From NCBI GenBank assembly GCA_001769855.1, contig MEPP01000004.1:1-64000 (forward strand): a stretch of 64,000 nt of DNA. Reading direction: 5' to 3'. The stretch is from Bdellovibrionales bacterium GWA2_49_15 (GTDB lineage Bacteria > Bdellovibrionota > Bacteriovoracia > Bacteriovoracales > Bacteriovoracaceae). A model generated the notes under the pieces. That model had not been told where the DNA came from. It worked only from the letters and a program-made list of their open reading frames with translations, and did not search any database. Shown piece after piece: positions 1 through 64,000 of this stretch; position 1 is the stretch's first letter, and each line of letters begins with the position of its first letter. The position numbers and the translations under genes were made by a program.

Positions 1-708
1 TCGCCGCAAGCATCGGCAAAGCCTGAAAATGCCACCGCCACTACCAATGCCGAGAAGTTCGACGAAAAATACCTGAATAAATTGGCTCAAGGCACGGAGA
101 AGATAAACACCGCACCGGCGACCAAGATCGCTGATAGTGTGAAGAGCTTTGCCTCTGGCAGCGAGCGTAGCGCTTCAAAATTTACTTTGGGAAAATATAT
201 TTTAAAATTTTCGGCCTTCTTGGCCCTCGTTCTTCTTTTGTTCTATGGCGTGGTGACTTTGTTTAAACGTGGGGTCATGGGTAAAGGGCGACTTGGTTTG
301 TTGACCACCAAAGAAGGAGTGGTTGTTCTCAGTACCACTCATCTGGCACCAAAAAAATCGCTTATTCTGGTCAAGGCGCATACCCAGGTTTTTCTTTTGG
401 CCAATACGGACAGCGGTATTAATTTAATTTCCGAACTCCAAAATGTTCCGACCTTGATTAAAAATGGAGAGCGAGAGACCACCGGGGACAATTTTGATAC
501 GACGTTAAGCGATAGCACGAAGAAAGAGCAAAATTTTAAGATGAAGGCCGCTCAAAAATACACCGAGATTGAGGCCACTAATATTGCCGCTGCGAGTACT
601 GAAAAGGAAGGTCTCGCAGCCTTTCTTAAGGAGAAGCCGGTTGTCGATGAGGTTAAAATTTCTGACAAGATAAAAAGCAAGGTTAAATCATTAAGGTCCT
701 TCCAATGA
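1..708 (+). CDS. fliO: Flagellar biosynthesis protein FliO, partial (5' end outside window)
   Basis: The reading frame is open from the first base of the window, so the gene starts upstream; an internal TTG at 82 is not needed as a start. What is visible is a low-complexity Ala/Thr/Lys-rich segment, one strong membrane helix (about nt 200-265), then a short basic cytoplasmic domain and a long charged tail. That is the layout of FliO, the single-pass factor that stabilises FliP during assembly of the flagellar export gate. Sequence conservation in FliO is weak, so the call rests mainly on topology and on the position directly upstream of fliP, fliQ and fliR. The tail after the conserved domain is longer than usual for the family. 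Confidence 0.8.
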   Translation, partial: SPQASAKPENATATTNAEKFDEKYLNKLAQGTEKINTAPATKIADSVKSFASGSERSASKFTLGKYILKFSAFLALVLLLFYGVVTLFKRGVMGKGRLGLLTTKEGVVVLSTTHLAPKKSLILVKAHTQVFLLANTDSGINLISELQNVPTLIKNGERETTGDNFDTTLSDSTKKEQNFKMKAAQKYTEIEATNIAAASTEKEGLAAFLKEKPVVDEVKISDKIKSKVKSLRSFQ

Positions 709-742
709 AACGAAATTTCTCAAAAACGGCCAGGAGGCCAAA

Positions 743-1477
743 GTGAAATATTTTGCCGGCCTCATTCTTCTCGTCATGAGTGGTACCGCCTGGCCGCAAA
801 GCCAGGTCAGCTTGCCGGGCGTGAGTATCAACATGGGACAAGGGGCCGATCTGGTCGATACCATGCAATTAATGGCGCTGTTCACCGTTTTGACTCTGGC
901 ACCGGCCATTTTAATCCTGTGTACTTGCTTTACCAGAATAATTGTCGTTTTGGCCTTTACACGGCAGGCCCTTGGTACGCAAAACATGCCTCCCAATCAG
1001 CTTCTGGTCGGCCTGGCAATTTTTCTGTCAGTCTTTGTGATGCGAGATACTGGCGTTTATATCTATGATCATGCTGTATCCCCTTATCTTGAGAAGAAAA
1101 TCACCAGTACCGTTGCGATTAAAGAAATCGAATTCTCGCTCAGACAATTCATGGGTAAGCAGGTCCGGAAAAGTGATATCGCCCTATTTTATGACATTAC
1201 AGGAGCGGCTGCACCGAAGACCATTGATGAAGTCCCTATTCATTTTCTTATTCCGGCCTTTATTATTTCTGAACTCAAGACTTCGTTTCAAATGGGCTTT
1301 CTTCTCTATATTCCTTTTTTGATTCTGGACATGGTCGTGGCTTCCGTTCTTATGGCCATGGGTATGATGATGTTACCGCCCGTTATCGTTTCATTTCCAT
1401 TTAAGCTACTTCTGTTTGTTTTGGTAGACGGCTGGCAGTTGGTGACCGGGGCAATTTTACGTTCCTTTAACATCTGA
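743..1477 (+). CDS. fliP: Flagellar export gate protein FliP
   Basis: This is the core subunit of the flagellar type III export gate in the inner membrane. The 244-residue product has an N-terminal cleavable-type signal peptide, as expected for FliP, followed by four hydrophobic helices. It carries the family signature around RIIVVLAFTRQALG and the downstream PPNQ motif. The start is GTG at 743, supported by a strong AGGAGG at 732-737. It is followed after 8 nt by fliQ, in the usual fliOPQR order, so the genes are almost certainly co-transcribed. Confidence 0.96.
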   Translation: MKYFAGLILLVMSGTAWPQSQVSLPGVSINMGQGADLVDTMQLMALFTVLTLAPAILILCTCFTRIIVVLAFTRQALGTQNMPPNQLLVGLAIFLSVFVMRDTGVYIYDHAVSPYLEKKITSTVAIKEIEFSLRQFMGKQVRKSDIALFYDITGAAAPKTIDEVPIHFLIPAFIISELKTSFQMGFLLYIPFLILDMVVASVLMAMGMMMLPPVIVSFPFKLLLFVLVDGWQLVTGAILRSFNI

Positions 1478-1485
1478 GATGAATC

Positions 1486-1761
1486 ATGGATTTTGACAAC
1501 ATTATAGAGATTACGAATCAGGGGATGAAAATCGGCCTCTTGGTGTCAGCTCCGATGTTGCTTGGGGCCCTTGTCACTGGTGTGCTTGTCTCTCTCTTCC
1601 AGGCGGTGACGCAAATTAACGAGCAAGCATTGGCGTTCATTCCCAAGATTTTAATTGTTGGAGGGGCCATCGTAATTTTTGGCCCTTGGATGAGTGATAC
1701 TTTGACCTCTTATACTCATGATCTCATAACTAATATCCCTAACTTTATTCAGGGCAGGTGA
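1486..1761 (+). CDS. fliQ: Flagellar export gate protein FliQ
   Basis: A 91-residue protein with two hydrophobic helices, the normal size and topology of FliQ. It forms the helical export gate with FliP and FliR in the basal body. The QAVTQINEQALAFIPK segment is characteristic of the family. The gene starts with ATG 8 nt after fliP and ends 9 nt before fliR, within a tight operon. Confidence 0.95.
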   Translation: MDFDNIIEITNQGMKIGLLVSAPMLLGALVTGVLVSLFQAVTQINEQALAFIPKILIVGGAIVIFGPWMSDTLTSYTHDLITNIPNFIQGR

Positions 1762-1770
1762 TAACAGGTC

Positions 1771-2550
1771 ATGATTAATTTTCAAATCGTTGATCTCGAA
1801 CTCCTTATCGCCTTTTGGCTGTGCTTCATCAGGTGGAGTACGGTGTTGATTCAGATGCCGCTTTTCGATGAGACCAATGTTCCTGTCGTGCTAAAGGTTC
1901 TATTTTCCCTCATCGTTTCATACTGTTTTTTCGGCAATGTTCAAAATCCTATTTTGGCGGACGTTCACCGATTTGGAGTTGATAATCTCGTTTTTTTAAC
2001 AATGGGAGAAGTCATCATCGGGCTAGGTATGGGGTTTTTGGCAAATTCCTTTTTAACCATTTTTCACTCTGCAGGTACTTTGATGGCGCAGCAGATTGGC
2101 TTTGGTGCCATTCGATATTTTGACCCCAATATGGGCGGCCAAACAGGTCCGCTTGAAAAAATGATTTCTTGGACCATTCTCATCATGATTCTCACTTCAG
2201 GGGCCCTGCTTCCCATTTTCAAAGGGATCTACACTTCATTTTTTACCCTTAACCTAAGTACATTTTTTTCTATGCCAAAAAATCCAGAAATCCTTCTAAA
2301 TATTTTCAAATCCCTTTTCGCCGCTTCGCTTTTTTTGGCGACGCCCATCCTGATTACGAACTTAGTGACCGTTGTTGTCATGGGGATTATTGCGCGATCA
2401 GTGCCCCAGCTTAACATTCTCGTTGTCAGTTTCATCATCAATATCGCCCTGGGATTGTTGGTCATCATCAACACCTCACACGAGTTTTTCAATGTTGGAT
2501 TCAAAATATATACCGATTTTCTTGGAACATGGTTCCAGCTGGTGAGCTAG
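1771..2550 (+). CDS. fliR: Flagellar export gate protein FliR
   Basis: A 259-residue, highly hydrophobic protein with about six membrane segments, the normal length for FliR. The region around GFGAIRYFDPNMGGQ and the following helices match the FliR/SpaR/EscT family. FliR completes the FliP5-FliQ4-FliR1 gate through which rod, hook and filament proteins pass. flhB starts 3 nt after its stop codon, as in most flagellar operons. Confidence 0.95.
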   Translation: MINFQIVDLELLIAFWLCFIRWSTVLIQMPLFDETNVPVVLKVLFSLIVSYCFFGNVQNPILADVHRFGVDNLVFLTMGEVIIGLGMGFLANSFLTIFHSAGTLMAQQIGFGAIRYFDPNMGGQTGPLEKMISWTILIMILTSGALLPIFKGIYTSFFTLNLSTFFSMPKNPEILLNIFKSLFAASLFLATPILITNLVTVVVMGIIARSVPQLNILVVSFIINIALGLLVIINTSHEFFNVGFKIYTDFLGTWFQLVS

Positions 2551-2553
2551 AAA

Positions 2554-3636
2554 ATGGCAGAAGATTTTGACAGTAATGCAGATAAAACTGAAGAGCCGTC
2601 GGCCCACCGGGTGGATCAGTTTCGCCAGCGCGGTGAAGTGGCATCGTCCCGTGAGTTGACGTCGGCCTTGGTGCTGGGAGGCACTGTCCTGGCACTCTCG
2701 TTGAGTCTGGTCTACATGTATGAGGAATTCACTATTTACTTAGAATGGCTTTTTTCCCTCAATGTCGAAGTGGCCCTGGCCGAGGAAGGAAGGAAGGTCC
2801 TTGTCTCTCGATCAGCGATGTTGCTGGTGAAGTGCGCGGCCCCCGTGTGTGTGACCGCGTTTGCCTTAACGATAATGTCAAATATTCTTCAGGTTGGAGT
2901 CCTGTTTGCGCCTGAAGTTCTTACCCTAAAGTTGGAGCGTATAAATCCACTCAGTGGATTCAAAAGATTGTTGAGTGTTCGGTCAATGGTCGAGGCCCTC
3001 AAAGCCATTTTTAAATTTATTATTATTTTTTCTATTTCGTATGTTTTATTAAAGGATGAATTCTATAAGGTCACAGGGCACCTCCATATAGATTTACTTG
3101 AGTCTTTCATTGTAGCCAAGACCTTGATTTTTAAGGTGGCTTTTGCTGTTATTTTCGGCCTTTTGGCCCTTGGCGCGCTCGACCTGATTTACCAAAAAAT
3201 GAGTTATAGAAAAAAACTTATGTTAACGAAGGAAGAGGCAAAACGGGAACACAAGGAGCAGGAAGGTTCTCCCGAGATTAAGCAAAGAATTAAGACGATT
3301 CAGCGCCAGATGGCCCAGAAACGCATGATGTCCGATGTCCCGAAGGCCGATGTCATCGTCACAAACCCTACCCATATTAGTATTGCGTTGAAATATGACC
3401 CGGAAACCATGATTTCTCCCATAATGTTGGCAAAAGGTCCGGATCACCTGGCATTTAAAATCAGAGAAATTGCCGCAAGTCATGGAATCCCGATAGTAGA
3501 AAATATTGCTCTAGCGAGGACTTTATATAAAACAGTTAAAATAGGTGAAGTAATACCCCGGTCGCTCTACAAGGCGGTGGCGGAGGTTTTGGCCTTTGTA
3601 TATAAGTTGAAGCGAAAAAAGAAGGCCGTAGGATAA
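2554..3636 (+). CDS. flhB: Flagellar export switch protein FlhB
   Basis: The 360-residue product has an N-terminal DKTEEPS segment typical of FlhB, four membrane helices (about residues 35-225) and a cytoplasmic domain. That domain carries the autocleavage motif N271-P-T-H, where FlhB cuts itself between Asn and Pro to switch export from rod/hook to filament substrates. The motif is intact, so specificity switching is predicted to work. It ends 7 nt before flhA. Confidence 0.97.
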   Translation: MAEDFDSNADKTEEPSAHRVDQFRQRGEVASSRELTSALVLGGTVLALSLSLVYMYEEFTIYLEWLFSLNVEVALAEEGRKVLVSRSAMLLVKCAAPVCVTAFALTIMSNILQVGVLFAPEVLTLKLERINPLSGFKRLLSVRSMVEALKAIFKFIIIFSISYVLLKDEFYKVTGHLHIDLLESFIVAKTLIFKVAFAVIFGLLALGALDLIYQKMSYRKKLMLTKEEAKREHKEQEGSPEIKQRIKTIQRQMAQKRMMSDVPKADVIVTNPTHISIALKYDPETMISPIMLAKGPDHLAFKIREIAASHGIPIVENIALARTLYKTVKIGEVIPRSLYKAVAEVLAFVYKLKRKKKAVG

Positions 3637-3643
3637 CTAGAAA

Positions 3644-5719
3644 ATGGATACTGTCTTAAGTCGATTTCGTGATCTCTCAAAAAATTCCGAGCTGGCGATC
3701 GCCCTCGGATTGCTGCTCGTTTTGGCCGTTATGGTTGTGCCAATGCCGGCCTTGTTGCTTGACCTGCTGATTGCCTTTACGCTTTCGTCATCAATTATTA
3801 TTTTGCTGATGTCCGTGTACAGTAAAAGGCCGCTGGATTTCTCAACATTTCCTTCTATTCTTTTGATGATTACCTTGTTTCGTCTGTCCATCAACGTAGC
3901 TTCCACTCGAGTCATTCTTTTGAGAGGTGGAACCGATGGAACTCACGCCGCAGGTGAAATTATCCGCGCTTTCGGCGAATTTGTTGTGGAAGGAAATTAC
4001 TTTGTTGGTATTGTGGTCTTTTTCATTTTGGTCATTATTAACTTTGTCGTTATCACAAAAGGTGCTGGTCGTGTGGCTGAAGTTGCTGCCCGTTTTACCT
4101 TGGACGCCATGCCAGGTAAGCAGATGGCCATTGATGCCGACTTAAATGCCGGGCTTATCAATGAAAGTGAAGCCAAAACACGGCGTAAAGAAATTGCCGA
4201 AGAAGCAGATTTTTATGGTTCCATGGACGGTGCTTCAAAGTTTGTTCGCGGTGATGCAATTGCAGGACTTTTGATTACCGCCCTGAATATTGTCGCCGGT
4301 GTTATTATTGGCGTGGCCCAGCACGATATGGAATTTGTCGAAGCCGGACGAACCTTCACTTTGTTAACGGTTGGTGATGGTTTGGTTTCGCAAATTCCTG
4401 GGCTGATTATTTCTACCGCTGCTGGTATTTTGACTACCCGGAATGCCAACAGTGGCGCTCTGGGTGATCAGATGGCCAAGCAAATTAAGTTTCAGCCACG
4501 GGCCGTCTATATGGCCGCCGGTGTGCTTTTCATCTTTGCCCTCATCCCTGGTTTGCCAAAACTTCCCTTTATCCTTGTTGGTGCCGCCCTTGGTTTTGGC
4601 GCATATAAAATGGAAAAAACCATTAAGAGAGAAGCCGAATCCGCCAAAACGAAAGAGGTGGAAGAGAAGAAAACTACTCCTGACAACCTTGAGTCACTTT
4701 TAAATCTCGAATTGATTGAGTTGGAAGTTGGCTATGGCCTGGTTGATCTGGTGGATTCAGCTCAAAAAGGGGACCTCCTGGAGAGAATCACCCACATCCG
4801 GAAACAGTTTGCTCTTGATTGGGGCATCATCATTCCCTCCGTTAGAATTAAAGACAATTTAGAATTACGCCCGGGTGGATACGTGCTCAAGATTAAGGGA
4901 GTGGCGGTGGCCAAGGGCGAACTGATGACAGACCATTTATTGGCCATGGACCCAGGAACTGTGGCGGAGAAATTGCCAGGGATTGAAACCAAGGAGCCAG
5001 TTTTTGGCCTGCCTGCGATTTGGATTACGGAAGATCAAAAAGAGGAGGCCCAGTACAACGGGTACACTGTAGTTGATTTATCCACTATTGCGGCGACACA
5101 TTTAACTGAGGTTTTGAAGACCAATCTACATGAATTATTTGGCCGACAGGAATTAGTAAGAATTCTCGACAATTTTAAGGAAACCTATCCTAAAATAGTA
5201 TCTGACTTGATCCCGGATATTTTACCTTTGGGGACGATTTTAAGGGTTTTACAGAGCCTGCTCAGAGAAGGAGTTTCTATTCGCGACCTAAGAAGCATAC
5301 TGGAATCCTTGGCGGAAAATGGCCCAACTTTAAAGGATGCAGATGGACTGACTGAATTGGTTCGTCAGGCCCTCTACCGCACCATCACTGAGGGGATTAA
5401 GAGTGATCAGGGTGATATCCCGCTCTTTACCTTAGATCGGAGTATTGAGGAAGCTGTTGCCACAAATATCATTCAAACCGATCATGGACCTCAGGTTTCT
5501 CTTGATCCAAAAATTACTCAAAAAGTCCTGGCAAGCTTGAATGAGAAAATTGAAGAAGCGACAACTCAGGGTGAGAAAATGGTTGTATTGTGTTCCCCTG
5601 TTGTCAGGAAACATTTTAAGAGATTGACAGAAAAGTTTTTACCGAATTTATTTGTGGTCAGCCATAATGAGTTGAGTCCGGAAATCCACATTCGTTCACT
5701 CGGGACAGTGAGGTTATAA
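3644..5719 (+). CDS. flhA: Flagellar export protein FlhA
   Basis: FlhA forms the nonameric export platform of the flagellar basal body. The 691-residue length is normal. The N-terminal half (about residues 15-320) holds the membrane helices and the FHIPEP-family signature including DAMPGKQMAIDADL. After a charged linker the C-terminal half is the cytoplasmic substrate and chaperone docking domain. The start is ATG, 7 nt after flhB, and the stop is followed after one base by flhF, suggesting translational coupling. Confidence 0.97.
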   Translation: MDTVLSRFRDLSKNSELAIALGLLLVLAVMVVPMPALLLDLLIAFTLSSSIIILLMSVYSKRPLDFSTFPSILLMITLFRLSINVASTRVILLRGGTDGTHAAGEIIRAFGEFVVEGNYFVGIVVFFILVIINFVVITKGAGRVAEVAARFTLDAMPGKQMAIDADLNAGLINESEAKTRRKEIAEEADFYGSMDGASKFVRGDAIAGLLITALNIVAGVIIGVAQHDMEFVEAGRTFTLLTVGDGLVSQIPGLIISTAAGILTTRNANSGALGDQMAKQIKFQPRAVYMAAGVLFIFALIPGLPKLPFILVGAALGFGAYKMEKTIKREAESAKTKEVEEKKTTPDNLESLLNLELIELEVGYGLVDLVDSAQKGDLLERITHIRKQFALDWGIIIPSVRIKDNLELRPGGYVLKIKGVAVAKGELMTDHLLAMDPGTVAEKLPGIETKEPVFGLPAIWITEDQKEEAQYNGYTVVDLSTIAATHLTEVLKTNLHELFGRQELVRILDNFKETYPKIVSDLIPDILPLGTILRVLQSLLREGVSIRDLRSILESLAENGPTLKDADGLTELVRQALYRTITEGIKSDQGDIPLFTLDRSIEEAVATNIIQTDHGPQVSLDPKITQKVLASLNEKIEEATTQGEKMVVLCSPVVRKHFKRLTEKFLPNLFVVSHNELSPEIHIRSLGTVRL

Positions 5720-5720
5720 A

Positions 5721-7154
5721 ATGTTTGTAAGAAAATTTGAGGCCGAAACCCTCGAAGAAGCACTCAAGGAAATCAAAAAGGAACTTGGTCCTGATGCGGT
5801 CATCCTTAAAACCGTTACGAACAAGGGTCTTCGAGGTGCCTTCAAGAAGAAAAAAATTGAGATAACCGCCGCGATTTCTGAGCGAAATTATTCTCGCAAG
5901 GCCAATGTTGATCAAGCGATCACCCCTGCGGCGAAAGACAAATTTTATCAGGCCGATTCGGAGCACATCGGAAAAATGATCGGCCAGTATTCCGCCAATC
6001 AGTCTCAGCCGAAGAAATCCGGCAGCGAGTATGGGAACATGGCCTTAAATAGACAAGTGCAGATCGTGCAAACTTCTGAGACAAACTCTGCAACAAGTCG
6101 TGGTTTGGATGATTTTTTAAGTGCCACTTCCGAGCAGGAACTTTCCACTCCATCTCGATCACCTGCACCTCAGCGTTCAGTTGCCGCTCCGTCAAAACCT
6201 CCCGTAGCTCAAAAGGCACCTCCTCAGTCCGCTGAGAACACGAACCAATCACGTGAGTTATATTTGTCAGCATTAGATAAGATTGCAGATCTAGAAAGAA
6301 AGATTTTTGATTTAAGTAAAAATCTTGAGACAAAAGAAAAATCTCAGGCCCGTGGTTTATATCAGTTGCGAAATACCTTGCGATCTTTGGATATTGATAG
6401 CTCCTATATCCAGAAACTTTTGATCAAACTACAGTATGAGTTGCCGGAAAATTCGCTTGATAACACTGAATTAATTTTCGAGACTGCGCTTAAGGAAATG
6501 ATGACGATGATCAAGACGGATTCGGCACATTTTGCAAAAGAAAATGTTTCGGGGCCTCATTTAACAATCTTTGTTTCGGAAACATCGTGTGGGCAAACGA
6601 CCCTGATCAGAAAATTGGCCTCAATCAGCCAGAATTCGGTTGTCGTGAGTTACTGCCCTGTCCGCAAAACGGATACAGGTGAGACTATCGAAGGCGGAGC
6701 GGTACAAGAAAATCAAAATCTTGCCTGCAAAATTTTTGGCATTGAAACGGTGGTTGCAAAGTCGATTAGTGAAATTTTGGCTTTATGTCGCAAAAATTCC
6801 GAGCTGGGGCGAGATATCTTTATTGATTTTAAAGTTGTCGGAGGGCAGTCCTTTGAGGTTAAGCAACTCGTCGATGGTGTGAAGCGATCATTTAAAGATG
6901 TTGAAACTTTTGTTTCGTTATCCGCCATTCATTCAGAAGTTTATAACCGAAAAATATTGAATTGTTATCAAAAGCTGATAGATGGCATTGTTATTGGGCA
7001 TCTTGATTTATGTTTGAACTATGGAGCAATTTTTAACCTGCTCTATGCTTTTAATAAAATTCCTTTAAAATTTTTTAGTACGGGTGATGTGATTCCTGAT
7101 GATTTGGAGGCCGCAACACCAGAAAGAATTTTAGCGGGGTTATTTCATCTTTAG
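5721..7154 (+). CDS. flhF: FlhF-like SRP-family protein with degenerate GTPase motifs
   Basis: The N-terminus (MFVRKFEAETLEEALKEI) and the C-terminal PDDLEAATPERILAGL ending are those of FlhF, the SRP-type GTPase that places the flagellum at the pole. The middle (about residues 70-180) is a Pro/Ser/Gln-rich linker. The G domain aligns end to end, but its catalytic motifs are altered. The P-loop reads VSETSCGQTT, with Gln at residue 292 in place of the Lys. The DTAG motif is replaced by DFKVVGG (from 369), and TKLDE by GHLDL (426-430). It therefore looks unable to bind or hydrolyse GTP conventionally, although the frame is intact and it sits between flhA and flhG. Confidence 0.9.
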   Translation: MFVRKFEAETLEEALKEIKKELGPDAVILKTVTNKGLRGAFKKKKIEITAAISERNYSRKANVDQAITPAAKDKFYQADSEHIGKMIGQYSANQSQPKKSGSEYGNMALNRQVQIVQTSETNSATSRGLDDFLSATSEQELSTPSRSPAPQRSVAAPSKPPVAQKAPPQSAENTNQSRELYLSALDKIADLERKIFDLSKNLETKEKSQARGLYQLRNTLRSLDIDSSYIQKLLIKLQYELPENSLDNTELIFETALKEMMTMIKTDSAHFAKENVSGPHLTIFVSETSCGQTTLIRKLASISQNSVVVSYCPVRKTDTGETIEGGAVQENQNLACKIFGIETVVAKSISEILALCRKNSELGRDIFIDFKVVGGQSFEVKQLVDGVKRSFKDVETFVSLSAIHSEVYNRKILNCYQKLIDGIVIGHLDLCLNYGAIFNLLYAFNKIPLKFFSTGDVIPDDLEAATPERILAGLFHL

Positions 7155-7212
7155 AATTTGAAGCACAGGAAGTGCTACAAGATTAACGAATTCGGTGTTA
7201 ACGGGTGACAGG

Positions 7213-8142
7213 ATGTCGACTAATAATGCCTCTGAGTGGCTCCATTCCCAGCGAACTTGTGTAGCGGGGAAAAGTAAACAAATCTCAAGACCGGCGAAGG
7301 CTCCTGCAACGCCGACCTTCATTCCATCCTCTACCTTGCGCGCGAAAAGTATCGCCATCGCCAGTGGCAAAGGGGGAGTCGGCAAGACTTCCATGGCCTT
7401 AAAGCTTGCGCGAGCGCTTGGTGAGTCGGGGAAAAAAACGCTTTGCATAGACTTTGATTATAATCTTAGCAACACAGCTTTGAAGTTGGGTTTGCGGCCT
7501 AGTTTCGGCCTGTATGACTATCTTACGGGCGAGATCGATCTGAGTTCTCTCGTTCTCTCAACCCCCTATTTCGATCTTCTACCGGGGCATCACGGACACG
7601 AAAAAATTGTATTTAGCGACGAAAAAGTTGAAGGCAAGATCATTGACTTGCTGGTCGAGTGTGAACAACGGTACGACTGTATACTGATTGATTGTCCTGC
7701 AGGCGTTGGCCGAGAGGTTCTTTCCCTCTGTGCTTATGCCGACAAGCGACTTCTCGTCGTTAATCCAGATATCTCTTCAATTACAGATTCGTATTCCATG
7801 ATTAAATTGCTCAAGAATATTCATGGCATCGATCACAACTGTGTGCTCCTCAACAGGATTAAGGACGAGATTCAGTATTGCAGGATTGTTAAATCACTTG
7901 GTGAAACAGTGGAACGTTTTCTATCGGGTCGGCTTGAGTTCGTCGGACATATTCGTGATTACGGCGTAGACCCGGAAAGTTTTGACCGGCAATTTTTTTC
8001 CGAGGAAAAAAATGACCAGCGCAAATTTTTAAGTATCGTTTCAAAATTAACCGAGGAAGGGGTTGACGTATCTCGTGACGTACATACGGCACTGCGCCCT
8101 GAAATTCGAAGTGCTGATAACGTCCAACACCGTTTAAGCTAA
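7213..8142 (+). CDS. flhG: FlhG/FleN MinD-like ATPase
   Basis: A ParA/MinD-superfamily ATPase with the deviant Walker A GKGGVGKT (residues 52-59) and the LIDCPAG switch motif, both intact. FlhG normally partners with FlhF and limits flagellum number. The N-terminal 45 residues form a basic extension, comparable to the region through which FlhG proteins stimulate FlhF. ATG 7213 is preferred over the in-frame GTG at 7195, though neither has a convincing ribosome binding site. fliA follows after 10 nt. It is notable that this ATPase is intact while its FlhF partner is degenerate. Confidence 0.92.
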   Translation: MSTNNASEWLHSQRTCVAGKSKQISRPAKAPATPTFIPSSTLRAKSIAIASGKGGVGKTSMALKLARALGESGKKTLCIDFDYNLSNTALKLGLRPSFGLYDYLTGEIDLSSLVLSTPYFDLLPGHHGHEKIVFSDEKVEGKIIDLLVECEQRYDCILIDCPAGVGREVLSLCAYADKRLLVVNPDISSITDSYSMIKLLKNIHGIDHNCVLLNRIKDEIQYCRIVKSLGETVERFLSGRLEFVGHIRDYGVDPESFDRQFFSEEKNDQRKFLSIVSKLTEEGVDVSRDVHTALRPEIRSADNVQHRLS

Positions 8143-8152
8143 GGAGAACCGG

Positions 8153-8944
8153 ATGTCATCCCTGGCAAAAAAGTTAAAAGGCCTCAAAGATTATCGCTCG
8201 ACAGTAAGTCGGGAAGTTAAAGATGAGATAATTATAGAATATGCTCCGCTGGTTAAGTATGTAGCCCAAAAAATCGCCTCTCGCTTACCATCAAATATCG
8301 AGCTTGATGATTTGGTGTCTTGCGGAGTCATTGGTTTGATGGATGCGATCGAGAAGTTTGATCCGTCCCGTGATAACAAGTTCAAGACATATGCCGAGTT
8401 TCGTATTCGTGGTGCAATTCTAGATGAATTGCGGGCCCAGGATTGGGTTCCGCGTTCGATCCGCGAAAAAGCAAAGCTAGTTGAAAAAACCTATGCGAAA
8501 CTCGAGTCACAGTTCGGTCGTCCTGTGACAGATGAAGAGATGTGCGATGAGCTGCATATCTCGCAAGACGAGTTTCATGACCTCCTTAATAAGGCCAAGT
8601 CCATTTCGCTTCTCAATATTGACGATACTGCCAGCTTTAGCCGTGGTGATAAGAAACTTATGGCCGGGCTCATGGAGAGTTCGCGCAACAACAATCCTTA
8701 CCAGGCCGTTAATTATAAGGATCTCAAGGAAAAAATTAAGGACGGAATCAAAACTCTGCCCGATAAGCAAAAGCTTGTACTCTCGCTTTATTATTATGAA
8801 GATTTAAATCTCAAGGAAATTGGACAGGTATTGGATGTGACCGAATCTAGGGTGTCGCAATTACATACCCAGGCCGTTCTTCGTCTTCGATCCAAACTTC
8901 GACCTGTTGTTGATTCTGCCGATGATCTTATCGGACAAGAGTAG
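8153..8944 (+). CDS. fliA: Flagellar sigma factor FliA (sigma-28/WhiG type)
   Basis: A 263-residue sigma-70-family protein with regions 2, 3 and 4 in order. It contains the core-binding and -10 recognition segment near EKFDPSRDNKFKTYAEFRI, the region-3 RAQDWVPRSIREKAK, and a C-terminal helix-turn-helix around LKEIGQVLDVTESRVSQL. This is the FliA/WhiG family, which directs late flagellar genes (filament, motor, chemotaxis). The start ATG has AAGGAG upstream. Its place at the end of the export operon suits a class-2 flagellar gene; the anti-sigma factor FlgM is not in the window. Confidence 0.96.
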   Translation: MSSLAKKLKGLKDYRSTVSREVKDEIIIEYAPLVKYVAQKIASRLPSNIELDDLVSCGVIGLMDAIEKFDPSRDNKFKTYAEFRIRGAILDELRAQDWVPRSIREKAKLVEKTYAKLESQFGRPVTDEEMCDELHISQDEFHDLLNKAKSISLLNIDDTASFSRGDKKLMAGLMESSRNNNPYQAVNYKDLKEKIKDGIKTLPDKQKLVLSLYYYEDLNLKEIGQVLDVTESRVSQLHTQAVLRLRSKLRPVVDSADDLIGQE

Positions 8945-9017
8945 TCAGTCAATATTCAGGTAGGGAATCCTAGGAAATCGTTTTTCATCAGTGCCAGAAT
9001 CGGTCATAATTAACTCT

Positions 9018-9043
9018 ATGGGACAGGCGCTAAGCCAGGTCCC
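9018..9043 (+). other. Hairpin in the fliA/PAS-protein intergenic region
   Basis: In the 182-bp gap after fliA, GGGAC (9020-9024) and GTCCC (9039-9043) enclose a second GGC/GCC pairing (9026-9028 with 9034-9036). There is no adjacent T tract, so it is not a clear terminator. It matches no riboswitch consensus that I recognise. It could be an mRNA leader structure of the following gene. Confidence 0.35.
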
Positions 9044-9126
9044 GCAAAATCGCAGGAAGTGGTTTTTTGTCTCTTACTACTGTGGCTCCTGTGGATAGGA
9101 CAATTATCAAGCTAGGAAGGCTAAAG

Positions 9127-11499
9127 ATGAAAAAAAGCAGCGTAAATTTTTACTTCTACTCTTCGGTATTACTTATCAATATGCTCGCCGCGGGATGGGC
9201 TGCATACTACTTGCAGTTTAAAGGCGGGTTTGATCCCGAATTTTTGGCCAGTGTTTACAACGTCGGACCGTCCGTTTCATCTGTTTTGGAAAATCGATAT
9301 TACCAAAAGGCAAAGTTATCATTTCTGCACGGTGATATGAGGGAGTCCAATGATTATTTCGAGCGGGTGAAAAAAGAGATAGACCAGGCCGCTTTGCAAA
9401 TGCCAAGTGTCGTAAGTGTCTCGGCAATTGAACCTTCGATGCAAGCGGTTGAGCAAGCTTTTACAGAAATAATGTCCAGACCCCAGGTACAGGGCCCTTT
9501 AAATATTTTGATAGAGAAACTGGCTTCCTTAGAAAGTCTCTCGCGATCAAAGCGCTGGCCGACCTTGATTGCGATTTCGGAGAGATCAGGACAACGGGCC
9601 CAGCAGTTTCTGGAACGGGCCAACGCCCTCACTACGACTGGCCGGCTTGAGGCCTTTGTCACTTCGTTAGAGTCTGATTTCAATCGTGCCAGGGAGATTG
9701 TGAATGGTTCCATTCTTTCTGGGGCTGATAAAAAATTAGTTGAGACCCTTCTTAATCAGATGAATCCCGACTTGGAAGAGCTTTCGACTTTGCATAAAAA
9801 CACAGAAAATCTCAAAATATCCTTGGATAAGTTCGATTCCCAGGTAGAAGTTTGGGCCAAAGAGAATATCGCCGCAGCCACAGAAAAAAAACAAGGGCTG
9901 AATAATTTAAACCGGCATGCGCTCGAAGCGCTCGGTATACTTACCTTTTTCTTGCTGATCGCTCTGGTCGCGGGTGCCATTATTTTTCGTTTTACCCAGA
10001 GAAGACAGCAGGTACAGCAAGAGCAAATGACCTTGGAGATGATTAAGCGCGGAATTCTTTCACAGGAAGTTTTCGAAAACACCGATATCTCCGGTTTTTC
10101 CCAGAAGTTTGGCCAGGCCTTTTTGAAACTCAGAGACTATACCCAGCGACGACTCGCCTTTGGAGCGCTGGTGCAGGATGGTCTGCCCTTTGCCTCCTTG
10201 TTGTTTGACACTAATCTTCGCGTCGTCTGGGCCAATCATATTTTCTTTGAGCAATGGAATCTAGTTGGACAAAAGGATTTTGAAAATACTCTAAGCTGGG
10301 ACTTCCTCCTCCAGTACACAAATTTAGGCCATGAAGACCCCATTAAAACGGCCCTGTCCAACAATGTACCGGGTATTTATCAGATCAAGGTACGCCCCAA
10401 AGACATAGAGGAAGCTTGCACATATGAAATGTATGTCACCCCAATTGAGTATTCCGGGCAACGTAAGGTCATGGTGTTTTTATATCCCATGAAGGCAATG
10501 GAGGAGACGCTCAATTTGCAACTGGCAAGTTTGACTGTTCCTATAAATAAAATGCTGGATTTTTTGCTTCATTCCTCTGATAACCCTTCCGCAATGCAGG
10601 CGCTCGCCAATGATTTTGAAGTAAGCGGAATCGCAGGCATCTACGAAAAATTCCAAACTATCGGGAACTATATCACCGACCAGCGGAATGGACTCTTAAG
10701 TGAGATAGAAAAACTGGAAAATGAGATATGCGATCAAATGAAGGTCAAAACCGATATTTCGAAGGCCGTCGCTCAAAGTGTGAATATTCAGAAAGGGGCG
10801 ATCGCGAGTTTTAAGGATGCCAAGAAGAATTTTATCAATCTGGCGATCTCACGTGCCGAGTTAGAAAAGCAAACGCACTGGTTGTTGAGCAACCTCAAGA
10901 TCTTGGCCGGTGACTGCAAAATTGCGACAACCGCTTTGGATAAATATAAAAACGGACTTGAGCATAATGTCACTTCTTTGAAGGCCCTTGGACCTCTTAA
11001 GGATCAAGTGAAAAAGGCGAAAAAGAATGTCGATACCAATAAATCTGACATCATTCAGGCCCTTGATCATTGTTTGCTCAAGACCAAGACCCAGGACAAT
11101 GATCGCGCTCTTGAGGAAGAGTTCTCACAGTTAAAAAAGCTAGTGAAAAGTATCGATTCGAGTTTTGGCGAATTTGGCGCTTACTTCACCCATCTGGAGG
11201 TGGGGCTTGCGAAGCTCGAGATGACCTTTGACGAGTCCATGCGGGAGCTGGGAACTTTGCCTAAAATGCCTGACCGATCCGAAGCCATTCCTGGTGACTA
11301 TGAAATATCGAAGATGGTTGCCAATATAGAAGGAAATGAAAATAGTCTGATTGAAACTTTGAAACAGATTGTGAAATCTTTCAGGGATGCGGAAAAAGTC
11401 GGTGAGCAGATGCAAAAACTCATTGTGGAAAAATTGGAAGAAGCATCGACACAAAACGATTCCGCTCCGGAAGTCCTAGAAGCTATTCAAGAATCGTAA
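9127..11499 (+). CDS. Two-TM PAS and coiled-coil membrane protein
   Basis: Function is not recognised. The start is ATG 9127, with AGGAAGG at 9114-9120; an upstream in-frame TTG at 9067 is less likely. The 790-residue product has a first membrane helix at about residues 6-28 and a second at about 265-290. Between them lies a mainly helical periplasmic domain of about 235 residues. After TM2 comes a PAS-like domain (about residues 340-460) and then about 300 residues of predicted coiled coil. The layout resembles a chemoreceptor, but the conserved signalling hairpin of methyl-accepting proteins is absent, as are any kinase, GGDEF or EAL motifs. It follows fliA, so a link to motility or polarity is possible but unproven. 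Confidence 0.75.
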   Translation: MKKSSVNFYFYSSVLLINMLAAGWAAYYLQFKGGFDPEFLASVYNVGPSVSSVLENRYYQKAKLSFLHGDMRESNDYFERVKKEIDQAALQMPSVVSVSAIEPSMQAVEQAFTEIMSRPQVQGPLNILIEKLASLESLSRSKRWPTLIAISERSGQRAQQFLERANALTTTGRLEAFVTSLESDFNRAREIVNGSILSGADKKLVETLLNQMNPDLEELSTLHKNTENLKISLDKFDSQVEVWAKENIAAATEKKQGLNNLNRHALEALGILTFFLLIALVAGAIIFRFTQRRQQVQQEQMTLEMIKRGILSQEVFENTDISGFSQKFGQAFLKLRDYTQRRLAFGALVQDGLPFASLLFDTNLRVVWANHIFFEQWNLVGQKDFENTLSWDFLLQYTNLGHEDPIKTALSNNVPGIYQIKVRPKDIEEACTYEMYVTPIEYSGQRKVMVFLYPMKAMEETLNLQLASLTVPINKMLDFLLHSSDNPSAMQALANDFEVSGIAGIYEKFQTIGNYITDQRNGLLSEIEKLENEICDQMKVKTDISKAVAQSVNIQKGAIASFKDAKKNFINLAISRAELEKQTHWLLSNLKILAGDCKIATTALDKYKNGLEHNVTSLKALGPLKDQVKKAKKNVDTNKSDIIQALDHCLLKTKTQDNDRALEEEFSQLKKLVKSIDSSFGEFGAYFTHLEVGLAKLEMTFDESMRELGTLPKMPDRSEAIPGDYEISKMVANIEGNENSLIETLKQIVKSFRDAEKVGEQMQKLIVEKLEEASTQNDSAPEVLEAIQES

Positions 11500-12127
11500 T
11501 TTTATCTAGGAACGCGCGCAGTTGGTTCTTTAGCTCCGCATGGCTTGAAACAGTCATGATCACAAAATCGGCCATATCTTTTTTCAGATCAAGTGACATT
11601 TGGGCCTGTATCATCTTATCCGCTAATTCGGCGCTTATGGAATCGCGTTTGATAAGGCGCTCTTTTTGCGTCTGTGGTGAACAGTAAGCACAAACGGTTA
11701 AATCACAGAGTTGCGCAAGGTTTTTTTCGAATAAGAGAGGGACATCATAGACGACAAATGTTTCTGGCAAAGTACGGACCTTGGCTTGAAAATATTGGGG
11801 GAGCTTGGCATAAATGATGGCCTCCACTTTTTGCTTAATGGGAGGATTTTGAAAGACCAGGGCGCGTAAGCGTACGAAGTCGATTTTTCCATCTGCAATA
11901 ACCGTCGGTGCCAAATCTGCAATCTGCAAGATGGTTGCCTCTTCGCGATAGATCTCTTTAACTAACTTATCGGCGCAGATAACGGAGCAGCCCATTTCTT
12001 CCAAATATCGACTTGCCGTTGATTTGCCGGAGGCGATGCCTCCCGTGAGACCGATCACCGGTATGATGCATCCGTGAATGCGCTTGTCCGCGGTAAGTTT
12101 GATGTATTCTGGTTTAAGTCTTAACAT
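11483..12127 (-). CDS. coaE: Dephospho-CoA kinase
   Basis: CoaE phosphorylates dephospho-CoA at the 3'-hydroxyl in the last step of coenzyme A synthesis. The P-loop GGIASGKST (residues 29-37) and the VVYDVPLLFEKN motif are diagnostic of the family, and the length (214 residues) is normal apart from about 20 extra N-terminal residues. The start ATG overlaps the end of mazG by 7 nt, so the two are translationally coupled. The 3' end overlaps the convergent PAS-protein gene by 17 nt. Confidence 0.94.
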   Translation of the reverse strand: MLRLKPEYIKLTADKRIHGCIIPVIGLTGGIASGKSTASRYLEEMGCSVICADKLVKEIYREEATILQIADLAPTVIADGKIDFVRLRALVFQNPPIKQKVEAIIYAKLPQYFQAKVRTLPETFVVYDVPLLFEKNLAQLCDLTVCAYCSPQTQKERLIKRDSISAELADKMIQAQMSLDLKKDMADFVIMTVSSHAELKNQLRAFLDKITILE

Positions 12128-12906
12128 TTTTTTGTCTCACCTTTTGCGCGGTTCCAGTACTGATCGAGTTCCTTCGTGGAAAGCCTATGAATATCTTTTT
12201 GCTCTCGCTCAAGGTATTGCTCAACTCTGTGAAAGCGTTTGATAAATTTGGCATTCGCCTTGATAAGTGCCAACTCCGGGTCAATCTCGAGATGGCGCGC
12301 TAGCTGCACCACCGTAAAGAGAAAGTCCCCTAATTCCTCCTCCGACTTTTCTTTATGTTGGGCCTGTAATTCTACCTGTAACTCCTTCCATTCTTCTTCC
12401 ACCTTTTCTGCAACCTGAGAGGAATTTTCCCAGTCAAAATTGATTTTCTCAGAAATTTTGCCAATTTTTAAGGCCGCCAGCAAGCCAGGTAATTTTAAAA
12501 GGTCATCGGGAAAAGCGGAAGAATTTTGCGGATTATTTTTTTCCTGTGCTTTGATTTGTTGCCAATTGGTTTCCACGTCGTTTGCATTTTCAACTTTCAC
12601 ATTTCCAAAAACGTGAGGGTGACGACGGATGATCTTCTCCTGTAGCTGTTGGGCCACGTTCTCAATGGAAAAAGCGCCACGCTCTTCGGCCAAGATGCTA
12701 TGGAGATAAATTTGCAACAAAATATCTCCCAGCTCCTGGGACATGGCCAAGTCATCGGAGCTTGCCAGCGCCGCCAAAAATTCATAGCACTCCTCAACTA
12801 AATATTTTGCCAGGCTTTGATGAGTCTGCTCCAAATCCCAGGGACATCCGGTGACCGGATCTCGCAGCTTTCGAATGGTGAGAAAGGCCTCAGTCAGTTT
12901 ATTCAT
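12121..12906 (-). CDS. mazG: Nucleoside triphosphate pyrophosphohydrolase MazG
   Basis: The N-terminal half contains the MazG signature: CPWD, then the metal-binding EECYE and ELGD motifs that coordinate Mg2+ for hydrolysis of NTPs to NMP and pyrophosphate. A second, weaker EExxE/ELGD unit (EEEWKEL...EELGDFLF) follows, as in the two-domain E. coli type enzyme. ATG 12906 is chosen because the product then begins directly with the family N-terminus; an upstream in-frame ATG at 12945 would add 13 unlikely residues. The gene is upstream of coaE on the minus strand and divergent from ybeY. Confidence 0.93.
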   Translation of the reverse strand: MNKLTEAFLTIRKLRDPVTGCPWDLEQTHQSLAKYLVEECYEFLAALASSDDLAMSQELGDILLQIYLHSILAEERGAFSIENVAQQLQEKIIRRHPHVFGNVKVENANDVETNWQQIKAQEKNNPQNSSAFPDDLLKLPGLLAALKIGKISEKINFDWENSSQVAEKVEEEWKELQVELQAQHKEKSEEELGDFLFTVVQLARHLEIDPELALIKANAKFIKRFHRVEQYLEREQKDIHRLSTKELDQYWNRAKGETKKC

Positions 12907-12956
12907 AGATTCTTTGTTCCGTTTCAGTGTACTATGCCCTGTCATCAGATGAAGGT

Positions 12957-13463
12957 TTGATTATAAAAATTAAAATTCACTATCACTGTACGCTAAAAAC
13001 ATTGAGACCAGAAGGTTTTCGAGAGCGCGCCTTCGAGCAAGCGCACAGAGCTTTTTTAAAGATTTTGTTTCAACCAAACCGGCGCTTAGATTTAAAAGGC
13101 GTTCAATTTATTACCTGGAACGTAGTTTTGTGTGGAGCGCAGCGCATTATCGCCTTAAATACTCAATATCGGAAAATCCACAAGACCACTGATGTGCTGT
13201 CATTTCCCCTTTTTGATAGTCTTCGACGCGGGCATCATGAGCATCCTCTGCCTTCTATCTTGGCCCTGGGAGATATTTATATTTGCGTTCCGGTGGCCAA
13301 AAAACAGGCCAAGCACTTTGATATTTCCCTTGAACAGGAAATTTTACATCTCTATACTCATGGCCTATTGCATCTTTTGGGATTTGACCATGAGATCTCT
13401 CGAGTCGAGGAGAAGCTTATGCAACGGCTCGAAGATCAAACGATGGGAATGATTTATCCATAG
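12957..13463 (+). CDS. ybeY: Endoribonuclease YbeY
   Basis: YbeY is a zinc-dependent RNase for 16S rRNA 3'-end maturation and ribosome quality control. The diagnostic HGLLHLLGFDHE zinc motif is present near the C-terminus, preceded by the conserved TTDVLSFP and LGDI segments. The start is uncertain. TTG 12957 gives an N-terminus of normal length but its AAGG is only 1 nt away, and an in-frame GTG at 12927 has no visible ribosome binding site. It ends 13 nt before prfB and is probably co-transcribed with it. Confidence 0.92.
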   Translation: MIIKIKIHYHCTLKTLRPEGFRERAFEQAHRAFLKILFQPNRRLDLKGVQFITWNVVLCGAQRIIALNTQYRKIHKTTDVLSFPLFDSLRRGHHEHPLPSILALGDIYICVPVAKKQAKHFDISLEQEILHLYTHGLLHLLGFDHEISRVEEKLMQRLEDQTMGMIYP

Positions 13464-13476
13464 GAAGGCCGCGATC

Positions 13477-14623
13477 ATGGTAGACGAAACTTTACAAATA
13501 AAACTGGATGAGAAAAAAATTGTTCTAAAGTCCCACGAAGAGAAGTTATCCATGCTTCGGAGGTCTCTTTGAAATTGATGCGAAACTTGCAAGGTTAGAA
13601 GAAATTGCTCACCTCGAATCGATGGACGGTTTTTGGAATGACTCCGCCAATGCGGCTAAAGTTCAGCAGGAAAAATCACTGATAAAGGATATCACCTCGA
13701 GTTATCTCGCCCTGGAGCAGCTTCGGGATGAATTTTTTATATTACATGAGTTTTTCACCCAAGAAGGAGATGTCGCTTCAGGCACAGAAGCTTTGACGGT
13801 GTATGACAAATTTATCAAGCACTTTAAAGAAATGGAGCAAAAAGTTCTTCTCTCAGATGAAAACGACGCTTTAAATGCCATCGTCAGCATCAACGCCGGG
13901 GCCGGTGGAACAGAGTCGTGTGACTGGGCAGCGATGCTCTATCGCATGATCATCAAGTGGGCGGAAGCGAAAAGATTCAAGCTTTCGTTGATTGATACTC
14001 AAGAGGGAGAGACTGCCGGCATCAAATCTGTTTCATTTATGGTTGAGGGCCCCTTTGCCTATGGGCTTTTGAAATCAGAATCCGGAGTCCACCGTCTGGT
14101 GCGCATTTCACCCTTTGATTCCAACGCTCGCAGGCACACCTCCTTCGCCTCGATTTGGGTCACGCCTGAAATTGAGGACAATATTGAAATCGTCATAGCT
14201 GATAAGGATCTCAGGATTGATGTCTTCCGCTCAGGTGGTGCTGGTGGTCAGGGTGTGAACACGACCGATTCGGCGGTGCGATTTACTCACCTTCCCACGG
14301 GGCTTGTTGTTGTCTGCCAAAAAGAGCGTAGCCAACTTAAGAATAAGGCCTTGGCGCTCAAGATCTTACGTTCCAGACTTTATGAATTGGAATTGGCCAA
14401 GCGGCGTGCCAAGAGTGACGCCATTGAAGCTGAGAAGGAAGAAATTGGTTGGGGCGCTCAGATTCGCTCCTATGTGCTGCATCCTTACAAGCTAGTGAAA
14501 GATCATCGTAATGGACATGAGGTATTTACGGCAGAGGATGTTTTAGATGGCAACATCGATAGCTTTATTGATGCCTACCTGCGTTGGATGGTCGAGCAGA
14601 AGTCCCAAGGTTCCCCGGCATGA
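13477..14623 (+). CDS. prfB: Peptide chain release factor 2 (RF2), with programmed +1 frameshift
   Basis: RF2 releases peptides at UGA and UAA. The main body carries the SPF stop-recognition tripeptide (VRISPFDSN) and the catalytic GGQ motif. The full product needs a +1 shift. ATG 13477 (GGAAGG upstream) opens a 31-codon frame that meets an in-frame TGA at 13570-13572. Decoding then moves to the +1 frame, giving the normal RF2 helix (DAKLARLEEI). The classical shift signal is complete, so this is autoregulation by RF2 level, not a broken gene. The 3' end overlaps the lolC start (ATGA). Confidence 0.96.
13558..13572 (+). promoter_or_regulatory. prfB programmed frameshift site
   Basis: CGGAGG (13558-13563) is an internal Shine-Dalgarno-like sequence, followed by one codon (TCT), the slippery CTT and the in-frame TGA (13570-13572). 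Spacing and order match the E. coli prfB site, AGGGGG-UAU-CUU-UGA. When RF2 is scarce, the ribosome slips +1 on CTT T and makes full-length RF2. Confidence 0.94.
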
Positions 14624-15831
14624 TCTTGCGACTCTATCTTCCCATACTTAAAATATTATTAATCGATCGAGCGACTCGTAAATTTTTAATTGGTGTTGGA
14701 ATTGGCTTAGCATTTTCGATGGCCGTTATTCTTTGTGCATTGGGAATTATGGATGGTTTTGATCGCGAAATGAGGCAAAAATTGCGATCTGTGTCCGGTG
14801 ATATTCAAATAATTTCACGTCATGGGCAGTTGAGTTCATTGGAAATTGAGAAAGATTTTGAACCTATCTCTGCGATGATTCCGGACGTTCGTCGCACGAC
14901 AGTGTACCAAACAGAAGCTTTTCTCATCAGGGAACAAAATTCACGAGGTATTTTACTTCGGAGTGTGGTGCCTGAAGAGTACAGCAATGCCATGGGGATC
15001 AAAATTGAACTCCGCATCGGGCAGATCGCCCTGGGAAAAGAGTTAGCACAGTATCTGGGAGTAGGTCTTGGAGATGAAGTCGTTTTGGCCCTTCCTCAGG
15101 GACAAGAGGGCAGCAAGATGCTTCCGACTTTAAATGCCTTTAGCGTGCATCAGCTGCTCGATCATGGACTTTTTGAATTCGATTCTCGTGTTGCCTATCT
15201 TAATCTCGATGATCTTAGAACAATTATTGGAAATGCCTGGGCCTCAGATGAAAGTTTGGGCAATTATATTTTCGTGACTTTGCCGGAAGGAAAGCAAGCT
15301 GAGGTCAGTCGCTATATCGAGCAGTTAAAGCAAAAGTTACCGAAGCATTACCAGGTGAGGCCGTTCTGGAGTGATTTTGGCGTACTTCTGGAGGCCGTCA
15401 AAATCGAAAAGACAGTGTTGGCCTTAGTGCTTCAGGTCATTGTGCTCGTCTCTCTTTTTAATGTGTTTGGATTTATCGTGTATATCCATGAAAAAAAGGC
15501 CCAGGAAATTTTTCTTTTTCGCGCCATGGGCCTTTCAGACAAGCAGTTATTTATTTTATGGCCTTGCTTTCTCGTAACCCTGTGGTTTCTGTCTTGTTTA
15601 GTTTCTCTGCTCTTTGTTCAAATCTTTAATCTTCTTCTGCATAATCTTGATCTTCTCAAGGTGCCTGGGGAAATTTATCACTTGGGGCGATTAGATATTA
15701 AATTAGGACTGTTTGAATATCTTCTTGTCTTTGCCCCGGCCTTGGCCCAAATTATTGTCTTGGCCCTCTTTGGCTTGAGACGTTTTATGAATCGGCCGAT
15801 AATTTCCGGCCTTCGAATGGAGTTTAGTTAA
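14620..15831 (+). CDS. lolC: Lipoprotein-releasing system permease LolC/LolE
   Basis: A 403-residue inner-membrane ABC permease with one N-terminal helix, a large periplasmic domain (about residues 45-265) and three C-terminal helices. This is the FtsX/MacB-type topology of LolC/LolE. These proteins extract lipoproteins from the inner membrane and pass them to LolA. The start is the ATG overlapping the prfB stop (ATGA); an upstream in-frame start at 14584 lies inside prfB. lolD begins directly after its stop codon. Only one permease gene is present here, so the transporter may be a homodimer of the LolF type. Confidence 0.9.
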   Translation: MILRLYLPILKILLIDRATRKFLIGVGIGLAFSMAVILCALGIMDGFDREMRQKLRSVSGDIQIISRHGQLSSLEIEKDFEPISAMIPDVRRTTVYQTEAFLIREQNSRGILLRSVVPEEYSNAMGIKIELRIGQIALGKELAQYLGVGLGDEVVLALPQGQEGSKMLPTLNAFSVHQLLDHGLFEFDSRVAYLNLDDLRTIIGNAWASDESLGNYIFVTLPEGKQAEVSRYIEQLKQKLPKHYQVRPFWSDFGVLLEAVKIEKTVLALVLQVIVLVSLFNVFGFIVYIHEKKAQEIFLFRAMGLSDKQLFILWPCFLVTLWFLSCLVSLLFVQIFNLLLHNLDLLKVPGEIYHLGRLDIKLGLFEYLLVFAPALAQIIVLALFGLRRFMNRPIISGLRMEFS

Positions 15832-16503
15832 GTGGAACGAGCCTTAGTTACAGTAAAAAATTTGACCAAAGTGTATGCCACAACAAAGGCCCTTGCGGGC
15901 GTTAATTTTGATTTTATGGCCGGTACTCAGTATGCCATTCAAGGTGCCAGTGGTTCTGGAAAATCAACTTTGCTCTACCTTTTGGGAGGATTGGATCGCC
16001 CTTCCTCCGGGAGCATTTGCGCTGACGGAAAAGATTTGGCAGATTTTTCCAATCAAGAGCTGGCCGTCTATCGCAATCTCTTTATTGGATTTGTTTTTCA
16101 ATTCCATTTCTTGCTTCCTTCGATGAATTGTCGCAGTAATATTCTGCTTCCTGCTCTTATCGGGAATGTTTTGACCCCTGATGTTGAACAATCGGTACTT
16201 AAGTTAGCGGAATACCTTGAAGTTCAGCATTGCCTGGAGAAAATGCCCTATCAACTGTCAGGCGGAGAGCAGCAAAGAATTAATTTAATTCGTGCATTAT
16301 CTTTGCGGCCGAAGCTTCTCCTTTGTGACGAGCCTACGGGAAATCTCGATAGCATCAATTCAGAAAAGGTGACTTTGCTTTTAAAAACCTTGGCGACTCA
16401 GTATGGCGCCACCTTGATTGTTGTCACCCATGATGCCAAAGTGGCTTCCCATTTTGAGCAGAATTTGTGGATGAAAGACGGCCATCTATTCACACGTGGG
16501 TGA
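15832..16503 (+). CDS. lolD: Lipoprotein-releasing ABC transporter ATPase LolD
   Basis: An ABC ATPase of 223 residues with intact Walker A (GASGSGKST), Q-loop, signature LSGGEQQR, Walker B ending in CDEPTG, and the switch His in VVTHD. Sequence and length fit the MacB/LolD group. It would power the adjacent permease in outer-membrane lipoprotein release. The GTG start abuts the lolC stop with no gap, so translation is probably coupled. Confidence 0.93.
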   Translation: MERALVTVKNLTKVYATTKALAGVNFDFMAGTQYAIQGASGSGKSTLLYLLGGLDRPSSGSICADGKDLADFSNQELAVYRNLFIGFVFQFHFLLPSMNCRSNILLPALIGNVLTPDVEQSVLKLAEYLEVQHCLEKMPYQLSGGEQQRINLIRALSLRPKLLLCDEPTGNLDSINSEKVTLLLKTLATQYGATLIVVTHDAKVASHFEQNLWMKDGHLFTRG

Positions 16504-16618
16504 GAATCGGGTTCTGACCGCTTGAAAAGTAAAATAACTGTTTGTAATAATAAGTTTTTATTGATACTTTTTGACGGGTATTTTGTTATTAATTCTGAAT
16601 TTGACGCATAAAAAAAGA

Positions 16619-18901
16619 ATGAAACAATTTTTCATCTTCCACACGATATTATCTTTATTCCTATGCGTCGCCATTTACCAAAAAGTGGAAGCGAATGTTT
16701 TGCTTGGACCTAAGAAAAAACTGTTTCGCGTGAAGTCCATCGAAATTCAAGGACAAAAGAAAGTTGAAAAGGAAGCCATTCTCGAAAAAATTGGGATTCG
16801 CCCAGGCATGGAGCTGGATACCCACCTGCTCAGACGTGATATAGAAAAAATCTACTCCCTTAAGTACTTTGAGACTGTCACGGCGGAAGAGGGGCCTAAC
16901 GGCAGCCTGATTTTTATTGTCAAAGAGCGTCCTATTATTTCCAAGATCATTTTTGAGGGGAACAGTGAAATTGATACGGATGACTTGAAAACCCACATTA
17001 AAACTAAAGATTTTTCGATTCTAGATATCAACTCCCTTAAGCAGGACGCGGAGGCGTTACAGAAGCATTATGAGGAGAAAGGCTTTTATTTGGCTTATGC
17101 CGATTATCGTGTCAAGGCCAGCAAGGAAGAAACTGTCGAAGTCACTTATGAAATAAAAGAATTTGATAAGGTGCGGGTTAAAAATATCATCTTTCTGGGC
17201 AACAAGGTTTTTTCTGATGCGGTTTTGAAAGACATTATGGAGACGCGCGAAGAATCTCTTTTTTCTTTCATGTCCGGCTCCGGCAACTTTAAGGAATTTA
17301 ACTTTCAAACAGACGTTGAGCGAATTAAATATTTTTATAAGACCAAGGGGCACTTGCAGGTCAACGTCGGCACCCCGGAAGTGACTGTTTCAGAAGACAA
17401 GAAGTGGGTCTTTATCACCATGAAGGTCAATGAAGGGCCTAAATTTTCTGTTAATGACATTACTTTTCAGGGAGAGCTGCTCTTTCCTGAAAGTGAAATC
17501 ATGGAAAAGCTAAAGCTACGCACCACTGAAATTTATTCTGAAGAAACTTTGCGTGAAGATATTCAAACCTTAACGGAACTTTATCAAGATCAAGGTTATG
17601 CCTTTGCCAACGTATTGCGTACCTTGCATGTCGTTCCCGGAGCAAACAAGGTTGATATTGAGTATTCTTTCGAGAAAGGCAAAATGGCTTATTTTGGAAA
17701 AATTATCGTCAAAGGAAATACTAAAACTCGCGATAAAGTGGTCCGGCGTGAATTGAAAATTCGTGAAGGCACCCGCTTCTCCGGTACGGATCTGCGCAAA
17801 AGTCGTGAGAATGTTAATCGCCTGGGATTTTTTGAGCAGGGAAGTGTGGTTTTCAACACCGTCCCGCGCAAGGATAAGGATGACGTCCTCGATGTCGAGA
17901 TCAATGTGAAGGAACGCAATACGGGGCAAATTTCTGTGGGAGCAGGTTATTCGACGGCCACTGGCGCCTTTATGCAGGCATCCATTGCGCAGAATAACTT
18001 TATGGGCTACGGCCAGAATTTGTCCTTTGGTTTGTCCCTCTCATCAACCAACAAAACTTATAATGTGGGTTTTACCGAGCCCTACCTCTTCGACACCAAG
18101 TGGACCGCTGGTTTTGACGTCTATTCCCAAAATAACGAAGCCTCCAGTTCTTTCAGTTACAAGCGAAATGGCTTAGATTTGCGCGTCGGGCACCCCATTG
18201 CCGAGTACACCAGAATCTATGTGACCTACAGAATCGAGGATACTCAAATTCGCGCCGTCAATGATCCGACTGTTAATGAAGCCGTGGAAAACGGTATCGC
18301 ATCCGTGGTGCGCACCTCAATAGTGCAAGACAAACGTGACAATGCCTTTGAGCCGTCCTCCGGTTACTACGTGAGCCTTGCCGCTGAATACGCGGGAGTG
18401 GGCGGTGATAAGAGATGGTATAAATCAGAGGGTGATGGTCGATATTTTAATAAAATTTGGGGTGACTTAGTTTTTCGTTCGCGTCTGTTTACCTCTAAGT
18501 TAGAGCTGGTCGGAGGTCGCCCCGTTCCTCGTGCCGAGAAATTTACTTTGGGTGGTGCGCGCAATCTAAGAGGATACAATTACGAGGCAATCGGCCCAAA
18601 ACGAAATATTTTGGTTAATGGATATGGTCGCCCATTTAACGAGGGCGGACTTTTCACCGCCTATAGCCAGCTAGAATTCGAACACCCGCTTGCCCGTGAA
18701 GCCGGACTCAAATGGGTTGTCTTTTTTGACGCAGGTGATGCAAATAACTTTGATCAATTTAAGGCATACATGGATTATGGATTTGGTCTCCGCTGGTTTT
18801 CCCCCATCGGAGTCTTGCGATTTGAATTCGGCTATCCTCTGAATCCCGGACCTAACGATGCTGGTAGCCAATTCCATTTTGATATAGGACAATTATTCTG
18901 A
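16619..18901 (+). CDS. bamA: Outer membrane protein assembly factor BamA
   Basis: BamA is the central Omp85 insertase of outer-membrane beta-barrels. The 760-residue product has a signal peptide, five POTRA repeats (about residues 30-370) and a C-terminal 16-strand barrel. The conserved lid-lock motif appears as LRGYNYEAIGP, and the last residue is Phe, a typical outer-membrane beta-signal. ATG 16619 is preferred because it gives a clean signal peptide; a TTG at 16571 would add 16 residues. It is followed by skp, as in most proteobacteria. Confidence 0.96.
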   Translation: MKQFFIFHTILSLFLCVAIYQKVEANVLLGPKKKLFRVKSIEIQGQKKVEKEAILEKIGIRPGMELDTHLLRRDIEKIYSLKYFETVTAEEGPNGSLIFIVKERPIISKIIFEGNSEIDTDDLKTHIKTKDFSILDINSLKQDAEALQKHYEEKGFYLAYADYRVKASKEETVEVTYEIKEFDKVRVKNIIFLGNKVFSDAVLKDIMETREESLFSFMSGSGNFKEFNFQTDVERIKYFYKTKGHLQVNVGTPEVTVSEDKKWVFITMKVNEGPKFSVNDITFQGELLFPESEIMEKLKLRTTEIYSEETLREDIQTLTELYQDQGYAFANVLRTLHVVPGANKVDIEYSFEKGKMAYFGKIIVKGNTKTRDKVVRRELKIREGTRFSGTDLRKSRENVNRLGFFEQGSVVFNTVPRKDKDDVLDVEINVKERNTGQISVGAGYSTATGAFMQASIAQNNFMGYGQNLSFGLSLSSTNKTYNVGFTEPYLFDTKWTAGFDVYSQNNEASSSFSYKRNGLDLRVGHPIAEYTRIYVTYRIEDTQIRAVNDPTVNEAVENGIASVVRTSIVQDKRDNAFEPSSGYYVSLAAEYAGVGGDKRWYKSEGDGRYFNKIWGDLVFRSRLFTSKLELVGGRPVPRAEKFTLGGARNLRGYNYEAIGPKRNILVNGYGRPFNEGGLFTAYSQLEFEHPLAREAGLKWVVFFDAGDANNFDQFKAYMDYGFGLRWFSPIGVLRFEFGYPLNPGPNDAGSQFHFDIGQLF

Positions 18902-18923
18902 TTTGCACAATAGGAGATTTAAA

Positions 18924-19442
18924 ATGACAAGAATCGTAAAATTGTTGGTGTTGTTACTTTGCGTGACTGGTTTTCAGACAGCTTTGGCTGAAGTTTCTGT
19001 TGGCAAAGTTGATATTCAAAAAGTTCTGATCACTGTGAAGCAAGGCCAAGATGTCCGCGAAAAATTAAAGAAGAATTTTGACGGGAAACAGGAAGTTATT
19101 AAAAAGGAAGAGGATGCCATTCGCAAGTTGCAGGAAGATTATCAAAAACAGCAATTGGTCATGAATGATAAGGCCCGTGTTGATAAGGAAAAAGAAATTC
19201 AAGAAAAAATTATGGCCTTGCAACAAAAAACTATGGGTTTCCAAAAAGAAATTCAGCAGATGGAGCAAACCTTAAAACGTCCTATCTTGGAAAAATTGCG
19301 TGACGTGATCACCGATATTTCGAAGAAAGAAAGTGTGGATGTGACATTTGAAGCCTCTACCGCTCCGGTGGTTTACGCTAAAAATGAAAAGGACCTAACA
19401 GATGCAGTGATTGCCGAATATAATAAACGCAATCCCAAGTAA
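18924..19442 (+). CDS. skp: Periplasmic chaperone Skp/OmpH
   Basis: A 172-residue protein with a signal peptide ending near ALAEVS, then a KVDIQKVL strand and a long charged coiled coil (about residues 45-135), closing with a short conserved domain. That is the trimeric 'jellyfish' Skp fold which holds unfolded outer-membrane proteins in the periplasm. ATG 18924 has AGGAG at 18912-18916. It lies between bamA and lpxD, the conserved location, but is separated from lpxD by a terminator-like hairpin. Confidence 0.93.
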   Translation: MTRIVKLLVLLLCVTGFQTALAEVSVGKVDIQKVLITVKQGQDVREKLKKNFDGKQEVIKKEEDAIRKLQEDYQKQQLVMNDKARVDKEKEIQEKIMALQQKTMGFQKEIQQMEQTLKRPILEKLRDVITDISKKESVDVTFEASTAPVVYAKNEKDLTDAVIAEYNKRNPK

Positions 19443-19461
19443 TGATTTCGACATTTCCGCG

Positions 19462-19491
19462 AGTGAAGGGCCTTTGGGCCCTGCACTTTTT
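19462..19491 (+). terminator. Rho-independent terminator between skp and lpxD
   Basis: AGTG-A-AGGGCC, a TTTG loop, and GGCCCT-G-CACT form a 10-bp stem with one mismatch (19462-19487), followed by a run of five T. It would separate bamA-skp from the lpx genes, or act as an attenuator since lpxD starts about 20 nt later. Confidence 0.75.
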
Positions 19492-19511
19492 ATAGGCTTC
19501 TGATTTAGAGT

Positions 19512-20564
19512 ATGAAAATCAGTTTTGGTGAACTCAAAAATCTCGAACCTTCTTTAACCTTGCTGTCACCCGATAATTGGCAAGGTAGCTTTGCTACGAT
19601 TGCAACGGTAAAAAAGCTCACACCGCAATCATTAATTTTTGTGAAAGATAAAAAGTTTTTAAAACTTTTTATCGAGATGATAGCCGCTCAAGGGATGCCG
19701 GTCGATTGTGCCATAATCGTCAACAAGGACCTACGGGCCGATGCTCAGATGGCCTTGCCGCTGAATATCTTAAGCGAAAAAAAATGTTGCTTGTGTGTGA
19801 TTGACAACGCCCAGCTCGCAATGGCCAGGATTTCTAAGTTATTTTTTGATCGGCTCAACTCTGATTGCAATGACATGGTCGATGGCCGGCAAATGGGTAC
19901 CGCAGAAGTCCATCCATCGGCCTGGATTGCTCAGGGTGTTTTTTTAGGGAGTCATGTCAAGATTGGAAAGGATGTGCAGCTTTTCCCCGGCGTGACTATT
20001 TTATCCCATTCTGAAATTGGGGATGGAACTATCCTTTTTCCCAACGTGGTTATTTACCGTTTTGTTAAAATAGGTCAGGGGTGCAGGATTCATGCGAGTA
20101 GTGTGATTGGGGCCGATGGCTTTGGTTATTACTTTCATCAGGGAATTCACCATAAGATATGGCATCTGGGCAGTGTCATTATTGAAAATAATATTGAAAT
20201 TGGGGCATGTACGACGATTGATCGTGGAACCTTCGGTGATACCATGATTCATTCTGGGGCGATCATTGATAATCAAGTTCAGGTTGGACATAATTGCCAG
20301 CTGGGGAAAGGCGTTGTTGTTTGTGGGCAAACCGGCTTTGCCGGAAGTTGTGAATTTGGTGATTATAGTGTCGCTGGGGGGCGGGCCGGCTTTGGACCGG
20401 ACCTTAAAATTGGAAAACAATGCCAGGTAGGCGGTCTCGCGGGCGTGACGTGTAACTGGCCTGATGGCTCGATCATCGCTGGTCATCCTGCAAGGCCGGT
20501 TAAAGAATGGTTGCGTTCTGAAGCCAAAATACGCAGTTTGATTAAACGAGAAGAAAAGGATTAA
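19512..20564 (+). CDS. lpxD: UDP-3-O-acylglucosamine N-acyltransferase LpxD
   Basis: LpxD adds the second (N-linked) hydroxyacyl chain to the UDP-sugar in lipid A synthesis. The 350-residue protein has the N-terminal uridine-binding domain, then a left-handed beta-helix of hexapeptide repeats (about residues 135-320). It includes the catalytic-His region near [10 protein letters not shown] and ends with the typical [10 protein letters not shown]. It is followed by fabZ and lpxA in the standard order. lpxC is not in the window. Confidence 0.95.
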
Positions 20565-20568
20565 TCGT

Positions 20569-21060
20569 ATGCTTTTTGATCTAAAACAGGTGATGGCCTT
20601 TTTACCCCATCGTGACCCGTTTCTTTTTGTCGATAGCGTCGAATCAATTGTTAATGATAAATGGAAGTGGGGACAGGGAGTGTTGGCTGACAACCGAGAC
20701 ACGCTGGGGACTGTTATAACGGCAAAATATTTTACCAGACCTGATTTAGAAATTTTTAAAGGACACTTTCCGGGACATCCCATCTTCCCCGGAGTTGTTC
20801 AGGTAGAGATGATGGCCCAAGCTTCTAGCTTTGTGATCGTGCTCAATCATGCCGATCCCTTCGGCCCTACCCACAGCGAGATGGCCTTGGCTTCAGTCTC
20901 TAACGCCAAGTTTCGTCGCCCGATTCTGCCCAATATGGATTTAACCATCAAGGCGACCTGTAATCGCTATCGAGGTCAAATTATGGGCTGTGACTGCCAG
21001 GTCTTTCATAATGGTGATTTAATGTCCGAAGCCAGTGTCCTGGCTTCGGTGAAGTTTTAA
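20569..21060 (+). CDS. fabZ: 3-hydroxyacyl-ACP dehydratase FabZ
   Basis: A single hot-dog domain of 163 residues with the FabZ active-site segment GHFPGHPIFPGV (residues 65-76; catalytic His70) and the catalytic Glu in the following helix. It dehydrates beta-hydroxyacyl-ACP in fatty-acid elongation and competes with LpxA and LpxD for the same substrate, which explains its conserved place in the lpx operon. It starts 4 nt after lpxD. Confidence 0.95.
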   Translation: MLFDLKQVMAFLPHRDPFLFVDSVESIVNDKWKWGQGVLADNRDTLGTVITAKYFTRPDLEIFKGHFPGHPIFPGVVQVEMMAQASSFVIVLNHADPFGPTHSEMALASVSNAKFRRPILPNMDLTIKATCNRYRGQIMGCDCQVFHNGDLMSEASVLASVKF

Positions 21061-21074
21061 AATAGAGGTGTTTT

Positions 21075-21875
21075 ATGAGTCAAAATGTAAAAGTGCATGC
21101 GACGGCCATTGTTTCTAGTGAGGTCATTTTAGGTAACAATGTTGAAATTGGCCCGTATTCGATTTTAGATGGGAAGATAAAAATCGGTGATGGGACAAAA
21201 ATTTATTCCCACGCTGTTCTTCGAGGTAATACCGAATTAGGCAAGAGCAATACGGTATACCAGTTTTGCTCGATTGGTGAGCCTCCGCAGGATAACTCAT
21301 ATAAAGGCGAGGATACACGCGTTCTTATCGGAGACAATAATACATTTCGTGAATATGTTTCTATTCACCGTGGAACAACGAAAGAAAATAGAATTACCAC
21401 ACTAGGTTCGAACTGCCTGCTTATGGCCAAGGTCCATATCGCCCATGATGCCGTGGTCGGAAATAACTGCACCATTGTTAACTCAGTGAATCTGGCCGGG
21501 CATGTGAAAATGGGCGATCGAGTGATTATTGGCGGTGGAACAAATATTGGACAATTTATTACTCTTGGTCGAGGTGCCTATATCGGTGGTGCTACGGCGA
21601 TCGACAGAGATATTCCTCCTTTCTGCACAGCTTATGGTAATCGTGTCAGATTGAAAGGTATCAATATCATCGGGTTGAGACGAACAGGTGTGAGTAAGCC
21701 GGTGATTGCCGAAGTCGTGGATTTTTTCCGTCTCATGGAATCCTCCGCCTATGCCCCGAGGGCCTTTGTGAATCAGGAAGAGCATATGCGTGAATACAAG
21801 GACAATGAAATCGTGCAGGAGATGGCACGGGCCATTCGCGAGAGCGAAGTGGGGATTGCCCCATTTTTTATCTAG
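21075..21875 (+). CDS. lpxA: UDP-sugar O/N-acyltransferase LpxA
   Basis: First enzyme of lipid A synthesis. The 266-residue length is standard. The N-terminal two thirds are hexapeptide repeats, with the catalytic-His segment [11 protein letters not shown], and the C-terminus is the helical LpxA domain. Because the next gene resembles GnnA, this LpxA may use the 3-amino analogue UDP-GlcNAc3N and make an amide instead of an ester. That substrate choice cannot be read from the sequence alone. AGAGGTG precedes the ATG. Confidence 0.95.
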
Positions 21876-21887
21876 GAGTACTAGGAC

Positions 21888-22853
21888 ATGGAGCGAGTCA
21901 GAGTTGCGGTTATTGGCTACGGTTTTTTGGGAAAGTGGCATGTTGAAAAAGTGCAGAAATGCTCAACTGCGGATGCTCCTTCTGAATTGGTTGCCATTGT
22001 GGAGGTAAGTGCCGAAATGCGTGACCGCCTGAAGGTGCAATTTCCAAGAATTAAAATAGTGGCCGAAGTGAAGGACATCATTGATGAAGTTGATGCGTGC
22101 ATCATTGTCACTCCCACATCGTATCATTATCCCGTGGCCAAGGAAGTGCTGCAAAAGGGTAAGCATGTTTTTTGTGAAAAGCCCATGACGACGACTTATG
22201 AGGAGGCACAAGAGCTTACTAAGCTGGCCCAGCAGAAGGGAGTGGTTTTTCATGTTGGACATAGCGAGAGATTTCATTTGGTTTGGGAGCAAATAAAAAA
22301 AGGCCCGTATAGTCAGGCATTGCGCGGACCTGCCTGGGTGAGAATTGATCGGGCAGCTCCATTTAAAGGTCGGGCCACGGATGTCGATGTGGTTCGCGAT
22401 CTCATGATTCACGATCTTGATTTACTGCTATACCTCTTTGATGAATGGCCTGTCACTGTCGAAGCCATTGGTTATAAAATTCGAACAAAGAGCTATGATT
22501 TTGTGTCCAGTACCGTAACCTTTGCGAGCGGTAAAAAGTGCTTTTTGACTGCCGGACGAAATCACGTCGAGGAGGTGCGGAAATTTGACATTCAAGGCCC
22601 CCACGGTCATTTGCAAGTTGATATGCACAATTGTCGCTTAAAGTTTTTTGGAGCATCTCATAGTGTTTCGGATGTACTTGACTACCAAAAACGAGACCAT
22701 CTTTTAGAAGAGCATCGTTCATTTTATCAGGCCATCTTGGGGCATACACCGCCCACCGTCTCTGCCGTAGATGGTGCCAGGGCCGTGTATCTCGTTGACC
22801 AGGTGTTGAAGGCCGTCGAGACCGGTCAAGTTGTTTCGCTCGCGAAATTATGA
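21888..22853 (+). CDS. gnnA: Gfo/Idh/MocA oxidoreductase, candidate GnnA (UDP-GlcNAc 3-dehydrogenase)
   Basis: An NAD(P)-dependent dehydrogenase of 321 residues. The N-terminal Rossmann fold has VAVIGYGFLGKWH, followed by the family's hallmark EKPM (in HVFCEKPMTTT) and a C-terminal alpha/beta domain with the catalytic HDLDLLLYL region. It lies between lpxA and lpxB, with an ATGA overlap to lpxB. In Acidithiobacillus and Leptospira a family member at this type of locus, GnnA, oxidises UDP-GlcNAc at C3 so that GnnB can install an amine, giving 2,3-diamino lipid A. No GnnB-type aminotransferase is in the window, so the GnnA call is inferred from family and context. Confidence 0.75.
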   Translation: MERVRVAVIGYGFLGKWHVEKVQKCSTADAPSELVAIVEVSAEMRDRLKVQFPRIKIVAEVKDIIDEVDACIIVTPTSYHYPVAKEVLQKGKHVFCEKPMTTTYEEAQELTKLAQQKGVVFHVGHSERFHLVWEQIKKGPYSQALRGPAWVRIDRAAPFKGRATDVDVVRDLMIHDLDLLLYLFDEWPVTVEAIGYKIRTKSYDFVSSTVTFASGKKCFLTAGRNHVEEVRKFDIQGPHGHLQVDMHNCRLKFFGASHSVSDVLDYQKRDHLLEEHRSFYQAILGHTPPTVSAVDGARAVYLVDQVLKAVETGQVVSLAKL

Positions 22854-23998
22854 ATAATTGTTTAATTATTGCAGGTGAGAAATCGGGAGAGGAGCATGTA
22901 CAGAGTTTTTTCGGGGATTTAAAGAAACTCTGCCCTGATTTTTCCTTTTGGGGAGTTGGCGGAGACTGGATGCGGTCTCAAGGAGTTGAACTTCTTTTTC
23001 ATCTCAATGATTTTTCCTCCATGGGTTTTTCAGAAGTTGTAGGGAAAATTCCATTTTATATCAAAGCAAATAAATTATTTCTTTCCGAGTGCCGTAAGCG
23101 TAAAACTTCTTTCGCCATCTTAGTCGATTTTCAGGATTTCAATTTACGATTGGCAAAAGCATTAAAGAGAATAGGGGTTCAAGTCCTGTACTTCGTGGCC
23201 CCTCAGGCCTGGGCATGGCGCGCAAATCGTGCGCAAATCATCGCCGAGTCGGTTCATACCCTCTTTAGCATCTTGCCTTTTGAAGAAGGGTGGTTTCAGC
23301 AGCGTGGCGTGAAAAATATTGTGGGTGTGCCCCATCCCCTCATGCGCAGGCATGGTGCGTTTCTCAGGCAGCATAAAGAGCAATTTGAGCAAAGGCGCAA
23401 AAAAGATCTGCGCGAACCTATCAATTTGCTCATATTGCCAGGCAGTCGTGCTTCGGAAATTCGTTATCATCTTCCGTTTTACGTGGAATGTATAAAAAAT
23501 CTAAGGCGCGATTATCAGCTAAGAATTTCATTATCACGGTCGCAAAATCTTTCCTTGGAATTATTCCAGCCTTATTTGTCACAGATAGATAGTGTTATCG
23601 AGGAAGCAGATCTTCCCCGGGCATTGCTCGACACCGATTTGGCATTTGCCACGAGTGGCACGGTCACTCTGTTGACTGCCATTTTTGAAACACCCACCAT
23701 CATTTTTTATCGTGGGTCCCTTTTTAACCAATTTATTTTTGAAAACTTTATCCAGTATAGTGGGCCAATTGGGCTGGCAAATCTTGTGGCCAGAGAACAA
23801 ATTTTCCCTGAACTGGTGCAAGATCAAGTACACTCTTTTAATGTAAGGAAAATTATCCAAAATTGGAGCGAGAATTCTGCCGCTTTTCTGCAAGTCCGGG
23901 AAAAGTTGGGGGAGCTGGGACGGGGCATGCCCGATGATGAAGGCCTGACGGCAGTTTCCATGGCGCAGATCTTAAATGAGGGCAAAAGTTCACAATGA
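22850..23998 (+). CDS. lpxB: Lipid-A-disaccharide synthase LpxB
   Basis: A GT19-family glycosyltransferase of 382 residues that joins UDP-diacyl-sugar and lipid X into the lipid A disaccharide at the inner membrane. Recognisable family segments are AGEKSGEEH at the N-terminus, FVAPQAWAWR, VPHPL, LPGSRASEI and the C-terminal ATSGTVTLL. Its start overlaps the oxidoreductase stop (ATGA) and its stop overlaps the lpxK start in the same way, so the three genes are translationally coupled. Confidence 0.95.
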   Translation: MNNCLIIAGEKSGEEHVQSFFGDLKKLCPDFSFWGVGGDWMRSQGVELLFHLNDFSSMGFSEVVGKIPFYIKANKLFLSECRKRKTSFAILVDFQDFNLRLAKALKRIGVQVLYFVAPQAWAWRANRAQIIAESVHTLFSILPFEEGWFQQRGVKNIVGVPHPLMRRHGAFLRQHKEQFEQRRKKDLREPINLLILPGSRASEIRYHLPFYVECIKNLRRDYQLRISLSRSQNLSLELFQPYLSQIDSVIEEADLPRALLDTDLAFATSGTVTLLTAIFETPTIIFYRGSLFNQFIFENFIQYSGPIGLANLVAREQIFPELVQDQVHSFNVRKIIQNWSENSAAFLQVREKLGELGRGMPDDEGLTAVSMAQILNEGKSSQ

Positions 23999-25047
23999 AA
24001 GTGCTGAAAAAGATCTTACGTATTTTTTTGCAACCTTTGGCCATTATCTGGGAAAGCGTTTATCGCCTCAGAAGGGCGGCTTATAATTATGGAACATTTG
24101 AGAGGTTTCAGTTTAAAGTTCCCATTATTTCCGTTGGGAACCTGTCCTTCGGTGGCTCAGGGAAGACCCCTTTTACTTTGTGGCTGGGAAAGTTTTTAGA
24201 GTCCAAGCAAAAGAAAGTTATGATTCTTATGCGTGGATATAAAGGACGGCTGGAAGGACATCAGGGTATTTTACACTCCGGACGTCGCCTGGGATTCAAC
24301 CCACAGGAATTTGGCGATGAAGCTTTGCTCTTTGCCATGAATTTAAAACGTGCCAGCATCGTGATCGGTAAAAATAGGTCACAGAATTTAATTGATTATT
24401 TCCCCACTGAAAAACCTGATATCGTTTTGCTGGATGATGGACATCAGCATCTAAAGCTTGCACGAGATCTGAATATTGTTTTATTTGATGCCACTTTGCC
24501 ATTGAGCTCTTATCAGGTCGCGCCGCTTGGATATTTGCGAGAAGGCCCAACCGCGTTGCGAGATGCCGATATCATCATTATTAATCGTTCTGATTTGGTA
24601 CCAGGCGCTAAAATTGAAGCGCTTCAGGTAATGATAAAAAAATATATTTCGCCAACTGTTCCGATAGGTCTGATCGGCTACCAGTCCACCGGGCTGTACA
24701 ACTCGCGAGGCGAGCTGGCCTTTCCGATTTCATCTTTTCCCGGACTCCGGGTGTTCGCCATGGCCGGGGTGGCTTCTCCAGAATCTTTTTTTAAGACTTT
24801 GCAAAACCATGAAATGAATTTGGTCGGTGTGGGTTCCTATCCGGATCACCATTTTTATACCGCGGAAGAAATTAATAAAGTTTTAACTAAGGCAAGTGAT
24901 GAAAATGCCATTGTGGTGGTAACCGAAAAAGATATTGTGAAAATTCGTCATTTAGTTAACGATCTGCCAATTTACTATCTGGGTATTGAAATAAAATTTT
25001 ATGATCAGGAAGAAAAAATCAAAGAAATGATCCTGTCATTTTGTTAG
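23995..25047 (+). CDS. lpxK: Tetraacyldisaccharide 4'-kinase LpxK
   Basis: LpxK phosphorylates the 4' position of the lipid A disaccharide. The 350-residue protein has the N-terminal membrane-associated helix and the P-loop region ISVGNLSFGGSGKTP. It also has LDDGHQHL, the conserved metal/substrate segment, and a C-terminal TEKDIVK motif. All key motifs look intact, so at least a 4'-phosphorylated intermediate is expected. Confidence 0.95.
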   Translation: MKVLKKILRIFLQPLAIIWESVYRLRRAAYNYGTFERFQFKVPIISVGNLSFGGSGKTPFTLWLGKFLESKQKKVMILMRGYKGRLEGHQGILHSGRRLGFNPQEFGDEALLFAMNLKRASIVIGKNRSQNLIDYFPTEKPDIVLLDDGHQHLKLARDLNIVLFDATLPLSSYQVAPLGYLREGPTALRDADIIIINRSDLVPGAKIEALQVMIKKYISPTVPIGLIGYQSTGLYNSRGELAFPISSFPGLRVFAMAGVASPESFFKTLQNHEMNLVGVGSYPDHHFYTAEEINKVLTKASDENAIVVVTEKDIVKIRHLVNDLPIYYLGIEIKFYDQEEKIKEMILSFC

Positions 25048-25056
25048 GGGAACGAT

Positions 25057-26193
25057 ATGTCTCAAATATGTTTAATCTTATTTCTTTTGTGGACAGGAAT
25101 TTCCTGTTCTGCCCAAAAGACTAAGCCACTCAGCGACGCAGAGTTGGCAGATTTGGCGAAAAATTTTAATATCGATAACGAGGAGTTCAAAAAATTCAGA
25201 CCTGCTCCAATCGCAGAAAAGTTCGTGGTTGAGCAGCCAGGCATCATTGCTGAAAATAAAGATGGATTGGCATATCCGACGACTCCTGGCAAAGAGGAGC
25301 CAAAAGCGCAGCCGACAAGCGTGCCTGCGACTGTCAAGACCGGAAAATGGCCGCCCAAGTCCCCGTCTAAGGCACCCACACCCCAGCCAACTCCCGTGCC
25401 CGCCTCGACGCCTGTCCCTGAAGTCGTCGAGGCCGCAGGTTCCGGTGGCCAATTTGACGGACTTGATCGGCAGTCAGCGACTTTTTGGTCAAAGTTTCGC
25501 AAAGACTTTTCATCCACAGAGATCCAGGTGATTAAAATTAAATACTTGGGCATTACAGTTGGGCACATCACTTTACGAACCATGCCGGATATGCGGATCG
25601 GCAATGTCGACACCCATCATTTTCGCGGAGAACTCAAATCGGCAACCTATTATGAGATGCTTTATAAGTTAGATGATGTGATTGAGAGCTTTGTGGCGAA
25701 AGCGAATTTTCTACCTGTAAAATATTTTCTTGCTCAGCGTGAATCAGGGAAAAATATTGACGATCTCCAGCTGTTTGATCACGAGAAACTCAAAACATAT
25801 CATTGGTATAAGAAGGAGAAGAAAGGCGAAATTAGTAAGGCGGAAAAGCAAGGTGATCTGCCAAAATATTTCCAAGATAGTTTTTCCGCCCTATACTTTA
25901 TGCGCGGTCTTCCTGCAGAAAAAGGATTGCATTATGAGTTCCCTGTTATTAATCGCGGGAAATTATATATTTCAAAAATCGATGTTATAGGTTCTGACAA
26001 AGTTAATGTTATGGGCAAAACATACAGTGCGGTTATGATGCGTGTGACGAATAATATTCCCGGCGTCGATGACACTAAAAAAGACGATATGGAGATTTGG
26101 TTTTCTGCAGATGAGAATCGTATTCTGCTAAAGTTCAAAACAAAAATAAAACTTGGTTCAGCCGAAGGTGAAATTGTTCAATATGACCGCTGA
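25057..26193 (+). CDS. DUF3108-type predicted lipoprotein
   Basis: A 378-residue exported protein. The N-terminus is a short hydrophobic stretch ending in TGISC, a plausible though imperfect lipobox with Cys17. Residues 60-130 are a Pro/Thr/Ala-rich spacer. The C-terminal half (about 150-378) matches the DUF3108 pattern: a beta-rich domain beginning IKYLGITVGH with a conserved YFMRGLP segment. The function of DUF3108 is not established. Its location at the end of the lpx run suggests an envelope role. The 3' end overlaps the next gene by 11 nt. Confidence 0.8.
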   Translation: MSQICLILFLLWTGISCSAQKTKPLSDAELADLAKNFNIDNEEFKKFRPAPIAEKFVVEQPGIIAENKDGLAYPTTPGKEEPKAQPTSVPATVKTGKWPPKSPSKAPTPQPTPVPASTPVPEVVEAAGSGGQFDGLDRQSATFWSKFRKDFSSTEIQVIKIKYLGITVGHITLRTMPDMRIGNVDTHHFRGELKSATYYEMLYKLDDVIESFVAKANFLPVKYFLAQRESGKNIDDLQLFDHEKLKTYHWYKKEKKGEISKAEKQGDLPKYFQDSFSALYFMRGLPAEKGLHYEFPVINRGKLYISKIDVIGSDKVNVMGKTYSAVMMRVTNNIPGVDDTKKDDMEIWFSADENRILLKFKTKIKLGSAEGEIVQYDR

Positions 26194-27373
26194 AGTCAAC
26201 CAAAATAATTCAACCTCCCCTGGCGTCCGTGTTCTGCATCTCTTGCGCGGACACCGATGGGGGACGATTGAACGTGAATCTTTACGTTCCATTCAATGGC
26301 AAAAAAAAACTGGCGTCGTGCCTGTTCTCTACCTGGATCGCAAATCGCCACTTGATCAGGCCTTAGGCACGCGAGAGTTGGACGCGATCAAAATCTATCC
26401 ACGGCATTCTTTACACACCTCCTGGACCGGACGGATTGCTGATTTTTTCTGGCTTCGGAAGATTATCAAGCAGTATAATATTCAACTGGTGCATGCCTAT
26501 TCTCTGGAAGATCTGATGCTGGTGGGGTTTGCCCTGCGCAGTTCTCCTGAGGTCCCATTTGTTATCTCGCTTAATCATGAGATTGTTAAATCACACCGCA
26601 AACTTTGGCTTAGGCCTTTTGTCGCCCGCATTGATCGCTTTGTTGTGCACAATCCGGAGCTGCTCGAAAATATTTGGACGGAGATGAAACTTCATCCTCG
26701 TAAAGGGCTGGTGTTGTGGCCGTCGCCCACAGATGAAAATTCCACCATGCGGGATGGGACTGAGCAGGTTAGTTTATCAGGGGAAATTGTTATCGGAAGC
26801 TATATTGCCCCATTATTGCGCAATATGGATGGGCCGCAGACCATGTTTGCCGCCATCGCCGTTTTGCAGGAGAAAATGCAAAAACCTCTGCGGTTAAAAG
26901 TCTTCGTTGATCGAAATTTGACCAAGAGTTATTTCGTTGAACATCTGCATACTTTTTCTCGGCCGTGGGCCAAGAGCTTTGCGATAGAAATTTGTGAGTT
27001 TGACGGATTGTATCCGCCCTTTTCCTTAATTCATTTATGGTGGACGCTTTCTGACGAAGTGATTGAAGATTTTTCCTTGCTGGCCCTGAAGGCCAAAGTT
27101 CCCATTATTGCTCCCCGAATGTCGTCTTATATTGAGCTAAAGCAAAAGCAACCCTGGATAGGTGAGTTGTACAAGAAACACGATGTTCGCGAAATGTGGT
27201 CTAATGCCTTTAAAATTTGCGATAATCTGATGGATTATCGCGAGAATCTGGCCCTCGATTCAAGAGTTTTTATCCCAATTTGGAACGAAATGGGGACTCA
27301 GGACAGGTTGCTCAATCTGTATGAACGCGGTATCCGATTACGGAAATTATTAAACGCCAGAAAAGCCATTTAA
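26183..27373 (+). CDS. Predicted GT4-like glycosyltransferase
   Basis: A soluble 396-residue protein with the two-domain look of GT-B glycosyltransferases. The N-terminal half has VRVLHLLRGHRWGTIERES and IQLVHAYSLEDLM; the C-terminal half has IVIGSYIAPLLRNMDGP and EDFSLLALKAKVPIIAP, resembling the GT4 donor-site helix. The match is divergent and the usual E-x7-E is not obvious. ATG 26183 overlaps the preceding lipoprotein gene. Coupling to lpxB, lpxK and the lipoprotein suggests that it modifies lipid A or core sugar. Donor and acceptor are unknown. Confidence 0.65.
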   Translation: MTAEVNQNNSTSPGVRVLHLLRGHRWGTIERESLRSIQWQKKTGVVPVLYLDRKSPLDQALGTRELDAIKIYPRHSLHTSWTGRIADFFWLRKIIKQYNIQLVHAYSLEDLMLVGFALRSSPEVPFVISLNHEIVKSHRKLWLRPFVARIDRFVVHNPELLENIWTEMKLHPRKGLVLWPSPTDENSTMRDGTEQVSLSGEIVIGSYIAPLLRNMDGPQTMFAAIAVLQEKMQKPLRLKVFVDRNLTKSYFVEHLHTFSRPWAKSFAIEICEFDGLYPPFSLIHLWWTLSDEVIEDFSLLALKAKVPIIAPRMSSYIELKQKQPWIGELYKKHDVREMWSNAFKICDNLMDYRENLALDSRVFIPIWNEMGTQDRLLNLYERGIRLRKLLNARKAI

Positions 27374-27425
27374 TTACCATTAGTTAAGTAGTTTTTAAGA
27401 GGTGCACCTAGGTCTTATATTTTGG

Positions 27426-27454
27426 TTGACTCACCCAATCGAATATCATAAATT
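27426..27454 (+). promoter_or_regulatory. Sigma-70-type promoter of rpsA
   Basis: TTGACT (27426-27431), a 17-bp spacer and TAAATT (27449-27454) form a near-consensus housekeeping promoter about 100 bp upstream of the rpsA start, leaving a structured leader. Confidence 0.7.
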
Positions 27455-27475
27455 TTGCAGTTCCAAAAATTACCC

Positions 27476-27492
27476 ACCCTTCTTTGGAGGGT
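27476..27492 (+). promoter_or_regulatory. rpsA leader hairpin
   Basis: ACCCTTC (27476-27482) and GGAGGGT (27486-27492) form a 7-bp stem with a TTT loop in the untranslated leader. S1 mRNAs are autogenously controlled in E. coli through leader hairpins; whether this one does the same is inference. Confidence 0.45.
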
Positions 27493-27558
27493 AGTAATGC
27501 CTCTGCTTTGCGGGGGAAAAATGTCACGAGTGGCACAGCACTCAATTTAGAGGTTCAC

Positions 27559-29292
27559 ATGGTTCAGCAACAGGTCGTTAAACAAAAATGGATGCAAGGG
27601 TTCGATGTCGTCTTCGGTGAAGACATTGAAACAGTCGAAAAGACGGAGTTCGGCAAGCTCCTTGAGTCCAACACAACCAAAAACTACGCCGAGGGCGAAG
27701 TTTTCAATGGTAATGTGGTGAAAATTTCCGGCGATTACATCATGGTAGACATTGGCTACAAACAAGAAGGCCTTGTCTCGATTAAAGAGTTCCAAAATTT
27801 CGATGGCTCTTTGAAAGTTAAAGTCGGTGATGTGATTGAAGTATACTTGGAGAAATTAGAATCCAGTATGGGCAATTTGATTCTATCCAAAGACAAGGCT
27901 GAAATTTTGAAGGCCTGGGATAAAATCTCGGAAGCCTGTGAAAAAGGTAATCCGGTTGAAGGGACAGTTGTTGCGAAGGTTAAAGGCGGACTTTCTGTCG
28001 ATATCGGCGTGAAGGCCTTCCTTCCTGGTTCACAAATTGATCTTCGGCCAACCCGCTACCTCGATAAGTACATCGGTAAAACGATGCATTTTAAGGTTAT
28101 TAAATTTAATAAGAAGCGTGGAAATATCGTGCTCTCTCGTCGTGCGATTCTGCAAGAAGAGCGCGGCAAGCTACGCAGTGAAATCTTAGGTCAAATTCAA
28201 GAAGGCATGATCGTCAAAGGTGTTGTGAAGAACATCACTGATTACGGTGCGTTCATTGATCTTGGTGGTATCGATGGGCTTCTCCACATTACCGACATGA
28301 GCTGGGGACGCGTAAAGCATCCTTCCAACTTGCTCAATATCGGCGATGAGATCGAAGTCAAAATCTTGAAATTTGACTCTGAGAAAGAGCGTGTATCGCT
28401 TGGACTAAAACAAGTTCAACCCAATCCATGGGATCAGGCACGTGATAAGTATGTGCTTGGTGCCAAAGTGAAAGGTGAAATTGTTTCCGTAAAAGATTAC
28501 GGAATCTTCCTGGAGCTTAGTGACGGCATCGAAGGCTTGATTCACGTGAGTGAAATGAGCTGGACGAACAAGATTAAAAATCCTTCCAAGCATTTCAACG
28601 TAGGTGACTTTGTTGAAGCGCAGGTTCTTGATGTCGATATTGAAAACAAGCGCATTTCTCTGGGCCTAAAGCAATTGCAAGCTAACCCATGGGATGAATT
28701 GGAAAAGAAATTCCCTGTCGGTCGTAAAGTGAAAGGGAAAGTGAAGACTATTGTTGAATTTGGGGCCTTCGTCGATGTTGGTGAGGAAATGGACGCTCTG
28801 ATCCATATTTCTGATCTTTCATGGACCAAGAAAAATATCAACCCCAATGAGGAATTCCGTGTAGGTCAGGACATCGAAGGTGTTGTGCTCACGGTTGATA
28901 AAGAGAATCAGAAATTCTGCCTAGGGATTAAGCAACTTGAGGAAGATCCTTGGAAGAAGATTGAAACACGTCTTCCTGTCGGAACCGTGGTTGAAGCCGA
29001 AGTTGTTCGCGTAACTGATTTTGGGGCATTCGTAGAAGTTGAGACTGGAATTGAAGGTCTTATTCACATCTCAGAACTGTCCGAAAATCGTGTTGAGAAG
29101 ACAACTGATGTGGTCAAGAAAGGAGACAAAGTTTCCGCCATGGTCATCTCCATTGATACAGAGGCCAAGAAGATTGCCCTCTCAATCAAAGCGGTTGGTC
29201 AAGCCGAAGAACGATCTACGCGCGATCTGACGAAAGAAGACGCTCGTACAACGACGATGGCCGAGAAGCTGAAAGGTTTTTCAGTTAAGTAG
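27559..29292 (+). CDS. rpsA: 30S ribosomal protein S1
   Basis: A 577-residue protein made of six consecutive S1 RNA-binding domains. The first two are degenerate (ribosome-docking type), and the last four carry the typical DYGAF/DFGAF strand followed by GLIHISELS-like segments. S1 recruits mRNA to the 30S subunit. ATG 27559 is chosen because it follows a GAGG and starts at the usual N-terminus; an in-frame start at 27484 lies over the leader hairpin. It is monocistronic, with its own promoter and terminator. Confidence 0.96.
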   Translation: MVQQQVVKQKWMQGFDVVFGEDIETVEKTEFGKLLESNTTKNYAEGEVFNGNVVKISGDYIMVDIGYKQEGLVSIKEFQNFDGSLKVKVGDVIEVYLEKLESSMGNLILSKDKAEILKAWDKISEACEKGNPVEGTVVAKVKGGLSVDIGVKAFLPGSQIDLRPTRYLDKYIGKTMHFKVIKFNKKRGNIVLSRRAILQEERGKLRSEILGQIQEGMIVKGVVKNITDYGAFIDLGGIDGLLHITDMSWGRVKHPSNLLNIGDEIEVKILKFDSEKERVSLGLKQVQPNPWDQARDKYVLGAKVKGEIVSVKDYGIFLELSDGIEGLIHVSEMSWTNKIKNPSKHFNVGDFVEAQVLDVDIENKRISLGLKQLQANPWDELEKKFPVGRKVKGKVKTIVEFGAFVDVGEEMDALIHISDLSWTKKNINPNEEFRVGQDIEGVVLTVDKENQKFCLGIKQLEEDPWKKIETRLPVGTVVEAEVVRVTDFGAFVEVETGIEGLIHISELSENRVEKTTDVVKKGDKVSAMVISIDTEAKKIALSIKAVGQAEERSTRDLTKEDARTTTMAEKLKGFSVK

Positions 29293-29316
29293 AAAAAGCT
29301 TGTTCGTTAAAGTAGA

Positions 29317-29346
29317 GGGGTGCTCGAAAGAGCGCCCCTTTTTTTT
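29317..29346 (+). terminator. Rho-independent terminator of rpsA
   Basis: GGGGTGCTC (29317-29325), a GAAA tetraloop and GAGCGCCCC (29330-29338) form a 9-bp stem with one G-T pair, followed by eight T. It is a strong terminator. Confidence 0.95.
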
Positions 29347-29362
29347 GTGTTAAGATACCTTC

Positions 29363-30652
29363 ATGAAGATTTTATTAGTGCATACACAGCACGCCATTCA
29401 GCGTTTTGGTACAGGGATGTATCAGAAATATCTTCGCTACGCTCCTTTGACCATGCCAACTCTGGCCGCGCTTGTTCCAGCGGAACTGCATGCCGAGGTC
29501 CGGGTCATAGATGAGATGGTGGAAGAGGTGGACCTGAATTGGAACCCCGATCTTGTGGGTATCACGGCCATCTCAAGCGCCTCGCCTCGCGCCTATGAAA
29601 TTGCCCGACACTTTAAAAATAAAGGTGCCACGATTGTCATGGGCGGGGTGCATGCCACTCTCATGACCGAAGAGGCCCTTGAGCATGTGGACGTGGTGGT
29701 CAAGGGGTATGCCGAAGAGGTTTGGCCTCAGATTTTGCATGATTTTAAAAATGGTTGCTTAAAGCGTGTCTACGAGATGCGCGAGTACAACTCAGCGCTG
29801 TCTGTTTCACCCGCTCGCCAATTCATCCGACGCTCGCGTTATATTGCCTGTAATACCGTCGAGATGAGCTTGGGCTGCAATCGCAAATGTGATTTCTGCG
29901 TGGCCCATCGCTTTCATCAAAAATTTCATGCCAAGGACGTGGCCCAGGTGATCCAGGAAATCAAGGCCATGCCTGGGAAGATGGTGACCTTTCTTGATCC
30001 TAATGTGGCCGGCGATGCCCAATACGCCAGGGAGTTTTTCACAGAGTTTAAGAAACTAAAAAAGATGTGGGTCGGCTGTGTCACGATCGATATTATCAAT
30101 CGGCCTGAGTTAATGGACCTCATGGTGGAAAGCGGGGCCAAGGGGTTCCTGATCGGCTTCGAATCATTAGATCAGGAGGCCCTGGATGCGGCCAACAAAG
30201 GCTTTAGCCGTGTCAACGATTACCAGAAGGCCATTAAGGAATTCCATCGACGAGGTATCGTTGTGCAGGGGAGTTTTGTTTTTGGCTTTGATACAGATGA
30301 TCTTAACACCTGCCAAAATACCTTGGATTTTGTGATCAAGGCCAAAATTGATTTACCGCAATTTACAATCTACACGCCCTTTCCAGGCACAGAGGCCTTT
30401 TTGCGCCTGGAAAAAGAAGGCCGAATTTTGACCCGCGACTGGTCTCGCTACAATGGGCACGAGGTTGTCTTTATGCCCAAAAATATGACGCCTGAGCAGC
30501 TTAAAGCGGGCGTGGATAATGTATGGAAAACCACTTATAGTTACAGCTCAATTTTAAAACGATTATCTGACCCGCCCTATCTCATTAAGCCAATAATCTT
30601 CCTTTCAAACTTGAACTTCCGTTGGTTCATGAAACGCGTGCATGCTCAGTGA
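29363..30652 (+). CDS. B12-binding-type radical SAM protein (copy 1)
   Basis: A 429-residue protein. Residues 1-140 resemble the cobalamin-binding Rossmann domain (DLVGITAISS, VMGGVHATL). This is followed by a radical SAM core with the [4Fe-4S] motif CNRKCDFC (Cys172, 176, 179) and a GFESLD segment. The family (BchE/HpnJ-like class) uses SAM radicals and often methylcobalamin to methylate or rearrange unactivated carbons. It follows the rpsA terminator and has no clear ribosome binding site; TAAGAT at 29351-29356 may be a -10 box giving a nearly leaderless mRNA. The 3' end overlaps the convergent GH3-like gene by 26 nt. The substrate is unknown. Confidence 0.88.
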   Translation: MKILLVHTQHAIQRFGTGMYQKYLRYAPLTMPTLAALVPAELHAEVRVIDEMVEEVDLNWNPDLVGITAISSASPRAYEIARHFKNKGATIVMGGVHATLMTEEALEHVDVVVKGYAEEVWPQILHDFKNGCLKRVYEMREYNSALSVSPARQFIRRSRYIACNTVEMSLGCNRKCDFCVAHRFHQKFHAKDVAQVIQEIKAMPGKMVTFLDPNVAGDAQYAREFFTEFKKLKKMWVGCVTIDIINRPELMDLMVESGAKGFLIGFESLDQEALDAANKGFSRVNDYQKAIKEFHRRGIVVQGSFVFGFDTDDLNTCQNTLDFVIKAKIDLPQFTIYTPFPGTEAFLRLEKEGRILTRDWSRYNGHEVVFMPKNMTPEQLKAGVDNVWKTTYSYSSILKRLSDPPYLIKPIIFLSNLNFRWFMKRVHAQ

Positions 30653-32201
30653 ATAGCTGGGCCCAGTTTAAGCGTTTATCGAGAATATTATGCTTGATCG
30701 TGCCCGCGCGCAGGCCACTTTTCTCCAGCGAGGAAAGATAAAAGGAAAGCGCATTTTTGACTGAGCGTATCTGGACCTGTCCTAACTGTCCAAGCTGTCG
30801 AGCGTAATCGTAAGGATGACCCCGGCGCAATTCCAGGTCGAAATTTTTGCTCAATACTTCAATTTGACTTGCTGTCATGGCGGCCTCTAGAAATAAAAGA
30901 TAAAAAGGTGTTTCGCCCGAAGAGAGAGAAGGGGCCATTAAGGCGAATTCGTATGAAAGATTCATTGCTTGTGTGACTCGGCGAAGTGCGGTTTCTACTT
31001 GTATGGGATTCAGCTTCTCTCCGCATAAATCACTGGTTGAATCAATCTTGCCTTCGAAGCGGATAATAGGTGTTGAGTGATAATATCCAAGGCACTGAAC
31101 TGAATCTTTAAGATTATAACGATAGAGTCCTCCTGAGGTTGTGAGGAGAGGACTATAATGTCCGCCGACTTCGAGTTCGAAGGCCTGGCGGGGTTGCGAG
31201 TCAGGATTTTCCAGATCAATAAACTCGAGGAAATGTCCCCCGACCGCGAGCACAGGGCCGTCGATCCCCGAGAGGGGGATGGAGATGATACCCTCGACGG
31301 AGAGAAGTCCCTTGCTTTGAATGGTAATTTCAGGAAACCACTGTCGGAGTCTGGGAATAAATAGCGCCGACGAGGCATCCGTCCAACAGGAAATTAATTT
31401 AAGCCTGGGCCAGAACTGCGAGAGATTGCCAGGGCAGAATCTGGCAGAGGTTGGAATCAAGCGGTGCGCTTCTCTTTCGATATATTCCAAAATGAGAAGA
31501 AGAAAGGTGGGGCTCCAGACTGAGATCATTCCAAGATCTTTACAGGCCAGGAGTAACTTTGCCGTTTCAAAACGCCAACGTTCAATATCCTTACATTCCC
31601 CAATCTCCCTTGAGGAAAGCATGAACTCATTTAAGACGATTCTGGTTAAAGGGCCAAAATATTCCAGGTCGTTATCAATACCGATGGAGATTCCCCCCGA
31701 AGTGACGCGAGTGGTGCGTTGAATGGGTGAGATGGCCCAGTAGCTTCTTGTTCCTTTAAGCTCAGGGTTCGATTGGTGGAGATCGAAAAGCCAAGGATCA
31801 ATTGCGGAAGAAAATTCTTGTAACAGACCTTTTGTGTAGGGAATTAGCTTTTCCGGGCCAGAGGAGCCGCCCGAGAGTTCCATGAGTTTGATATTTTCAG
31901 CGCATAAAATATTTTTCTCACCGGCGGCACAAGACTGGATGTGTTTTTCAATGGCATCGTAATCAACAATCGGGACCTGGTCTCTGTAATTTTTTACACA
32001 GGAGATCGAGGCAAAATTACATTGCCTCCCATACTGAGTATTTTGGTTTGCTTTTAAGATGGCCTTGAGTCGGTTTTCTTGAATGATCTTGGGATGCCGA
32101 ACGGCAAACTCAAACTGCCTATAGCGACTCTTTAAACTCTGAAGATAAAGCTTCTGGATACCGGAGCGAAAGATGTATCTTGGTGATAAATTAATTATCA
32201 T
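30627..32201 (-). CDS. GH3-family acyl-adenylating enzyme
   Basis: A 524-residue member of the GH3 branch of the ANL superfamily. The ATP-binding loop appears as SGGSSGPEKLIP (residues 110-121). Later family segments include SVEGIISIPL, GGLYRYNLKD and IRFEGKIDSTSDLCGEKL, the last matching the GH3 hinge. Plant GH3 enzymes adenylate a carboxylate and join it to an amino acid; bacterial members are poorly characterised. It lies on the opposite strand inside the radical SAM cluster and is divergent from copy 2 across only 53 bp. A role in activating an acyl product of that cluster is inference. Confidence 0.85.
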   Translation of the reverse strand: MIINLSPRYIFRSGIQKLYLQSLKSRYRQFEFAVRHPKIIQENRLKAILKANQNTQYGRQCNFASISCVKNYRDQVPIVDYDAIEKHIQSCAAGEKNILCAENIKLMELSGGSSGPEKLIPYTKGLLQEFSSAIDPWLFDLHQSNPELKGTRSYWAISPIQRTTRVTSGGISIGIDNDLEYFGPLTRIVLNEFMLSSREIGECKDIERWRFETAKLLLACKDLGMISVWSPTFLLLILEYIEREAHRLIPTSARFCPGNLSQFWPRLKLISCWTDASSALFIPRLRQWFPEITIQSKGLLSVEGIISIPLSGIDGPVLAVGGHFLEFIDLENPDSQPRQAFELEVGGHYSPLLTTSGGLYRYNLKDSVQCLGYYHSTPIIRFEGKIDSTSDLCGEKLNPIQVETALRRVTQAMNLSYEFALMAPSLSSGETPFYLLFLEAAMTASQIEVLSKNFDLELRRGHPYDYARQLGQLGQVQIRSVKNALSFYLSSLEKSGLRAGTIKHNILDKRLNWAQLFTEHARVS

Positions 32202-32254
32202 GTTTTGCCTAATTGCGACTAGAATTTAATTATAAGCGATTTTAAAGAAATATT

Positions 32255-33616
32255 ATGGCCAATTCTTTTCGACTTACTTTGATTCATCCCTCCATCGGAC
32301 GGCGTCAGGGGCAGAGTTATGTTCGTCTTTGGCAGATGGAGCCACTGCCGCCGGCCGTGATTGCAGCGCTCACGCCGAAAGATGTGCAAATTGAATTTTA
32401 TGATGATCGCATTGCTCCCATTCCCTTCGATCGACCGACGGATTTGGTGGCGCTCTCGATTGAAACATATACCGCAAAACGCGCCTATCAGATTGCCAGT
32501 GAATATCGACGCCGTGGCATTCCTGTTGTCATGGGGGGATTTCACGCCGCCTTATGTCCGGACGAAGTCGCGCAATATGCGGAGACCGTGGTCGTTGGTG
32601 AGGCGGAAGACATCTGGGAAACGGTCATTGCAGACTATCGCAACGGCACGCCCAAGAAGTTCTATACCGCGCCCGCCCGCCCGGAGCTGCGAAAGTCGAC
32701 ACCTGATCGCTCGATCTTTCGCGATAAAAAATATCTTGGCGTCCAGCTCGTCGAGGCCAGCCGCGGCTGCAGCCTGCGCTGTGAGTTCTGTGCCATCCAG
32801 ACAGTGTATAAGCGCTCACAAAATTTTCGCCCCATGGATCAAATCCTGGAGGAAGTTAAGTCCTTGCGTGAAAAGTCGGACTTCTTTTTCTTCGTTGATG
32901 ACAACATCGTAACGAACCCGGGAAAAGCCAAAGAGTTTTTTCGAGAATTGGCTTCTCTCAAAATCAAATGGGTCAGTCAGGCCACGATTAGTGCCGCTAA
33001 GGATGAGGAACTTCTCCAATTGATGCAGCAAAGTGGCTGCCAGGGAGTCTTAATTGGCTTTGAAAGTCTGAAGGCAGAAAATCTCCTTCTGATGGACAAA
33101 TCGGTCAACACCTTAGGTATTGATTACGAAGACGCCATGAAGAAATTTCAACGCTACAAGATTCGTATCTATGGAACTTTTGTTTTTGGTTACGACCATG
33201 ACGTGGTCCAGTCCTTTCAAGAGTCAGTGGAATTCGCAACCCGACACGCTTTTTTTCTCACAGGGTTTAATCATCTCACTCCCTTTCCGGGGACCGCGCT
33301 CTATCAACGTTTGGAGCAGGAGAAGCGCTTAATTTATGATAAATGGTGGCTTGATGATACCTATAGCTACAATCTTCTGCCCTTTCGCCCGACGTTAATG
33401 TCTGCCGAAGAGGTGCACGAACAATGCATCAAGGCGCGACGATCTTTCTACTCGTACGGCAACATCATGAAAAGGTTGATTCACCCGGTGAATCAGGGCT
33501 TTCGCAAGCCATTTTTACTGATGAATCTTATGCATCACAAAGAATTGGGGAAGCGAGATCGTTATCCCTTGGGCGATGAGAACTGGAAGGGGACTATCTT
33601 ACAGGCCACCCGTTAA
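32255..33616 (+). CDS. B12-binding-type radical SAM protein (copy 2)
   Basis: A 453-residue protein with the same layout as its two neighbours: an N-terminal B12-binding-like domain (LVALSIETYTAKRAYQIA, VMGGFHAAL), then a radical SAM core with CSLRCEFC (Cys172, 176, 179) and GFESLKAENL. The cluster motif sits at exactly the same residue numbers as in copy 1. The C-terminus is longer. The tandem-GNAT gene starts one base after the stop, so the two are an operon. Function is unknown beyond the family. Confidence 0.88.
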   Translation: MANSFRLTLIHPSIGRRQGQSYVRLWQMEPLPPAVIAALTPKDVQIEFYDDRIAPIPFDRPTDLVALSIETYTAKRAYQIASEYRRRGIPVVMGGFHAALCPDEVAQYAETVVVGEAEDIWETVIADYRNGTPKKFYTAPARPELRKSTPDRSIFRDKKYLGVQLVEASRGCSLRCEFCAIQTVYKRSQNFRPMDQILEEVKSLREKSDFFFFVDDNIVTNPGKAKEFFRELASLKIKWVSQATISAAKDEELLQLMQQSGCQGVLIGFESLKAENLLLMDKSVNTLGIDYEDAMKKFQRYKIRIYGTFVFGYDHDVVQSFQESVEFATRHAFFLTGFNHLTPFPGTALYQRLEQEKRLIYDKWWLDDTYSYNLLPFRPTLMSAEEVHEQCIKARRSFYSYGNIMKRLIHPVNQGFRKPFLLMNLMHHKELGKRDRYPLGDENWKGTILQATR

Positions 33617-33617
33617 G

Positions 33618-34757
33618 ATGAGCTCAACTTATTTCAACTTAGCAACAGAATCGGACAACGAAGAGCTCCTTCGTTTTCTTCATAATAATCCCATGCCTGG
33701 ACGTGTCTCAGTGGCGCTGGAAAGAAATCCAAATTTCTTTTTTGGCGCGGGGATAGAAGGTGAGACCCATCAAACCTTAGTCGCCAGGACGACAGACCAA
33801 AACCGCATCATGGCCGTGGGGAGTCGGTCCGTTCGCATGATGTGGGTTGATGGGCAGCAGAGGAGCATTGGATATTTGGGCCAGCTCAGAATCGACCATG
33901 AATTTCGAAGCCGTGGGAAATTCATTATTCATGGTTATCAGCATATGCATGAGCTTCACGATAATATGCAGAAAACTGAAAGCCGTGCCGATTTCTATAT
34001 CAGCACCATTGTCTCGGACAACAAAACGGCCATGCGCATTTTAGGCAATAACGTAAAAGGGATGCCCAAGTATCGTCGCTATGGTGAACTTTCTTCCTTC
34101 TTGCTCCCGATTGGACCGCGCCTTTCTTCATGCTCGACAACAGGGAGGGTGAATATCCGCCAGGCGGTGCAAGCGGATCTCACTTCAATCCTGGAATGTC
34201 TCCAGCGCAACAATCAACGTTTTCAATTCGCGCCGGTATGGACAAGGGAAAATTTCAGCAACCCGGTTAGAACCCATGGACTCAGGGTTGAAGATTTTAT
34301 CCTTGCGGAAAAAGCACCGGGAGAGATTTGCGGTGTGATGGCGTTATGGGATCAGACGGCCTTCAAACAGACAGTCATTTGTGGATACTCAAACGTCATG
34401 GATGGGATGGCCAAAATATCAAGAAAACTGGGAGAGTTATTTCACACACCCTCGCTACCCAAAGTGGGGGGGGCGATTCCTTTTGCCTTTGTCTCTCATG
34501 TGGCGGTAGATCAGGATAATCAGGAGGTCTTTTTACAGCTACTCTCACGCATGAGGCAGATCGCCCGTTTGCGAGAAATCAGTTTCTTAACCTTAGGGTT
34601 TGCCGACAAGCACCCTTTCAACTTGGCCATAAGGAACCTGCTTCTGAAAGTTGAATATCGCAGCACTATTTTTACGGTCTGCTGGGAAGATGGAGCGCAA
34701 GCTGTCGCTGGCATTGATTCTCAAAGAATCCCGCATCTTGAACTCGCTATTCTCTAA
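33618..34757 (+). CDS. Tandem GNAT-fold acyltransferase-like protein
   Basis: A 379-residue protein. The first half (about residues 1-175) has a GNAT-like pattern, with GYLGQLRIDHEFRSRG in the position of the acetyl-CoA pyrophosphate loop. The second half (about 180-370) looks like another GNAT unit, with FVSHVAVDQDNQEVF and a C-terminal beta-alpha module, but its acyl-CoA loop is degenerate. It could transfer an acyl group to a product of the radical SAM enzymes. ATG 33618 is one base after the upstream stop. No substrate can be inferred. Confidence 0.65.
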   Translation: MSSTYFNLATESDNEELLRFLHNNPMPGRVSVALERNPNFFFGAGIEGETHQTLVARTTDQNRIMAVGSRSVRMMWVDGQQRSIGYLGQLRIDHEFRSRGKFIIHGYQHMHELHDNMQKTESRADFYISTIVSDNKTAMRILGNNVKGMPKYRRYGELSSFLLPIGPRLSSCSTTGRVNIRQAVQADLTSILECLQRNNQRFQFAPVWTRENFSNPVRTHGLRVEDFILAEKAPGEICGVMALWDQTAFKQTVICGYSNVMDGMAKISRKLGELFHTPSLPKVGGAIPFAFVSHVAVDQDNQEVFLQLLSRMRQIARLREISFLTLGFADKHPFNLAIRNLLLKVEYRSTIFTVCWEDGAQAVAGIDSQRIPHLELAIL

Positions 34758-34763
34758 TACAAT

Positions 34764-36167
34764 TTATTGGGTGATATTAAGATCTGGGCCGATCAGGGGA
34801 ACATTGGCGCTCTGATTTGCCAAAAAAGCGTCGCGACCATGAACACGCATCTCAAAGCCGGGTTTGGTGAAGAGGCGTTTTGAAAATAAATTATAGGTGA
34901 GGTTCCCCATGAAGGTGATGGGAAATTTACGACCGCTACTTTTCGTTCGTTCCCATATTTTAGAAATTTTGAAGGTCTCGCGATAGGCCCAGCGAAAACC
35001 TTCGTAGAGCTCAGTGGCTGACATATTTTTGGGTTGATACACGACATGCATGGTATTGTAGTCGGCCCAGTTATAACTTAAAATTCGATTTTCCTCTGCC
35101 AGTCTTTTGAAGAGGCGCGTTCCCGGGTAAGGGGTATAAATTGAATAGCGCGGAATATCGATTTTAAGCTCTTGCACGCGTTGGACAGTTTTTGCAAAGA
35201 CATCTTTATCATCATGGTCGAAGCCAAAGACAAAGCATCCTTGAACGACAATATTCGCTTTGTGCAGAATACGCATAACCTCATGGTAGCGTTCTGTTGA
35301 GTTAAAGCGTTTGCCGATTTTGTCCAAGGCGTTTTGATTCACTGACTCAAAACCCAGCAGTAAATATTCGCAGCCACTTTTCACCATGAGATCAAACAGT
35401 TCCGGCTCATCGACCACTTGGGTGGTGGCGAGCCCCCCCCAGCTTTTTTTAAGTGGAATCAGCGCCTTAAAAAGTTCTTTAGCATACTCCACATCGTCAA
35501 CCGGACTCACGTCATTCAGGACAAAACGTTTAGCGGGAATGGTTTTAATATCACGGATAACATCGGCCACAGGCCTTCGGGTTAATTTGTTCCAATAGGT
35601 GGGCACGGAGCAGAAATCGCAGGCATGCATACATCCACGCGTGGCCTGTACGGTGTAAGGTACCATATAGCCGCTTTTCCGTTGAAGATCATAGCGCGGA
35701 GGAGGTGTCGTGGTTCGGGTATAGGGGCCTTGAGAAAGTATTTCGCGATATTCAGGTTGTAAATTTCCCAGCTTGAAATCGTTCATAAGTCTCGGCCATG
35801 TTTCGTCCGCCATACCAAAGACCAGGGTATCGGCAAAACGTCGGGCCTCATTGGGACAAAGAGTGACATGGATGCCACCTAAAACGACTGGAATGCCACG
35901 GCGGCGAAAATGATCGGCCAGGGCGTAGGCCCTCTGAGAGGTTCCCGTCATGACGCTAATTCCAACCAGATCGGCGGTTGCATCTAGGGGAACGGTATCA
36001 ATGCTCTCGTCAACCAGCCGATACTCAATCTCCGGGTCGTTCCCGGTGAGGGCGGCAAGAGTTGTAAGGGTGATAGGAGCTTCTCGCGCTGATCGGACGA
36101 AACTCCCGAAACGCAATTTATGCATGTTCGCATCAGGCATGACGAGCAAGACTTTTTTAACTTTCAT
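34764..36167 (-). CDS. B12-binding-type radical SAM protein (copy 3)
   Basis: A 467-residue protein with a B12-binding-like domain (LVGISVMTGTSQRAYALA, VLGGIHVTL) and a radical SAM core with CMHACDFC (Cys179, 183, 186) and LLGFESVNQNAL. It is related to copies 1 and 2 and converges on the GNAT gene with a 6-bp gap. The C-terminal part, including YTPYPGTRLFKRL, is nearly the same pattern as YTPFPGTEAFLRL in copy 1. It is transcribed towards the cluster. Substrate unknown. Confidence 0.88.
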   Translation of the reverse strand: MKVKKVLLVMPDANMHKLRFGSFVRSAREAPITLTTLAALTGNDPEIEYRLVDESIDTVPLDATADLVGISVMTGTSQRAYALADHFRRRGIPVVLGGIHVTLCPNEARRFADTLVFGMADETWPRLMNDFKLGNLQPEYREILSQGPYTRTTTPPPRYDLQRKSGYMVPYTVQATRGCMHACDFCSVPTYWNKLTRRPVADVIRDIKTIPAKRFVLNDVSPVDDVEYAKELFKALIPLKKSWGGLATTQVVDEPELFDLMVKSGCEYLLLGFESVNQNALDKIGKRFNSTERYHEVMRILHKANIVVQGCFVFGFDHDDKDVFAKTVQRVQELKIDIPRYSIYTPYPGTRLFKRLAEENRILSYNWADYNTMHVVYQPKNMSATELYEGFRWAYRETFKISKIWERTKSSGRKFPITFMGNLTYNLFSKRLFTKPGFEMRVHGRDAFLANQSANVPLIGPDLNITQ

Positions 36168-36246
36168 ATAGGGCGAATTGTAGCAAGAGAGGTAGGGGGG
36201 AAGCTACTTTTTGTAGTTTTTACATGGCCGCCCAACAAATTGACAG

Positions 36247-36942
36247 TTAGCGGCACTGGTAAAAATTTTGGTAATTCACGGGAAGATAGTCGTTACAAAT
36301 GGTTTCATCCAGATCACTTAAGGTCATGCCATTTTCAACTTGCTCAGCAAAAAACATATAGAGGGGCGAGAGGTTTTCCTGGACGGCGGAGACCACATGT
36401 TCCGGCTTATTAGGGTTACCCTCGGCGAAGCCACGCTGGCACATTTCACGTTGAAAAGTTCCTTCAGCTTTGGCCCTTTTTTCGCTGAGCAGACGCCATA
36501 CTCCCGCCAGAATACCCGTGCGATCTTCTCCCACTGTGCAGTGAAAAAATATTTTTCCATTTTCGTCGGTGATGACGTTGTCAATCAGACGAACGGCCTG
36601 AACAATTTGGCGGCAGGCCAGCTTGTGATTCTTAATATCTTTCCACAAAAAAGGAATGTGGTGACCTGTGATGCCAAGTTCTTTGAGTTGCTTAAGCTCA
36701 GTTTGCACCTCATTTTTGGTTTCATTTTTAAAGATGAGAACGTCAGTGACTTCCAGGTCGGCCAGCTGTTGGATATTGCCTTGAGGGGCCTGTCCGCGAA
36801 TTACCTGGGATGTCTGTCCGACATAATGGGCGTTTCTTATATCAAGTTCCTTGATACTTGATTTGAAGGAGCTGGCCTGGGCCCACGCACTAGAGCTTAA
36901 AATCAGAAGGAAAAGTGTGCTGAAGAGTAAGTGTCGTTTCAT
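36247..36942 (-). CDS. Secreted CX5R (tyrosine/dual-specificity-type) phosphatase
   Basis: A 231-residue protein with a signal peptide (about residues 1-22), so it should act in the periplasm or outside. The cysteine-phosphatase P-loop is complete: H134-C135-T-V-G-E-D-R141-T-G. A likely general acid lies near HHIPFLWKD (residues 94-102). The overall pattern (IRGQAPQ, FHCTVGEDRTG) fits the exported DSP-like/phytase-like phosphatases of bacteria. The substrate could be a phosphoprotein, phosphoinositide or inositol phosphate; nothing decides between these. A hairpin covers its ribosome binding site. Confidence 0.85.
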   Translation of the reverse strand: MKRHLLFSTLFLLILSSSAWAQASSFKSSIKELDIRNAHYVGQTSQVIRGQAPQGNIQQLADLEVTDVLIFKNETKNEVQTELKQLKELGITGHHIPFLWKDIKNHKLACRQIVQAVRLIDNVITDENGKIFFHCTVGEDRTGILAGVWRLLSEKRAKAEGTFQREMCQRGFAEGNPNKPEHVVSAVQENLSPLYMFFAEQVENGMTLSDLDETICNDYLPVNYQNFYQCR

Positions 36943-36968
36943 AGAACCTCCAAAGTGGACAGGTTCTA
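36942..36968 (-). promoter_or_regulatory. Hairpin over the ribosome binding site of the phosphatase gene
   Basis: TAGAACCT (36942-36949) and AGGTTCTA (36961-36968) are a perfect 8-bp inverted repeat with an 11-nt loop. On the minus strand one arm contains part of the GGAGG and reaches the first base of the ATG, so pairing would hide the translation start. Confidence 0.6.
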
Positions 36969-37036
36969 CATCATTTTTGCGCTGGGTTGTATTAGATTGA
37001 TTGGAATCTTTCTATCTAAAAAATGGATTAATCTAC

Positions 37037-37693
37037 CTAGGCCCAGGCCAGAACTTGGGCCACGCACTTCTCAATTCCCGCATACATCTCATGCAGTTTG
37101 GCGTCGCTGTACATATAGGCCGGTGTGGTGACAATTTTAGAAACTTGATCCGCGCAGATCTGATCGACAGCGCAAACCACGTGCTTGGCCCCGGTTTTCT
37201 CAATCTCTTGGGCGGTGTCTGGGTCGCTTCCGATCGTGAGCCTAATATGCTCCTGCCCAAACAAAAGGGCGATTAAGGCCGGGGCAATGCAAATGGCCCC
37301 GATGGGCTTCTGCTGCTGGTGGATGATGTTGACCAGGACCTTTACCTCAGGGAGTACGGTGGCCTTGGAACCATCAAAGGCAAATTTGCACAGATTTTTC
37401 GCAACTCCATAACCGCCCGGCAAGATCAAGGCGTCCAAGCTGTCAGGGCGGACCTTGGTGATATCCTGAATATTCCCACGGGCGATCCGAGCGGACTCTT
37501 CTAAAATATTTCGTGTTTCCTGCAGCTCGTTTCCTGAGAGGTGACTGATAACGTGATGCTGATTTAGATTGGGGGCCATAATGACGGCCTCCGCGCCTAG
37601 CTTGTCGATGGCCAGTAAAGTGAAAACAGCTTCGCGAATTTCGGCACCATCACGGTTGCCACAGCCGGCAAGAATGACTCCAATCTTTTTCAT
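37037..37693 (-). CDS. elbB: ElbB-type DJ-1/PfpI family protein (glyoxalase-like)
   Basis: A 218-residue protein of the DJ-1/PfpI superfamily, closest in pattern to ElbB. The N-terminus MKKIGVILAGCGNRDG and the nucleophile-elbow Cys in GAICIAPALI are typical. ElbB was linked to isoprenoid synthesis genetically and has glyoxalase activity in vitro. The chosen ATG has GAGG 9 nt upstream; an alternative ATG at 37708 would overlap the TSUP gene stop as ATGA. It is co-oriented with the transporter and probably in one operon. Confidence 0.88.
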   Translation of the reverse strand: MKKIGVILAGCGNRDGAEIREAVFTLLAIDKLGAEAVIMAPNLNQHHVISHLSGNELQETRNILEESARIARGNIQDITKVRPDSLDALILPGGYGVAKNLCKFAFDGSKATVLPEVKVLVNIIHQQQKPIGAICIAPALIALLFGQEHIRLTIGSDPDTAQEIEKTGAKHVVCAVDQICADQVSKIVTTPAYMYSDAKLHEMYAGIEKCVAQVLAWA

Positions 37694-37704
37694 TTTGTGA
37701 ATCC

Positions 37705-38517
37705 TCATGGTTTTAAAATCAAGGCATCGATAAGGACGGAGAGAGAGGCCACAAGAAGTCCGATGCCGACAAACTTCTCTATAGTTGAATCTGAGATGCG
37801 CTTTAATCTTTGTGCCACAAGGGCTCCGGTTCCAAAGCCAAGGGCCAGGGGGGTGGCAAAGTGAAAATCGATATGGCCCAGGAAAAAATGCGAAAAGCTG
37901 GCCGTAAGCGAGGTAAAGACGATCATAAAAAGGGAAGTACTGACCGCCACTTGAACGGGGAGTTTGACCACTCTGATCATCACAGGAGTTTTGAGGAAGC
38001 CACCTCCAATTCCAAAAAGTCCTGCCACCACACCTGCTAGCCCACCAAAAATTCCCGCCACCCAGACGCTGATGACATGGCCGCGGGAGGAATGAATCAA
38101 CGGGGGACGTTTGTTCAACCTTGCACTAAAGCTTAGCTGAGTGTCTGTGTGGGGCCTGGATGGTCGAAGCATTTTTATGCCGATCAGGGCAACAAAAAAG
38201 GAAAATAAAATTTCAAAGATCTTCAGTGGGAGAAAGGCCGTCAATTCTGCACCGATAATAGCGCCAATAATGGTAGGAATTTCCATGGCGATGGCGATTT
38301 TCATATCGATGCGACGATTTTTAAAATTAAAAAAGGTCGAGATGCCCGATGCCAGGAGAACGCATATTGTAATGGACCCGACGGCGATAGACATGGGAGC
38401 TTTAAAGACAATGACTAAAATGGGAATGATAAAGATGCCACCGCCAAAGCCGATCATATTGCCAATAATACTGGCCGTCGTTCCAAGCAAGAAAAGTGGA
38501 ATCAAATGATTTTCCAT
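37705..38517 (-). CDS. TSUP (TauE/SafE) family membrane transporter
   Basis: A 270-residue integral membrane protein with about eight helices in two related halves. Each half begins with a Gly-rich motif, GFGGGIFIIP near residue 22 and GIGGGFLKTP near residue 168, the hallmark of the TauE/SafE family. Members export sulfite, sulfoacetate or other organosulfur anions, or import them; the substrate here cannot be predicted. It is upstream of elbB. Confidence 0.9.
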   Translation of the reverse strand: MENHLIPLFLLGTTASIIGNMIGFGGGIFIIPILVIVFKAPMSIAVGSITICVLLASGISTFFNFKNRRIDMKIAIAMEIPTIIGAIIGAELTAFLPLKIFEILFSFFVALIGIKMLRPSRPHTDTQLSFSARLNKRPPLIHSSRGHVISVWVAGIFGGLAGVVAGLFGIGGGFLKTPVMIRVVKLPVQVAVSTSLFMIVFTSLTASFSHFFLGHIDFHFATPLALGFGTGALVAQRLKRISDSTIEKFVGIGLLVASLSVLIDALILKP

Positions 38518-38536
38518 TGGCCTATTTTAACCCAAA

Positions 38537-40477
38537 CTATTTAATCTCACTGCGAACAGGCTTGATAGCAACTTCTTCCATGAGGTTCCCTGTAGACCCG
38601 GAAAGCAATTCTGGAAATTGAAATTCTTCAGGAAAACACTGGTCATAGCTGAGGGCCTTGGCTTCCTGTCCATCCTTATCAATCTCAACAACAGTCACAA
38701 TTCTTTTCCATTTTTTCAGATCAGGGCGCACGAGATGGGTCATCCAGAAGAGTTTTTTACCGGCAAAGGTCCGTCGCGCCCTATTGGCTTCGGCTTGCTC
38801 TCGAATGGCGCGGCGATGGAAACTCACAATAACCTCATCGTCCACTTCAGGCAGAACATGGAACTCGTTAGGATCGCAATGGTTCCAATCTTGGTTCGAA
38901 TCACTTTTCGGCTGCACGATTTGAATTCTCGAACCGAGAGCTATGTTTATTTCTGTCTCAAGATAGGAGCGCCGCGGTTGTTCGGTGACGATCAGACCTT
39001 CGACATCCATCGCAAGCGCCTCTTTGTCCTCATCTTTCTTCGTCATGGAGACGTTCTGCAAAATGATGGACCGGCTTCCGCCTTCTGTTTCTGTATTGGA
39101 GCTGGACTTCAAAGAAAAATTCTTGGGAGTGCTGTCTGATCGTGATGGAACCAGACAGGTCTTGAATTCTTTAACAATGTCATTGGTCAGGGACGATCGA
39201 TTGGAGCTTAGCCGTAAAGGCTGATTCCACACTTCACTGTTATGCGTCCTTCCGTGGGCCTTGCTCGACTGCATGATACCTCCAATCCTAAGCTTCAGGC
39301 CGAGAACATTTCCTCCGGGAACAACCCCTCCGGTTGCCTTGCAGCCCTCAATCTGAACCTCAGTTTTTGTCGCCCCATTGGCAAGGGAATCTTTGGCAGA
39401 TGGTGGTAGCAATTGCGCGATCAGGTAATCAGGATTATCGCTTAAAAAATTAATAAGATCTTTTTTGTGGGGGAGGTCGCCTTGGTTGCAAACTTGAATA
39501 CCTTCCTCGAAAGGGCCAGCCTCTAATAAGCCACGACGGACCCCCTGCATGGCCTGCTCATCCATGGTGGTAATCGCTTGCGCGATAATGGCCTGTTTCC
39601 TTTTGTCATCCCATCCGCGTACTTTCGCCACACCTTTGGCAAAGTTACCTAGCTTGGAAGCAAAAGATTTTTTGACCGGCCCTTTTTGGGCGTCACGAAT
39701 GAGGTCAAGTGCCTGAGCCATTCTTATGATTTTGGCCAAGATAATTCCCTCGTATCCAATAAAGGTCGCAGTTCCGATGCCAAGCCCGATCCACCCGGCC
39801 ACAGGGGCGATCGTGGCAAAGGGCAATTTGTAGACTTCTCGACCGACGAGATTGGCCAACCACAGGGGAAATTGCGGACCAAGAGACATGGCATAGAGAC
39901 CGGCGGCCAGAGTTGCGCTCGTGCCTGTCAGCGCACCCGTGATCGTGGGGCCGAAGATGCTCTTTTTCGCTAATTTTCGAATGCGTTTTTCATAGTCGGC
40001 TTGGCAACTTGTGACGCGAGCTTGGGTATGAATTTGGGCCACAGACTGCGCTAGGGCATTGTTGGCGTTTTTAATCTTGGCCAATTTGACATTGACGGCA
40101 TTGAGACCCTTTTTACCTTCTACGGCGAGAATGGCGGTCTCAAAAAAGCTCCGTCCTGCTCTGCTAAAATTGTTTCCGCTTGTTCGCGCAGCGTAATCTA
40201 AATTTCCGTACAATTGAGTAAGTTGCTTCGCCAGATCGTTGTAACTGCCTTTGTAATTGTCTTTGCTGAGTTGTTGTTGCAAATCATCCACGGCCTTTGT
40301 GGTTTCAAGCCAAAGGGCATCTTTATGGGCCGGCTCGGTCGTTGGCAGGGGATGGGAGAGATAGCAAAAGCTTTGATCATCCGGATATGAGACCAGTATC
40401 TCATTGGGGTTTTTACAGAAGCCGGCCAGGGCACTTGGGAGAGTTATAAAGAATGCCAGAATCAACAAGAGCTTCAT
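38537..40477 (-). CDS. Large secreted/membrane protein of unknown function
   Basis: Not recognised. The 646-residue product has a signal peptide (about residues 1-18, ending SALAGF). It then has a helical region and a membrane hairpin of two long hydrophobic segments (about residues 175-255), followed by a polar C-terminal domain of about 380 residues. The hairpin region, with a flanking Cys on each side and the pattern YEGIILAKIIR...LDLI, aligns by eye with the small protein at 43033-43695 (YETVTIVKLSR...LNLI), so the two are probably paralogous in this part. The C-terminal domain matches nothing I know. Confidence 0.7.
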   Translation of the reverse strand: MKLLLILAFFITLPSALAGFCKNPNEILVSYPDDQSFCYLSHPLPTTEPAHKDALWLETTKAVDDLQQQLSKDNYKGSYNDLAKQLTQLYGNLDYAARTSGNNFSRAGRSFFETAILAVEGKKGLNAVNVKLAKIKNANNALAQSVAQIHTQARVTSCQADYEKRIRKLAKKSIFGPTITGALTGTSATLAAGLYAMSLGPQFPLWLANLVGREVYKLPFATIAPVAGWIGLGIGTATFIGYEGIILAKIIRMAQALDLIRDAQKGPVKKSFASKLGNFAKGVAKVRGWDDKRKQAIIAQAITTMDEQAMQGVRRGLLEAGPFEEGIQVCNQGDLPHKKDLINFLSDNPDYLIAQLLPPSAKDSLANGATKTEVQIEGCKATGGVVPGGNVLGLKLRIGGIMQSSKAHGRTHNSEVWNQPLRLSSNRSSLTNDIVKEFKTCLVPSRSDSTPKNFSLKSSSNTETEGGSRSIILQNVSMTKKDEDKEALAMDVEGLIVTEQPRRSYLETEINIALGSRIQIVQPKSDSNQDWNHCDPNEFHVLPEVDDEVIVSFHRRAIREQAEANRARRTFAGKKLFWMTHLVRPDLKKWKRIVTVVEIDKDGQEAKALSYDQCFPEEFQFPELLSGSTGNLMEEVAIKPVRSEIK

Positions 40478-40557
40478 ATTGGTACCCCTCTGAGAACGTT
40501 GTCAAAGCGTTGGCCTTGACTAACATCCTAGGAGTGCTATGGCAATGAGTCGGGGTA

Positions 40558-41148
40558 TCATTTTGCGATCAAGACCCTCTGAAAAGCGGTCAAGGCCATC
40601 TCAAATTTTTTCTTGTTCAAACGGACAGTTTTGTCCCTGGATTCCACCGCCTGTCGCTGAAAGCGTTCAAGACGGTCATTTAAATTTCTGATACGCGCAT
40701 TTTCAATACTCTCACCCATATCATTGATCGCGATCGCGATGGCCACAGGGATGATCAGGGGGGGGAAAAAGCACGCTAAAATTAATAAAAGGATATCTCC
40801 ATTATCATGATGGGGACGGAAGTAATAAGTGGCGTAGTTCATTCGTTCCTGAGCGCTCTTCCAGTCGAGCACACCGAGGTCTTCACCGAGGAGTTGCAGT
40901 GAATAGTTCTTTTTCGCCTCTTTCCTGATCAGATAAAAAGCATAATCTTTGCAATCTGCCATCGTCGTCATGACTTCATCTTCGCAAAGCACGCGAATTT
41001 GGCGGTTGGCCAATCGTTGTTTGAGGACCCCGCCTCTGGTTCTGAGTTCGAGTTCACCCTTTGATAAGTTATCTAGGGTGGCGGATTGGGTTTGAAGAGA
41101 GACACAGGCGATTAAAAATAAGGCCAGCATCTGCTTGAAATTTCTCAT
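40558..41148 (-). CDS. Small exported protein of unknown function
   Basis: Not recognised. With ATG 41148 the product is 196 residues with a signal peptide ending near QTQSA. It has a short Cys pair (LCEDEV...ADCKDY), one strongly hydrophobic helix (about residues 120-142) and a basic, coiled-coil C-terminus. It lies between the 646-residue protein and metG on the minus strand. The general plan (signal peptide, Cys pair, membrane segment, charged tail) resembles the neighbours, but I see no clear sequence match. Confidence 0.65.
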   Translation of the reverse strand: MRNFKQMLALFLIACVSLQTQSATLDNLSKGELELRTRGGVLKQRLANRQIRVLCEDEVMTTMADCKDYAFYLIRKEAKKNYSLQLLGEDLGVLDWKSAQERMNYATYYFRPHHDNGDILLLILACFFPPLIIPVAIAIAINDMGESIENARIRNLNDRLERFQRQAVESRDKTVRLNKKKFEMALTAFQRVLIAK

Positions 41149-41238
41149 AAAGTACCTGCGGTTAAAAGTTTGTCGCAGCAATAGATCAAATCCCACGCAG
41201 CTTCAAGGGAAATTGTAAATACTACACGTCTTTTCAAG

Positions 41239-41266
41239 TTGATAGGCCATCTAAAAGCATTGTAAG
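41239..41266 (+). promoter_or_regulatory. Candidate promoter of metG
   Basis: TTGATA (41239-41244), a 16-bp spacer and TGTAAG (41261-41266) lie 20 bp before the metG start, which has GGAGA as ribosome binding site. Confidence 0.45.
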
Positions 41267-41285
41267 ATGACTAACCTGGAGACTT

Positions 41286-42956
41286 ATGAACACTAAAAAA
41301 ATGGTTATTACTGCCGGACTTCCCTATTCCAACGGCGACATTCATGTTGGCCATATTGCCGGGTGCTATCTGCCTGCCGATATCGCCAACCGCTACTTTA
41401 AATTAAATGGGCGCGAGACTTTGTATATCTGTGGTACCGACGATCACGGTGTCGCCATTGTCTTATCAGGACTGAAGGAAGGCAAAACTCCCCAGGAGAT
41501 GGTTCATCATTATCATGAAAGACAGCGCAAGGCCTTCGAGGGCCTTGATATTCGTTTTGATGCCTTTGGTTCCACCAGTAAAAACCCGTTTCACAAAGAG
41601 CTCTCCAATGATTTCTTTCTAAAAATTTATGAAAAGGGTTATTTTACCAAAGAAAAAAGTCTTCAATTTTATGATGAAAAAGAAGACATGTTTTTGCCCG
41701 ATCGTTATGTGAAAGGTGACTGCGCCTTTTGTGATGCCAAAGATCAGACCGGTGATCAGTGTGAGAACTGCGGAAAAATTTTGGACATCGATGTTTTAAA
41801 AAATCCTCGAAATGCCATCTCGGGCTCTCCCGTGGGCAAAAAAGAAACGGTTCATTGGTACCTGGATCTTTCGAAGGCGGGTGGTGAAGTCAAAAAATGG
41901 CTTGAGACCGCTGACATGAGACCTGATACCAAGGCCTATGTCGAGAGTCTCTTGCAAACGGGTCTGGTGAAGCGCAGTATGACCAGGGATATCAACTGGG
42001 GGCTTCCGGTTCCTCTCAATGATCCAGATGCCAAAAACAAAGTCATGTACGTTTGGTTTGATGCCCCGATTGGCTATATCTCCAACACCAAGGAACTCCT
42101 GGTATCTCAAGGGGCCAGCGAGACGGCCTATCATGATTGGTGGAAAGGTGATGCGGAAATCTATCATTTCATCGGTGAAGACAACACCGTATTCCATTGC
42201 GTGATTTGGATCGCCATGCTGAGTGTGCATGGGGGATACCGTCTTCCCACGGGGGTTATCGTCAATAAGTTTATGAACATCAAAAAAGGCGATGCCATAG
42301 AAAAAATTTCCAAGTCGCGCAAGAACGCCATTTGGATCTTAGATTACCTCGCCGATGGCAACGATCCAGACTATCTCAGATATTATCTCACCATTAACGC
42401 CCCTGAGAAGAGTCGCTCTAACTTTGACTATGATGAATTTATGGCCCTTTGTAATTCCGAGCTGGCCGATACCCTGGGTAATTTTATCAATCGCTCCCTT
42501 TCCTTTTCGCTAAAATTTTTAGGCGATCACTTGCCCATTTATGATAAAACGTTGATGACCAAGGAAGATCATGAACATTTGGAGAGTATGAAGAAATGCT
42601 TGACCGAGGTTGATTCCTGCTTCCAGGCCTGGTCTTCCCGTCGTGCCATGATTGCCATCTTCGACTTTGCCCGTCTGTGCAATAAATATTTTAACGATAA
42701 GGCCCCTTGGAGCACGCGCAAGACCAGCATGGAGCTGACCAAGGTGACCCTGGCCCTCTCCCTTCAATCGATTTATTTCCTTGGTGCTGTGCTTCGCCCA
42801 TTTTTCCCGCAAAAATGTAAAAGCATTCTGCAAATTTTCGGGGTCTCCGATGATATTCCATGGCAAGACGCCCTCAAATTTCCCGCTGGGGATACGCCCT
42901 TGCATAAGATGGAAATCTTATTCAAAAAGATTGAGGCTGAAGAAGTGGCCCCCTAG
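41286..42956 (+). CDS. metG: Methionyl-tRNA synthetase
   Basis: A class I synthetase of 556 residues. The HIGH motif is HVGH (residues 20-23). The zinc knuckle is CAFC...CENC, the CGTDDHG motif is intact and the KMSKS loop reads KISKS. The C-terminal anticodon-binding helical domain is present, while the dimerising tRNA-binding appendage of E. coli MetG is absent, as in many short bacterial MetRS. It charges initiator and elongator tRNA-Met and is surely essential. Confidence 0.95.
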   Translation: MNTKKMVITAGLPYSNGDIHVGHIAGCYLPADIANRYFKLNGRETLYICGTDDHGVAIVLSGLKEGKTPQEMVHHYHERQRKAFEGLDIRFDAFGSTSKNPFHKELSNDFFLKIYEKGYFTKEKSLQFYDEKEDMFLPDRYVKGDCAFCDAKDQTGDQCENCGKILDIDVLKNPRNAISGSPVGKKETVHWYLDLSKAGGEVKKWLETADMRPDTKAYVESLLQTGLVKRSMTRDINWGLPVPLNDPDAKNKVMYVWFDAPIGYISNTKELLVSQGASETAYHDWWKGDAEIYHFIGEDNTVFHCVIWIAMLSVHGGYRLPTGVIVNKFMNIKKGDAIEKISKSRKNAIWILDYLADGNDPDYLRYYLTINAPEKSRSNFDYDEFMALCNSELADTLGNFINRSLSFSLKFLGDHLPIYDKTLMTKEDHEHLESMKKCLTEVDSCFQAWSSRRAMIAIFDFARLCNKYFNDKAPWSTRKTSMELTKVTLALSLQSIYFLGAVLRPFFPQKCKSILQIFGVSDDIPWQDALKFPAGDTPLHKMEILFKKIEAEEVAP

Positions 42957-42968
42957 TTACACGGTGAC

Positions 42969-42997
42969 TTGAAGGTCAATAAAAAGACTGCTATAGC
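42969..42997 (+). promoter_or_regulatory. Promoter upstream of the 43.0-kb membrane hairpin gene
   Basis: TTGAAG (42969-42974), a 17-bp spacer and TATAGC (42992-42997) lie 36 bp before the start codon at 43033. Confidence 0.6.
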
Positions 42998-43032
42998 TGC
43001 CTCACTTTAAACCTAGAGTAAGTGGGGAAGTT

Positions 43033-43695
43033 ATGCGACAACTCATTGTTTTTTTAACCATTTTCAGCTTCACTTTGACTGCTCACGCGGGCCTAAATCT
43101 TGACAGCATCTCCAAAGAAGAAATTGCCACAGAACTGAACACGGATCTCAGTCAGGTGGCGCAAGAGGTGAACGAAGCTTCGGACTGTTTAGAGCAATAC
43201 CGTCATCGCCGCAACGTTCTCATCGGCCAGGCGATTGGCCTGCCTGTTGGTTACCCCTTTGGAACCTTTGGCATCATGTATGTGGCGGCCATGATTGATA
43301 AGTTTTTAAATCCCGGCACTTTTTTACCTGGCCTTGCCGGCGCCGCCTACGGCTTTCTCATTGGCAGTGCTATTTTTGTAACCTATGAAACAGTCACCAT
43401 CGTGAAATTGAGCCGAACTATTTCCATGCTCAATTTGATAAAGCATTTAAGAAGTGATCAACCCGACAAACTGGCCCGTCTGCAAAGTTTTTATAAACGC
43501 GTCCGAAGGAAATTGCATAAAACGCCTGAGCAACTGCCCGATTCGGCAATCTTCGCACGTCTCTCGGAGCTGGATCAAAAGGGTGCCTTCTGCGATGCCA
43601 CGCTGGTAAGCCATCGTCGCCAGAAAAAATTCTCCAAGCGGGGAAAGATGAAAGATGCTCTTGCTTACAAATCGGATGTTGTTAAGGCCCTATGA
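43033..43695 (+). CDS. Exported membrane-hairpin protein of unknown function
   Basis: Not recognised. The 220-residue product has a signal peptide (about residues 1-19), a Cys near residue 50, two glycine-rich hydrophobic segments (about residues 62-120) and a basic C-terminus with a second Cys near residue 190. The hairpin and its flanks resemble the central part of the 646-residue protein at 38537-40477. The stop overlaps the start of the methyltransferase gene (ATGA), so the two are coupled. Confidence 0.7.
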   Translation: MRQLIVFLTIFSFTLTAHAGLNLDSISKEEIATELNTDLSQVAQEVNEASDCLEQYRHRRNVLIGQAIGLPVGYPFGTFGIMYVAAMIDKFLNPGTFLPGLAGAAYGFLIGSAIFVTYETVTIVKLSRTISMLNLIKHLRSDQPDKLARLQSFYKRVRRKLHKTPEQLPDSAIFARLSELDQKGAFCDATLVSHRRQKKFSKRGKMKDALAYKSDVVKAL

Positions 43696-44489
43696 AGAAA
43701 TACGAAATAACAGAGCAACAAGTTACTGAATACTGGAATCAGAACTCAAGTGTATGGTCGGAGCAAGTAGAGAAAGGTTGGGATTATTATCGAGAATACT
43801 TGAATAATCCTGCATTTTTCAATTTGATTGGGGATGTAAAGGACAAGATAATTTTAGATGCGGGCTGCGGAGAGGGCCATAACACCAGGATTTTGGCAAA
43901 AAAAGGCGCCAAGGTGACCGGCGTCGACATTTCCCCAGGGATGATTCAAAAAGCTCAGGAGATGGAACGCGAGGGCCCGCTGGGAATCGCTTACGAAATT
44001 GCCACATTCTCTGATTTGAAAATATTTAAGAATTGTTCCTTCGATTCAATCGTGTCCAGCATGGCATTAATGGATGCCCCCCATTACGATCTTGCGCTGA
44101 AAGAATTTTACCGAGTTTTAAAAATCAAAGGCAGTTTACTCTTTAGTATTGCCCATCCATGTTTTATGACGAAAGGTTATAGTTGGATCAGAGATGAAAA
44201 TGGAGAGGAAAGCGGCATCGTTGCTTCTGAGTATTTCAGGGAAAAAGATTGGATCGAATCCTGGAAATTTTCCAAAGCTCCAATCCCTGAAGATACCATC
44301 CCTTTTAATGTTCCATGTTTCCCGAGAACTCTATCTGAGTATGTCAATCTTCTGATCAAAAATGGTTTTATGCTGGCGAGAATTGAAGAACCTAGGCCAA
44401 GTGCTGAGGTCTGTGAAAAATTTCCATGGATGAAAAAATGGCATGAGCACGCTGCACTTTTTATGCATATCCATGCGGTCAAAGAGTAA
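43692..44489 (+). CDS. Class I SAM-dependent methyltransferase
   Basis: A 265-residue methyltransferase with motif I ILDAGCGEGHNTRILA, acidic motif II (VTGVDIS) and the post-motif SIVSSMALMDAPHYD, an UbiE/COQ5-like (Methyltransf_11) pattern. The C-terminus has a conserved-looking PRTLSEYVNLLIKNGF helix seen in small-molecule methyltransferases. The substrate is unknown. It is coupled to the upstream membrane hairpin gene and precedes the SerRS-like gene by 272 bp. Confidence 0.85.
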   Translation: MKKYEITEQQVTEYWNQNSSVWSEQVEKGWDYYREYLNNPAFFNLIGDVKDKIILDAGCGEGHNTRILAKKGAKVTGVDISPGMIQKAQEMEREGPLGIAYEIATFSDLKIFKNCSFDSIVSSMALMDAPHYDLALKEFYRVLKIKGSLLFSIAHPCFMTKGYSWIRDENGEESGIVASEYFREKDWIESWKFSKAPIPEDTIPFNVPCFPRTLSEYVNLLIKNGFMLARIEEPRPSAEVCEKFPWMKKWHEHAALFMHIHAVKE

Positions 44490-44761
44490 TTCTGATTTTT
44501 GCCGCCTAATGAAATTGAGCGCTTAAAGGCTGATAAAAAACCTTTTAAAATTAAATATTGGGTAATAAGATAAGTTCGCCATGGAAATTATTAAATTTTT
44601 CCACATTCAACATTATTTCATTGTAGGCATCCAGGCTGCTTTCGTTTCTTCTTTTTCCTCTTTATCATCCTGTTAGTCTGTTCCATCCCGGATGATTGGG
44701 ACAGACCGCAATTTCTTTTAATCCATTTTTTTGTTTTAAAATAATGACCTAGGAGAAAAAA
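44490..44761 (+). promoter_or_regulatory. AT-rich leader of the SerRS-like gene with a hairpin
   Basis: A 272-bp gap without an ORF. GTCTGTTCC (44676-44684) and GGGACAGAC (44698-44706) form a 9-bp stem with one G-T pair and a 13-nt loop, followed by T-rich DNA (44712 onwards) 55 bp before the start codon. It could be an attenuator. The T-box consensus is absent. AGGAG lies just before the ATG. Confidence 0.5.
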
Positions 44762-46012
44762 ATGTTAGATATTAACTTTATTAGAAATAATGTGGCCGTT
44801 GTTAGAAAAGCGATTAAGGATAAAGCTGTCGCTCTCGATCTTGAGAAGCTTCTTAAGATTGATCAAAAATTAAAAGAAGAAAAAATAATACTTCAAGAGC
44901 TTCAGACCAAAAAAAATCTGATTGCAAAAGAAGTCCCTATGAAGAGCGGAGCGGATAAAATGGCGCTCATTGAAGAGGGGAGAAAGCTTGGTGTGGATGT
45001 AAGTCATCAAAACGATGTGGTGAAAAACACTCAAATAGAATTTCAAAACCTCATGTGGCTTGTTCCAAATATTCCTATGCCCGATGCGCCGATTGGGGAA
45101 GACGCCTGTACGAATGTCGTGATTAAGACCGTTGGAGAGAAAAAAGATTTTGCTTTCCCCATTCGAAATCATAAAGAACTTCTTAAACTGAATAACTGGG
45201 CAGAATTTGAAAGGACAGTAAAAATTTCTGGAGAAAGGGCCTATGCTTTAAAGGGAGATTTGGTTTTTATTGAAATGGCCATTCATCGTCTTGTTTTGCA
45301 TAAGCTTAGAAAGAAAAAATTCCAAATCATGACTGTGCCTGCATTTGCCAGAGAAGAGGCCTTTATTGGAACGGGACATTTTCCTATGGGAAAAGATCAA
45401 GTTTACAAATTAGAACAGGATGAGCTTTTTATGGCAGGGACTGGCGAGGTGATAATGAATGGCCTTCACGCCGATGAGATTTTTAAAAAAGCACAGTTGC
45501 CGCTTCTGTACGGCGCCTATGGTCCGTGTTTTCGCAAGGAGGCCGGGAGTGCTGGAAAGGATGTGGGGGGAATTATGCGAGTCCATCAGTTTAATAAAAC
45601 AGAGCAATATATCATTTGCGAAAACAACCCAAAAGAGAGCGGGAAGTGGCATCAATTCATGCTTGAAATTGCGGAAGAGATTCTTTGTGATTTAGAGCTC
45701 CCTTATCAGATTGTTGAATGCTGCACGGGCGATATGGGCCTTGGAAAGTATCGCATGAATGATATTGAGGTGTGGGTGCCGAGTGAAAAACGTTACCGAG
45801 AAACGCACAGTGGAAGCACCTTGCACGACTGGCAGGCGAGGCGAACAAATCTTCGCTATCGAGATGATGATGGAGAGGTTAAATTTTGCCACACTCTGAA
45901 TTGCACAGGGATTGCGACCCCACGGGTGCTTGTTCCGCTGCTTGAAAATCATCAAAATAGCGATGGGACAATTAACATTCCTCAAAAGCTTGAAGATTTT
46001 TGTGTTTTCTGA
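44762..46012 (+). CDS. Seryl-tRNA synthetase-like protein, probably a second copy
   Basis: A class II synthetase of 416 residues covering the whole SerRS length. It has an N-terminal coiled-coil arm (about residues 25-105), then the catalytic core with TGEVIMNGLHADEI, motif 2 FRKEAGSAGKD and the CTGDMGLGKYRMNDIEVW segment. It diverges in usually invariant places: the YREISSCSN-like stretch reads YRETHSGSTLHDWQARR, and the NGSG of motif 3 reads NCTG. Paired with an editing-less ThrRS and an MccF-like pseudogene, it looks like a specialised SerRS, for example an inhibitor-resistant copy. I cannot see whether a canonical serS exists elsewhere. Confidence 0.88.
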   Translation: MLDINFIRNNVAVVRKAIKDKAVALDLEKLLKIDQKLKEEKIILQELQTKKNLIAKEVPMKSGADKMALIEEGRKLGVDVSHQNDVVKNTQIEFQNLMWLVPNIPMPDAPIGEDACTNVVIKTVGEKKDFAFPIRNHKELLKLNNWAEFERTVKISGERAYALKGDLVFIEMAIHRLVLHKLRKKKFQIMTVPAFAREEAFIGTGHFPMGKDQVYKLEQDELFMAGTGEVIMNGLHADEIFKKAQLPLLYGAYGPCFRKEAGSAGKDVGGIMRVHQFNKTEQYIICENNPKESGKWHQFMLEIAEEILCDLELPYQIVECCTGDMGLGKYRMNDIEVWVPSEKRYRETHSGSTLHDWQARRTNLRYRDDDGEVKFCHTLNCTGIATPRVLVPLLENHQNSDGTINIPQKLEDFCVF

Positions 46013-46189
46013 TAATGTAATCCCATGATCAGGATTTTTTATCCACACATTGTCTCTCTTACCATCACGACCCCTTAGGGGTATCCAATTCGTTTGTGTC
46101 CTAACGGACAGATAACTCAAGACAATTTTTTACTAAACTTAGTTCTTTAGGATGTTATTCGCGTCTTAGGGAAAACTTGTGAGGGTGTT
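46013..46189 (+). promoter_or_regulatory. Structured leader of the ThrRS-like gene
   Basis: A 177-bp gap with consecutive small hairpins: ACCCC-TTA-GGGGT (46070-46082) and TGTCC-TAAC-GGACA (46097-46110), followed by T-rich DNA and a weaker ACTAA/TTAGT pairing. A GAGGGT ribosome binding site precedes the start. It may be a translational or attenuation control region; it does not fit the T-box. Confidence 0.4.
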
Positions 46190-47374
46190 ATGATGAATGA
46201 ATTCGACCATCGAGTTCTTGGGGAGAAGTATAATCTTTTTTCATTTTTTAAAGAAGGACCAGGCCTTCCCTTTTGGCTTGAGCGAGGACTGCGTATCAAA
46301 AATGCGCTGATTGATTATTGGAGAGTCGTCCATAAAGAAAATGATTATGAAGAAATTCAAAGTCCGATTCTTTTAGATAAAGAACTTTGGAAGAAATCAG
46401 GACATTGCGATTACTTTGAAGAAAATATGTATTTTTCATCCATAGAAAAAAGAGATTTTGCGATTAAACCGATGAGCTGTCCCGGTGCCATCCTGGTGTT
46501 TAATCAAAAGAAACGTTCTTATGCAGAACTGCCCCTTCGCATTGCTGAGCTTGGCCATGTTCATAGGAATGAAAATTCAGGATCACTTCATGGTCTGATG
46601 AGAGCGCGTTCTTTTATGCAGGATGATGCCCATATTTTCTGCCGAAGAGAGCAGCTTCTGTCAGAAGTTAAAAAGATAATGCAACTTATCTTTAAAATTA
46701 TGCATCATTGCGAGTTGAGTGATTATCACTTCGAACTTTCGTTACGGGGAGTGGCAAAAAAAGAATATCTTGGGAAGGATGATGAATGGAGTTTGGCCGA
46801 AAATGTTTTGGAGCAGGCACTCGTCGACTTGAAGCTCCCCGTAAAAAAGAATTTAGGGGAAGCAAAGTTTTACGGGCCATCCCTTGATTTGCACATAAAA
46901 GATATTCATGGTCGCTTTTGGCAATGCTCGACAATTCAATTGGATTTTAATCTGCCAGCTCGTTTTGAAATTTGCTACTTCGACGAAAATGGCCAGAGGC
47001 AAGTCCCTTTTATGCTCCATCGGGCCATCTACGGTTCCCTTGAACGCTTTATTGGAATTCTCCTTGAAAATTTTGGAAAGGAACTTCCTTTTTGGATGCA
47101 TCCGGTTCAATACAAGATCGTGAGTGTCTCCGAAAGGATAAATGACTATGCGGTGGAAGTTGGTAATTCTCTTAAAATGAAAGGTCTGCATGTCGATCTT
47201 GATTTGAGTGACAGGCCTCTTAAAGAAAAGATAAAACGCTTTCACGAGGACTTTATTCACTCTTTGATAATTCTTGGAGAAGATGAGAAGGCCAGGCGTC
47301 TTATTTCGGTCAAACGAAGAGGGAGAGGACCTCAAGAGGCGGTATCACTGGAAAATTTAGTACGGGAGTCTTGA
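46190..47374 (+). CDS. Threonyl-tRNA synthetase lacking TGS and editing domains
   Basis: A 394-residue protein that starts at the class II catalytic core (NEFDHRVLGE) and ends with the anticodon-binding domain. The usual N-terminal 240 or so residues (TGS domain and Ser-tRNA-Thr editing domain) are missing. The zinc ligands are kept: Cys in KPMSCPG, His in DDAHIFC and His in MLHRAIYG. Motif 2, RNENSGSLHGL, is intact. It should make Thr-tRNA but could not clear misacylated serine itself. Together with the SerRS-like gene upstream it looks like a specialised resistance or regulatory copy. Confidence 0.9.
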   Translation: MMNEFDHRVLGEKYNLFSFFKEGPGLPFWLERGLRIKNALIDYWRVVHKENDYEEIQSPILLDKELWKKSGHCDYFEENMYFSSIEKRDFAIKPMSCPGAILVFNQKKRSYAELPLRIAELGHVHRNENSGSLHGLMRARSFMQDDAHIFCRREQLLSEVKKIMQLIFKIMHHCELSDYHFELSLRGVAKKEYLGKDDEWSLAENVLEQALVDLKLPVKKNLGEAKFYGPSLDLHIKDIHGRFWQCSTIQLDFNLPARFEICYFDENGQRQVPFMLHRAIYGSLERFIGILLENFGKELPFWMHPVQYKIVSVSERINDYAVEVGNSLKMKGLHVDLDLSDRPLKEKIKRFHEDFIHSLIILGEDEKARRLISVKRRGRGPQEAVSLENLVRES

Positions 47375-47391
47375 GTGTCAAAAAACAGGAT

Positions 47392-47458
47392 CGGTGGGTT
47401 AATCTGGGCCTGAAATCAGGTCCAGATCTTGCGAAGGTTCTCATTTAAATGGGGTGCC
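47392..47458 (+). repeat. 67-bp direct repeat, copy A
   Basis: It has the same length and order as copy B at 49517-49583, with long identical blocks (CGGTGGGTTAA, CTTGCGAAGGTTCTCATT, AAATGGGGTG). On the minus strand it reads as a tRNA-like 3' end (CACCCCATT) followed by a decayed terminator hairpin with its T tract. It marks the left edge of the pseudogene segment. Confidence 0.85.
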
Positions 47459-47616
47459 AGATGCTCTTTGTATCGAACCTTCTTCCTTCAAAATCCAGAT
47501 TTTAACGTGAGTAAAACTGAGTGTTTGGAGACTGTCTGGCAAGTCGAGAACAAATTTAAATGTTCCCGGCTTGGTTCTCGGTATTCTCAAGATGTTCTCG
47601 ATTTTTAAAAAACTGA

Positions 47617-48382
47617 AAAAACATAGCATTCCGAGACAATTACCCTATAGAAAATTGTATTGATAAGGCCAAGATATCTTGTAAAAATGCTGGGATAGAT
47701 ATCGAAAACCATTTTGTTGACGTCAACAATATGGTGGAGCTCGGCTCTGGTTCAAAAAGAGAAATTGCTGATGTCATGCTCACTCGCTACGCCTGCTATC
47801 TCATCGCTCAAAATGGCGACCCAAGAAAAAATGAGATTGCCTTCGCTCAGACTTATTTTGCAGTTCAAACACGAAAACAAGAAATCATCGAAGAACATCT
47901 TGAGCTTCAAGAGCGATTGAAGGCCCGTCAGAAATTAACGGAATCAGAAACAGAACTTTCTAAGAATATTTACGAAAGAGGCGTCGATGATTCAGGTTTT
48001 GCCCGAATCCGTTCAAAGGGTGATCATGCCTTGTTTGGTCGTCACACAACATTGGAAATGAAGAACAAACTTGTTATCCCGCAAGAAAGACCAATTCCGA
48101 CTTTCTTCCCACTGTAACCATTGCTGCGAAAAATCTGGCGACAGAGATGACCAATTTTAATGTCAAACAAAATGATTTACAGGGCGAAGGTTCGATAACG
48201 AACATATTCAAAACAATCGAAGTGTTCGAGGAATGCTTGGCGAGAGGGGAATAAAACCGTAAGAGCTTGGCGCACAGGAAGATTTAAAAAAGTTAGAACG
48301 GAGAGTGAAGTCTTCAGAAAAAAAGATGATTAAAGGAAGTGGGTTTTCAAAGAAAATGGGAAAAAAAAGTGATATTAAATAA
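47617..48382 (+). pseudogene. dinD: dinD (DNA-damage-inducible protein D) pseudogene
   Basis: The reading frame from 47617 to 48117 gives a DinD-like sequence (NMVELGSGSKREI, TRYACYLIAQNGDPRKNE, GHTTLEMK-type ending). The match then continues in a second frame from about 48111 (TIAAKNLATEMTNFNV) until a stop at 48252. It continues in a third frame from about 48233 (MLGERGIKP), which has an internal TAA at 48260 and a C-terminal EDLKKLERRVKS ending at 48382. The N-terminal 60 or so residues are missing or unrecognisable. At least two frameshifts and one nonsense codon show that it is dead. DinD inhibits RecA filament functions in E. coli. Confidence 0.88.
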
Positions 48383-48440
48383 GGCAATACAATATCGATG
48401 AAGTTTCTCATTCAATGTCTTGCAGAGAAGGAAACATAAT

Positions 48441-49487
48441 ATGGACGATTCACCATTCTTATATCCAGCCCCCTTAAGAAAGAGTTGCACTATCGGAGTT
48501 ACTGCTCCATCGGGTGGCGTCCATGAAAGGTTCACAAATCGGTTTAATTTGGCACTCAAGCACCTGTCCAATCAAGGCCATAAGATTATTGAAGGCGATT
48601 GCCTAAGAAATGAAATTAAGCATGTCAGCGGTGCTAAACATAAACGTGCCGAAGATTTCATGAATTTATGGTTGAGAGAGGATATAGATGCCATTATTCC
48701 TCCATGAAGAGGGGAGTTACTTATCGAAATCTTACCGCTATTAGATTTTGAAAAGATGAAAAAGGCCAAACCGAAGTGGTTAATGGGCTACAGCGATATT
48801 AGTACATTACTTTTTCCCTTAACCCTACTTACAGGAATTGTGAGTGTGCATGGAACAAATTTGATGGAGATGGTTCCTTCCCAAGCGGACGATCTTACAA
48901 AAAATTGTTTGCTACGCCTGTCTCAAGAAAAGGGTTCATCAAGCACGCAACAATCATCAGTATTTTTTCAATTAAAAGGTCCTAGTTTTAGCAATGAATT
49001 TGAACTCGGATTTAAAGCAACTGAGAAAACGATGTGGAAAACCCTCGATAACAAACCATGTAAAATGACAGGACGTGTGATTGGTGGCTGCTTGGATACT
49101 GTAAGTGCATTGGTAGGCACTTCTTACGGTAATTTAGATAATTTTTAAAAACTGGCGAGGAATGACGGAACTATCCTTTATTTTGAAAATTGCGAGTTAT
49201 CTCCTTGTAACGTGGCAAGAAAACTATGGACGATGAAATTTGCAGGATGGTTTAACGATGTTGAGGGAGTTATTCTGGGCCGTTCTGCTGCGAAGGACAG
49301 CACTAATGAAAATAATTTAAGCTACGTTGAAGTTATCACCAATTTTTTCAAAGAGCTGAATCTTCCCTTGATTTTTGATGCCGACATTGGCCATCAGCAA
49401 CCCAACCTCACCATTCTGAATGGATCTTTGGCTGAGGTTTCTGTCGATAAAGAGGGCAAAGGACATTTTGTTACCCACTTAGTTTAG
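48441..49487 (+). pseudogene. S66-family peptidase (MccF/LdcA-like) interrupted by two in-frame stops
   Basis: One continuous reading frame with two nonsense codons: TGA at 48704-48706, where relatives have the Trp of a PxWGGE motif, and TAA at 49146-49148. Apart from these the sequence is well preserved: N-terminal IGVTAPSGGV, the nucleophile region MGYSDIS, GGCLDTVSALVGT, the Glu region YFENCELSP and the catalytic-His region DIGHQQPNL. S66 serine peptidases include LD-carboxypeptidases and MccF, which inactivates microcin C-type aminoacyl-nucleotide antibiotics; the GGCLDT and FENCE pattern is closer to the MccF side. The ATG has GAGAAGG upstream. Confidence 0.88.
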
Positions 49488-49509
49488 GCCTTCGGAATTT
49501 TGCATAAAA

Positions 49510-49538
49510 AAAGGCCCGGTGGGTTAAACCGGGCCTTT
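49510..49538 (-). terminator. Strong hairpin terminator inside repeat B, minus-strand orientation
   Basis: AAAGGCCCGGT (49510-49520) and ACCGGGCCTTT (49528-49538) form a perfect 11-bp stem. On the minus strand it is followed by a T tract, so it would stop leftward transcription; on the plus strand it could serve weakly for the S66 gene. Confidence 0.8.
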
Positions 49539-49583
49539 GATATGGTCCTCTTCTTGCGAAGGTTCTCATTAAAATGGGGTGGC
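49517..49583 (+). repeat. 67-bp direct repeat, copy B
   Basis: Partner of copy A. On the minus strand its right end reads GCCACCCCATT, like the last bases of the nearby tRNA-His. Together with the next few bases it gives GGTGGC-CTA-GCCACCCCA, a miniature acceptor stem. It lies on the right side of the dinD/S66 pseudogene segment. Confidence 0.85.
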
Positions 49584-49648
49584 TAGGCCACCTTGCGAAG
49601 AAAAAACTTGTAACACTTCTTTGTATAAAATGGCCAAATTTATTATTA

Positions 49649-49810
49649 GCCGATGGGGCCGCTTCGCGGTCGCCTACAGTCGGGACTCCTGTCCCTCCTT
49701 GCGTCGACTCCCCTCATTCGCTCAGTCAGGCATCCTGCCTGCCTGTCCGTATTGGACTTGCCTTTGGGCAACTCCAACACGGTCGCTCTCTCGCTTCTCG
49801 CCCCATCGGC
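49649..49810. repeat. 162-bp palindromic element with internal hairpins
   Basis: Perfect 11-bp inverted arms (GCCGATGGGGC at 49649-49659, its complement at 49800-49810) enclose GC-rich DNA with further hairpins. These are GGGAC/GTCCC (49682-49686 with 49691-49695), AGGCA/TGCCT (49728-49732 with 49736-49740), GTCC/GGAC (49745-49748 with 49754-49757) and TTGCC/GGCAA (49758-49762 with 49767-49771). The arm sequence equals the T-arm/acceptor junction of tRNA-His at 49879. No convincing protein is encoded. It may be a mobile palindromic unit or a structured RNA. Confidence 0.7.
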
Positions 49811-49828
49811 GGTGCGGAATCTTTGGGC

Positions 49829-49858
49829 AAAAAAAGGGCCTTGTTTTTGACAAGGCCC
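49829..49858 (-). terminator. Terminator of tRNA-His
   Basis: GGGCCTTG (49836-49843) and CAAGGCCC (49851-49858) form an 8-bp stem. On the minus strand the stem is followed by a T tract (49829-49835). It lies 12 nt beyond the tRNA 3' end. Confidence 0.9.
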
Positions 49859-49870
49859 GTTGTGTTTTAA

Positions 49871-49947
49871 TGGGGTGGCCGATGGGGCTCGAACCCACGA
49901 CAACCAGAATCACAATCTGGCGCTCTACCAACTGAACTACGGCCACC
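49871..49947 (-). tRNA. tRNA-His (GTG anticodon)
   Basis: The minus-strand sequence folds as a full cloverleaf. It has an acceptor GTGGCCG/CGGCCAC with the extra 5' G (G-1 opposite C73) that is unique to tRNA-His, a D-arm with AGTTCAGTTGGTAGAGC, an anticodon loop with GTG in GATTGTGATT, and a T-arm GTGGGTTCGAGCCCC. The 3' CCA is encoded. It has its own promoter and terminator. The 3' end sequence recurs at the edges of the 67-bp repeats. Confidence 0.97.
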
Positions 49948-49967
49948 ATAAGCTTAAAATCAAAGGT

Positions 49968-49997
49968 GTTATAAGTTTTCATGGGACTCATCGTCAA
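49968..49997 (-). promoter_or_regulatory. Promoter of tRNA-His
   Basis: On the minus strand TTGACG (49997-49992), an 18-bp spacer and TATAAC (49973-49968) lie 20 bp upstream of the mature tRNA 5' end, as expected for a stable RNA gene. Confidence 0.75.
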
Positions 49998-50101
49998 CTC
50001 AAAACCTAATTTCTGACTTGAAAATTAGAAATCTTACATATTTGACGATCTGCGCTTGGTATGCTCAAATGTGTTAGCTAATCAAATCTAAGGGGTTGAC
50101 T

Positions 50102-50728
50102 GTGCGTCGAAGTAATATACGACACTGTTTAGCGGTTATTCTTGCAATGCTTATGACGAGCACGGTGTATGCGTATGGAGTAGGCCTTTCGACTTTTCCT
50201 CTCGCGGCCCAAAAAAGAATGGTTTCTGCTGAGGCGACTGGCATTGTTTCAAATGGTGCCGGCGCTGGTGTTCAGGCCCGCTACACTCAAAATTTAAATG
50301 TTGGAACAACTCTTGATATTGGCATGGGTCTCTCCAGCGGAGATCGCAGCAGCCGCGTTTTCGCCGGCATGGATTATGAGCTTTTTCCTGATTATGAAAA
50401 ACAACCCCGTGCCTCGATCAAGGCCTCAATCGCCAATGCTCGGGAATTTGGTCAGACTTATAATATCTTCAGTATTGCTCCCACGTTCTCAAAAGGGTTT
50501 TCATTTTGGGGGCGAGAGGGCTATCCCTACATCGCTATTCCTTATGGCGTTTCACTGAATGGTGATCGCAAAACTTATGCCACAAAGCTTGATCTCGCGA
50601 TTGGCGCCAATGCACCGATGGCATTTATTGAGGGATACGAAAAATTGATCGGCAACGTAGAAATTACCGCTGGTCTACAAAACAGCTTCACGGCCATTTT
50701 TATGGGCGTGAGTTATCCCATTAACTAG
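50102..50728 (+). CDS. Predicted small outer-membrane beta-barrel protein
   Basis: Not recognised by family. The GTG start at 50102 has AGGGG 6 nt upstream; a TTG at 50096 is possible but overlaps that site. The 208-residue product has a signal peptide ending near VYAYG, then alternating hydrophobic and polar stretches with many Gly and aromatic residues (for example GVQARYTQNLNVGTTLDIGMGL). This is typical of an eight- to ten-strand barrel. It does not end in Phe. It is the first gene right of the tRNA-His island. Confidence 0.65.
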   Translation: MRRSNIRHCLAVILAMLMTSTVYAYGVGLSTFPLAAQKRMVSAEATGIVSNGAGAGVQARYTQNLNVGTTLDIGMGLSSGDRSSRVFAGMDYELFPDYEKQPRASIKASIANAREFGQTYNIFSIAPTFSKGFSFWGREGYPYIAIPYGVSLNGDRKTYATKLDLAIGANAPMAFIEGYEKLIGNVEITAGLQNSFTAIFMGVSYPIN

Positions 50729-50739
50729 TTTCGCTAAAG

Positions 50740-51465
50740 ATGTTTCCTCGGATCATTTTTAGCGATTTTGACGGAACCCTTACTTATGGATTGAGTTTGG
50801 GTTCCTTTTTTTTTGAGATTCTCACCCTGATCAAGGCAAAGAAGAGTGAGTTAGTGATTGTCACTGGTCGCTCAGTTTCCTGGGGGCATTTCCTCTTAAC
50901 CCATACCGACGTGTTTGCCGTGATTTCTGAAGGCGGAGGCATGCTCACTATTCGAGATAAAAATAATCTTATCTGCGATTATCCGCTTTTGCCCCAGCAG
51001 GAATTAAATCGCTTGAAAAATTTTGTTCTTCTTTTGAAGGAGAAGTTTCCTGAAATTGCCCTGACCAGTGATAGTGTCGGACGCATCGCCGATCGCGCGA
51101 TTGAGCTGACCGTGGCTCGGCCGCATATGAAAGAGCTGGGTGACTTTATGCAGGCCCACCAGATTAATTTTTCCTGTTCAAGCGTCCATCTGAACTTTTG
51201 GTGTGGCAACGTCGATAAATACAAGGGAATCGCACATTTCATACACCATCATGCTCGTGAGATCACAATCGATGAGTGCCTCTATTTTGGCGATTCAAAG
51301 AATGATGAGAGTGTTTTTAAAGAGATGAAAAATACCGTCGGCGTCTCAAATATTCGCGATGTGGTGGAAGAATTAACTTATAAACCCAGCGTGGTTTTAA
51401 TGGGTGAGCACAACGAAGGCCCCTATGGGGTGCTTAATTATCTCGACTATCTTTCTCGAAAATAA
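50740..51465 (+). CDS. HAD-superfamily (IIB-type) phosphatase
   Basis: A 241-residue HAD hydrolase. Motif I is SDFDGTLTYG (Asp9, Asp11), motif II lies near VIVTGRS, and motif IV is FGDSKNDESVF. The cap domain is inserted after motif II, as in the Cof/sucrose-phosphatase-like IIB group, which dephosphorylates sugars or nucleotides. The substrate is not predictable. Its 3' end overlaps the convergent pseudouridine synthase gene by 19 nt. Confidence 0.85.
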   Translation: MFPRIIFSDFDGTLTYGLSLGSFFFEILTLIKAKKSELVIVTGRSVSWGHFLLTHTDVFAVISEGGGMLTIRDKNNLICDYPLLPQQELNRLKNFVLLLKEKFPEIALTSDSVGRIADRAIELTVARPHMKELGDFMQAHQINFSCSSVHLNFWCGNVDKYKGIAHFIHHHAREITIDECLYFGDSKNDESVFKEMKNTVGVSNIRDVVEELTYKPSVVLMGEHNEGPYGVLNYLDYLSRK

Positions 51466-52520
51466 TTTTCTATCCGTCTTTCGATTTCCTTCTCGATCGG
51501 TTCAATTTCCAACTGCAGTGTATCTTGTATCCAGGCGCGCAGATCGTAGGGCAGAGGAGATAGGAAGAGCCGTGGTTTGCTTTGATAGTTGATTTTAATG
51601 GCCGTGGCATGAAGGGCCTGGCGAGGAAGTTCCATAAAAGTATGGTCCTCGACCGTGGCGAGATTGTCCTTGAAACGTTGAAACATGGGGTAATTGCCTA
51701 GATAGAGCTTGTCACCGACCAAGGGGAAACCGTGGGCCGAAGCATGGACCCGAATCTGATGCTGACGACCGGTGACCGGAAAGGCCAAACCAAGAGCATA
51801 GTTTTGATTTTGCCAAAAAATTTCAAAATAGGTGTTCGCTTCTTTTCCCTCAAGAGAGCTGGCAGGAAAGGCATGAATAAAAACCCGCTTGGGACCGTCC
51901 TCCAAGGGGCCCATGCGTTCATTGGCATGGAAGGTGGCATCTGCTGAAGGATTAGGTCGTTTCTTGGCCATGAAAAAATACACTTTCTTAACTCGATTAT
52001 TTTCAAATTCGGTCGAGAGCAGATTGGCGGTGGCCGGATTTTTAGCGAGCACCAGAAGGCCCGATGTTTCGCGGTCAATCCGATGAATGGAGTGAATCAT
52101 CTGCTGGTGGAGATTTTCAAAGTAGACCGTGGCACAATAGAAAAGGTGGCGACCCGTAGGATGAGTGGTCATGTAAGGCGGTTTGGAAATCACAATCACA
52201 TTTTGATCTTCAAAAATAACAAGAGGATCTTTTTGAAGAGGCAGTTGCCGGCCGTTCCAGTACTCATCTTCTTCGTGCGAGCGTTGGATAAAAAGCTGGA
52301 TGCGTTCGCCCTTTAAAACTCGCGTGGCCGGCCTCAGGTTTCCCGGGCGATTAAAGATGACAACATCCTTAGACTTTATCTTATTTTTTATAAATTCTCT
52401 TGAAAGAGACAGGAGATAGAGCTGCAGGAACTGATCCAGCCTTAAGTCTTTAGATGTTTCGGTAACTTCCAGAATGACAGTATACGAGTCCTGCTTAAAG
52501 GACTTATTTACAATTAACAT
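51447..52520 (-). CDS. RluA-family pseudouridine synthase
   Basis: A 357-residue RNA pseudouridine synthase. The N-terminus is an S4-like RNA-binding domain (RLDQFLQLYLLSLSREF), and the catalytic motif is HRIDRETSG (residues 146-154, Asp149). Target position (23S, 16S or tRNA) cannot be assigned; the domain order fits the RluD/RluC group. It ends convergently within the HAD gene and is separated by 3 nt from the prkA stop region, so it is probably downstream of prkA in one transcript. Confidence 0.9.
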   Translation of the reverse strand: MLIVNKSFKQDSYTVILEVTETSKDLRLDQFLQLYLLSLSREFIKNKIKSKDVVIFNRPGNLRPATRVLKGERIQLFIQRSHEEDEYWNGRQLPLQKDPLVIFEDQNVIVISKPPYMTTHPTGRHLFYCATVYFENLHQQMIHSIHRIDRETSGLLVLAKNPATANLLSTEFENNRVKKVYFFMAKKRPNPSADATFHANERMGPLEDGPKRVFIHAFPASSLEGKEANTYFEIFWQNQNYALGLAFPVTGRQHQIRVHASAHGFPLVGDKLYLGNYPMFQRFKDNLATVEDHTFMELPRQALHATAIKINYQSKPRLFLSPLPYDLRAWIQDTLQLEIEPIEKEIERRIENYFRER

Positions 52521-52523
52521 CTC

Positions 52524-54719
52524 CTAGTAGCGTTCCTTAATGAGATATTTTATCAAGGCCAAGGCCCCCTCTCTTGAATATTTATAGCGGGATTCCAAAT
52601 TTTTAATCACAGTGTGGATTTGTTTTCGGTCATTTTCAGAAAGCGGGCTCCCTTTGGTCTCAGTACTTCCTGTTAGCTCTGCCTCATAGAAAACAACGGT
52701 TTTTGCAACGTTTTCGATGCATTTCTTTTGCTCGGTTCTAAAGGATTCTCTAAGCGCATCCACAATGTCCGGAAAGACCGTTGCATAGACAATCGACTTG
52801 CCGGGATTATCCAGCGAGTAGGCCCCTAACTTGGCGATCAGGAAGCTTCGGAATTTCTGCACATCCTCCTTGAGGACAATGTTGGTTTCAAACTCTTTGA
52901 TAAAAAAATCATCGAAGGGCTCAAATTTCCCGGTAATCTCATTTTTGATTTTTTCGCCCTTGATGTAGGCATTGATGTTGGTGATGTAGCGGCGAATATA
53001 ATCTTCGTAAGTCCGATTATCGACGAGACCGAGACTATCTCGCATCTCGCGATCAAAGATATCCAGGGCAAGCGTTTTTATAAGCGATAAAAAACGCGCA
53101 GGATGGTGATAATCTCCATGCGGGGTCATGTTTAGAAAATCATAATCACCTTTTTTGGCAAGCAAGTCCTTTAAATATTCCAGGACCTCGATGAAGGTGA
53201 TATGAGGCTGCGTTTCGGATAATTGATAAATAATTTTTTTTATGTCACGAGGACTTAGCCCAAACTTCCCCTCATAGAGAGAATCGTGCTCATACTCTTC
53301 CGTAATTTCTTTCGTTCCAACTCTTAACACCTGCCTGGACTCACTGTCCATTCCATCGGGCATCTCATGTTTTGATGACAAAAGCAGGGCCTTTTGGATG
53401 GGATTGAGATCAGTGGCAATCTGGGACAGTTTCTTATCCTCGTAATCCTTGGTTTGAGGGGAACGCAGTCTCGTCATGATGGCAAACAAGCAAAGCGAGC
53501 GAAGGGCAAAGGGTTCAAAGATGGTTCGGTCCCGCAATCCATCAATTTGCTCTGAGTATATTTTTTCTTCCTCAAGATAGTCGAGCAGGTAAGGGACTTT
53601 GATAAAGTTAAAGCGACCTTTAAAAGAGTTGTAGTCCGGGTGCTGCTTGAAAGCTGAAAGATGAATTTCATTGCTGGTACCAATGAAGAAAATATCCAGC
53701 TCGGTTAAGATGCCCTGGAGATTGATGTTGGCCGTCTCCATGGTCATAAGGAGGTACTTGAAGGTATCGAGGGGGCGTTTTAACAGGTCAGAATATTCAA
53801 GAATTCCCCGGTTTGCCATCATGACTTCACCTTGAATTTGAAAGAGATTCAAGGATTGAAGGCTGGGGGGGAGCGACGCCAGCCGACGGTCCATGGTGAT
53901 TTGCTGGACGGTCGCATCCACATGCAACTGCGGCTCGATAGTGACCGCACTAATTGAATAGCGGCGGGAAATATTGAAACGCTCAACTCTGATATGTTTT
54001 AAGACTTCTTTGTGATTTCCCTTGTAGTTTTTTAGAAGGGCATCGTAAACCATGCGGTTTCTTTTTGAGAGATCGCCTCGATAAAGATAGGATTTTTTGA
54101 CTGAATCGAGTAACTCTTTGTCGTGGCTCATCTTCTCATCGATGAGCTGGCGACGATGATTTGACGGGACGAGCAGAAGCGGATGGTCGCGCATTTCTGA
54201 GGGCAAAATGGCACTAATGTCTTTATCTTCCAGGTGGGCATAGGAGCTGAGCTCGCTGCCGGTGATCTGCGAGGTGAGACCGAGAGAACCTTTAACAAAG
54301 TTATCGATGGGAAAAACCCAGCTAAAGGAATAAAGCGCACCTTCCGTGCTTTTGGAATAATCCTCAGCACCTTTCATGAACTTTCGGATGAAGCTGGACT
54401 TTGCCGAACCATTGGGTCCTACCAGAAGAATGAATTTATTGTTGAAACCTTCCTCGCTAAAATTTTTTAGATTTTGGATAATCGTCTCAAGAATTTTGTG
54501 TTGGCCATAAACTGCCGGGGCGTCATCATGAAGAAGTTCGAAAAGACCGTAATTTTTTGTGCTGCTTTTTTGATATGAAGCCAGCATATCAAGGAGGTAA
54601 CGGTAAGATGGTCTTGTGGCCCTTTGGGGATTTTCTTCAAAAACCTCCATGTATTCATGAAACGAAAGAACCCCGTTTCGACTTTGATCCTCTTTACTTG
54701 CCTCATCCATCCATTTCAT
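52524..54719 (-). CDS. prkA: PrkA-family serine protein kinase
   Basis: A 731-residue PrkA protein. It has an N-terminal AAA+ ATPase module with P-loop GPNGSAKSS (residues 101-109) and a family-typical FHEYMEVFEENPQRATRPS start, followed by the C-terminal kinase-like domain. PrkA is usually encoded with YeaH and SpoVR-like genes and acts in stress or starvation responses. Those partners are not adjacent here. It is divergent from the FGE-like gene across a 73-bp gap containing GTAC-TATT-GTAC. Confidence 0.93.
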   Translation of the reverse strand: MKWMDEASKEDQSRNGVLSFHEYMEVFEENPQRATRPSYRYLLDMLASYQKSSTKNYGLFELLHDDAPAVYGQHKILETIIQNLKNFSEEGFNNKFILLVGPNGSAKSSFIRKFMKGAEDYSKSTEGALYSFSWVFPIDNFVKGSLGLTSQITGSELSSYAHLEDKDISAILPSEMRDHPLLLVPSNHRRQLIDEKMSHDKELLDSVKKSYLYRGDLSKRNRMVYDALLKNYKGNHKEVLKHIRVERFNISRRYSISAVTIEPQLHVDATVQQITMDRRLASLPPSLQSLNLFQIQGEVMMANRGILEYSDLLKRPLDTFKYLLMTMETANINLQGILTELDIFFIGTSNEIHLSAFKQHPDYNSFKGRFNFIKVPYLLDYLEEEKIYSEQIDGLRDRTIFEPFALRSLCLFAIMTRLRSPQTKDYEDKKLSQIATDLNPIQKALLLSSKHEMPDGMDSESRQVLRVGTKEITEEYEHDSLYEGKFGLSPRDIKKIIYQLSETQPHITFIEVLEYLKDLLAKKGDYDFLNMTPHGDYHHPARFLSLIKTLALDIFDREMRDSLGLVDNRTYEDYIRRYITNINAYIKGEKIKNEITGKFEPFDDFFIKEFETNIVLKEDVQKFRSFLIAKLGAYSLDNPGKSIVYATVFPDIVDALRESFRTEQKKCIENVAKTVVFYEAELTGSTETKGSPLSENDRKQIHTVIKNLESRYKYSREGALALIKYLIKERY

Positions 54720-54792
54720 AAATAATGTCCTTAATTCAAGGCTTGAAAATTTTGGCCTTTGTACTATTGTACTTATGTTTTAAAGTATCGTC

Positions 54793-56118
54793 ATGAAGCG
54801 AAAAAAACTGATCTTTTTACTTGGTCTAATCGTCAGTGTTTCCCTATTCGTTGGTGGAGGATGGAAATTATACAAAGACTTCTATCTTCCCAGGCGCAAT
54901 GCAGGGCTTTGGGCCGAGCGCGCCCGTGCAGCTCAGGTATTACGCCGTGCTGTGGAGCAAATTGAGGGCCATTGGTTTAAGGGAGACCAGGAAGGTCTGT
55001 GGGAGCGGGGTGAGCTTGCCTGCGCTGAGTGGCTCGGGGAATCGACAAATACCAGCGATATCTTCTTGCGTTGTAACCCAGGTTTCATTCAATGCCTCTA
55101 CGGCAGCGGCCGACCCGTTAAAGTTGATGTGGGGGATATTCATTATAATGTGAGCTTGTCTGCCGACTTTCAGACAAATGAGAAAAAATCCCGCGTGTAC
55201 CAGGTCTCCAACCGCTTTGGAAGCGACAATCCCTTTTCCTTCCATGCCGGAATTCGCATCAAGTTGCAAATTCAAGAGCTTCCCAACTATTCACAAGAAA
55301 TGTTTTTGGAAGATAGTTGCCATGAGGCCTTTTTGCCTCAGCGAAAGTATGCCTATGGATCGCCCACTAAGCGCGGAAGTGATTTTTTGTGGGATTCAGT
55401 TGGTCGCTTAATTGTTTTTGACCGTTATTTGGTCACTGAAAGGGATGTCCGCGAGTGGGCAGATTTTGTGACCTTACCTAAAGAGTTAGAAGAGCGCATT
55501 CGCAGTTCTGCAAGGGCCCCGGCCTTGCCATCGGTTCAGCTGCTTCCGCAAGAAATGCAGGCGTTTTGCCAATATAAAGGCAAGACTTTGATGAGTGCTC
55601 TGGTCTTCGATGCTGCTTCTTTTTTTCCTCTACGATTAAATGATCCTTTGCCTGAGTTTATCTCCCGTGGCCCTTACCCTTGGGGGCATCGGGAAAAGGA
55701 TTCTTTTGTTTATAAGATAATCCAAGGCGATACGACCCAGATCAATCAGGAAAATTGTCAGATGCTGTATGCCCAGGAATGTGCCAGCAAGGCCGCCTGG
55801 AAATCTTTTTCGCGCGATTCCTCCAGCTTTGCCGGACTCTTTCAAATTTTAGGTGGGGTGATGGAATATCTGGATAATCCCTTGGAGCCGGAACTCAATC
55901 TCAAAGTTTCCAGCGTGTACTTTCCTTTTTCTTCCGCCTGGCACCGCCTGGGAGTTCGTGGCCATTGGGATGGTGAAGGGCATTCCGCGGATCATTTTAG
56001 TATGTTTGATTCCACCTCGGGGACTCGAAAGGAAGTTGGCCTGGATTTGCCAGGGGGCATCGACTATTTTGAGGTTGGGTTTCGATGTATGCGTGAAGTG
56101 GCGGAGGAACGTCAATGA
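54793..56118 (+). CDS. Membrane-anchored FGE-sulfatase-like protein
   Basis: A 441-residue protein with one N-terminal membrane helix (about residues 5-25) and the rest predicted outside. The central and C-terminal parts look like a divergent FGE-sulfatase (SUMF1/C-type-lectin-like) domain. Visible are RLIVFDRYLVTERDVREW (the EVTNxEY-like strand), LLPQEMQAFCQYKGKTLM (the AxxYCxWxGKRLP-like segment) and a final VGFRCMREV. The catalytic Cys pair of formylglycine-generating enzymes is not obvious, so it is more likely a structural or binding protein. It overlaps the next gene (ATGA). Confidence 0.6.
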   Translation: MKRKKLIFLLGLIVSVSLFVGGGWKLYKDFYLPRRNAGLWAERARAAQVLRRAVEQIEGHWFKGDQEGLWERGELACAEWLGESTNTSDIFLRCNPGFIQCLYGSGRPVKVDVGDIHYNVSLSADFQTNEKKSRVYQVSNRFGSDNPFSFHAGIRIKLQIQELPNYSQEMFLEDSCHEAFLPQRKYAYGSPTKRGSDFLWDSVGRLIVFDRYLVTERDVREWADFVTLPKELEERIRSSARAPALPSVQLLPQEMQAFCQYKGKTLMSALVFDAASFFPLRLNDPLPEFISRGPYPWGHREKDSFVYKIIQGDTTQINQENCQMLYAQECASKAAWKSFSRDSSSFAGLFQILGGVMEYLDNPLEPELNLKVSSVYFPFSSAWHRLGVRGHWDGEGHSADHFSMFDSTSGTRKEVGLDLPGGIDYFEVGFRCMREVAEERQ

Positions 56119-57152
56119 TCTTTTTAAAGCGAGCTCTGTTGCTGTGTTTGCTTGGCAGCCTTGCCCAAACGCCTGCCATCGGAAGTGATGATCAGGCGAC
56201 TCTGCCCGAACGTTTATTTATCAATAAGCTTCTGACTCTCTGGCCTTCGGCCGTGAGCATTGAAAAATTAAATCCGAAAACATTCAACAGTGGTGTGGCC
56301 TTGTCGAGACCTCCCCTGACTTGGTGGCCAATTTTAAGAGTCGTGGGGATCAATTTTAACGGCCAAGGATATGCTCATTGTCTCTATTATCTCATTCCTC
56401 ATCACTCTGATAGCGAGGTCTTGGAGCAGCCCGGTCTATTGAAGGTGGTGGAAGTTGGGACGGAAGAAAACTGTAATGATAAGTTTGTAAGAAATTCATT
56501 TGCCTTCCTATCCGGTGTTGACCAACCGCAGATTTATTTCACCTATCCAGGTGCCATGGACAATTTTGGCAAGGATATGATTGCCAATCACTTCATTTTA
56601 AAATTTTTCTATCATGGCCGTGCGGTGGAATGGTCAATTCCTTTTTATAATATACCGACTGGATTTTTAAAAAACTCAACCACCTCTCGTCGCATCCAAC
56701 AATGGGACTTGCGTGGCATCTATACCACGGCGGAACGATATCGCCCCGGAGTCCAGTTAGGGCCGCTCTTGGAAAAAGGACAGAAAATGGACGCCAAAAT
56801 TATCTGGTTTGGTGGTGCGATTGACCGGCCCGAGTCCATGTGTCGAGTGGTCGACGATCAATGTCACCTCGTAGGCGAGGATAGCTGTCATCGTTGTTCC
56901 ATCTTTTCACAGAGTGCCAATGCTTATGGCTGCACCTCCACCTTTCACCGGGTCTGCGGGACGGGGCGATGTGGTGAAAAAGAAGCTCCGGCCTGTCCCC
57001 GCGGTCATCATTATCTGAGTGTGGATGTGGATAAATCAGGGGCCCCTACCGGGCTTATCGAGGGGGCCTGTACTGCTGGATTTAAAAGCGGAATTTGCCG
57101 GCCAGGACTCAAGCCGTTCTGCAACGAACGTGGTATTCAAATCTGTCTTTAA
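56115..57152 (+). CDS. Secreted cysteine-rich protein of unknown function
   Basis: Not recognised. The 345-residue product has a signal peptide ending near TPAIGS. It then has a mixed domain of about 230 residues and a C-terminal Cys-rich region (about residues 240-345, at least 14 Cys in CHLVGEDSCHRC, CGTGRCGEKEAPAC and similar) that suggests disulfide knots. It is coupled to the FGE-like gene upstream (ATGA overlap) and convergent with the nucleotidase-like gene, overlapping it by 4 nt. Its role may be surface-exposed or extracellular. Confidence 0.65.
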   Translation: MIFLKRALLLCLLGSLAQTPAIGSDDQATLPERLFINKLLTLWPSAVSIEKLNPKTFNSGVALSRPPLTWWPILRVVGINFNGQGYAHCLYYLIPHHSDSEVLEQPGLLKVVEVGTEENCNDKFVRNSFAFLSGVDQPQIYFTYPGAMDNFGKDMIANHFILKFFYHGRAVEWSIPFYNIPTGFLKNSTTSRRIQQWDLRGIYTTAERYRPGVQLGPLLEKGQKMDAKIIWFGGAIDRPESMCRVVDDQCHLVGEDSCHRCSIFSQSANAYGCTSTFHRVCGTGRCGEKEAPACPRGHHYLSVDVDKSGAPTGLIEGACTAGFKSGICRPGLKPFCNERGIQICL

Positions 57153-58306
57153 TTTTTACCGGGGGCTTGAATCGTTTGCCCATAAAAGAGCGCCGGTTTT
57201 TGATATTTGGTGACTGCTCCCGCCGTCTCGCTCTCAATGTAATTGGATGTCGGAGTACAATCAAGAGTTTCCGGATGAAAGAAGTGGCAGGGTTTTATGA
57301 AGGAATGAAAACGTGTCTTTTCTTTGCGAAGAATTTTACTTGTTCTATCAAAGAAAAAATCAATCATTCCTATGTACTTTCCGCGATCACCGACCTGCAG
57401 GACTGGAGTCTCGGAGTTGACGCCAAAGGCGTTGTACGGATCTGTCAGAGCGAGTAAATGAACTGTGCCTGGCGGCAGACGGCGCAAAAATTTGAAAGGA
57501 CCTTTATTTTTATTGCACTCCAGGTCTGTACCTTCACTTTCGCCCCAATTAATTTGTTTATCAGTGTGTTTAGACACACACAGGCCATCCCCACGGTAGA
57601 GGACAATAATAAGGTTTGGCTGATTTTTGCCAAAACTTTGTCGAATTTGGGTAAATGCGCCCACAGGATCACGATTGAACGTTAATGTTCTCCCTGGCAG
57701 CCCCCTTTCATCTGCTTCCGAGAGAGAGACAATTAGAATTCGGAGACCGCGACGCTCAAGCAAGAGATAGGGATTTACCGATGGAGTAATGATATTCGAT
57801 TTATTTCCGATGCTGTAGACGTTCGACGCCACCCAGGGGAGACCCCCGGGCCAATTAAATTGAGAATTTTTTTCGAAATCCGCTTGAATCGCCTGAAAAT
57901 TTTGCATGAGGTCCTGCAAAGGGAAAACACTATTGGTCGCCTGAAAGACGCCGCCCATGGAGAGCAAAAGAAAATCCTCGCCATATTTTTCGCGCAGGAT
58001 TTGCAGATATTGATTTAACACCACAGTGCCGCCCGATTGGGCGTTCCAGCTTTTGCCTGTCTCCGATTTGAAAGTTTCAATGATCGCGGGGGAATTTCCT
58101 TCGAGGTCAGTTTTTAAAAGTCCAGCCAGTCCAATGCTCAGCTTAATAAAATCCGGAGACTCTTCCTGAATCTCGGCAAAGGAGGGCGAGAAACTCTTGG
58201 TGTATAGTCGTTTCCCTTCTACCGCCGGTCTTGGAATGAGTTCAAAAACCAGTGCAGCAAAAAAAAAGATGACGGCAATTTGTAACGCCAAAAATTTTTT
58301 ATTCAA
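57149..58306 (-). CDS. Secreted 5'-nucleotidase/metallophosphatase-like protein, degenerate
   Basis: A 385-residue exported protein with an N-terminal hydrophobic segment. Its pattern follows the UshA-type metallophosphatase fold: LLLSMGGVFQATNS in the place of the metal-binding GNHEFD region, LPWVASNVYS, then LLLERRGLRILIVSLSEAD. The Asp/His/Asn metal ligands of the active family (DxHG, GNHE) are not seen, so it may be catalytically dead or a divergent relative. It is co-oriented with the cysteine desulfurase gene, 2 nt apart, so they are likely co-transcribed. Confidence 0.55.
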   Translation of the reverse strand: MNKKFLALQIAVIFFFAALVFELIPRPAVEGKRLYTKSFSPSFAEIQEESPDFIKLSIGLAGLLKTDLEGNSPAIIETFKSETGKSWNAQSGGTVVLNQYLQILREKYGEDFLLLSMGGVFQATNSVFPLQDLMQNFQAIQADFEKNSQFNWPGGLPWVASNVYSIGNKSNIITPSVNPYLLLERRGLRILIVSLSEADERGLPGRTLTFNRDPVGAFTQIRQSFGKNQPNLIIVLYRGDGLCVSKHTDKQINWGESEGTDLECNKNKGPFKFLRRLPPGTVHLLALTDPYNAFGVNSETPVLQVGDRGKYIGMIDFFFDRTSKILRKEKTRFHSFIKPCHFFHPETLDCTPTSNYIESETAGAVTKYQKPALFYGQTIQAPGKN

Positions 58307-58308
58307 AC

Positions 58309-59469
58309 TTAGTAACTTTGTATTTTAAGTAGTTTTTTGTATGCCCAAATAATCGCATCCGCAATTATGTCATAATCCGTTGGGGCAGACCAGAGACCGA
58401 GAGAAATTCTGACCGCACCTCGTCCGATGGCATCGTCAATGTTCATGGCCTGTAAAACCTTGGAGGTAGCGGGCTCATTATCTGAGCACGCTGCAGAAGT
58501 CGTGATAAAAATATTCTTTGACTCAAGTTCAATTTGCACCGCCTGTCCCATAATGCCGGGATAGGCCAGAAAGGTCGTATTGGAGAGGCGTGATACCTCC
58601 TCACTAAAGATAATAAGACCGGGAAGACCATTTTTTATTTTCGCTTCAAAGCTCAGACGTGCGGTATTTAAAGTCTTCAGTTGATCTTTATTGTCAGCGA
58701 AATTTTTTAGCGCGATGGCCAAGGTTTCTGCGCCGATATAATTCTGCGTGCCACCACGTTTTCCCAATTCCTGCCCACCACCGAAGATGATGGGGCGAAG
58801 CAAGGTTGGATGCTTGGCCAGAAGTAGTCCCGAGCCGGGTAAGGCGCCTAACTTATGACCGGAGCATACTGCGAAATCAAGGTGTGAGGTGGAGAAGCTA
58901 AATTCTGCTTTGCCAATCAGCTGTGTCGTATCGCAAAGAAATAAGACCTGATTTTCTTCGGCGCATTTGCCAATTTCCGAGTAGGGTTGAATCACCCCGG
59001 TTTCATTATTCGCGGCCATGACGGCAACGCAAGCGATGTCCTTCGCCTGTGTCTTTAAGATCTTTTTTACAAATTCTAAATCAACTACGCCTGAGGGCAG
59101 AGTCGGAATCCAAATCAATTTCATGCCCTGCTTTTCATAGAATAAGGCCGCGGCAATGGTGGCGGCGTGCTCAATTTGTGAAATTAAGATACTCTGCCTG
59201 CCCTGCTCTTTGGCGCGAAGAACCGCGCTATGAAAAATGGTGGAAATTCCTTCCGAGGCCCCACTAGTGAAGAAAACTTGGTCGGGACGCGCTCCCAGCA
59301 CATCAGCACATACCTGACGGGCCGTTTCTAAAATTCGCAAGCATTTACTACCTAAAAAATGAATAGCATTAGGGTTGGCATAAGGACCGTCATTATTGAG
59401 GCGATTCACCAGGTACTCTTTCACCGCCTGGCCGATGGGTGCGCTTCCATTGTAGTCAGCATAGATCAC
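58309..59469 (-). CDS. Cysteine desulfurase (NifS/IscS-like)
   Basis: A 386-residue PLP enzyme of the class V aminotransferase fold. The PLP lysine is in CSGHKLG (Lys206), the cofactor-stacking His is in IEHA (His101), and the catalytic Cys lies in TSAACSDNEP (Cys328). It takes sulfur from cysteine for Fe-S cluster assembly. Its position directly downstream of nadA suggests that it supplies the [4Fe-4S] cluster of NadA, as NifS-like enzymes encoded with NadA do in other bacteria. It starts 9 nt after the nadA stop. Confidence 0.92.
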   Translation of the reverse strand: MIYADYNGSAPIGQAVKEYLVNRLNNDGPYANPNAIHFLGSKCLRILETARQVCADVLGARPDQVFFTSGASEGISTIFHSAVLRAKEQGRQSILISQIEHAATIAAALFYEKQGMKLIWIPTLPSGVVDLEFVKKILKTQAKDIACVAVMAANNETGVIQPYSEIGKCAEENQVLFLCDTTQLIGKAEFSFSTSHLDFAVCSGHKLGALPGSGLLLAKHPTLLRPIIFGGGQELGKRGGTQNYIGAETLAIALKNFADNKDQLKTLNTARLSFEAKIKNGLPGLIIFSEEVSRLSNTTFLAYPGIMGQAVQIELESKNIFITTSAACSDNEPATSKVLQAMNIDDAIGRGAVRISLGLWSAPTDYDIIADAIIWAYKKLLKIQSY

Positions 59470-59478
59470 GGGAACCTC

Positions 59479-60624
59479 CTAACTAATGGCCAGCATGCGT
59501 TCAAGTGCAACCAAGGCGCTACGTTTGATCTTCTCATCCACCCTGATAACATTAATGGGAGATCCCGCCTTAATCGCGCGGTAAGAGGCCAAAAGCCAGC
59601 GCGGACGGATGCGATACATGGTCGTGCATAGACACTGGTACGGGCTGAGAGAGAAGATCGTTTTATCCGGACATTCCCGCGCCAGACGATTCACTAAATT
59701 TATTTCCGTGCCAACGGCAAATGAAGCTCCGGCCGGCGCCTGACGAATATAATTAATAATAAAATTGGTCGAGCCCGCCACATCGGCATTTTGGGTGACG
59801 TCAAAGCAACACTCGGGATGCACAATCACGGTGGTCTCCGGCCTTTCTGCCCGAACTCGTTTGATCTGTTCAAGAGTAAAACCTTGGTGAACAGAGCAAT
59901 AACCGTACCACAGGATGACTTTCGCCTTGGCCACCTGCTCGGGAGTGAGACCGCCATTCCATATCGTGGGGTTATAGGTCACCATTTGGTCGAGAGGGAT
60001 TCCCATCTTATAGCAGGTGTTGCGGCCCAGATGTTGATCGGGAAAAAAGAGCAACTTCTCTCCATGCTCAAAGGCCCATTGAATGATTTTTTCGGCGTTG
60101 GAAGAAGTGCAGATGACACCATCGTGGTCACCGACAAACGCCTTTAACTTGGCATCACTGTTGATATAGGTGACGGGAATAATTCGTGCCTTCGTCCATT
60201 CTTGAAGGGTTGCCCAGGCTTGATCAATATGCTGACGGTTGGCCATGTCTGCCATGGAGCAACCGGCATGCAAATCAGGAAGGATGACCGTTTGGTCTGG
60301 GCGTTTCAAAATATCGGCCGTTTCCGCCATAAAATGCACGCCACAAAACATGATATAGCGGCGAGTGCTGTTTAAGGCCTCTCGCGCCAGTGCCAGAGAG
60401 TCTCCCGTAACATCAGCGTAGCGAATAATGTCGTCCTGTTGATAATGATGCCCGAGCACGATCACCTGGTCGCGTAACTCACCATGCAGTTGATCCAGCT
60501 CTTGCAAGACTTTCTCATCGGAAAGCTCGGCCTCGCTTATAGAAGGGAGATAGTCGTCTTTGGCGTCGTCATTAAAATTTAAGACTGCGCCTTTAAGATT
60601 ATTCGCGGATGATTTCAAGGCCAT
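59479..60624 (-). CDS. nadA: Quinolinate synthase NadA
   Basis: NadA condenses iminoaspartate with DHAP to form quinolinate in NAD synthesis, using a [4Fe-4S] cluster. Diagnostic segments are VILGHHYQQDDI, FCGVHFMAETADIL, CSVHQGF, HPECCFDV and CLCTTMYRI, which hold the cluster Cys residues. ATG 60624 is used; it overlaps the upstream rhodanese gene by about 26 nt, and an upstream in-frame start at 60702 is less likely. NadB is not in the window. Confidence 0.94.
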   Translation of the reverse strand: MALKSSANNLKGAVLNFNDDAKDDYLPSISEAELSDEKVLQELDQLHGELRDQVIVLGHHYQQDDIIRYADVTGDSLALAREALNSTRRYIMFCGVHFMAETADILKRPDQTVILPDLHAGCSMADMANRQHIDQAWATLQEWTKARIIPVTYINSDAKLKAFVGDHDGVICTSSNAEKIIQWAFEHGEKLLFFPDQHLGRNTCYKMGIPLDQMVTYNPTIWNGGLTPEQVAKAKVILWYGYCSVHQGFTLEQIKRVRAERPETTVIVHPECCFDVTQNADVAGSTNFIINYIRQAPAGASFAVGTEINLVNRLARECPDKTIFSLSPYQCLCTTMYRIRPRWLLASYRAIKAGSPINVIRVDEKIKRSALVALERMLAIS

Positions 60625-60922
60625 CCTCAATCCATCCCAGAATCCCTCCCGAGAGGTTTGAGATATTGGTAAAACCTTTGCTGTCCAGAATTTCGCAGGC
60701 ATTCATGCTTCGATGGCCGCTACGACAGCCCACCACGATTTCGACATTTTTATTCTTGAGCTTATCAACCTCTTTTTCGAAATGAGAAAGAGGGATGAAT
60801 TGTGCTTGGGGAATGTGGCCCTCTTCAAACTCATCGCGCTCGCGGCAGTCAATGAAGATCACATCTTCACCGTTATCAAGCTTAATTTTAAGCTCATCGG
60901 GTGCAATTTGTTTAATACTCAT
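60599..60922 (-). CDS. Single-domain rhodanese
   Basis: A 107-residue sulfurtransferase with IDCRERDEFEEGHIPQA and the active-site loop CRSGHRS (Cys66). ATG 60922 has GAGG 8 nt upstream. Rhodaneses carry persulfide sulfur; being upstream of nadA and the cysteine desulfurase, it may shuttle sulfur from that enzyme to the Fe-S enzyme. That link is inferred from the gene order. It starts the minus-strand operon rhodanese-nadA-desulfurase. Confidence 0.92.
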   Translation of the reverse strand: MSIKQIAPDELKIKLDNGEDVIFIDCRERDEFEEGHIPQAQFIPLSHFEKEVDKLKNKNVEIVVGCRSGHRSMNACEILDSKGFTNISNLSGGILGWIEDGLEIIRE

Positions 60923-61020
60923 ATAGGTAACCTCAATTAAAATAAAATAATTCTCTTCTAGCATGAGAGGTCACAATTGTCGTCAGCCGTCGTTGGTGCG
61001 GCGCAATGCGCGGAATGGTT

Positions 61021-61049
61021 TTGACGGGCCATGTAAGTCCATCTAAACT
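61021..61049 (+). promoter_or_regulatory. Sigma-70-type promoter of parA
   Basis: TTGACG (61021-61026), a 17-bp spacer and TAAACT (61044-61049) form a near-consensus promoter 72 bp upstream of the parA start. I see no parS-like inverted repeat next to it. Confidence 0.7.
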
Positions 61050-61120
61050 ATTGTTAATGGTCTGATTTTTATCGAGATATCGCATGAAGTCGGTGTTTCG
61101 TGGTCCAAATAGGAGGGAAC

Positions 61121-61903
61121 ATGGAAGTCATCACAGTCGGGAACAATAAGGGTGGCGTTGGTAAGACGATGCAGTGCTACCAGTTGGCGTGTCATCTGGC
61201 TTCGAAAGGCAAGAAGGTGCTCGTCATTGATCTTGATTCCCAGGGCAATTTAAGCTCTACCTTTGGAGTCAATATTCAGCGGACACTCATTCCAGAGTGG
61301 CTCATTGGTGATGTGAAGCTGGCCGACATCACTGTCGCCTCCGAGGGGAAGGATGATTTTCACCAAAATATTACCTTGGTGCCGGCAAGTCGCCATCTCG
61401 CCAATCTCTCAAAACTTTTAATTTTATCCGAAACGGAAGTTCGCAAAAATGCCGGAAGAAAAGAGCGGCTGCTGCGGATGCGCTTGGAAGAGGCCAGAGG
61501 AAAATTTGACTACATCGTGATCGATACTCCTCCCATGTTGGGCGATGAGCTCATTATGGCGTTGGTTGCGGCCAATAGAGTCCTGGTGCCGACACAAGCA
61601 CAGGATTACTCGATCGATGGCCTGGAAGAATTGATGGATACTTTTGAAATCATCAAAGAAACCGAAAATCCGAAGCTGATTTTTCACATTGTTCCCAGCA
61701 TGGTTAACATGCGCCGTAAGATTGAACGTCAGAGATTGGAAGAATTATCTCAGGCCTACACTATTACGCCCGCAATTCGTAATTTGGTTCAGATGCAAGA
61801 GTCTATCTCTTTAGGCCGTCCTATCTTTAAGATGGGGAAAGGTTCCAAGGGTTGTCAGGATTATGAATCTCTATGGCAAACTCTCGGACTCGCTGACCTC
61901 TAA
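61121..61903 (+). CDS. parA: ParA-family partition ATPase
   Basis: A 260-residue deviant-Walker ATPase with KGGVGKT (residues 10-16), the A' motif VIDLDSQGN and the Walker B/switch region YIVIDTPPMLG. It begins with a strong AGGAGGG 6 nt upstream of the ATG, which rules out the in-frame start at 61100. ParA positions DNA or cargo together with the ParB encoded next. There is no N-terminal HTH, so it is not the large autoregulatory ParA type. Confidence 0.92.
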   Translation: MEVITVGNNKGGVGKTMQCYQLACHLASKGKKVLVIDLDSQGNLSSTFGVNIQRTLIPEWLIGDVKLADITVASEGKDDFHQNITLVPASRHLANLSKLLILSETEVRKNAGRKERLLRMRLEEARGKFDYIVIDTPPMLGDELIMALVAANRVLVPTQAQDYSIDGLEELMDTFEIIKETENPKLIFHIVPSMVNMRRKIERQRLEELSQAYTITPAIRNLVQMQESISLGRPIFKMGKGSKGCQDYESLWQTLGLADL

Positions 61904-61923
61904 ATTAAAATTGCGGAGTTGTT

Positions 61924-62727
61924 ATGAGCAAAGATTTTGCACCACGTGTGTCGAAGAGAGAGCGCAAAAGTATTTCTTTCGACGATCAGCTCTATCGTTT
62001 TTCAGATTCCAAGTTACTTGAGGGCGCACGCCTAGCGGAAATTAAACTTAAGGATATTCAAGTCAAGGAACAGGTTCGAACTAAGTTTAATGACGACTCC
62101 ATTCGCGACCTTGCGGCCAACATCAGAACCAACGGTCTTATTCAACCTCTGGTCATTCACCTTAAAAATTCCGTTTATCGTTTGATCTGCGGCGAACGAC
62201 GCTTCCGCGCGATGAGTTTGATTGAGCAGGAGTCAGCGCCCTGCTTTATTCTTGAGAATAAAAGCGCAGAAGAGTTGATGGCGATTCAGTTTTCAGAAAA
62301 CTCCTCTCGCGAGGAATTGCACTATGTGGACAAAGCGGAAGGGATTTTCAACTATCATGCTGCAACCCAGGCCTCTGAGAGAAAAATCGTTGAAGCGCTC
62401 GGGATTTCCAAATCAGAGGTGCATCGCGGTTTGCAGATTGCCCGGTTGTCCCAGGAAATTCGGGAAGCAGCCAAGAAGTATGACGTGGAAAAATATGTCT
62501 TGTTAGAATTGGAGGCCCTCCCCTCAAGTCCGCTTAAACAGAAAATTGAAAAGAAAATTATCGCTGGCGAGGTAACCAAGCGAAATGATCTGAAAAAACT
62601 TCTAAAACAAGAGAGCAAAGAGGCCTTGAAAATATCTCTGCCTGTGGATCTCGACCCGGAGACACTCAAAGCGATTCGCGGTCTGGTGATGAAAAGCAAA
62701 GAGGGTTTGGAAGAAAAGCTCTCATAA
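61924..62727 (+). CDS. parB: ParB-like partition protein
   Basis: A 267-residue ParB family protein. The N-terminal domain has the CTP-binding box with GERRFRA (residues 90-96) and FSENSSREELHYVDKAEG. The central HTH is near IVEALGISKSEVHRGLQIA, and the C-terminus is charged. It is 20 nt downstream of parA. There are no gidA, gidB, rpmH or dnaA genes nearby, so this may not be the oriC parABS locus. It could segregate another replicon, an integrated element or a cellular cargo. Confidence 0.9.
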   Translation: MSKDFAPRVSKRERKSISFDDQLYRFSDSKLLEGARLAEIKLKDIQVKEQVRTKFNDDSIRDLAANIRTNGLIQPLVIHLKNSVYRLICGERRFRAMSLIEQESAPCFILENKSAEELMAIQFSENSSREELHYVDKAEGIFNYHAATQASERKIVEALGISKSEVHRGLQIARLSQEIREAAKKYDVEKYVLLELEALPSSPLKQKIEKKIIAGEVTKRNDLKKLLKQESKEALKISLPVDLDPETLKAIRGLVMKSKEGLEEKLS

Positions 62728-62739
62728 AAAGGAAAGAAT

Positions 62740-63330
62740 ATGTTTCTCCCCGTTATCGTCCTGGCCGGAGTCGTCGTTGTCTTTTTTCTCGTCGTGATTT
62801 CCATGTACAACGGCTTGGTCAAGTTACGAAACAGATTCAAGAATGCTTATGCCCAAATTGATGTGCAACTGGTCCGTCGCTATGACCTGATTCCCAACTT
62901 GGTGGAGACGGCCAAAGCCTATATGAAGCATGAGCAGGATACTTTGCAAAAAGTCATTGAGGCGCGCAACCAGGCCCAAAAGATTCAAGTGAATCTGGCG
63001 CAAAATCCAGCCGATGCAGGCGCGATGGAACAGCTTTCTAAGGCCGAGGGACTTTTGACCAAGAGTATGGGGTCCTTTTTTGCCCTGGCCGAAAATTATC
63101 CAGATCTCAAGGCCAACACCACCATGAATTCGCTGATGGAAGAGCTAACCTCAACTGAAAACAAAGTCTCTTTTGCCCGACAGGCCTATAATGATTCCGT
63201 GATGGAGTACAATACCGCCCGCGAGGTATTTCCCAGCAGTGTGATTGCCGGAATGTTTAACTTCGCCGCCGCTGGCCAGTTTGTGGTGGAGGAACCAAAA
63301 GCTCGCGAGGCCATCAAGGTAAAATTCTAA
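62740..63330 (+). CDS. lemA: LemA family protein
   Basis: A 196-residue protein with an N-terminal membrane helix (about residues 3-24) and the LemA helical domain. The hallmark segment is present: YAQIDVQLVRRYDLIPNL and VETAKAYMKHE. LemA proteins are commonly encoded next to M48 proteases or TPM-domain proteins, but their function is unclear. A GGAAAG ribosome binding site precedes the ATG. The M48 protease follows after 3 nt. Confidence 0.94.
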   Translation: MFLPVIVLAGVVVVFFLVVISMYNGLVKLRNRFKNAYAQIDVQLVRRYDLIPNLVETAKAYMKHEQDTLQKVIEARNQAQKIQVNLAQNPADAGAMEQLSKAEGLLTKSMGSFFALAENYPDLKANTTMNSLMEELTSTENKVSFARQAYNDSVMEYNTAREVFPSSVIAGMFNFAAAGQFVVEEPKAREAIKVKF

Positions 63331-63333
63331 TTA

Positions 63334-64000
63334 ATGAACTTCTTTCAAAACCAAGAGCATGCCCGCTCTCAGACAAAAAAATTAATCTTCCTCTATACCA
63401 TTGCCGTATTGCTGACGGCCTTAATTATCGCGTTCCTGGTAGTCGCGGGCTCGGAGCAGAAGATGCATCCGGAAATCGCTATTTCTTTGAACAAGATTTT
63501 GCTCAATCCTTTTTTTACATACATGTTTGTCGGGCTAATCGTTTTTATCCTCCTGTGTTCCGCCTACAAGATCTATGCCCTTTCCAAGGGGGGGAAATAC
63601 ATTGCGGAAATGGTCGGGGCGATACCGGTTGATCACACCACAACTGATCCGCAGATCAAGAAGTACATCAATGTGGTCGAGGAGATGGCCCTGGCTTCAG
63701 GGACCCGAGTTCCTGCCATTTATATTATGGAAGGTGAGTCATCCATCAACGCATTTGCCGCCGGGTATGAGGTGGACGATGCGGTGGTGGCCGTTTCTCG
63801 AGGGGCCATTGATCTTCTCACGCGCGAAGAGCTTCAGGGAGTCGTGGCCCACGAGTTCAGTCATATTTTAAATGGTGATATGAAACTTAATATCAAGCTG
63901 ATGGGGTATCTCTTCGGACTTTCTGCTTTAGTCGAAATTGGAAATATGTTTCTGCGGTCCAATCGACATAGAAGTTATTCCAGCAACAAGAAAGGCAATG
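63334..64000 (+). CDS. M48-family membrane metalloprotease (HtpX-like), partial
   Basis: The frame starts at ATG 63334 and is open to the right edge of the window, so the 3' end is missing. The visible 222 residues have two N-terminal membrane helices (about 17-40 and 62-84) and the zinc motif HEFSH (residues 173-177) of M48 proteases. This layout, encoded after lemA, matches the LemA-associated M48 proteases, which are larger than E. coli HtpX. It is probably a membrane quality-control protease. It starts only 3 nt after lemA, indicating an operon. Confidence 0.93.
   Translation, partial: MNFFQNQEHARSQTKKLIFLYTIAVLLTALIIAFLVVAGSEQKMHPEIAISLNKILLNPFFTYMFVGLIVFILLCSAYKIYALSKGGKYIAEMVGAIPVDHTTTDPQIKKYINVVEEMALASGTRVPAIYIMEGESSINAFAAGYEVDDAVVAVSRGAIDLLTREELQGVVAHEFSHILNGDMKLNIKLMGYLFGLSALVEIGNMFLRSNRHRSYSSNKKGN

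Follow-up and report, generated by a model that had tools for sequence, protein, structure and literature searches.

What could three B12-type radical SAM proteins, a GH3 ligase and a tandem GNAT acyltransferase be making together in a bacterium of the family Bacteriovoracaceae? The question is raised by a block of five intact open reading frames that occupies 6.8 kb (29363-36167) of the 64,000-nucleotide stretch of the Bdellovibrionales bacterium GWA2_49_15 genome analyzed here (the window throughout). An earlier note, made from the sequence alone, saw in this block a candidate for a pathway not yet described, by which an unusual lipid or small molecule would be built and conjugated, a claim that would have fallen had the neighbourhood not been conserved in relatives or had the genes been assignable to separate known pathways. 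Neither is the case: a sister genome preserves the block in synteny, the gene set is found in many phyla, and none of the proteins approaches the equivalog cut-off of any curated functional family. The notion of an undescribed pathway is thus supported, whereas the lipid nature of its product remains an inference.

The five-gene block

The genes are packed and partly overlapping, just as the earlier note had described them. RS1 (29363..30652, plus strand, 429 aa) and the GH3 gene (30627..32201, minus strand, 524 aa) converge and overlap by 26 bp; GH3 and RS2 (32255..33616, plus strand, 453 aa) diverge across 53 bp (32202..32254) that presumably accommodate both promoters, an inference from geometry only; then follow GNAT1 (33618..34757, plus strand, 379 aa) and RS3 (34764..36167, minus strand, 467 aa). 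Given the strand order + - + + -, the block is not one operon. For GNAT1, the start given in the ORF list (33576) probably lies too far upstream; judging from the orthologue in the sister genome, which begins at the equivalent of 33618, that position, 1 bp past the RS2 stop, would be the better choice. Elsewhere in the window, at 38537-41196, TauE-like and DJ-1/PfpI-like genes adjoin two proteins (646 and 212 aa) that have no meaningful Pfam match.

The two domains that define the B12-binding radical SAM superfamily, PF02310 (B12-binding) and PF04055 (radical SAM), both score above cut-off in RS1 and RS3, and the accompanying CX3CX2C motif is found in all three proteins (at residue 172 in RS1 and RS2 and residue 179 in RS3). 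The criteria of the superfamily are therefore met, with the reservation that RS2, in which PF04055 is above cut-off, falls marginally short for PF02310 (30.1 against 32.1 bits). No DxHxxG motif is present in the window radical SAM proteins, and the binding and use of cobalamin are inferred from the domain fold only. The description of the three as B12-type paralogues holds for their architecture, but they belong to two classes: in the radical SAM tree, the B12-type proteins of the clusters discussed below split into orthologous classes A, B, C and D, of which the window has class A (RS2) and two members of class B (RS1, which is 90% identical to its sister-genome counterpart, and RS3). The best NCBIfam matches of RS1-RS5 are BchE, HpnJ, PhpK and the ladderane-associated TIGR04072 group, with which the window proteins share the two-domain architecture; the gene neighbourhood of these families differs, however, and the equivalog cut-offs of BchE, HpnJ, HpnR, PhpK and TIGR04072 are not met by a wide margin (about 106 bits at best against 360-650).

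The assignment of the second gene to the acyl-adenylating GH3 family is secure, with PF03321, GH3_M and GH3_C all above cut-off, so that the domain criterion for acyl-acid amido synthetases (N-terminal, central and C-terminal domains) is met, and with recognizable nucleotide-binding motifs. Plant GH3 enzymes are the sole matches of the family profile in the PDB, and the window protein is the only PF03321 match in its own genome. Enzymes of this family form an acyl-AMP first and then an amide. By its domains and motifs, the window GH3 is a probable acid-amine ligase, for which ATP-dependent ligation is inferred without an assay.

GNAT1 has no Pfam match, but its AlphaFold model, built from an alignment of 48 relatives (pLDDT 94.8), finds its best structural matches in the tandem GNAT MAB_4324 and in N-myristoyltransferases. 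These alignments are nearly full-length (TM about 0.6), and the description of the protein as a tandem GNAT, with two GNAT folds in one chain, is right on the basis of this confident model. Although the fold is common to GNAT1 and these proteins over almost the entire length, the identity is only 11-13%, and the substrate of GNAT1 cannot be read from the fold.

The second locus and the closest relatives

All five genes of the block are present in the sister genome (G002) in the same order and on the same relative strands, and the neighbours on the S1/LpxK side are kept as well. The block proteins of the two genomes are 74-91% identical, and dN/dS is 0.02-0.14, a rough estimate with synonymous sites near saturation, in keeping with purifying selection on the genes.

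Part of the system could not have been seen from the window alone. The window lacks GNAT2, the class C and class D radical SAM proteins, an RND exporter and a conserved protein of ~500 aa. These lie elsewhere in the genome, on contig C11 (about 117.9-125.2 kb, equivalent to L152:5435-12694), where they form a second locus in the order class C, class D, GNAT2, ~500-aa protein, RND exporter; the sister genome has a second locus with the same order (L153), so the two-locus split is directly observed in both. When the window genome is searched with RS2, the five closest proteins are the three of the window together with the class C and class D proteins of the second locus. The whole set is contiguous in L102 and L106, which represent two further genera of Bdellovibrionales; it comprises GH3, GNAT1, GNAT2, the RND/MMPL exporter, the ~500-aa protein, four radical SAM proteins of the B12 type and one more radical SAM protein that lacks a B12 domain. 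Equally invisible from the window is the Rieske twin of the system: in other genera of the same family, GH3 stands beside Rieske oxygenases, membrane fatty acid hydroxylases or desaturase-like proteins instead.

A further genome of the same genus (G001, 83% complete; L154) retains the RND exporter and the ~500-aa protein, whereas GH3, GNAT2 and close radical SAM relatives were not found in this incomplete assembly; the two retained proteins may accordingly have a wider role.

In the GH3 tree, the window protein groups with that of the sister genome and a mixed set from Myxococcota and Oligoflexia, away from the other genera of its own family, a placement that suggests horizontal transfer. The GH3 proteins of one family (L102, L106, L020-L029 and the window) fall in several distant parts of this tree, which suggests that the pathway has been transferred repeatedly. 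A search of plasmids yielded only distant GH3 relatives.

A conserved core and two alternating modules

How far does this gene combination extend? A genome scan with the single GH3 sequence gave no matches; an alignment-based scan of one genome per species succeeded, yielding 548 relatives, of which the 80 most similar loci were analyzed, a sample necessarily biased by its selection for GH3 similarity to the window. The presence of each family was scored by six-frame profile search because longest-ORF calling is unreliable in high-GC loci; the clustering of neighbours, which contained spurious high-GC frames, was used only for leads that were then rechecked. The counts refer to those 57 loci in which the sequence flanking GH3 extends for 5 kb or more upstream and 2.5 kb or more downstream.

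The co-occurrence of GH3 with B12-type radical SAM and GNAT genes, which the earlier note had proposed to check, recurs across phyla. Of these loci, 53 contain GNAT2 and 45 contain GNAT1, and the gene set is observed in at least a dozen bacterial phyla. Around this core, two types of tailoring genes exclude each other: 23 loci contain B12-type radical SAM genes, 25 contain a Rieske oxygenase, none contains both and nine contain neither (Fisher p=6.5e-9, not corrected for the tree). Carriers of the radical SAM type include Bacillota, Planctomycetota, Chloroflexota, WOR-3, Wallbacteria and Thermodesulfobacteriota; those of the Rieske type include most Myxococcota, Gemmatimonadota, Cyanobacteriota, Verrucomicrobiota and Rokubacteria; and both types occur within Bdellovibrionota, Myxococcota, Planctomycetota, Pseudomonadota and Gemmatimonadota. 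By a quick method, the two labels change 7-8 times on the GH3 tree. A tree-corrected sign test finds only 3 independent pairs on supported branches, none of which goes the same way and most of which go the opposite way; with so few pairs, the test is underpowered and significance is out of reach.

Within the radical SAM type, classes A and B are found in nearly every cluster (contigs without one or the other mostly end on that side), and classes C and D form an optional pair, co-occurring in nine genomes. The GH3 cluster of a Pelobacter adjoins a radical SAM protein (L125:12835-14124) whose distant similarities are to TrsS and to Tes, the tetraether lipid synthase; relatives of this protein are found near L107, L132 and L134 as well.

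The Rieske type has companions of its own. A membrane protein that combines an NQR2/RnfD-like domain with FG-GAP repeats and, usually, an UnbV/ASPIC domain has relatives in 20 of the 25 Rieske loci and in none of the 23 radical SAM loci; relatives of a small membrane protein of L094 show a similar pattern (18/25 and 0/23). Fatty acid desaturases and hydroxylases are found near Rieske-type loci. The NQR2-type protein might supply electrons to the Rieske module, which is an inference. We know of no described function for the NQR2/RnfD-FG-GAP-UnbV/ASPIC fusions, examples of which are L020:12350-15160, L094:12759-15611 and related loci.

Two further arrangements deserve mention. In L028 (830-11097), GH3 and both GNATs occur with KAS III-like, AMP-ligase and short-chain dehydrogenase genes, without Rieske or radical SAM genes, possibly a third variant. 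The longer GH3 proteins (about 610-820 aa) of L031, L032, L033 and L034, from the same phylum, have recurrent neighbour families of their own (F12 and F15) and apparently represent another GH3 pathway.

Do the two modules perform the same job? Oxygen-dependent and oxygen-independent enzymes are known to alternate within one pathway, as in the pairs AcsF/BchE and HemF/HemN, and the present system is similar in that two unrelated enzyme types alternate on one core depending on the genome; it differs in that the pair consists of Rieske and B12-type radical SAM enzymes, and equivalence has not been shown. To our knowledge, no alternation of these two enzyme types has been described. The equivalence of their reactions, which we infer, is plausible but unproven because a single Rieske gene is set against at least two radical SAM genes (usually 2-4, with a range of two to five). 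The same imbalance is compatible with the view that a shared GH3/GNAT amide scaffold receives different decorations and that the exclusion of modules reflects the oxygen lifestyle of the host rather than equivalent reactions; the additional desaturases and hydroxylases at Rieske loci and the different electron partners of the two modules point the same way. We consider this view unlikely, albeit worth keeping in mind, given that exact mutual exclusion on one core, together with at least seven label changes on the GH3 tree, looks like substitution in a single slot. The generalization that Rieske and B12-type radical SAM sets replace each other functionally, having been swapped repeatedly across phyla on a fixed GH3-GNAT core producing undescribed amide lipids is one that we can offer only tentatively.

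The putative product

The scenario that we favour, with moderate confidence, is that the block is part of a two-locus GH3/GNAT pathway leading to an N-acylated, probably lipid-like amide, with radical SAM tailoring in the Rieske slot. Under this scenario, in which every reaction is inferred, GH3 would adenylate its carboxylic acid substrate, probably a fatty acid, and join the resulting acyl-AMP to an amine, as the chemistry of its family implies; GNAT2, encoded at the second locus, and the N-myristoyltransferase-like GNAT1 would, going by their folds, add further N-acyl groups; the radical SAM proteins of classes A and B, and optionally C and D, would modify unactivated carbons without oxygen, filling the position that is held elsewhere by the Rieske oxygenase with its own membrane partner; and the RND/MMPL-like protein of the second locus would export the product. 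Several points count against this scenario: a one-for-one replacement between Rieske and radical SAM genes is not evident, the exclusion does not reach significance with the few pairs available to the tree-corrected test, the 80 loci were selected by their GH3 similarity to the window, the window genes do not form one operon, the hints of a lipid are weak, and B12 use rests on a domain fold.

That the product is a lipid is suggested by weak similarities only, in sequence or predicted fold: the RND protein is weakly HpnN-like, the cluster Rieske protein weakly resembles 4beta-methylsterol monooxygenase, and to these may be added the fold of GNAT1 and the desaturase and hydroxylase neighbours. 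A hopanoid pathway is unlikely in the carriers tested, as no squalene-hopene cyclase was found in the window genome or in its three nearest carriers (the sister genome, G019 and G030); among 8 other carriers of the radical SAM type, a strong match to this enzyme was obtained only in a Pelobacter.

A biochemically characterized bacterial precedent is OlsH of Singulisphaera acidiphila, a GH3 protein that produces N-acyl-ornithine from fatty acids by ATP-dependent coupling and whose partner OlsI, an alpha/beta hydrolase, is encoded with it in an operon in planctomycetes (PMC12493201). A bacterial GH3 enzyme thus starts an amide lipid in that case, as we propose for the window protein, and OlsH is also the sole NCBIfam match of the latter. 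Could the window GH3 likewise make an ornithine lipid or another N-acyl amino acid, which the other genes then decorate? The match amounts to 52.9 bits against a cut-off of 620 (NF052613), so an OlsH-type ornithine lipid is rejected by the equivalog criterion; furthermore, the window-type GH3 is accompanied by GNATs and radical SAM or Rieske genes, and no OlsI-like hydrolase was identified among the recurrent neighbours, where OlsI was not searched for directly. Altogether, we regard such a pathway as improbable.

Hardly more can be said for a diffusible metabolite that is not a lipid, be it a signal, an antibiotic or a metal chelator assembled by GH3 and the GNATs. The fold of GNAT2 does resemble aminoglycoside acetyltransferases, and transport genes occur at two loci, in L104 for a siderophore-type ABC transporter (upstream) and in L020 for a TonB-dependent receptor (downstream), but neither recurs at other loci, and the RND and desaturase neighbours favour a hydrophobic product; a siderophore in particular is rejected, the transporter genes being confined to single loci. 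A role in anti-phage defence is rejected as well: PADLOC gives only a weak match of the radical SAM proteins to the candidate model PDC-M51A and none for GH3 or the GNATs. That unrelated genes have come together by chance, as the mixed strands and the lack of a single operon in the window might suggest, is barely credible for a combination that is conserved in many phyla, is syntenic in the sister genome with low dN/dS and has its remaining parts together at a second locus in two genomes.

Returning to the GH3/GNAT amide pathway, has it been described under another name? Myxococcus xanthus, which carries a Rieske-type locus (L135), makes homospermidine lipids, that is, N-modified polyamine lipids, through the hsl genes (PMC9548883), which may or may not include this locus; the open papers on that pathway name hslA-D and hslO-Q and mention no GH3 or Rieske protein. 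The pathway is apparently undescribed, in that no account of the present gene combination was found in the open-access literature; subscription journals were mostly outside the search, and a published description is not excluded.

If the prediction is correct, a natural product or membrane lipid has gone unrecognized in at least a dozen phyla, including the experimentally tractable myxobacteria. Rieske and B12-type radical SAM chemistry would then be seen to take turns within one pathway, as its oxygen-dependent and oxygen-independent enzyme sets, and identifying the product would reveal the reactions of several widespread, hitherto unassigned radical SAM groups in a single stroke.
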